Virus record (IMG/VR): IMGVR_UViG_3300020196_000311
Location: 1-20,245 of that record
From: a virus
Strand: one strand, 5' to 3'
DNA: 20,245 nt
Made by a program: the position numbers and the translations under genes. Shown in pieces: positions 1 to 20,245 of the stretch (positions are counted from its first letter, which is position 1; every line of letters begins with the position of its first letter). Under the pieces are notes generated by a model. The model saw only the letters and a program-made list of their open reading frames with translations, did not search any database and was not told where the DNA came from.

Positions 1-1113
1 ATTGAGGAGCTTAAGAAAGAGATCGCTCGTCGGGAGAAGTCCTTTGATGAGTTCGAGTCTCGCCGGTTAGACAGAGCCAAGAATGCCCGTAACACAGCGT
101 TCTTTACTCTTGCAGCGGGTGCGGCGATCTACGCCATGGCTGCAGCGGTATCTGGCGAGGACGATGAAGGGCGTAACCGAGTAAGGACCGATGATACATC
201 CCGCTGGACTCGCTATGCCCGACTGCCCCTGATTGGTAGTGAAGGATTCCTGCAAGTCCCGTGGGGCTTTGGTGTCAGTGCATTGATGTCAGCCGGAGCT
301 CAGTTTGCGGCACTGGCGGGCGGGTCATCCAGCTTTAAAGATTTCGCCGGTAACATGGTTGAGATCGGTATCGACTCGTATCTTCCGATCCCGGCTTCGC
401 GTATCAATCCTGCAGATAATTTTGGTGCGTGGTTGATCGACAGCGTTACGCCTTCGGCGGCTCGGCCTTTGGTTGAGTTTGTACTGAACGTCGACGCGAT
501 GGGCAACCCAATCTACAACTCCCGTGCAGGTAAGTATGCCGATGCCTTTACGGGTAGCGCCAGAACTTCCGAGATGCATCGCAAGATTGCAGAGAAAATT
601 TTCGAGATGTCAGACGGTGCAGTCAGCTTCTCGCCTGACTCGGTTGCGTTCTTCATGAACAACTATGCTGATGCCTTGAACCATCTGGGCGAGAATAGTT
701 GGAACTTGTACCTGACTGCGACGGGCGACAAAGAGTTCGACGCCAAGAAAGACTTGTTTGTTCTCCGCAGCTTTGTTGGCCGCAACTCCAACTACGACGC
801 CCGTAAGTTTGCCGAGGCAGAGAAAGAAATTAAGAGCCTGTCGCAGCGACTCAAGACCTTTGAAGACTTCGGTACGCCCGACCAACTCGCTCGGTTCTAC
901 GACAAGAACCCGAATGCCGACATCCTCATTCAGATCTACAACCAAGGCGTTAACGGTGAATTGCGTCGGCTTCGCCGAGAGCGTAACGAGATCCTGCGTG
1001 ACCGGACGTTAACTCCGAAAGAACGCGACATGTATATCGACGACATTCGCCTCAACGAGAACTACATCAAGAAGGGTCTCGTTGAAGACTTCGAAGCCTA
1101 CAAAGGCAACTAA
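1..1113 (+). CDS. C-terminal part of a large phage late/virion-type protein (5' end outside window)
   Basis: The frame is open from base 1 with no start, so this is the last 370 residues of a longer protein ending at TAA 1111-1113. The visible part begins with a charged helix, then a hydrophobic alanine-rich segment (about residues 32-50), a second glycine/alanine-rich segment (about 85-110), a Pro/Arg-containing region with LPIPASRINP and PSAARPLVEF, and a highly charged, helical C-terminal third. This style recalls the C-terminal parts of large polyvalent or internal virion proteins of podovirus-like phages (LPD38-type), but that is a recollection and was not searched. It is the only rightward gene and converges on the leftward replication operon, overlapping the stop of the next gene by 4 bp. 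That fits a late structural transcript meeting an early one. A much shorter start at 136 is possible but unlikely, because the upstream codons are protein-like. Confidence 0.75.
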   Translation: MEELKKEIARREKSFDEFESRRLDRAKNARNTAFFTLAAGAAIYAMAAAVSGEDDEGRNRVRTDDTSRWTRYARLPLIGSEGFLQVPWGFGVSALMSAGAQFAALAGGSSSFKDFAGNMVEIGIDSYLPIPASRINPADNFGAWLIDSVTPSAARPLVEFVLNVDAMGNPIYNSRAGKYADAFTGSARTSEMHRKIAEKIFEMSDGAVSFSPDSVAFFMNNYADALNHLGENSWNLYLTATGDKEFDAKKDLFVLRSFVGRNSNYDARKFAEAEKEIKSLSQRLKTFEDFGTPDQLARFYDKNPNADILIQIYNQGVNGELRRLRRERNEILRDRTLTPKERDMYIDDIRLNENYIKKGLVEDFEAYKGN

Positions 1114-1325
1114 CGGACTCGCCAGCAGCGTACTCCGAGTACGCCGTTCTTGATGGCAGGGTAAGACTTGACCTTGATCTTCGCCGTCTTGGCCCGTGTG
1201 TCGAGGACATACAAGAGTTCTTTCGGTTGAAGCGTGGGGATAAAAAAACTATCCCCAACATACATGGCCTCAAACGGTAGATACCACTCCGGCTCAGTCA
1301 TCCGTGGACTTGTCAAGGAGGTCAT
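1110..1325 (-). CDS. Small phage protein of unknown function, 71 aa
   Basis: This is the last gene of the leftward operon. The ATG at 1325 has a GAAGGG Shine-Dalgarno 7 nt upstream. A second ATG (residue 9, at 1301) overlaps the primase stop in the coupled form ATGACTGA and is an alternative start. The core LPFEAMYVGDSFFIP followed by a charged C-terminal half resembles small phage proteins I recall with a conserved PF..M.VGDSFF(I/V)P block and no assigned role. No membrane segment or signal peptide is visible. It overlaps the primase 3' end by 32 bp from the longer start, or by 8 bp from the shorter one. Confidence 0.7.
   Translation of the reverse strand: MTSLTSPRMTEPEWYLPFEAMYVGDSFFIPTLQPKELLYVLDTRAKTAKIKVKSYPAIKNGVLGVRCWRVR
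1128..1144. terminator. Perfect 8-bp inverted repeat at the convergent gene junction
   Basis: GCGTACTC, a single C, then GAGTACGC form a perfect 8-bp inverted repeat 15 nt after the stop codon of the rightward gene. It lies inside the last codons of the leftward 71-residue gene. On the + strand it is followed by only a weak T run (CGTTCTTG). It could end the late rightward transcript or act on both strands. The evidence is position and symmetry only, so it may be coincidental coding sequence. Confidence 0.4.
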
Positions 1326-4119
1326 CCGGCAACCCTTCAGTATTGAATACGTAGCATGATACCGCCGACTGGTGCGTGCCTGCCTTCCATCCTGTTGTAA
1401 GCCGCTGCCTCTTAATTTCTTTCAGGATACCGCTCTTAAGCCACGCTTTCTCTGCGGCAGAACTACTAATCTGGATACCCGGTGTTGCAAGGTACTTCTG
1501 AAACTCTGTTTTACTAATGTACTGCACACTGTTATGAACTTCAATACGACCAACGATAGCACTGCGCGGCTCATTGATTAATTGGCTGTCGTTAAAGATC
1601 AGGTAGCCCGTGTGGTACTTGTTAAAGAAGTCTGCGATCAGGGACTTGTAATCCACGTCGTTCAGGTTAAAGACGCCTTTCTTCATCTCGTTCATGGTCT
1701 TCATGACCGTACGGTAGATCCGTTTCAAATCAAGATTGACGATGCCTGCTTCAACTGCTAACTCGCCACCCGCAAAGCAGCACGAAATCATGTTCTCGTA
1801 AAACCGGTACGCCGGATTCCTGCCGTAGTCATCACGGAACTTTTCAGCCCAGTTCTCGATGGCAGCACGAAGCTCGGTATCGCTCTTAGTGTAGAGGTGC
1901 TTGATGTAGCGCGGGCCAGCATGGCCGTAGTTAAAGCGCAGCGGGTCTACGATTTTCTTACTAAGACTCGGGTCGTCGATGAATGCTTGCGGCATCTCCA
2001 GACGGAACTCAATGGTACGAGCAATCTCACCGTCCGGACTCTTCTTAACCTGCTTCAGCTTGTCGTACAATGACTGGTTCGTCGTCATGATAGCGATCAG
2101 CGCAGCACCCATCTCAATCTCGCGCTCAGCATTGACTGACGACTGCATACGGGCCTTGGCTCGACCCTGCGAAATCCGGTGGATCAAGCGGGACAGAATC
2201 TCGCTGTCGATGTTCGATACTTCGTCCAACCCGAAGAGCAGGTTCTTGATGGCAAGATAGCGCCCTGTTAAAGCGTTGTCCGTAGCTGAGCCATCGGCCA
2301 TGCTGATGTAGTAAGGATCACAAAACACACTGAGCCCCGCATACATACACCCCGTCTTACCCACGCCGGTCTCAGGACTCATGTAGCTAATCACGCCGCC
2401 CGGTGTTGAGGTCATACGCATCAAAGGCGAACCGAACCCTGCAAGCAAGCCTAGTGCATGAAGCTCAAGGCTAGGCAGGTTGAATGCATTGGCAGACTCC
2501 TGCCACTTCTCGTAAGACCCTGTGGGTCGAAACAGTTTCGATACGTTCTTGACAAGCGGCGAAGTTGCCGCAGGTCTCTCTTCACCCGAAGCCAAGATCT
2601 CCGTGGCCCCAGTTACGAATGCGTCTAAGTTTTCAGTCCATCCCATTTGCATACGAATAATCTCTGCTGCTTTAACGTTTTGTAGGAACTCGTCCCACTT
2701 TCTCAAGTATTCCGAAATGTACTTCGCCATCTCTGGCACGAAGTTAACGCTGTTAGAAGCCAACAACTCTTTCATCTTGTCGTAGGCATAGGCGTACTTC
2801 ATCGGAAACAGAAATTCTTTCGTCGGATCTTTCGGCATGATGTACCGAACCAACAGCGTCTCACCGTCAGTCGGGCTCCACATGCGCTTCACCGCGAAGA
2901 AGTCATTGGCAATAATCTGGATAGGCTTCACTATCTCGACGTTGCCTTCTTCGTCTACTTCGGGTTTGGGTTTGTACCAAACTCCTCCATTGGCTCCTCG
3001 TACATAGGGACTGATCGAAGTAGGAAATAACGGAACTTTTTCGGGATTCGCAGCGATCCGAACTGCGTCCTCTTCACTAATCGTTTCGGTTGTCGGGGCT
3101 TCTTTAAGTTGCCGTCCAAGTTGGATAGGCCCTGACTTGCCGAGCTTTCCACGATGCGGGCATCCATGGCATCGGTTGGGGTTGAGTTGCTCGAACTTGT
3201 CGCATCCGTAAGCCCAGTCTGCGGAGAGTGTTGCATTGGCTTTAACCTCAGTTTCGTCGGGGGAATAGTTGGGATGCTTGTTAGACATCATGTGAATAGC
3301 ATCCTTTCCATCCACACAACGCACGGCCACAGAAAGCCCCGCCCTCCATAGCGGTTCTTCTACCGTCTCTTGGTTCAGTATGATGTGCTTGATCTGAACG
3401 CAGCCTTGATCCTGCAAACTCTTGACCGCGATGTCCTTGAAGAAGTATTCAAAGTTGTCAGGCTTTGGCGGCAGGTCAGGTTCAATCGACGCGAGGATTT
3501 CTTCAATACTCGGCGGGATCACGCCTAAGAATTCTTGGATCTGATGGAAACTGTACTGACCAAAATCTGTGTCTAACAACTCCGTCGGACGCGGCGGGTC
3601 GGTCTTGTAGTTCAAAGTGTCTGGGCAGCGAAGCACACGGGCAGCGTCAGCGGAGACGGCCATGTCGATCTTCATGTGCTCGGCACAGAATTTTTTGAAT
3701 TTGTCTGCGTATTTTTTCCAGTCCTCAATCGGCACGTCGCTATCAAGTAACCAGTACGCATGGATGCCGCCACCTGAATCCACACGGACAGGCGGAGCGA
3801 ACTTTGTGATCTTGAGGAACTCGTCGAGCGCAGCGAGGGCTTCTTCCTTGCTGCCATACTTCTTCGGGTTCTCTGGATCTACGTCAAGATCAACAAAGAA
3901 CGACCGGGAATAAATCGCGTTGTCAGCCTTGCGGCTGTAGTTGCTGAACGAACTTAGCGCGACGAATACGTTTGACTGTTCACTCTTTAAAACCTCAATA
4001 ATTTCAATCAACTCATCGAGCGTCTCAGCAAACCGGTTCTGGGCACGGCCCTCTTTGATGCCGGTTACACAATAAACGCCCTGCGATGGCAATGCTTTCT
4101 TGTAAAATTGTCTTAACAT
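1294..4119 (-). CDS. Primase-helicase: AEP-type primase domain, zinc motif and DUF927-like P-loop ATPase, 941 aa
   Basis: This is the likely replicative primase and helicase of the phage. The N-terminal part carries the archaeo-eukaryotic primase signature: FFVDLDVD (about residues 74-81, metal-binding acidic residues), SGGGIHAYW (115-123, nucleotide-binding histidine) and LRCPDTLNYK (163-172). A Cys/His cluster (C306, C317, C320, H322) looks like a zinc ribbon. The C-terminal half has a Walker A GVGKTG (about 585-590), a Walker B LLFGLDEV (about 627-634) and an IMTTN sensor-like segment, as in DUF927-type phage helicases. The ATG at 4119 was chosen over an in-frame start at 4167 because the extra 16 codons run through a GC-rich stem-loop followed by a T run (4137-4165). 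The ribosome site before 4119 is weak (GCGAG). It follows an HTH gene and is coupled to the 71-aa gene. Confidence 0.9.
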   Translation of the reverse strand: MLRQFYKKALPSQGVYCVTGIKEGRAQNRFAETLDELIEIIEVLKSEQSNVFVALSSFSNYSRKADNAIYSRSFFVDLDVDPENPKKYGSKEEALAALDEFLKITKFAPPVRVDSGGGIHAYWLLDSDVPIEDWKKYADKFKKFCAEHMKIDMAVSADAARVLRCPDTLNYKTDPPRPTELLDTDFGQYSFHQIQEFLGVIPPSIEEILASIEPDLPPKPDNFEYFFKDIAVKSLQDQGCVQIKHIILNQETVEEPLWRAGLSVAVRCVDGKDAIHMMSNKHPNYSPDETEVKANATLSADWAYGCDKFEQLNPNRCHGCPHRGKLGKSGPIQLGRQLKEAPTTETISEEDAVRIAANPEKVPLFPTSISPYVRGANGGVWYKPKPEVDEEGNVEIVKPIQIIANDFFAVKRMWSPTDGETLLVRYIMPKDPTKEFLFPMKYAYAYDKMKELLASNSVNFVPEMAKYISEYLRKWDEFLQNVKAAEIIRMQMGWTENLDAFVTGATEILASGEERPAATSPLVKNVSKLFRPTGSYEKWQESANAFNLPSLELHALGLLAGFGSPLMRMTSTPGGVISYMSPETGVGKTGCMYAGLSVFCDPYYISMADGSATDNALTGRYLAIKNLLFGLDEVSNIDSEILSRLIHRISQGRAKARMQSSVNAEREIEMGAALIAIMTTNQSLYDKLKQVKKSPDGEIARTIEFRLEMPQAFIDDPSLSKKIVDPLRFNYGHAGPRYIKHLYTKSDTELRAAIENWAEKFRDDYGRNPAYRFYENMISCCFAGGELAVEAGIVNLDLKRIYRTVMKTMNEMKKGVFNLNDVDYKSLIADFFNKYHTGYLIFNDSQLINEPRSAIVGRIEVHNSVQYISKTEFQKYLATPGIQISSSAAEKAWLKSGILKEIKRQRLTTGWKAGTHQSAVSCYVFNTEGLPDDLLDKSTDD

Positions 4120-4136
4120 TTTTAACTCGCAGAGAC

Positions 4137-4165
4137 AAAAAAGGCGGGGGCGCGGGCCCCCCGCC
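4137..4165 (-). terminator. Rho-independent terminator-like hairpin upstream of the primase gene
   Basis: Read leftward, GGCGGGGG pairs perfectly with CCCCCGCC around a 7-nt loop and is followed at once by six T residues. This is a textbook intrinsic terminator. It lies between the HTH gene (ends 4198) and the primase ATG (4119). It may end or partly attenuate the upstream transcript, lowering primase expression relative to upstream genes. No clear promoter was seen between it and the primase start, which argues for attenuation over complete termination. Confidence 0.8.
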
Positions 4166-4197
4166 AAACCATCATGGCTAGGGTCAAACCAGTAGAA

Positions 4198-4509
4198 TCA
4201 AAGTTTCACTCCTATCATGGACTCGATGTACATTTTGGCATTGAAGAGTGTGTTGGCCGGAAGGTGACCAGCTTTCATGTCCTGCTTGACAAGATCCATA
4301 AAAACCTCAACCACCTTACGCTTGTTCTCACGGATGCCGCCGCCACGAAACCAGTTGTACACACTAATGCGTGAGGTCTCCAGCGCCTTGGCAACGTAAG
4401 CTGCAGGCAGGTTCGCTTCTACACACAGCCTGCCAAGCTGGACACCCAACCGAGAGGCGTCAGCCTTCGCAAGATTAAGTAAAAATTTTTCACTGTATGG
4501 GCGAGCCAC
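4198..4509 (-). CDS. Small helix-turn-helix-like DNA-binding protein, 103 aa
   Basis: The start is GTG at 4509, with GTGAGG 5 nt upstream; this ribosome site overlaps the stop codon of the preceding gene. Residues about 25-60 read as a Cro/CI-like helix-turn-helix (LPAAYVAKALETSRISVYNW), with a glycine-rich turn and basic residues after it. The C-terminal half is a mixed helical segment without recognised motif. It lies between the candidate ssDNA-binding gene and the terminator before the primase. A transcriptional regulator of the phage operon is likely, but target sites are unknown. Confidence 0.75.
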   Translation of the reverse strand: MARPYSEKFLLNLAKADASRLGVQLGRLCVEANLPAAYVAKALETSRISVYNWFRGGGIRENKRKVVEVFMDLVKQDMKAGHLPANTLFNAKMYIESMIGVKL

Positions 4510-4516
4510 GGCAACC

Positions 4517-5356
4517 TCACTTCTTAGTCCATTCCTTCAGGACATCGGATACGTCCGTCGCCTGTGCCGTCTTCTTCGGCTTCAAAGTTACAACAGGTTC
4601 AGCCACAGGTGCAGCCGGAGCCGCCGGAGCTTCGCCCTCATCCTGCTGATACACCGTGAGTTTCACAGCGTTCTCGGCAGCAGGCTTCTTGGCCTGAGCC
4701 TGCAACGTCTCAAGTATGTCCGGGGCTACACCTGATACAGGCGAGAACAGAACACGAGGTGCCGTAGCCTTAGTGTCAAACTGCATCTTGGTCACAACGC
4801 GACTTGCTGAGATGTTGTGGTTAGCCAGCATCTTGATATAGGAGCGGAACGGCCAGCGACCATTCTCTTCATCACCAAACGCAGATGTAGCAGGCAGAAC
4901 CAACTGCATGATATCGCCACCCGGATCTTGCGGAAGCACCACTGCGGTACGCCACGACAGGCGGCACGCAGCACCCACACCACTCTGACCTGAACCTTTG
5001 ACGGACCACTGACACTTGTCGCAAGTCGAAGCCTGCGGGGCCTTCACTTCAGGATCAGGTACTTTGGAATCCGAGGACCAGCAAACGGGGCTGACCTTTT
5101 CGCCTTCCTTGAAAGCGCCAGTGTAATAGGTACGGCTCGGCGTGTGCGACATCTTCACGAAGATCACGTTCATGTGACGGTCTTCAATCGCACCAATCTC
5201 TTTGCCGCTCACCATCTTGCGGAACACACCGCCCTTAATGGAGATACGCCTATTGCCACCAGTACCGCCACCTGCTATGGCTTTGGTGTCTTCGTCGAGG
5301 CCGTAGTTAACTTCGGCCAACTGATTTTGAATACTCGCAATGATATCTTTGCTCAT
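4517..5356 (-). CDS. Candidate ssDNA-binding / replication accessory protein, 279 aa
   Basis: The start is ATG 5356 with a near-perfect TTAGGAGG Shine-Dalgarno 6 nt upstream, the best in the window, so high expression is expected. The protein has a beta-rich middle, four cysteines spaced C92, C112-x2-C115, C131 that could hold a zinc ion, and a C-terminal low-complexity linker rich in Ala/Pro (about 240-260). A charged tail follows. Phages with this replication set commonly have an ssDNA-binding protein here, and the high predicted expression, size and flexible tail would fit. The classical strongly acidic C-terminal tip is absent (the end is KEWTKK), so this function is inferred from context and not from a recognised domain. 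Confidence 0.6.
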   Translation of the reverse strand: MSKDIIASIQNQLAEVNYGLDEDTKAIAGGGTGGNRRISIKGGVFRKMVSGKEIGAIEDRHMNVIFVKMSHTPSRTYYTGAFKEGEKVSPVCWSSDSKVPDPEVKAPQASTCDKCQWSVKGSGQSGVGAACRLSWRTAVVLPQDPGGDIMQLVLPATSAFGDEENGRWPFRSYIKMLANHNISASRVVTKMQFDTKATAPRVLFSPVSGVAPDILETLQAQAKKPAAENAVKLTVYQQDEGEAPAAPAAPVAEPVVTLKPKKTAQATDVSDVLKEWTKK

Positions 5357-5371
5357 GATGAGCCTCCTAAA

Positions 5372-5635
5372 TTACAGTGCAAAAAGAAACTTAAAAAACT
5401 TAAGCAGCCCTAAAATAATTAAAGCCGCAACCACACTAAACAATACTGGAATCACAAAAACACTACCTAACCAAAATATCGCTTTCCGATCTTCAGTTGA
5501 TAGTTCCTCAACTTCAGACCTAATCCAGTAGTACACTATCATCGCCATACCCACGCTAAGTGTGACAAACGTCGCAAGGTATTCGCGGTTTACGACAATG
5601 TAATTTTGAAAAGCGTCGATGTACTCCTGAACCAT
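5372..5635 (-). CDS. Small two-helix membrane protein, 87 aa
   Basis: The start at ATG 5635 is supported by TAGGAG 7 nt upstream. A longer in-frame start at 5692 would run into the preceding gene and lacks such a site. Two clear transmembrane segments are visible: about residues 19-38 (YLATFVTLSVGMAMIVYYWI) and about 54-85 (a long Leu/Ile/Phe/Val stretch ending KFFKFLFAL). They are separated by an acidic loop (RSEVEELSTEDRK). No endolysin gene lies nearby, so a holin role is not supported. A membrane role during replication or superinfection exclusion is possible. Confidence 0.7.
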   Translation of the reverse strand: MVQEYIDAFQNYIVVNREYLATFVTLSVGMAMIVYYWIRSEVEELSTEDRKAIFWLGSVFVIPVLFSVVAALIILGLLKFFKFLFAL

Positions 5636-5645
5636 ACGCCATCTC

Positions 5646-6047
5646 CTACTTACTTGCTTTGCGTACCGTGATGCCGTACTCACGCATAACACTCACGCCC
5701 GGTGGCAGGCCATCGTTTTCATGGTCGGCCATGAACTGCTTGAAGTTTCCTTGATGGATACGTTTCTCAAGCAACTCTAATGCTTCGTTCTCAACCACAA
5801 ACTTCCTGAAGTTCTCCCAGTCTTGGCAGAAGAACCGCTCATTCAGTTTGCGCATCACCGTACCGTGTGAGGTACGAATACTGTCGGCGCTGATCGAGTT
5901 GCATACATCCAGTAGCAGAGCTTCGATCTTGGCCATGTCCTCTTTTAACTTTGCATCCTTCGCCTCGTACTCGCGCAAGATGCGCTCACGCTCAGTACGA
6001 ATGTTCAGGTATGCCCCCACCACTTCTTCCGTGTTAATACTATTCAT
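5646..6047 (-). CDS. Phage protein of unknown function with coiled-coil N-terminus, 133 aa
   Basis: The ATG at 6047 has GGAGG 6 nt upstream and overlaps the 3' end of the SNF2 helicase gene by 8 bp, indicating translational coupling. A GTG codon directly before it is a less likely start. The first ~50 residues are highly charged and helical (RTERERILREYEAKDAKLKEDMAKIEALL), predicted coiled coil. The C-terminal part carries a WENFRKFVVENEALELLEKR segment and ends in LPPGVSVMREYGITVRK. It resembles small conserved proteins beside phage helicases that I recall with no assigned function. The coupling suggests it works with the helicase. Confidence 0.7.
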   Translation of the reverse strand: MNSINTEEVVGAYLNIRTERERILREYEAKDAKLKEDMAKIEALLLDVCNSISADSIRTSHGTVMRKLNERFFCQDWENFRKFVVENEALELLEKRIHQGNFKQFMADHENDGLPPGVSVMREYGITVRKASK

Positions 6048-7632
6048 CACTATCCTCCAACTCTTGTTTGTACAGGTCTACTAACTTCTGATGACTATCT
6101 ACTTTGCCTTGCAGCATTCGATACATCTTCTTCTCAACTTCACTTCCCTGCAGATGCACGATGGTCATGTTGTTCTTTTGTCCAACACGATCAATACGGG
6201 CGATACACTGCAGATAAGTCTCAACACTCATGACCGGAGTCCAAAATACCACCGTGTCTGCGGCAGTTAGCGTGATGCCGTGTGATGCAGACTGAGGCTG
6301 CACAACAAGAACGCGTGGGTCAGTTTGCTTTTGGAATCGCTCGATAGTTTCGTAGCGGTCGCGGGCAGAGACGGAACCTTGTATGACTTCACAACTAATA
6401 TCCTTACTAGCTAAAAACTTTTGAACTACATTGATAGTATGTAGGAACCCCACGAATACTACAACTTTGTTTAACGTTTCGTCTAGTACTTCTTTGAGGG
6501 CGTTGAGGCGCGGGGCAATATCAAACTCAATGGTCTGCCCCCCGTCCGTATAAACCGCGCCCCCGGATATCTGTAGTAATTTATTGAGCGCAGCGGCAGC
6601 GTTGACCGCGCTGATCTGTTCGCCTGCGGCTTCTACAAGTAGTTGAGCCTTAAGGTTTTTATAGAACTGTGCGACCTGTGGCGACAACGGTACATCTCGT
6701 GTCTGATATACAACAGGCGGCAGGTCAAGACAGTCCTTCTTGGTATACCGGATGGCAGGCTGCAGGACTTCATGCACCCTCTTCTCTGCATTCATACGCG
6801 GCTTCCAAGTGAAGCGGCTTATCTTGTACATCACCATGTCCTTCCACGCTCCAGTGAAGCGGGGTACGCGGTTCGGACTAACCAGCTTAGCTAAGCCAAA
6901 CGCATCGACCGGGGACTGCGCCGCTGGCGTACCCGTCATCATCCAAAGTCGCGTGCTGGGATTAAGTAGTTTGGCCAGTGTTTTCCAGCGTTTCGTCGTG
7001 GCGCTTTTATAAGCATTGGCTTCGTCCACGATAACGAGATCAAAACTACCATTACACAATTCATCGAACACAGTATTCACACCATCGTAGTTAATGATGA
7101 TGAACTCGTACTCGCCGCGAATAACCTTCTTGCGCTTTTCTTGCAACCCATAGGCCACTGCGCAGGGGCGATGCATGGCCGTGTTGAAAATGTCGGCTTG
7201 CCACGCGGAGTACATGATTGAGAGCGGACAGATCACAAGGACTCGGCGCACCTCACCGATCTTCATCAGATAGTCCGCAGCCCAGATCGCTGCAGAAGTC
7301 TTGCCAGTACCCGCTTCGTTGAAACAGAACGCCCGCTTGCGCAGCGACAAGAACGATGCGGTGTCTTTCTGATGTTCAAACGGTGTGTAGATACCGGGCC
7401 AGTCGTAGTCCCGCAGCATGGGCGAAGGGATGCTAGGCAAGTTAAGGCTGGGCGTTTTCTCATCTACATAGAACGCGAGTGCCGAAGCCTCCGGATAATC
7501 CCAGTAGACCAGCACCTCTTTGTTCTCGGTGTCACCACCCAGATTCTTACTCTTCTGAATGTTGCGCAGCGCAGCCTCTGCCACGACAGCGGGCAACTGC
7601 ATTTGCAAAACTTTGTTATCTACAACTTGCAT
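6040..7632 (-). CDS. SNF2-like superfamily 2 helicase/translocase, 530 aa
   Basis: A DNA-dependent ATPase likely to remodel or unwind DNA during replication or recombination. The motif order is clear: Q-motif-like PFEHQ (about 84-88), Walker A EAGTGKT (106-112), Walker B VIVDEAN (about 200-206, DEAN in place of DEAH), motif III MTGTP (232-236), motif V around SHGITLTAAD (448-459) and motif VI QCIARIDRVGQ (475-485). The IDRVGQ ending is typical of SNF2-family proteins. ATG 7632 is chosen with GAGG 6 nt upstream; the longer in-frame start is a TTG at 7644 without a ribosome site. A stem-loop lies just ahead of the ribosome site (7649-7663). The next gene downstream overlaps by 8 bp. Confidence 0.93.
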   Translation of the reverse strand: MQVVDNKVLQMQLPAVVAEAALRNIQKSKNLGGDTENKEVLVYWDYPEASALAFYVDEKTPSLNLPSIPSPMLRDYDWPGIYTPFEHQKDTASFLSLRKRAFCFNEAGTGKTSAAIWAADYLMKIGEVRRVLVICPLSIMYSAWQADIFNTAMHRPCAVAYGLQEKRKKVIRGEYEFIIINYDGVNTVFDELCNGSFDLVIVDEANAYKSATTKRWKTLAKLLNPSTRLWMMTGTPAAQSPVDAFGLAKLVSPNRVPRFTGAWKDMVMYKISRFTWKPRMNAEKRVHEVLQPAIRYTKKDCLDLPPVVYQTRDVPLSPQVAQFYKNLKAQLLVEAAGEQISAVNAAAALNKLLQISGGAVYTDGGQTIEFDIAPRLNALKEVLDETLNKVVVFVGFLHTINVVQKFLASKDISCEVIQGSVSARDRYETIERFQKQTDPRVLVVQPQSASHGITLTAADTVVFWTPVMSVETYLQCIARIDRVGQKNNMTIVHLQGSEVEKKMYRMLQGKVDSHQKLVDLYKQELEDSDE

Positions 7633-7648
7633 AGGTTTCCTCAATAAA

Positions 7649-7663
7649 GCCCCTTACGGGGGC
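7649..7663 (-). terminator. Stem-loop directly before the SNF2 helicase ribosome site
   Basis: Leftward, GCCCC pairs with GGGGC around a 5-nt loop and is followed by TTTATTG, which leads into the helicase Shine-Dalgarno. It could be a weak terminator or attenuator, or a 5' stabilising or RNA-processing element. The U run is interrupted, so strong termination is doubtful. Confidence 0.5.
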
Positions 7664-7670
7664 CAGTCGG

Positions 7671-7798
7671 CTTAAGCACAGTCCGGAAAAAGCATTGCTT
7701 TAAAACTGTCTTAAGCAAGCATGGTTAAGCGCCGTGGAGTAGCGCGGGGGAAAAGAGGTGTGAACCCCCTATCCTGCACACTCATGCCTTGTGCGGAT
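7671..7798. repeat. Structured intergenic segment with nested inverted repeats
   Basis: The 170-bp gap between the nuclease and helicase genes is packed with inverted repeats. CTTAAG-C-ACAGT (7671-7682) pairs with ACTGT-CTTAAG (7705-7715). Inside that loop AAAGCA/TGCTTT (7689-7701) forms another palindrome. GGGGG (7746-7750) pairs with CCCCC (7765-7769). ATCC-T-GCACA (7771-7780) pairs with TGTGC-GGAT (7790-7798) around a 9-nt loop. No open frame with a ribosome site is seen. A structured leader, terminator cluster, small RNA or protein-binding site are all possible. Confidence 0.6.
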
Positions 7799-7802
7799 CT
7801 CG

Positions 7803-8462
7803 TTAAACCTCCTTGTAGAACTCGCAGCTTCTAACCGGGCACCATCCGCACAACGGTGTTGGTTTTGCAGGCCACTGATCCGCCGTGAATGCGTACTCCA
7901 ACCTTCTCAACTCAGGCTCAAAGACTGCCCACAGTTTCGGGATCTGCTCCCGACTATATTCCTCTGGCACAAACGAGTTGTGTGCGACGAACAGCAACCC
8001 GCCTTTGATGAACTGTACTTGAGGGAAGTGAGCAAACGTCATCAAGGCCATCAGCTTTAACTGCTTCGGGTCCGGATACCGATTGCTCCCTGTCTTGTAG
8101 TCGATGACGTAGCCCTGATCCTCGTTGAGCACCAACAAGTCCACGATTCCGCGTACCCAATAGTCTTCTGCATCGAAGTCACATGGAACCTTGTCAAGGT
8201 TGAGAGCCATCTTGTATTCCGGGTAATGCGTACCCGGCATGGCCTTCAACACATCAAGCATCGACTTGAACCGTTGATAGTTCTTGACAAGTGGCGTTCC
8301 ATCTCTGACGTAATCTTCGAGGGCCTTGTGTACCTCGGTGCCATACATCATTTGCTCCGTAACTTTCTTGACGAAGTTACGTTTGACCTTGACCTCGTTG
8401 TACTGCTTGGGGCAGTTCATGAAGTCTTTGAGTCCGCTGAACGACCACCTAATCTTCGTCAT
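7803..8462 (-). CDS. PD-(D/E)XK nuclease, RecB/Cas4-like, with putative Fe-S cysteines, 219 aa
   Basis: A predicted DNA exonuclease of the RecB/Cas4/AddB nuclease type. Visible motifs are YGTEVHKALE (His45, the helix before the core), VRGIVDLLV (Asp108) and VIDYKTG (Asp121 and Lys123, the catalytic D-x-K). A C-terminal Q/Y motif region follows. Cys17 in the N-terminal MNCPKQY plus C205, C208 and C213 near the C-terminus match the split four-cysteine arrangement that holds a 4Fe-4S cluster in Cas4 and AddB. The ATG at 8462 overlaps the preceding coiled-coil gene by 14 bp. A role in end resection or recombination beside the polymerase and SNF2 helicase is likely. A CRISPR role is not suggested, because no array or other cas gene is present. 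Confidence 0.88.
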   Translation of the reverse strand: MTKIRWSFSGLKDFMNCPKQYNEVKVKRNFVKKVTEQMMYGTEVHKALEDYVRDGTPLVKNYQRFKSMLDVLKAMPGTHYPEYKMALNLDKVPCDFDAEDYWVRGIVDLLVLNEDQGYVIDYKTGSNRYPDPKQLKLMALMTFAHFPQVQFIKGGLLFVAHNSFVPEEYSREQIPKLWAVFEPELRRLEYAFTADQWPAKPTPLCGWCPVRSCEFYKEV

Positions 8463-8637
8463 CAGTATTCACTCCACGACTTCTCAGTGACCGGATGACA
8501 CCGCTCAACCGACTATGTGTATTGCGCTGCATCTCAGAGAGCGTCTTGACGTAGATCGTCAAAGCTTTGACCTCTTTGCGTAGCTCTTCTATTTCTGTAG
8601 GCGGTTCCGGAAAACCGTCGTCGTCAACAATCTCCAT
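8449..8637 (-). CDS. Small coiled-coil protein, 62 aa
   Basis: A short acidic N-terminus (MEIVDDDGFPEPP) leads into a predicted coiled coil (about residues 14-45, heptad-like Leu/Val/Ile pattern) and a basic Arg-rich segment before an acidic tip. The start at 8637 overlaps the DNA polymerase 3' end and has a weak GGTGAG site. An ATG four codons upstream (8649, after GAAG) and a GTG at 8661 are alternatives. It lies between polymerase and nuclease with overlaps on both sides, so it may be an accessory or adaptor to one of them. No family was recognised. Confidence 0.6.
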   Translation of the reverse strand: MEIVDDDGFPEPPTEIEELRKEVKALTIYVKTLSEMQRNTHSRLSGVIRSLRSRGVNTDDED

Positions 8638-10486
8638 ATGACTCACCATACTTCGCTTCACATGCCACAGGTAAGTTGACCGCCCAATCTGGCGGGGTGG
8701 ACATTATGGCAGTGATTTCTTTGACTGCCTCCTCCGCATCAGCCTTCTTGGCTACCACTACAGCAGCATCATGGACTGTGAGGACGGGCCTATAACCGGC
8801 CTCGCGTAGCCTAAGCATTTGTTCCGCAACGATAATTCTGGCAAGGGCTTGCACAATGTTTTCAACCATGGCCCCACCATAAACAGACTGAATGCCCTTA
8901 CGTGAGTCGTAGATGTATCGGTCATTACTCTTACGAAGCTTCGGGTATCGGATGTGCAACCCGTTCGGCAAGCGGATCCCGTGCGGCGTAATCCAAACAC
9001 ACTTGTGCTTACCGACCGAATACTCGTTATTGCCCGAGGGCCATGCAGCAAGATGGTTAAAAGCGAGGTCACACTCCTGCCACAACGCAGAGATCTTATA
9101 GTTAGTCTGACGATACAGATCAACGACGCGTTTGCACTCCTCATCTGACATCTCGATACCGGGAGGCTGGGTCTTCAACGTGTGCTGAAGTTTTTTATGT
9201 CCCGTGGCAAATCCAAGTGCGAGTACTGCCGTTTTTCCGACATGACGTTCAATCGGATTCTTCTTGCTAATTTCTTTCTTGTAGATCTTCGACGCAAAAA
9301 TAGAATAGACATCTTCGCCCTTGCGAAACTGCTCGACCACATCATCCTGCCCAGCCAACCACGCAAGCACACGCGCTTCGATCTGTGATGAGTCACAGTT
9401 GATTACCACATGCCCCGACGGAGCCATAATGGAATTCTTGAGGGCCTTCTTTTTCTTGTCACGGCTTGGAAGATTCTGGAGATTAACCGAATCAAGGCCG
9501 GACCAACGACCTGTGTGAGCACCATAATACTTAAGAGGAATAGGTAGCCGCCCACGATTCCTAGCACCAATACCAATAAAGCGTTCAATGCGTGACTCCT
9601 CAATAGTGGATTTAGTACCGAGCCTTACCGCGCACAACTGCTGAATAAACGGATCGTCATGCTCAATCAGCGCGATGAAACCCTCGTCATTCTTAGCAAG
9701 AGCGAACGTTTCCTTGTTAGTCGTCGGACTGATCTTGGTCGGAGCCTCGACACCAAACTCAGCCAACACCGCCGCGAACTGCGGATTACTAGCGAGTTTC
9801 TTGCGAACGTCTTCCTCGTTTTCGCAGTTGAGTTTACCCATCAACCCACTAAGCAACGCAGACTTTTCCTGCTTCACTTCTTCAAGCCGCTGCACAAGCA
9901 ACGCATCATCGATACGTAATGTAGGCTGTGTGTACATGCGCAACGTCATGTCAATCAAGTCCAACTCGCCACGCGGGAATTTTTCCTCAAGCAGTCGAGT
10001 AAAGAGTTTGAACGTGAGCTCAGTGTCATTAATGCAATATTTCGCATAACGCTCCAGCTCTTCCTTGCTAAAATCTAGCCGACGCTTACCCAACGCATCG
10101 ACGACCTCGGTCCCTTTTTTACCCAATGCATACCGCTCAGTCAGCGCAGCCAATGAGCCGCCAGCATCTACGCCATGTATCGCACGGGCCATACACAAGG
10201 TGTCGAAATACTTGGCAGGCACGATCCCAAAGCGCCACGCAAGGATGGCTCCGTCAAAGAGCATGTTGTGACAAAGCAGCGCCGAGTTCGCCCAGTCTAC
10301 TTGGTTAAGCCACGCCTTGATCTCAGCATCGGTGCCGCTGAACCACACCGCCGGATCGTCGTTGACCTTCATCGCTACCCCAATCACTTCGAAGCGCGGG
10401 TCGTTGATGTACTCTTCCGTTGTTAACTTCTTTAGACTGAGGTCTTGGGAATAGTAGGTTTCAAAGTCGAGCGTAACGAAACTCAC
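8624..10486 (-). CDS. Family A DNA polymerase with DnaQ-like 3'-5' exonuclease, 620 aa
   Basis: The phage replicative DNA polymerase. The exonuclease domain has Exo I LDFET (D7, E9), Exo II CHNMLFDG (N74, D78) and Exo III Y150-x3-D154. The polymerase part shows GAHTGRWSG (R327), QNLP (337-340), motif A INCDSSQIEAR (D365), motif B R414/K418 with Leu at 422, and motif C LTVHDAAVVV (H572, D573). The position equivalent to E. coli Pol I F762 reads Leu by my alignment. The residue after the motif C Asp is Ala, where Pol I has Glu. The start is GTG 10486 with GGAG 9 nt upstream, sharing GTGA with the stop of the preceding gene. Length is normal for phage polymerases with the proofreading domain and without a 5' nuclease. 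Confidence 0.95.
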   Translation of the reverse strand: MSFVTLDFETYYSQDLSLKKLTTEEYINDPRFEVIGVAMKVNDDPAVWFSGTDAEIKAWLNQVDWANSALLCHNMLFDGAILAWRFGIVPAKYFDTLCMARAIHGVDAGGSLAALTERYALGKKGTEVVDALGKRRLDFSKEELERYAKYCINDTELTFKLFTRLLEEKFPRGELDLIDMTLRMYTQPTLRIDDALLVQRLEEVKQEKSALLSGLMGKLNCENEEDVRKKLASNPQFAAVLAEFGVEAPTKISPTTNKETFALAKNDEGFIALIEHDDPFIQQLCAVRLGTKSTIEESRIERFIGIGARNRGRLPIPLKYYGAHTGRWSGLDSVNLQNLPSRDKKKKALKNSIMAPSGHVVINCDSSQIEARVLAWLAGQDDVVEQFRKGEDVYSIFASKIYKKEISKKNPIERHVGKTAVLALGFATGHKKLQHTLKTQPPGIEMSDEECKRVVDLYRQTNYKISALWQECDLAFNHLAAWPSGNNEYSVGKHKCVWITPHGIRLPNGLHIRYPKLRKSNDRYIYDSRKGIQSVYGGAMVENIVQALARIIVAEQMLRLREAGYRPVLTVHDAAVVVAKKADAEEAVKEITAIMSTPPDWAVNLPVACEAKYGESYGDC

Positions 10487-11025
10487 GGATCAACGCTCCA
10501 TGTTTCGGTCTGGCGCTGCAACTTAGGCCACTCTAATTTTGTAACGAATGATTTGTCCTGCACAAGAATATGATTGGTAGGTTGTGCCGTGAACCTGCCG
10601 TTGTCTAACTTGATAAAGTAAAACTCTTTGGACTGTTCTGGCTCTAGGCTAAATCCATCAAGCATAGGGATTGCCGTGAAAAGGTACTCACCAAAAAGTT
10701 CTTCTTTGTTTCGCAGTCTTGCACAAATTGCCATGGCTTCAAGAAACGGGTACTCCACCACGCTGAATTGATGCCCATAACAATCCCAAGTTTGAGCAGA
10801 GTCGGTAGGCCATAAATTTTCCACGGGTTTGTGCGCGAGTCGATGCAAAGAAACATTCCTGTAGATTGCCCCGCATTCAAGCAGCACATGGCATCCCCAA
10901 GTCCTGCCGGGATGACTGACCAGACCAAACCACGCGACACGTTCCCACTTGTCGTTACCAAATGTTTTAGGTTCAACGTAACAATATGTATGACGGGGCA
11001 ACGGCCCCGCACCTGAGTAAATCAT
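10483..11025 (-). CDS. Phage protein of unknown function upstream of DNA polymerase, 180 aa
   Basis: A well-formed gene: ATG at 11025 overlaps the previous stop as ATGA, and its own stop overlaps the polymerase GTG as GTGA. The ribosome site is only GGTGG/AAGAAG, so coupling to the upstream gene is probable. The protein is aromatic-rich (many W, Y, F) and globular, with no membrane span. Segments such as VAWFGLVSHPGRTWGCHVLLECGAIYRNV and CYGHQFSVVEYPFLEA look beta-rich. No family was recognised. Its fixed place beside the polymerase suggests a replication-linked role. Confidence 0.65.
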   Translation of the reverse strand: MIYSGAGPLPRHTYCYVEPKTFGNDKWERVAWFGLVSHPGRTWGCHVLLECGAIYRNVSLHRLAHKPVENLWPTDSAQTWDCYGHQFSVVEYPFLEAMAICARLRNKEELFGEYLFTAIPMLDGFSLEPEQSKEFYFIKLDNGRFTAQPTNHILVQDKSFVTKLEWPKLQRQTETWSVDP

Positions 11026-11204
11026 TTCTTCTTGCCACCCTTTTTTAACCGCGCCACTTCTTCACGCAGCCGCTGAATCTCATCGTGACATGCCCAAAGA
11101 ATCCCACCCACGGTGAGGAACTTCATTTCCGTAGTTGTTGATGTATCGTTGATCTCGTTGGGCAACGCACGGATCAAGTCAAGAATGTCATCTTCGATCT
11201 CCAC
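11022..11204 (-). CDS. Small acidic/coiled-coil protein with lysine tail, 60 aa
   Basis: The start is GTG 11204, decided by a strong TTGGAGG site 6 nt upstream. The N-terminal half is acidic (MEIEDDILDLIRALPNEIND). The C-terminal half is a short coiled coil (DEIQRLREEVARLKKGG) ending in three lysines. It overlaps the preceding gene by 17 bp and couples to the next by ATGA. No function was recognised. Confidence 0.65.
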   Translation of the reverse strand: MEIEDDILDLIRALPNEINDTSTTTEMKFLTVGGILWACHDEIQRLREEVARLKKGGKKK

Positions 11205-11391
11205 GTAGTGCCTCCAACTCAGCCTTTAATACGCTAATTTCTTGAGCCAACACACTTGCTTCAAGTTTCAGTCCTGCCTTACGCATTGATGCAAGGGCTT
11301 CTTCTACTTTGACTTGTTGCGAATGCCGCCACGGCATCCGTTCCATCTCAGCCTTCCACGCGCCCGGTGGAGACTCGTTATCGACTGGCAT
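11188..11391 (-). CDS. Small coiled-coil protein, 67 aa
   Basis: ATG 11391 has GAGG 7 nt upstream. After a short Pro/Trp-containing N-terminus, about residues 28-62 form a long amphipathic helix (VEEALASMRKAGLKLEASVLAQEISVLKAELEAL), probably a coiled coil. It overlaps both neighbours. Together with the 60-aa gene it makes a pair of adjacent small coiled-coil proteins that could interact. No family was recognised. Confidence 0.65.
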   Translation of the reverse strand: MPVDNESPPGAWKAEMERMPWRHSQQVKVEEALASMRKAGLKLEASVLAQEISVLKAELEALRGDRR

Positions 11392-11653
11392 ATTGCTGCC
11401 TCACTTGATCGCGCACTAATGTAAGTAACTTACAAATCACGTGTGTCTGTGACTTAGTTTTACCGTTGCGATTAAGAGAGTCGAATTCTGCGGCGTACAT
11501 TCCGATAATGTCCCATCGCAGAACTTCTAAATTACCGTTATCGTCAATTTTTGCCCAAACAGTTTCTGGATTGACCGTAGTTTTTATATGTTCCTGCGGC
11601 ACGATAAGATACGCTTCATCGTCCTCTAGAACTTCTTTATTGATCTCACTCAT
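11378..11653 (-). CDS. Small phage protein of unknown function, 91 aa
   Basis: ATG 11653 follows AAGGAG by 7 nt and overlaps the glycosyltransferase stop by 8 bp (ATGAGTGA). A TTG two codons earlier is not needed. The sequence has an acidic N-terminus, a beta-like middle (VWAKIDDNGNLEVLRWD) and a helical C-terminus ending in a basic QVRQQYASR. No membrane segment or known motif is visible. Confidence 0.65.
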   Translation of the reverse strand: MSEINKEVLEDDEAYLIVPQEHIKTTVNPETVWAKIDDNGNLEVLRWDIIGMYAAEFDSLNRNGKTKSQTHVICKLLTLVRDQVRQQYASR

Positions 11654-12323
11654 GGACAATCTCCTTGGCTACATCCATCCACTCTTTACCGTATTCAACA
11701 TCTACCCAATCTTTGAACCACGGCCCACCTCGGGTGAAATGCACAGCTTGAGGGTTTGAACAGTTATCCTTCGTATACCATCCTTCCAGATAATTGTAGG
11801 TGATGGGTAAATCACCGATGGTCGCGTCCCACAGGAACCGTAACTGATGCAGGTACATCCCAGACTCGCGGTTCACAACTTCGGGAGTAAGTGTCTTGAG
11901 CAACGGATGCCCACAGTTCCACAGGATCATGCTGCTCCAGTTCTTGCGTGGATACTGGTGCTGAACCCTGCCGTCCATCTTCGTTGACTCTTTCGGCTTG
12001 TAGTCATGCTTGACCACACGCACCCCGTAATATGGATCCATGTAGTTCTCAAGCGCAGCGATGTCGCCTCGCCAGAGAAAGTCACAGTCCATGAAGACAG
12101 CCCACCCCTCGTAGTTGCACAGGTGCGGCACAAGGAAGCGCGTGAAAGAAAATTCTGTAGATGACAACGGGTCATGCTCACGCCAATAAAGATTCCGTTC
12201 ACGCATCTCGGTCTGCTTGATCGGCTTGATCTGAAGTGGCACAGACGTATGCTTCTCAAGCGACTTCTTACAAACTTGATACGCGATATCCTCACGGCTA
12301 TCCCAACCAATAAAGATTTTCAT
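11646..12323 (-). CDS. GT-A fold glycosyltransferase, 225 aa
   Basis: A predicted nucleotide-sugar-dependent transferase. It opens with MKIFIGWDSRE, the usual first strand and nucleotide-binding start of GT8-like enzymes. It carries a DxD metal-binding motif in AVFMDCDFLW (D79-C-D81) and ends with an AVHFTRGGPW block, similar to the late His-containing motif of such enzymes. It has no signal peptide or membrane span, so it acts in the cytoplasm. ATG 12323 follows AGAGG by 5 nt and shares one base with the stop of the upstream fusion glycosyltransferase (TGATG), so the two are translated together. The acceptor is unknown: host surface glycan, virion protein and modified DNA all remain open. 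Confidence 0.85.
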   Translation of the reverse strand: MKIFIGWDSREDIAYQVCKKSLEKHTSVPLQIKPIKQTEMRERNLYWREHDPLSSTEFSFTRFLVPHLCNYEGWAVFMDCDFLWRGDIAALENYMDPYYGVRVVKHDYKPKESTKMDGRVQHQYPRKNWSSMILWNCGHPLLKTLTPEVVNRESGMYLHQLRFLWDATIGDLPITYNYLEGWYTKDNCSNPQAVHFTRGGPWFKDWVDVEYGKEWMDVAKEIVHE

Positions 12324-14185
12324 CACACCCTCTCAAATTCCCTCTTACGATTTGTGCCTTTGAAGTGAAGAATCTTCGCTTTATCTGTGTTGTGTTCGGG
12401 TAAACAACCGTAGACTGATTCGGTAAATTCACCACACCCATACTTCTCTGCGTAGATTCGTAATGCTTCTTGGTCGCCGTACCACTGCTTGAACTTTGGA
12501 TCAAGCGAATCGTATATCTTCAATACGTTTGACCAGAATCTCGTATCGTTGGTGGCTACTGCACAGCCCACGTATGGATAGAGTTCACCAATCGTCTTCC
12601 CTGCGTACTCATCAAACTTGATACCGCGCTGCTCAATATTGAACCCTGCGTCATTGTTGAACGCTCTACGACATAACGAAACTTGTGTTCCAGCTAGCAT
12701 GTCTTCGACATTGATCTTGTCCTGCACTAGCATATCGGTATCCAAGAACAACGTTGGCACTTCGATCTCTAACTGAGAGTACATTTTAACTCGCGCATAC
12801 ATTAAATTTTTCTTATCAACAGTTGTTTCAAACCTGTCGGTTATACCCATCACATCTGGCGTAGAACTGTCTGTACACATGATAACGTTTGCATCAGGGT
12901 TGTACCGCAAAATCGATTTCACCATTTTATGTGGATAAGAGATGTCATCGCCCACGTGGAAAAATACAAAGGTCTGCCGGTTGCGATCTCGTTGTCCGAG
13001 TAACGCATCTAATTCTTCTTTGACCTGCATCAACTGCAAATCCCATGGCGCATTCATGTTCTCGCGCTGATAAATCTTTATGCTCGGATACCACAGGCTT
13101 TCGTTACCGATACGGTTGTTCCAATACCAGAGTTTGTTGGCATCCAAAAGCAAAACATCTTTACCTAGCGCCCCTGCCAGATGCACATTCGCGCACGATG
13201 GCGAGATGATGACGCTGCATATCTCCATGAGCGCAGCCACGTTTTCCAAATCCAAGAATGTATCAATGTGTGTGGTAATGAGACTCGGGTGAAACCCTTC
13301 GCCCTGTTTCTGAGCATCGCCATACTGAAGATTAATGAACTTTAGAAACGGTGTGTCCAGAATCTGACGAAACGCTTCAAGCGGCACAGACTTGTGTTGA
13401 CCAATGATGGGCGCGGTACTTGCCCAAGTTAGACCAGCAACGTAGTCATCTTCATGCAACCCATACTCTTTGCGGAGTCTAGCCACACGCTCAGGATCAG
13501 CCTTAAGATAAGCGGTCGAAACGTTAGGAGCGATGTCACGCACAGAATCAACAAAGTATTTAGCGAGAGAGGCAATCGGTATATGTGAGTCGTGATTGCT
13601 CATTTTCACACGTGCGTTATGAGACAGGAAGGTGACGTTCTTCGCCTTGCACCCGCGCTGAAAAAGATTCGCTAAACGCAAATCAATCAGCACCGTGATA
13701 TGTTCAACCTCTCGCGCTAACGCTTCGATGAGAGAGCCATACAGAATCTGATCACCAATGCCTTGCTCACACCAGACAAGCGGTCGTTTTAGTCCTTTGC
13801 CGCGCTCCCATTGTGAGTGCTTGGTATGTAGGCGGGGGGACTTAAAAGTTTTGCTGCCCCAACGCCGCTCGTAGCCTTGCCAACCCTTTTTGAAATCACC
13901 CATTTGCAAGGCAAGAAGTCCAATAGTCCAACCTGCATCGTCGTTGTTGGGTTCCAGTTGTGCTGCGATCTCAAAGTGTTGACGGGCTAACTCCCACCTA
14001 TGCATTTCCCAATGGCATCGCCCAATCTGCAATTCGGTCGCAGTCAGGACAGGCAACGCCACGTGAATGTTTTGGAGGATGCTGATGGCCTCGTCGTAGT
14101 TGCCCTCTTCAGCTTTGGCAAAACCTGTCTTGTAAATGTGTTCAGCAAACTCAGGTAGGGTCTGTTGTTTTTTACCTTCAATCAT
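12323..14185 (-). CDS. TPR + GT-B + GT-A fusion glycosyltransferase, 620 aa
   Basis: Three parts can be read. Residues about 11-90 are tetratricopeptide-type helices (ELARQHFEIAAQLEPNNDDA and similar), followed by the GWQGYERRW motif common in TPR-linked transferases. Residues about 130-390 look like a GT9/GT41-type GT-B domain, with WCEQGIGDQILYG (138-150) and ISPSCANVHLAGALGKDVLLL (the donor-binding C-terminal half, about 327-348). Residues about 403-620 form a separate GT-A domain with a DxD motif LFLDTDMLV (D482, D484) and a late ILHFKG motif. ATG 14185 shares ATGA with the previous stop and has AGAGG 6 nt upstream. Two catalytic-looking transferase folds in one phage polypeptide are unusual. 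One may be inactive or they may act in sequence. Confidence 0.88.
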   Translation of the reverse strand: MIEGKKQQTLPEFAEHIYKTGFAKAEEGNYDEAISILQNIHVALPVLTATELQIGRCHWEMHRWELARQHFEIAAQLEPNNDDAGWTIGLLALQMGDFKKGWQGYERRWGSKTFKSPRLHTKHSQWERGKGLKRPLVWCEQGIGDQILYGSLIEALAREVEHITVLIDLRLANLFQRGCKAKNVTFLSHNARVKMSNHDSHIPIASLAKYFVDSVRDIAPNVSTAYLKADPERVARLRKEYGLHEDDYVAGLTWASTAPIIGQHKSVPLEAFRQILDTPFLKFINLQYGDAQKQGEGFHPSLITTHIDTFLDLENVAALMEICSVIISPSCANVHLAGALGKDVLLLDANKLWYWNNRIGNESLWYPSIKIYQRENMNAPWDLQLMQVKEELDALLGQRDRNRQTFVFFHVGDDISYPHKMVKSILRYNPDANVIMCTDSSTPDVMGITDRFETTVDKKNLMYARVKMYSQLEIEVPTLFLDTDMLVQDKINVEDMLAGTQVSLCRRAFNNDAGFNIEQRGIKFDEYAGKTIGELYPYVGCAVATNDTRFWSNVLKIYDSLDPKFKQWYGDQEALRIYAEKYGCGEFTESVYGCLPEHNTDKAKILHFKGTNRKREFERV

Positions 14186-14424
14186 GCCCTGCCTCTTTTA
14201 CTAATTGCATCCATGCAATCAACGCACCCGTTATAAAAATCACCTTCCATGTATTCAGCAATTTTTTTACAATCTTCTATACAAGACTCCCGCTCCGCAG
14301 CGGCAACAAGGGCAGCAAAGCGTTCAAGGCAAAGCCACATCGGCCCTTCAAACTTGATCTGCTGGTCGTTGACAGGACTGACTCCTGCGTCTCTGGCGAA
14401 CTGAATAATTTTTTCGCGGGTCAC
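14182..14424 (-). CDS. Small phage protein of unknown function, 80 aa
   Basis: The start is GTG 14424, supported by a strong GGAGGG site 7 nt upstream and by the GTGA overlap with the stop of the 39-residue gene. A longer in-frame reading from 14517 runs antiparallel to no site and through that smaller gene, so I reject it. The core FARDAGVSPVN and LCLERFAALVAAAERESCIEDCKKIAEYM resembles small conserved phage and prophage proteins I recall (LERFA.LV...ER..C...C), with no assigned function. Five cysteines, including C-x2-C near the C-terminus (NGCVDCMD), could bind metal. Confidence 0.75.
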   Translation of the reverse strand: MTREKIIQFARDAGVSPVNDQQIKFEGPMWLCLERFAALVAAAERESCIEDCKKIAEYMEGDFYNGCVDCMDAISKRGRA

Positions 14425-14540
14425 CAATACTCCCTCCCTGACCCTCGTTTCGCTGCCCACTCCGGTGGTGGCACGTGCGCCCATGCTTGATACCGTTCCC
14501 ATTTCCACCGTCGCCACACGTCACGCATCCACCTGATCAT
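14421..14540 (-). CDS. Tryptophan-rich microprotein, 39 aa
   Basis: A short frame fitted exactly between two genes. Its ATG (14540) shares ATGA with the methyltransferase stop, and its TGA (14421-14423) shares GTGA with the GTG of the 80-aa gene. It reads MIRWMRDVWRRWKWERYQAW, then AHVPPPEWAAKRGSG and REYW. It has 7 Trp in 39 residues, is strongly basic at the N-terminus and carries a PPPEWAAKR segment. The double overlap and the protein-like PPPEW block are the evidence. The upstream ribosome site is GCAGGAG, within the methyltransferase gene. A basic/aromatic peptide could bind nucleic acid, membrane or a partner protein. Function unknown. Confidence 0.6.
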   Translation of the reverse strand: MIRWMRDVWRRWKWERYQAWAHVPPPEWAAKRGSGREYW

Positions 14541-15175
14541 GCCATCTCCTGCGGAACAAACTGCAACAAGTTAAGTGGGAACGAGACCGCCGTCTTGCGG
14601 CCTTCGCGTGGATAGACCAGCACTCGCCCTGCGTTCTCCAAAACTAGAGCGTTCGTCACGCCCTTCTCAACGCCCTCAAAATCATCTAGCACAAACACAG
14701 TAGTCTCGGTGACGATCTTGCCAAGCGGCTCAAAGTCTTGTTGCGCGAGCCTTCCATCCAGATAGACAAGATTAGCCTTGACGTTCTTCTCTACCATATC
14801 TGCAAACATCTCGTGTGATGCTCGCATCGGATACTGGAAGATATTCGGCACGTCCAGATTGATGTTGTTGGAGTGGTCACAGGTATAGATGTCTACCAAC
14901 CGTTCCATAGCCAAGTTCATCGTCTTTGTAGACACACCGATAAACGTACCTACCTCGGCAATGACGTTGGGCTGAAAGAACTTGGTGATCTTGTACAACT
15001 CAAACGCATCATCGACAGGCAAAGAGCCGGTGTTGTACTCGGCCTGACTACGCAACTCCTGTTGCTGCTCTACGATCCGCTCGATCTTTTCATACGGAAA
15101 GTCGCCAACCTTCTGGTCGATGATGTCCCAAAAGATCTCGCTGAATCGTTTACGACCGATCTGAACTAAGTTCAT
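14537..15175 (-). CDS. Class I SAM-dependent methyltransferase-like protein, 212 aa
   Basis: The Rossmann methyltransferase pattern is visible: a helical N-terminus, motif I VIAEVGTFIGVST (about residues 71-83; G-x-x-x-G form), an acidic end of strand 2 (IYTCDHS), a VYLDGRL strand 4 region and VFVLDDFEG. This resembles the Methyltransf_24/O-methyltransferase group that often modifies sugars or small molecules. ATG 15175 has AAGAGG 5 nt upstream. It lies directly after the pentamer array and heads a coupled series with the 39-aa gene, the 80-aa gene and the two glycosyltransferases. Methylation of a transferred sugar is therefore plausible. DNA methylation is unlikely, since no (D/N)PP(Y/F) or PC motif is visible. 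Confidence 0.75.
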   Translation of the reverse strand: MNLVQIGRKRFSEIFWDIIDQKVGDFPYEKIERIVEQQQELRSQAEYNTGSLPVDDAFELYKITKFFQPNVIAEVGTFIGVSTKTMNLAMERLVDIYTCDHSNNINLDVPNIFQYPMRASHEMFADMVEKNVKANLVYLDGRLAQQDFEPLGKIVTETTVFVLDDFEGVEKGVTNALVLENAGRVLVYPREGRKTAVSFPLNLLQFVPQEMA

Positions 15176-15194
15176 ACATACCTCTTAAAAGAAA

Positions 15195-15435
15195 CCAGAC
15201 CCTACCCTGCCATGCCGCGCCCAACCACGCGATACCCAACCCGACCTAACCGTGCCTCACCTAACCTCACCCAACCGCGCCCCATAAAATTTCTCGCCAG
15301 AGAAACCAAACCGTACCAGACCTAACCCTGCCTCACACGACCTCACCCCACATCGCCTTACCTAGCCGTGCCACGCCTTACCAAACCCCACCATGCCTCA
15401 CCACACCATGCCCCACCTAACCCAACCATGCCTCA
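15195..15435 (-). repeat. Array of 44 degenerate pentanucleotide units (YNNGG on the transcribed-sense strand)
   Basis: Two blocks of 5-nt units in fixed register fill almost the whole gap between two leftward genes: 18 units (15195-15284) and 26 units (15306-15435). On the + strand the rule is CCNNR. By my count 41 of 44 units start with CC (exceptions at 15230, 15336 and 15351) and all 44 end in A or G. There are 20 different unit sequences; the commonest read leftward are TGAGG (6), CATGG, TTGGG, TTAGG and TGGGG (4 each). The first TGA of the array is the stop codon of the 190-aa gene. The last unit ends about 10 nt before the ribosome site of the methyltransferase gene. The transcript would carry GG every five bases. 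Confidence 0.95.
15285..15305. repeat. Perfect hairpin spacer within the pentamer array
   Basis: A 21-nt spacer separates the two pentamer blocks and shifts their register by one base. It contains TTTCTC (15290-15295), a 4-nt loop GCCA, and GAGAAA (15300-15305). This is a perfect 6-bp hairpin with no CCNNR units inside. As leftward RNA it would be a small stem with a UGGC loop. Confidence 0.85.
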
Positions 15436-16005
15436 CTTTATTTCTTCAAACTTCGTCACTCTAAAAGTCCCAAAGGGACCACGTTTCTCTGGCCTAAAGT
15501 CGCCAATGCCAATGCTCTCACCCGCCTCGTTCAACAGGCGATGTGCGTCCTCAGACGACAGCATCTGGTCATTTAAAATCAAACGGAACTTCGCCGCCCA
15601 CTGGTCGAAGCGCGGACGGTATCGCATCACTCGACCCTTCGTCGCCGGGATAGTCACCGGGCGTCCATCCACCTCAAAGTTAGGTGCAGGTTTCCCGTCA
15701 CCGGCAAGGATCGTCACAGTATCCGACTCCATGCGCACCGCACTCGGCACGACGAACTTCAACGTTTTACGGGAGCCACGCATCTTGTGATTCACACCCG
15801 CATTCGCCATCGTTGCCGGAATCGAAAAGGCATTAAAGTAATACGTTCCATCCTGTGCGATGTAAGCATTCTTCGTCGCCTCGTCCCGAGGATTCGTACT
15901 ATCCACCATCACGCGCCGCGTGGCTTTGCCTTGCTCAACCTGTTCCGCAAACTTGTGAATCAGCAACGGCGTGTTGCCGCGAATTTCTACGTCAATCGTT
16001 TTCAT
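15433..16005 (-). CDS. Phage protein with glycine-rich C-terminal loop, unknown function, 190 aa
   Basis: ATG 16005 follows GAGG by 6 nt. The protein starts with a beta-strand-like MKTIDVEIRGNTPLLIHKF, has a charged segment (about 20-45), AFSIPATMANAGVNHKMRG in the middle, and ends with LLNEAGESIGIGDFRPEKRGPFGTFRVTKFEEI. The IGIGDFRPEK..PFG.F.V pattern at about 163-183 is what I recall from widespread phage and prophage hypothetical proteins. A glycine-rich loop followed by a strand is reminiscent of RAMP/Cas7-like RRM folds. That is speculation from pattern only, with no known activity. The gene ends at the first unit of the pentamer array. Confidence 0.75.
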   Translation of the reverse strand: MKTIDVEIRGNTPLLIHKFAEQVEQGKATRRVMVDSTNPRDEATKNAYIAQDGTYYFNAFSIPATMANAGVNHKMRGSRKTLKFVVPSAVRMESDTVTILAGDGKPAPNFEVDGRPVTIPATKGRVMRYRPRFDQWAAKFRLILNDQMLSSEDAHRLLNEAGESIGIGDFRPEKRGPFGTFRVTKFEEIK

Positions 16006-16028
16006 ACATCACCTCTTTTAAATTTAAA

Positions 16029-16592
16029 TTACGCACTCTTCCGAGCATCAATCTCGCGCTTCAAATAAAACAACGCTTTCTCCAAGTCCTGCACCGGGTC
16101 CGTACTCTTCTTGCCCGCACGGGTGACGTACTTCACCACGTTGCCCAAGCGATAGTTCAAATCTTTGGCTTCAATAAAGTCGAGCGTCTCAATGCCACCC
16201 GTCCGGTAATGCGGGGGACTGTTCACCATGTCGATACCTTTAACTTTTGAACCCCGCAAAAACTTCGCTGCACTTTCCCCTTCAACCACCAAACCATCCA
16301 AATATTGCAGCGCCTCCCGGTGGGGGTTCGTCAAACGTTCATCACGCGCTCGCACCGAGGCTAACTCCCTCTCGCGCTGCGCCGCTGCGTCGATGGCCTT
16401 CAACGCTTGATCCATTTCCTTCACCGCTTCCACAATCTTCGACGGCTTCTTGGTTTTCTTCCCTGCATTTTTATTTAAGTCCATCCAGCGAATGTGGTAG
16501 ACGTAAGTCGGCTTGACCTTCACGGTCTTGGCTACCTCGCCAACTGCCTTACCCTCTTTCAACAACTTCAAAATCTGATCCTTCTTACTCAT
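16029..16592 (-). CDS. HTH + DUF3310 phage protein, 187 aa
   Basis: The C-terminal ~65 residues match DUF3310: VNSPPHYRTGGIETLDFIEAK, then LGNVVKYVTRAGKK and DLEKALFYLKREID. This domain is common in phages and of uncertain function (often loosely labelled nucleotide kinase-like). The N-terminal ~40 residues form a helix-turn-helix (ILKLLKEGKAVGEVAKTVKV, KPTYVYHIRW), and a charged helical linker joins the two. ATG 16592 overlaps the VRR-NUC stop by 8 bp with AGGAG 10 nt upstream. A TTG two codons earlier has a shorter 4-nt spacing and is an alternative. The fusion suggests DNA- or RNA-directed action of the DUF3310 part. Confidence 0.85.
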   Translation of the reverse strand: MSKKDQILKLLKEGKAVGEVAKTVKVKPTYVYHIRWMDLNKNAGKKTKKPSKIVEAVKEMDQALKAIDAAAQRERELASVRARDERLTNPHREALQYLDGLVVEGESAAKFLRGSKVKGIDMVNSPPHYRTGGIETLDFIEAKDLNYRLGNVVKYVTRAGKKSTDPVQDLEKALFYLKREIDARKSA

Positions 16593-16869
16593 AATCAAAT
16601 AACTCCTTTAAATCATCCACGTTGGTCTCATCAATCACGATTGCCATCCCGCCCGCATCCATGATCCGTTTCAATGCAGCCTCTTGCAGCGCGGTCGGCT
16701 TGTTCCCGTTGGCCTTGCATTCAATCGCCGCAAACCTGCCGCGATAACAAATCAGGAAGTCCGGCGTCCCACTCAATCCATACCCACCGGTTGCGGGCAT
16801 CGCGTAGTAGCAGCCCATCTCGGTCAAGTAACGCTTGACCTGCTTCTTCACCTTGGCCTCGGGAGTCAC
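16585..16869 (-). CDS. VRR-NUC domain nuclease, 94 aa
   Basis: A compact single-domain PD-(D/E)XK-type nuclease. It has GGYGLSGTPDFLICYRG (catalytic Asp37), AAIECKA (Glu50, Lys52) and a following glutamine (Q62), the VRR-NUC order. In this family the stand-alone phage forms cut branched or structured DNA such as Holliday junctions, so a role in resolving replication intermediates is likely. The start is GTG 16869: VTPEAKVKKQVKRYL is the usual opening, AAGGGGG lies 4 nt upstream, and GTGA overlaps the previous stop. The in-frame TTG at 16902 is rejected. Confidence 0.92.
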   Translation of the reverse strand: MTPEAKVKKQVKRYLTEMGCYYAMPATGGYGLSGTPDFLICYRGRFAAIECKANGNKPTALQEAALKRIMDAGGMAIVIDETNVDDLKELFDYE

Positions 16870-17063
16870 TCGACCCCCTTGCCGTCCAGATAAATCTCGC
16901 AACCATTACCCCACACGGCATCGCTACCGCGCTCGGTCTTGAACTCAGCACGCTTGGCGTATTGATGCCACTCCTTGCCGGTCATGCGGAATTCTTTATT
17001 CTTGTTGTAGTCCCACCCAAAGAACTTCGTTCGCGACGGGAGCGTTGTGAGTTTTTGTTGCAT
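16866..17063 (-). CDS. Small phage protein of unknown function, 65 aa
   Basis: ATG 17063 has CGGAG 6 nt upstream, within a leader that starts with a GC-rich stem-loop (17083-17103). The protein is basic and aromatic in its first half (FFGWDYNKNKEFRMTGKEWHQYAKRAEF), and contains a short WGNGCEIYLDGKG end. The stop overlaps the VRR-NUC GTG. No family was recognised. Coupling suggests a partner of the nuclease. Confidence 0.65.
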   Translation of the reverse strand: MQQKLTTLPSRTKFFGWDYNKNKEFRMTGKEWHQYAKRAEFKTERGSDAVWGNGCEIYLDGKGVE

Positions 17064-17082
17064 GGTGTTCTCCGTTTAAGAA

Positions 17083-17103
17083 GGGGCGGGGGTTGCCCGC
17101 CCC
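17083..17103 (-). terminator. GC-rich stem-loop between two early genes, just before a ribosome site
   Basis: GGGGCGGG (17083-17090) pairs perfectly with CCCGCCCC (17096-17103) around a 5-nt loop. Leftward it is followed by TTCTTAAACGGAG, the next gene's ribosome site. It lacks a real U run, so it may be a weak terminator or attenuator or a 5' protective or processing structure. The same hairpin-CTTAA-(N)CGGAG layout recurs at 19638-19653. Confidence 0.6.
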
Positions 17104-17110
17104 CACCGTG

Positions 17111-17308
17111 TTAGTGCTCGACCGTAATGGTGAATCGAGTGTTGTCTTTCGTGTCGGTGATAACGTACTTGCCGGGGAACTCTTTAAACCAACGCCAAAG
17201 TTGATCCACCGCAACTCCAAGGTCGTTGTAAGCACCCATCGTTTCGTCATGGTCGTCTGCCAACGCGACGATGTAGCGGTACTCGGCTCGTAGTTCTTCA
17301 TAAGTCAT
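17111..17308 (-). CDS. Small phage protein of unknown function, 65 aa
   Basis: ATG 17308 follows CGGAG by 7 nt. An in-frame ATG 12 codons upstream lies in the promoter leader and is rejected. The first half is helical and acidic (MTYEELRAEYRYIVALADDHDETMGAYNDLGVAVDQLWRWF); the second half is beta-like (KYVITDTKDNTRFTITVEH). It is the first gene after the strong promoter at 17358-17386, so early expression is expected. No family was recognised. Confidence 0.7.
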   Translation of the reverse strand: MTYEELRAEYRYIVALADDHDETMGAYNDLGVAVDQLWRWFKEFPGKYVITDTKDNTRFTITVEH

Positions 17309-17357
17309 TTGCTTTCTCCGGTTTGTTGTAGTCGGTTGAACCATTCAACCAGAGCAT

Positions 17358-17386
17358 ATCATAACATACCTTTACTTACTTGTCAA
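17358..17386 (-). promoter_or_regulatory. Strong sigma70-type promoter
   Basis: Read leftward: a perfect -35 TTGACA (17381-17386), a 17-nt spacer and -10 TATGAT (17358-17363). It sits in the short gap between two genes and points at the gene starting at 17308. The spacer contains TAAAGGTATGTT, which also occurs in the promoter-like sequence at 19664-19694. Host RNA polymerase should recognise it. Confidence 0.85.
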
Positions 17387-17392
17387 CCCCCC

Positions 17393-17590
17393 CTAGTCCT
17401 CCGACTCATCCTCATCAGGCATCGCAAACTTGCCCAAGCCGAACAACCGACACGCGTGTTCCAATGCACTATCTTCCCAAGCCTCGTAGCCCACGAAGCC
17501 ATAGCGTAGTACGCGCTTAATAAACTCGTCCCGGTCGCCCGAATAAATGTCGTTGTAGACAAGTTCCAATATCATCTCTTTGCGTGTCAT
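17393..17590 (-). CDS. Small acidic-tailed phage protein, unknown function, 65 aa
   Basis: ATG 17590 has AGGA 7 nt upstream and shares ATGA with the stop of the 31-residue gene. Longer in-frame readings (17611 or beyond) lack a good site and would cover that small gene. The protein is helical with MTRKEMILELVYNDIYSGDRDEF, then YGFVGYEAWEDSALEHACRLFG and a strongly acidic end (PDEDESED). This resembles small phage proteins I recall with a conserved YE.W....L......FG core, of unknown role. Confidence 0.7.
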   Translation of the reverse strand: MTRKEMILELVYNDIYSGDRDEFIKRVLRYGFVGYEAWEDSALEHACRLFGLGKFAMPDEDESED

Positions 17591-17682
17591 AAATCTTTCC
17601 TGAATAGCCATATCACCAAAACAAATACCGCGAGCGACCACGCTACAATCTCCACAATCCTATAGTCCGTTTGGTCTAACAC
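17587..17682 (-). CDS. Single-span membrane microprotein, 31 aa
   Basis: The start is GTG 17682, with AAAGGG 7 nt upstream, and the stop is a TGA that forms ATGA with the next gene. It reads MLDQTDYRIVEIVAWSLAVF, then VLVIWLFRKDL. This is an acidic N-terminus, one hydrophobic helix of about 18 residues (IVEIVAWSLAVFVLVIWLF) and a basic C-terminal tip, a typical topology for a small inner-membrane peptide. The ribosome site plus exact coupling makes chance less likely. Function unknown. Modulation of a host membrane protein or superinfection exclusion would fit the early position. Confidence 0.55.
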   Translation of the reverse strand: MLDQTDYRIVEIVAWSLAVFVLVIWLFRKDL

Positions 17683-17694
17683 GTTCGCACCCTT

Positions 17695-17889
17695 TTAAAA
17701 TGGATTAATAGGTTGAGGTTGTTGCGGCTCATCGAGCGGTAGGTCTAACTGATTTGTGATTTGGCGCGGTCGGCACCACCACTCCCGCAGTTCGTAGAGT
17801 TCGCGCTCATAGTCGAACATTTGCTGAGTGATCCAGTCCTCATCCTCGATGGGTATCCACCAATCGTTTTGTATCTCTTGCAGTCTCAT
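17695..17889 (-). CDS. Small acidic tryptophan-containing phage protein, 64 aa
   Basis: ATG 17889 overlaps the previous stop as ATGA, with only a weak GGGTG site, so it is probably translated by coupling. It is acidic and aromatic (DWWIPIEDEDWITQQMFDYE, REWWCRPRQ), ending in a Pro/Gln-rich tail (LDEPQQPQPINPF). No family was recognised. Small acidic early proteins can mimic DNA or bind host factors, but nothing here proves this. Confidence 0.65.
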   Translation of the reverse strand: MRLQEIQNDWWIPIEDEDWITQQMFDYERELYELREWWCRPRQITNQLDLPLDEPQQPQPINPF

Positions 17890-18161
17890 GGCAGTTTCAC
17901 CCAACGGTTATCATCATCGCCGTAGTCATCGTCCGACTCGTACGCATCGAACCATTCCGCAATGTCTTCTAGTTCGCCATGCGGGACCGTACGCAAGTCC
18001 ACAATCGCCGGGGCAGAAAACGTAATCTGCACCCCTTGATCGTAGTATCCGCGCAGTTCAATCCTCGTTACTGCGAACTCGCCCTCATCATATTCGGCGG
18101 TCACGACCGCATCCCAGTCCGCACCGAATAACATCAACACGCCTGATTCTTCTTTAAACAT
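17886..18161 (-). CDS. Acidic phage protein of unknown function, 91 aa
   Basis: ATG 18161 has GAGG 8 nt upstream and overlaps the preceding stop by 8 bp. A longer in-frame start at 18212 lies inside the upstream gene. The sequence is beta-rich and acidic (VVTAEYDEGEFAVTRIELRGYYDQGVQITF), then VDLRTVPHGELEDIAEWFDAYESDDDYGDDDN with a basic tip RWVKLP. The acidic patch could be a DNA-mimic or a simple solubility tail. No domain was recognised. Confidence 0.68.
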   Translation of the reverse strand: MFKEESGVLMLFGADWDAVVTAEYDEGEFAVTRIELRGYYDQGVQITFSAPAIVDLRTVPHGELEDIAEWFDAYESDDDYGDDDNRWVKLP

Positions 18162-18366
18162 GGGTCGGTCCTCGCTGTATGACTCGTAGCGCGGCGCGTT
18201 TGCACCGGGCAATCTCTGTTTCTGTCATTTGCGTTGCGAGTTCTTCGGCTAAGTTTCTAGCCTTGTTAAAATCCTCGTCCGTCAACGCCGTAATGCCTAG
18301 CACCAGCGCGAGGGTCAACGCCTCACGATCATTTTTCGGCGGCTTTAATTCAATCTCTTGTGTCAT
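18154..18366 (-). CDS. Small helical phage protein, 70 aa
   Basis: ATG 18366 has GAGG 7 nt upstream. It is the first gene after the promoter at 18419-18447. The protein is almost entirely helical (REALTLALVLGITALTDEDFNKARNLAEELATQM, then TETEIARCKRAALRVIQ). It resembles small phage proteins I recall with the pattern ALTLAL.LAITA.TE....A..LAE, whose function is unknown. Its 3' end contains a degenerate copy of the GGTGCGAACG element. Confidence 0.75.
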   Translation of the reverse strand: MTQEIELKPPKNDREALTLALVLGITALTDEDFNKARNLAEELATQMTETEIARCKRAALRVIQRGPTHV

Positions 18367-18418
18367 GTCAGCACCTCACTTTTTCCTAGTTTGTTCAAGT
18401 TTCTTTACAATATCTCCG

Positions 18419-18447
18419 ACACTAGCGGCGCGTTCGCACCCTGTCAA
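18419..18447 (-). promoter_or_regulatory. Sigma70-type promoter containing the GGGTGCGAAC element
   Basis: Read leftward: a perfect -35 TTGACA (18442-18447), a 17-nt spacer and -10 TAGTGT (18419-18424). The first ten bases of the spacer are GGGTGCGAAC, the repeated element of this region. A protein bound there would block or shape polymerase access. It drives the gene starting at 18366, leaving a leader of roughly 45 nt. Confidence 0.75.
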
Positions 18448-18545
18448 GCCCTCAACCTAAAATAAATTCACAACGCGACCGCACCCAACTTTTTCATAGA
18501 CCCGTTCGCACCCGATCAAACCGACCCCCGGACCCGTTCGCACCG
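18432..18545 (-). repeat. Three copies of a GGTGCGAACG element in a gene-free control region
   Basis: Reading leftward, (G/C)GGTGCGAAC occurs at 18432-18441, 18504-18513 and 18536-18545. An exact copy also lies at 17683-17692 and a degenerate one (GGTGCAAAC) at 18198-18207. Two copies lie directly next to a -35-like hexamer (TTGACA at 18442-18447; TTGATC at 18514-18519, with TATGAA at 18493-18498 at a short 15-nt spacing). The gap 18367-18590 holds no convincing gene. An operator or activator site for a phage regulator is the simplest reading. Confidence 0.65.
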
Positions 18546-18590
18546 GGAAAAAATCTCTCCGGCACCGCAAAACCGGGAAAAATGAGGCCG

Positions 18591-18619
18591 AAAAAGGGGG
18601 GCGGTGGCAGTCCCGCCCC
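18591..18619 (-). terminator. Rho-independent terminator after the 92-aa gene
   Basis: Leftward, GGGGCGG pairs with CCGCCCC around an 8-nt loop, followed by CC and five T residues. It lies 20 nt past the stop codon of the 92-aa gene and upstream of the promoter region at 18419-18447. It therefore cleanly separates two transcription units. Confidence 0.8.
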
Positions 18620-18638
18620 AAGTCCACGGAGAACCTAG

Positions 18639-18917
18639 TTATTCGCCCGCTTCAAGGTCGCGTCGCACCAATTCCCGGCACGGTGGGGGCAGGTCATCCC
18701 ACGTTATACGCCGCCCCAAGTGTCGCCCCGGCACGGCGACCGCGTATTGCCCAAACCCCGCCGGGTTAAATGGGTCCGCATCCATGGCACGGGCCGCGAA
18801 TGACCCCGCAAGATGCTCCGGATAGTCCATATACACGGCGGTGTAACGGTCTATCGAGCGCCCCCCGTTATCGTAGAGCCTGACCCGCTTATCCGCTTCG
18901 ATTGTTTCGTTTTGCAT
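18639..18917 (-). CDS. Conserved small phage protein of unknown function, 92 aa
   Basis: ATG 18917 follows ACGGAGAAAG, a leader form shared with several genes here. The sequence DRYTAVYMDYPEHLAGSFAARAM, then ADPFNPAGFGQYAVAVPGRHLGRRI, matches a small protein pattern I recall in many proteobacterial phages (RYT.VYMD....... ARGM...PF.P.GFGQ......GRHLG). No function is assigned to it. It has a globular alpha/beta character and no membrane span. A terminator follows at 18591-18619. Confidence 0.8.
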   Translation of the reverse strand: MQNETIEADKRVRLYDNGGRSIDRYTAVYMDYPEHLAGSFAARAMDADPFNPAGFGQYAVAVPGRHLGRRITWDDLPPPCRELVRRDLEAGE

Positions 18918-18949
18918 ACGCTTTCTCCGTTTGGTTTGGTCTTATCAAT

Positions 18950-18984
18950 AGCCGCGTTACGGCTAGACCGGGGTTTCCCCCGGT
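18950..18984 (-). other. Tandem stem-loops in the gap between two early genes
   Basis: Two perfect hairpins stand 2 nt apart. Leftward, ACCGGGG-GAAA-CCCCGGT (18967-18984) is a 7-bp stem closed by a GNRA-type GAAA tetraloop. AGCCG-TAACG-CGGCT (18950-18964) is a 5-bp stem. No U run follows, so simple intrinsic termination is not supported. A stable RNA fold, processing site or protein-binding element is possible. Confidence 0.6.
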
Positions 18985-18999
18985 TTCGACCTTTTAGGT

Positions 19000-19281
19000 T
19001 TAGGCTGCGTCAGACTCCGCAGGATCCGCCGTGATGACGGTAGACCATGCGTTGCCACGAACAACGGGTGACCAGTAGTAGCAGTCCCCGAAGCATCCCC
19101 CGGCATACTCGCCGGGCCATCCCAACTTAGCGAGCAACGCTTGTGCGGCAGCCTTGTGATTTTCTTCGGGTTCTAATGCGTAATTTTTCGTCACATAGAT
19201 ACGCCCGGCCTCGCATTCGGCGCTGAACCGTGAACCTTTGGAATTGGTCGGGCCGTGGTACTTGGTTTTAATCGTTTGCAT
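19000..19281 (-). CDS. Conserved small phage protein of unknown function, 93 aa
   Basis: ATG 19281 lies after ACGGAGAAAACCACA. The opening MQTIKTKYHGPTNSKGSRF, the middle YALEPEENHKAAAQALLAKLGW and the glycine-rich GGCFGDCYYW match a small protein pattern I recall widely in phages and prophages of Proteobacteria, without a known function. The N-terminal strands and central helix suggest a compact alpha/beta fold. Confidence 0.82.
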   Translation of the reverse strand: MQTIKTKYHGPTNSKGSRFSAECEAGRIYVTKNYALEPEENHKAAAQALLAKLGWPGEYAGGCFGDCYYWSPVVRGNAWSTVITADPAESDAA

Positions 19282-19311
19282 TGTGGTTTTCTCCGTGTGG
19301 TGTGGTTTGGA

Positions 19312-19443
19312 TTAGAGGCCGATCATGCGAAGGGATGCGAGACCGACCCCAATGGCGAATACGCCGAAAAGGATGACCGACCCCGCGAGAATGTTGCGGA
19401 CCATGTGGGATGGGTTCCGGCGGCGTGAGGTTTTGCGTTTCAT
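19312..19443 (-). CDS. Small single-span membrane protein, 43 aa
   Basis: ATG 19443 lies 2 nt after the previous stop, with CGGAG 9 nt upstream. The N-terminus is strongly basic (MKRKTSRRRNPSHMVRN). One hydrophobic segment follows (ILAGSVILFGVFAIGVGLASL) with a short tail. This predicts a cytoplasmic basic end and one inner-membrane helix. It pairs with the 57-aa membrane gene just upstream. Function unknown. Membrane takeover or exclusion is possible. Confidence 0.65.
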   Translation of the reverse strand: MKRKTSRRRNPSHMVRNILAGSVILFGVFAIGVGLASLRMIGL

Positions 19444-19445
19444 GG

Positions 19446-19619
19446 TTACGCGCTCCGGGTTTTGAGGGCATGGGCGGCGTAGTAGAGATTGGCGGAACCC
19501 CACATGACAAAAATTATCCCCATCATTCCCGATTGAAGGTTACCGAACACAATCGAGAAAAGACCCAACGCGACAAACCCTAGGCCACCAATTGCTAGAC
19601 CGACTCCTACTAGTTTCAT
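19446..19619 (-). CDS. Small two-helix membrane protein, 57 aa
   Basis: ATG 19619 has CCGGAG 7 nt upstream, after a promoter-like sequence and a stem-loop leader. It reads MKLVGVGLAIGGLGFVALGL, then FSIVFGNLQSGMMGIIFVMW and GSANLYYAAHALKTRSA. Two hydrophobic segments (about 3-26 and 31-49) are joined by a short polar turn, with a basic C-terminal tip. It is the first gene of the leftward operon and so probably expressed first. No family was recognised. Confidence 0.68.
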   Translation of the reverse strand: MKLVGVGLAIGGLGFVALGLFSIVFGNLQSGMMGIIFVMWGSANLYYAAHALKTRSA

Positions 19620-19637
19620 TTCGTCTCTCCGGTTAAG

Positions 19638-19653
19638 GCGGGGTCATTCCCGC
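19638..19653 (-). other. Leader stem-loop before the first operon gene
   Basis: GCGGG (19638-19642) pairs with CCCGC (19649-19653) around a 6-nt loop. Leftward, it is followed by CTTAACCGGAG, the ribosome site of the 57-aa gene. It lies just downstream of a promoter-like sequence and matches the layout at 17083-17103. Confidence 0.5.
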
Positions 19654-19663
19654 TTGTGCGTCA

Positions 19664-19694
19664 ATTATAAACATACCTTTATTTATCTCGTCAA
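19664..19694 (-). promoter_or_regulatory. Probable promoter at the head of the leftward operon
   Basis: Leftward, TTGACG (19689-19694) and a perfect TATAAT (19664-19669) are separated by 19 nt, slightly longer than usual. The spacer shares TAAAGGTATGTT with the strong promoter at 17358-17386. It points at the first operon gene. Confidence 0.65.
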
Positions 19695-19748
19695 CACTTC
19701 CCGCGAAAATAATTTCGCCCGGTCCAGTTCGGCGGGGTCTTGTCCCGG

Positions 19749-20151
19749 CTGTGTCAGGGGGTCAAAAAGTCTGACACAAGAAAAGATCAGGAAAATCAAG
19801 TACTTGCGCGACGCTTGTGTCAAGCGTTGTCCCGTGTAACTTTATATATGACACGGCGAAACGAGGGGGGGTCGAGTGGCTAAGTGATTGATTTTATTAT
19901 AATTAGTTAGTAATAAGTAAAGATAAAAAAGAGTGAAAAAAGGGCGAAATGGAAAAAAGAGTGTCCGGCAAAATTTTGAGAGGATTTTTAACACGCCGCG
20001 CCCCTGCCTCTCTCCCTCTCGATTCTTGCCACGTTCCGCCGCGCCCCCCTCGTTTTTCCTGACACAGTGACACAAGCGCGGTTTTTCTTAGTTTTTTCAG
20101 ATACTTACTTGTCCCGCGTAGAATTTACTTTCGACACAAGCCCGACACAGC
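19749..20151. repeat. Iteron-like GACACA(A/G) repeats with palindromes, gene-free region
   Basis: The stretch 19620-20245 has no convincing gene. GACAC/GTGTC appears at least eight times: CTGTGTCAG 19749, CTGACACAAG 19771, CTTGTGTCA 19814, TGACACGG 19849, CTGACACAG 20059, TGACACAAG 20068, CGACACAAG 20132 and CGACACAG 20143. Two copies form an inverted repeat with a 13-nt spacer (19749-19779). CCGTGT/ACACGG (19832-19856) also has a 13-nt spacer. ACGCTTG-TGT-CAAGCGT (19811-19827) is a perfect palindrome. An AT-rich tract (about 19885-19935) lies between the repeat groups. This is a plausible origin or operator region. Confidence 0.65.
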
Positions 20152-20245
20152 GCCGAAAAAACCTAGTAAAAACATGGCTTTACCTTGTTCCGGGCCTGAA
20201 AACGCGTTGTTTTTTCGCTACGCTTTTTTGACTAGGCTCTGCTAC

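What the first reader, a model, noticed from the sequence alone, without database searches (positions are those of the whole stretch)
15195..15435. A 44-unit period-5 array (YNNGG) fixed at three of five positions
Seen: 44 units in two uninterrupted registers. On the + strand 41/44 begin CC and 44/44 end in a purine, while positions 3-4 vary to give 20 different units. Slippage would give copies of one unit; here the rule is kept while the units differ, which implies selection on a 5-nt spacing of GG with an upstream pyrimidine. It starts inside the stop codon of one gene and ends just before the ribosome site of the next. Inference, several options: (a) an RNA target for a ring-shaped RNA-binding protein, by analogy with TRAP, which binds triplets repeated every ~5 nt; (b) a chain of two-quartet G-quadruplexes (GG-N3-GG); (c) an R-loop-prone G-rich non-template strand that primes replication or pauses transcription; (d) a decoy for ribosomes, because many units resemble partial Shine-Dalgarno sites.
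Basis: partly seen in the sequence, partly recalled or inferred. Interest (0 to 1): 0.88.

Follow-up and report, generated by a model that had tools for sequence, protein, structure and literature searches.

The report
Phage guide-RNA array beside Vipr gene
The odd five-letter repeat is almost certainly a pair of guide RNAs of a recently described virus weapon called VIPR, in which a CRISPR-like protein reads two variable letters of every five to find and silence the DNA of rival viruses.

Summary
It is not chance: the longest perfect run is 16 units, against at most 4 in 300 second-order Markov shuffles. The unit is read on the minus strand, the sense of the surrounding genes.

The array starts in the stop codon of a 190-aa gene. 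That protein is a RAMP of the Cas7/Csm3 fold (AF2 pLDDT 90; every listed PDB match is a CRISPR Cas7-type protein) and a distant homologue of SUSP1 phage Vipr. Of 78 Vipr homologues found without using the array, 73 carry a YNNGG array within 500 nt, against 1 of 80 loci of the downstream gene. Of 120 loci found by the repeat alone, 88 encode a Vipr. This is the VIPR/vrRNA system of PMC13142463.

Related viruses share NN strings while the Y changes freely. One NN string shared by two relatives, and partly by a third, reads under the 1-nt-skip rule as the beta-clamp motif [DE]IRYYLNG. Targets of this window's own guides were not found. New member of a known kind, with unusually long guides (26 and 18 units).

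The parts
15433..16005 (-). vipr gene, 190 aa, RAMP (Cas7/Csm3-like) protein; phrog_4652, no Pfam match
   Evidence: AF2 with 55-sequence alignment pLDDT 90; Foldseek and VIA-align list only CRISPR Cas7-type chains at the top, best Z 12.6; hhalign to SUSP1 Vipr prob 99, E 4e-19; invariant RxRP...W...GIGDFRPEKxGxFG, the expected glycine-rich loop
15306..15435 (-). vrRNA 1 guide tract: 26 YNNGG units; NN = GA AT TG TA GG AT GT GA AT GG TT AA GT AC TA AA GA GG GA CG GA AG TA CT AC TT; first unit overlaps the vipr stop codon
15285..15305 (-). 3' tail of vrRNA 1: UUUCUC-UGGC-GAGAAA hairpin then U tract
   Evidence: same tail after most internal guides in L210, L212, L218 and once in L221; alternative tail UUUUUAGGGGGCAAAGAAUUUUU in L215, L221, L222; folds at -6.4 kcal/mol, z -2.2
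15195..15284 (-). vrRNA 2 guide tract: 18 YNNGG units; NN = GG GC TG GA TA GA AC TA CG TG AT GT TG GC AT AG AG CT
15176..15194 (-). end of the array: no hairpin tail, runs into the ribosome site (AAGAGG) of the next gene; the same in the last guide of each near relative
16029..16598 (-). upstream gene (DUF3310, possible N-terminal HTH), present upstream of vipr in the near relatives; possible but unproven accessory (vap)
   Evidence: HTH is inference from sequence
16585..16902 (-). VRR-NUC-like nuclease gene, conserved upstream in near relatives; context, not shown to be part of the system

Best explanation
This is a phage-encoded VIPR locus: a vipr gene followed at once by two vrRNAs (guide tracts of 26 and 18 YNNGG units). 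The transcript is thought to be processed or terminated into vrRNAs. Vipr subunits, one per pentamer, would oligomerise on the GGY steps and display each NN pair. The row of NN pairs would base-pair with double-stranded DNA with one base skipped between pairs, usually the codon wobble base, and repress or block genes of competing phages. Shown here: anatomy, RAMP fold (predicted), coupling of array and vipr, sharing of NN strings with free Y, and a relative's guide reading as a beta-clamp motif. Inferred from PMC13142463: RNP assembly, the 1-nt-skip rule and repression of rivals.
For: Array structure and null models. Cas7/Csm3 fold of the adjacent protein and homology to SUSP1 Vipr. In SUSP1 my array finder recovers one tract upstream and three downstream of vipr, the layout reported in PMC13142463. 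Coupling both ways: 73/78 Vipr loci have an array within 500 nt, 72 on the same strand, 4 of the 5 others being contig ends; control 1/80. Blind repeat scan: 88/120 loci encode Vipr, median distance 20.5 nt; controls 1/80, 0/61, 0/120. Seventeen runs of 5 or more identical NN between different viruses against 0.19 expected; inside them Y differs in 35/115 units. NN core GA AT CG TA TA CT AA RG of L218/L221 with 1-nt skip: 99 of the 120 listed hit loci hold the beta-clamp motif, and five tested ORFs match PF02767, three above its cutoff.
Against: No target of the window's own two guides was found: IMG/VR scans with exact cores gave chance-like or no hits. Guide lengths of 26 and 18 exceed the 9-16 units reported for the characterised systems. 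No RNA data. The codon-phase test favours codon positions 1-2 but does not cleanly exclude 2-3. An accessory vap gene is not identified.
Confidence: 0.94

Rival explanations
1. Cis-acting RNA element: the tract lies in the leader of the downstream methyltransferase gene and regulates it by binding an oligomeric RNA-binding protein, as TRAP does.
For: It ends just before the ribosome site of the next gene; period 5 recalls TRAP targets.
Against: 79 of 80 loci of the downstream gene lack an array. In relatives the array follows vipr although the next gene differs. NN strings are conserved between viruses while Y is not. Only 14 of 44 units have A before G, so the TRAP (G/U)AG triplet is not the rule.
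Confidence: 0.03
2. Structural DNA/RNA element: two-quartet G-quadruplex chain or R-loop-prone G-rich strand that pauses transcription or primes replication.
For: GG every 5 nt on the non-template strand.
Against: Does not explain the tight coupling to a Cas7-fold gene, the pyrimidine requirement, or NN strings shared between viruses.
Confidence: 0.01
3. VIPR relic or repertoire without current targets: vipr and tracts are intact in form but the guides are drifting and no longer match a living rival.
For: No target found for the window's guides; three units have lost a G.
Against: vipr is intact and highly conserved; guides share NN runs with other viruses; exact-match scans of one collection are a weak test.
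Confidence: 0.12

Closest known systems
VIPR system of Escherichia phage SUSP1 (type II; PMC13142463, bioRxiv 2026)
   Same: RAMP protein of about 190 aa next to tracts of YNNGG with variable NN; tract followed by a structured 3' tail; phage-encoded; Vipr homology over the full length.
   Different: Here both tracts lie 3' of vipr, the first overlapping its stop codon; 26 and 18 units rather than 9-16; tail is one short hairpin plus U tract, absent after the last tract; no vap1 homologue recognised; Vipr only about a quarter identical.
Class 1 CRISPR backbone protein Cas7/Csm3
   Same: Fold of the protein and presumed filament on RNA with periodic disruption of pairing.
   Different: No CRISPR repeats or spacers and no cas genes found nearby; period 5 with two read bases instead of period 6 with five (the latter from general knowledge and PMC13142463).
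TRAP and its trp leader
   Same: RNA motif repeated about every 5 nt and bound by identical protein subunits.
   Different: No (G/U)AG rule, array not tied to the downstream gene.

Membership tests
VIPR | Vipr protein: RAMP with single RRM core and glycine-rich loop | tested here: met
   AF2 pLDDT 90; listed top matches all CRISPR Cas7-type, Z up to 12.6; conserved G-rich motif; hhalign to SUSP1 Vipr prob 99
VIPR | vrRNA of tandem YNNGG with invariant GGY and variable NN, adjacent to vipr | tested here: met
   44 units, 41 perfect; same pattern in 73/78 Vipr loci
VIPR | 9-16 repeats per vrRNA (stated for the characterised systems; other array architectures exist) | tested here: inconclusive
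   26 and 18 units here; 237 arrays in Vipr loci have median 14, range 7-97; staggered overlapping vrRNAs are mentioned in the paper but supplements could not be read
VIPR | invariant structured 3' tail after the repeat tract | tested here: met
   Hairpin tail after vrRNA 1, repeated in relatives; the last tract lacks it; pseudoknot not examined
VIPR | NN pairs read DNA with a 1-nt skip | tested here: inconclusive
   No target for the window's guides; a relative's guide core reads as beta-clamp codons; codon-phase test favours positions 1-2
VIPR | vap accessory gene | tested here: inconclusive
   Conserved upstream DUF3310 and VRR-NUC genes in near relatives, not shown to be vap
VIPR | vrRNA expressed and bound by Vipr; programmable repression | not testable with these tools
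   needs sRNA sequencing, pull-down and reporter assay
CRISPR array | identical direct repeats separated by unique spacers, cas genes | tested here: not met
   no such repeats in the window by TRF; no cas gene among the proteins scanned against Pfam and PHROGs
TRAP-binding leader | (G/U)AG triplets spaced about 5 nt | tested here: not met
   A precedes G in only 14 of 44 units

The most novel reading that the evidence does not exclude
This virus clade carries a VIPR variant in which long tracts (18-42 units) are composite guides: several shorter target strings fused in one tract, exchanged as modules between viruses with the NN letters kept and the Y letter drifting, and aimed at conserved codons of rivals' replication proteins such as the beta clamp.
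Probability: 0.35. Interest if true: 0.7.

Novelty: new member of a known kind. Interest (0 to 1): 0.55.

Why it matters
VIPR was described in a 2026 preprint as a possible forerunner of CRISPR with a gapped guide code. This window shows an independent environmental clade, and gives evidence not stated in the paper's main text: viruses share NN strings while the Y letter varies, and one shared string reads as the codons of the beta-clamp motif. It suggests that guide targets could be decoded as degenerate peptides, which would make virus-against-virus targeting in metagenomes directly testable.

Tried and rejected
Rfam on the window and on the array: nothing at gathering; one chance lncRNA match at E 0.5. 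Single-sequence AF2 of Vipr failed (pLDDT 33) and was replaced by the alignment-based model. Local target search over 4.7 Mb (both strands) for skips 0, 1, 2 and 4: no clear excess over shuffled guides; skip 3 only finds the arrays themselves. IMG/VR core scans for window guide 1 gave 6 and 61 hits whose flanks do not continue the guide; guide 2 gave 0 and 5. Decoded peptides against Pfam, PHROGs and INPHARED: nothing usable. A 9/10 in-frame match of an L222 guide to a phage gene in L068 (IDTWEEIGFN) equals what shuffled guides reach, so it is only a lead. The beta-clamp core was absent from 190 genomes of one bacterial class. Paper supplements could not be read, so the VIPR type (I-VII) is not assigned. 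I read [DG]Y[DE][TS]Y in several guides as a possible polymerase exonuclease motif, but found no matching target and do not claim it.

Full report
What is there. The window is a 20,245-base virus record. Its main genes, on the minus strand, include a family A DNA polymerase, an SNF2 helicase, a DUF927/primase-type protein, a PD-(D/E)XK nuclease and a VRR-NUC protein. Between a 190-aa gene (15433-16005) and a methyltransferase-like gene (14537-15175) lie 44 pentamers YNNGG (minus strand) in two registers of 26 and 18 units, separated by a 21-nt spacer with a 6-bp hairpin. Of the 44 units, 44 have the pyrimidine and 41 the GG; there are 20 unit types and 13 NN types. Shuffled windows never approach this.

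The partner protein. The 190-aa protein has no Pfam match and belongs to PHROG 4652, unknown function. Predicted with a 55-sequence alignment it has pLDDT 90, and the listed top matches among solved structures are all CRISPR Cas7-type subunits (Csm3, Cmr, type VII Cas7, Cas7-11), Z up to 12.6 over about 165 residues. Its most conserved part is the motif GIGDFRPEKxGxFG. It is a distant homologue of the protein at 28474-29061 of phage SUSP1 (BLASTP 2e-13, hhalign probability 99). Around that gene my array finder recovers one tract upstream and three downstream, the layout that PMC13142463 reports for SUSP1 vrRNAs. So the gene is a vipr.

Coupling of array and gene. Starting from the protein alone, 78 loci were fetched from IMG/VR: 73 have a YNNGG array within 500 nt, 72 on the same strand, and four of the other five are cut by a contig end. 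The same finder gives 1 of 80 loci fetched with the downstream methyltransferase, that one being the window's own virus. Starting from the repeat alone (CCNNR x8), 88 of 120 loci encode a Vipr by HMM, median distance 20.5 nt, against 1/80, 0/61 and 0/120 in control sets. The array therefore belongs to vipr and not to the gene downstream, which differs between relatives.

Evidence that NN is the information. In six near relatives and the window (24 tracts, 534 units) there are 17 runs of 5 or more identical consecutive NN between different viruses; shuffling unit order gives 0.19. Inside these runs the Y differs at 35 of 115 units. Runs are chosen by NN identity, so the NN figure itself is not a test, but the free Y beside a kept NN is. 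Window guide 1 shares GA AT GG TT AA GT AC TA with L222 (Y differs at 4 of 8) and AA GA GG GA CG GA with L210 and L215; guide 2 shares TA GA AC TA CG TG with L210.

Targets. PMC13142463 shows that NN pairs read DNA with one base skipped, mostly the codon wobble base. Guide cores of other kinds gave 6, 0, 61 and 5 hits without a coherent gene (with 42, 48, 65). Beyond the core the flanks of these guides match the clamp genes only in part (best 10 consecutive NN, L221 guide against L387), so a true victim gene is not identified. Under this rule guide 1 of the window reads [DE][IM][CW]YG[IM]V[DE][IM]G[FL][NK]VTY[NK][DE]G[DE]R[DE][SR]YLT[FL] or its reverse, and no target was found. In 44 non-redundant loci the NN pairs fit codon positions 1-2 of the local genes better than 2-3 (by 68 log units) or 3-1 (by 264). 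Base-shuffled guides reach the first difference in some cases but not the second, and fit positions 1-2 much worse overall. This supports reading in codons but is not decisive.

Anatomy compared with the published system. Most internal guides of the near clade end in a tail TTTCTCTGGCGAGAAATTTTTAT or TTTTTAGGGGGCAAAGAATTTTT, and TTTGG is the commonest last unit (13 of 24 tracts). The last tract of each locus lacks the tail and runs into the next ribosome site. Tracts of 11-42 units in this clade are often longer than the 9-16 reported. They may be overlapping or composite guides, which the paper mentions for other types; this is inference. Whether the conserved upstream DUF3310 gene is an accessory is open.

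Verdict. I file it as a new member of VIPR, confidence 0.94, and the assignment to one of its seven types as open.

Noticed in passing
L018:8662-8856, L070:10441-10589, L088:11111-11293, L101:7758-7812, L109:10565-10835: YNNGG arrays with variable NN in IMG/VR contigs without a recognisable Vipr in the fetched flanks: orphan vrRNAs, divergent Vipr, or arrays acting in trans.
   Followed up: partly
L221:4573-4757: The first guide decodes from its 5' end as [IM]V[IM]RGG[HQ]GAG[NK]GT[FL], a Walker A (P-loop) motif, which suggests a helicase/primase-type target.
   Followed up: partly
L068:9087 (+): In-frame 9 of 10 NN match of an L222 guide to a phage gene (IDTWEEIGFN...); no better than shuffled guides, but worth testing on more data.
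   Followed up: partly
L215:4573-5089 and L221:4782-4846: Two different 3' tail types (hairpin TTTCTCTGGCGAGAAA and TTTTTAGGGGGCAAAGAA) occur in the same clade and even in one locus (L221).
   Followed up: no
L240:3266-3944: Very long tracts of 38 and 97 YNNGG units upstream of vipr.
   Followed up: no
L043:1116-1165 and L059:6124-6163: Low-diversity runs (two NN types) that match CCNNR by simple slippage: examples of false positives of the repeat scan.
   Followed up: no
window 17358-17386 (-): Good sigma-70-like promoter match (TTGACA-17-TATGAT) upstream of the genes that lead into vipr and the array.
   Followed up: no
window 12323-14185 (-): 620-aa protein with an N-terminal TPR region by Pfam; it looks like a glycosyltransferase (impression from sequence, not tested).
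   Followed up: no
Escherichia phage wV8 (L289:3759-3816 and 5152-5209): Annotated direct repeats DR_4 lie next to YNNGG tracts around a vipr homologue and may be parts of vrRNA units.
   Followed up: no
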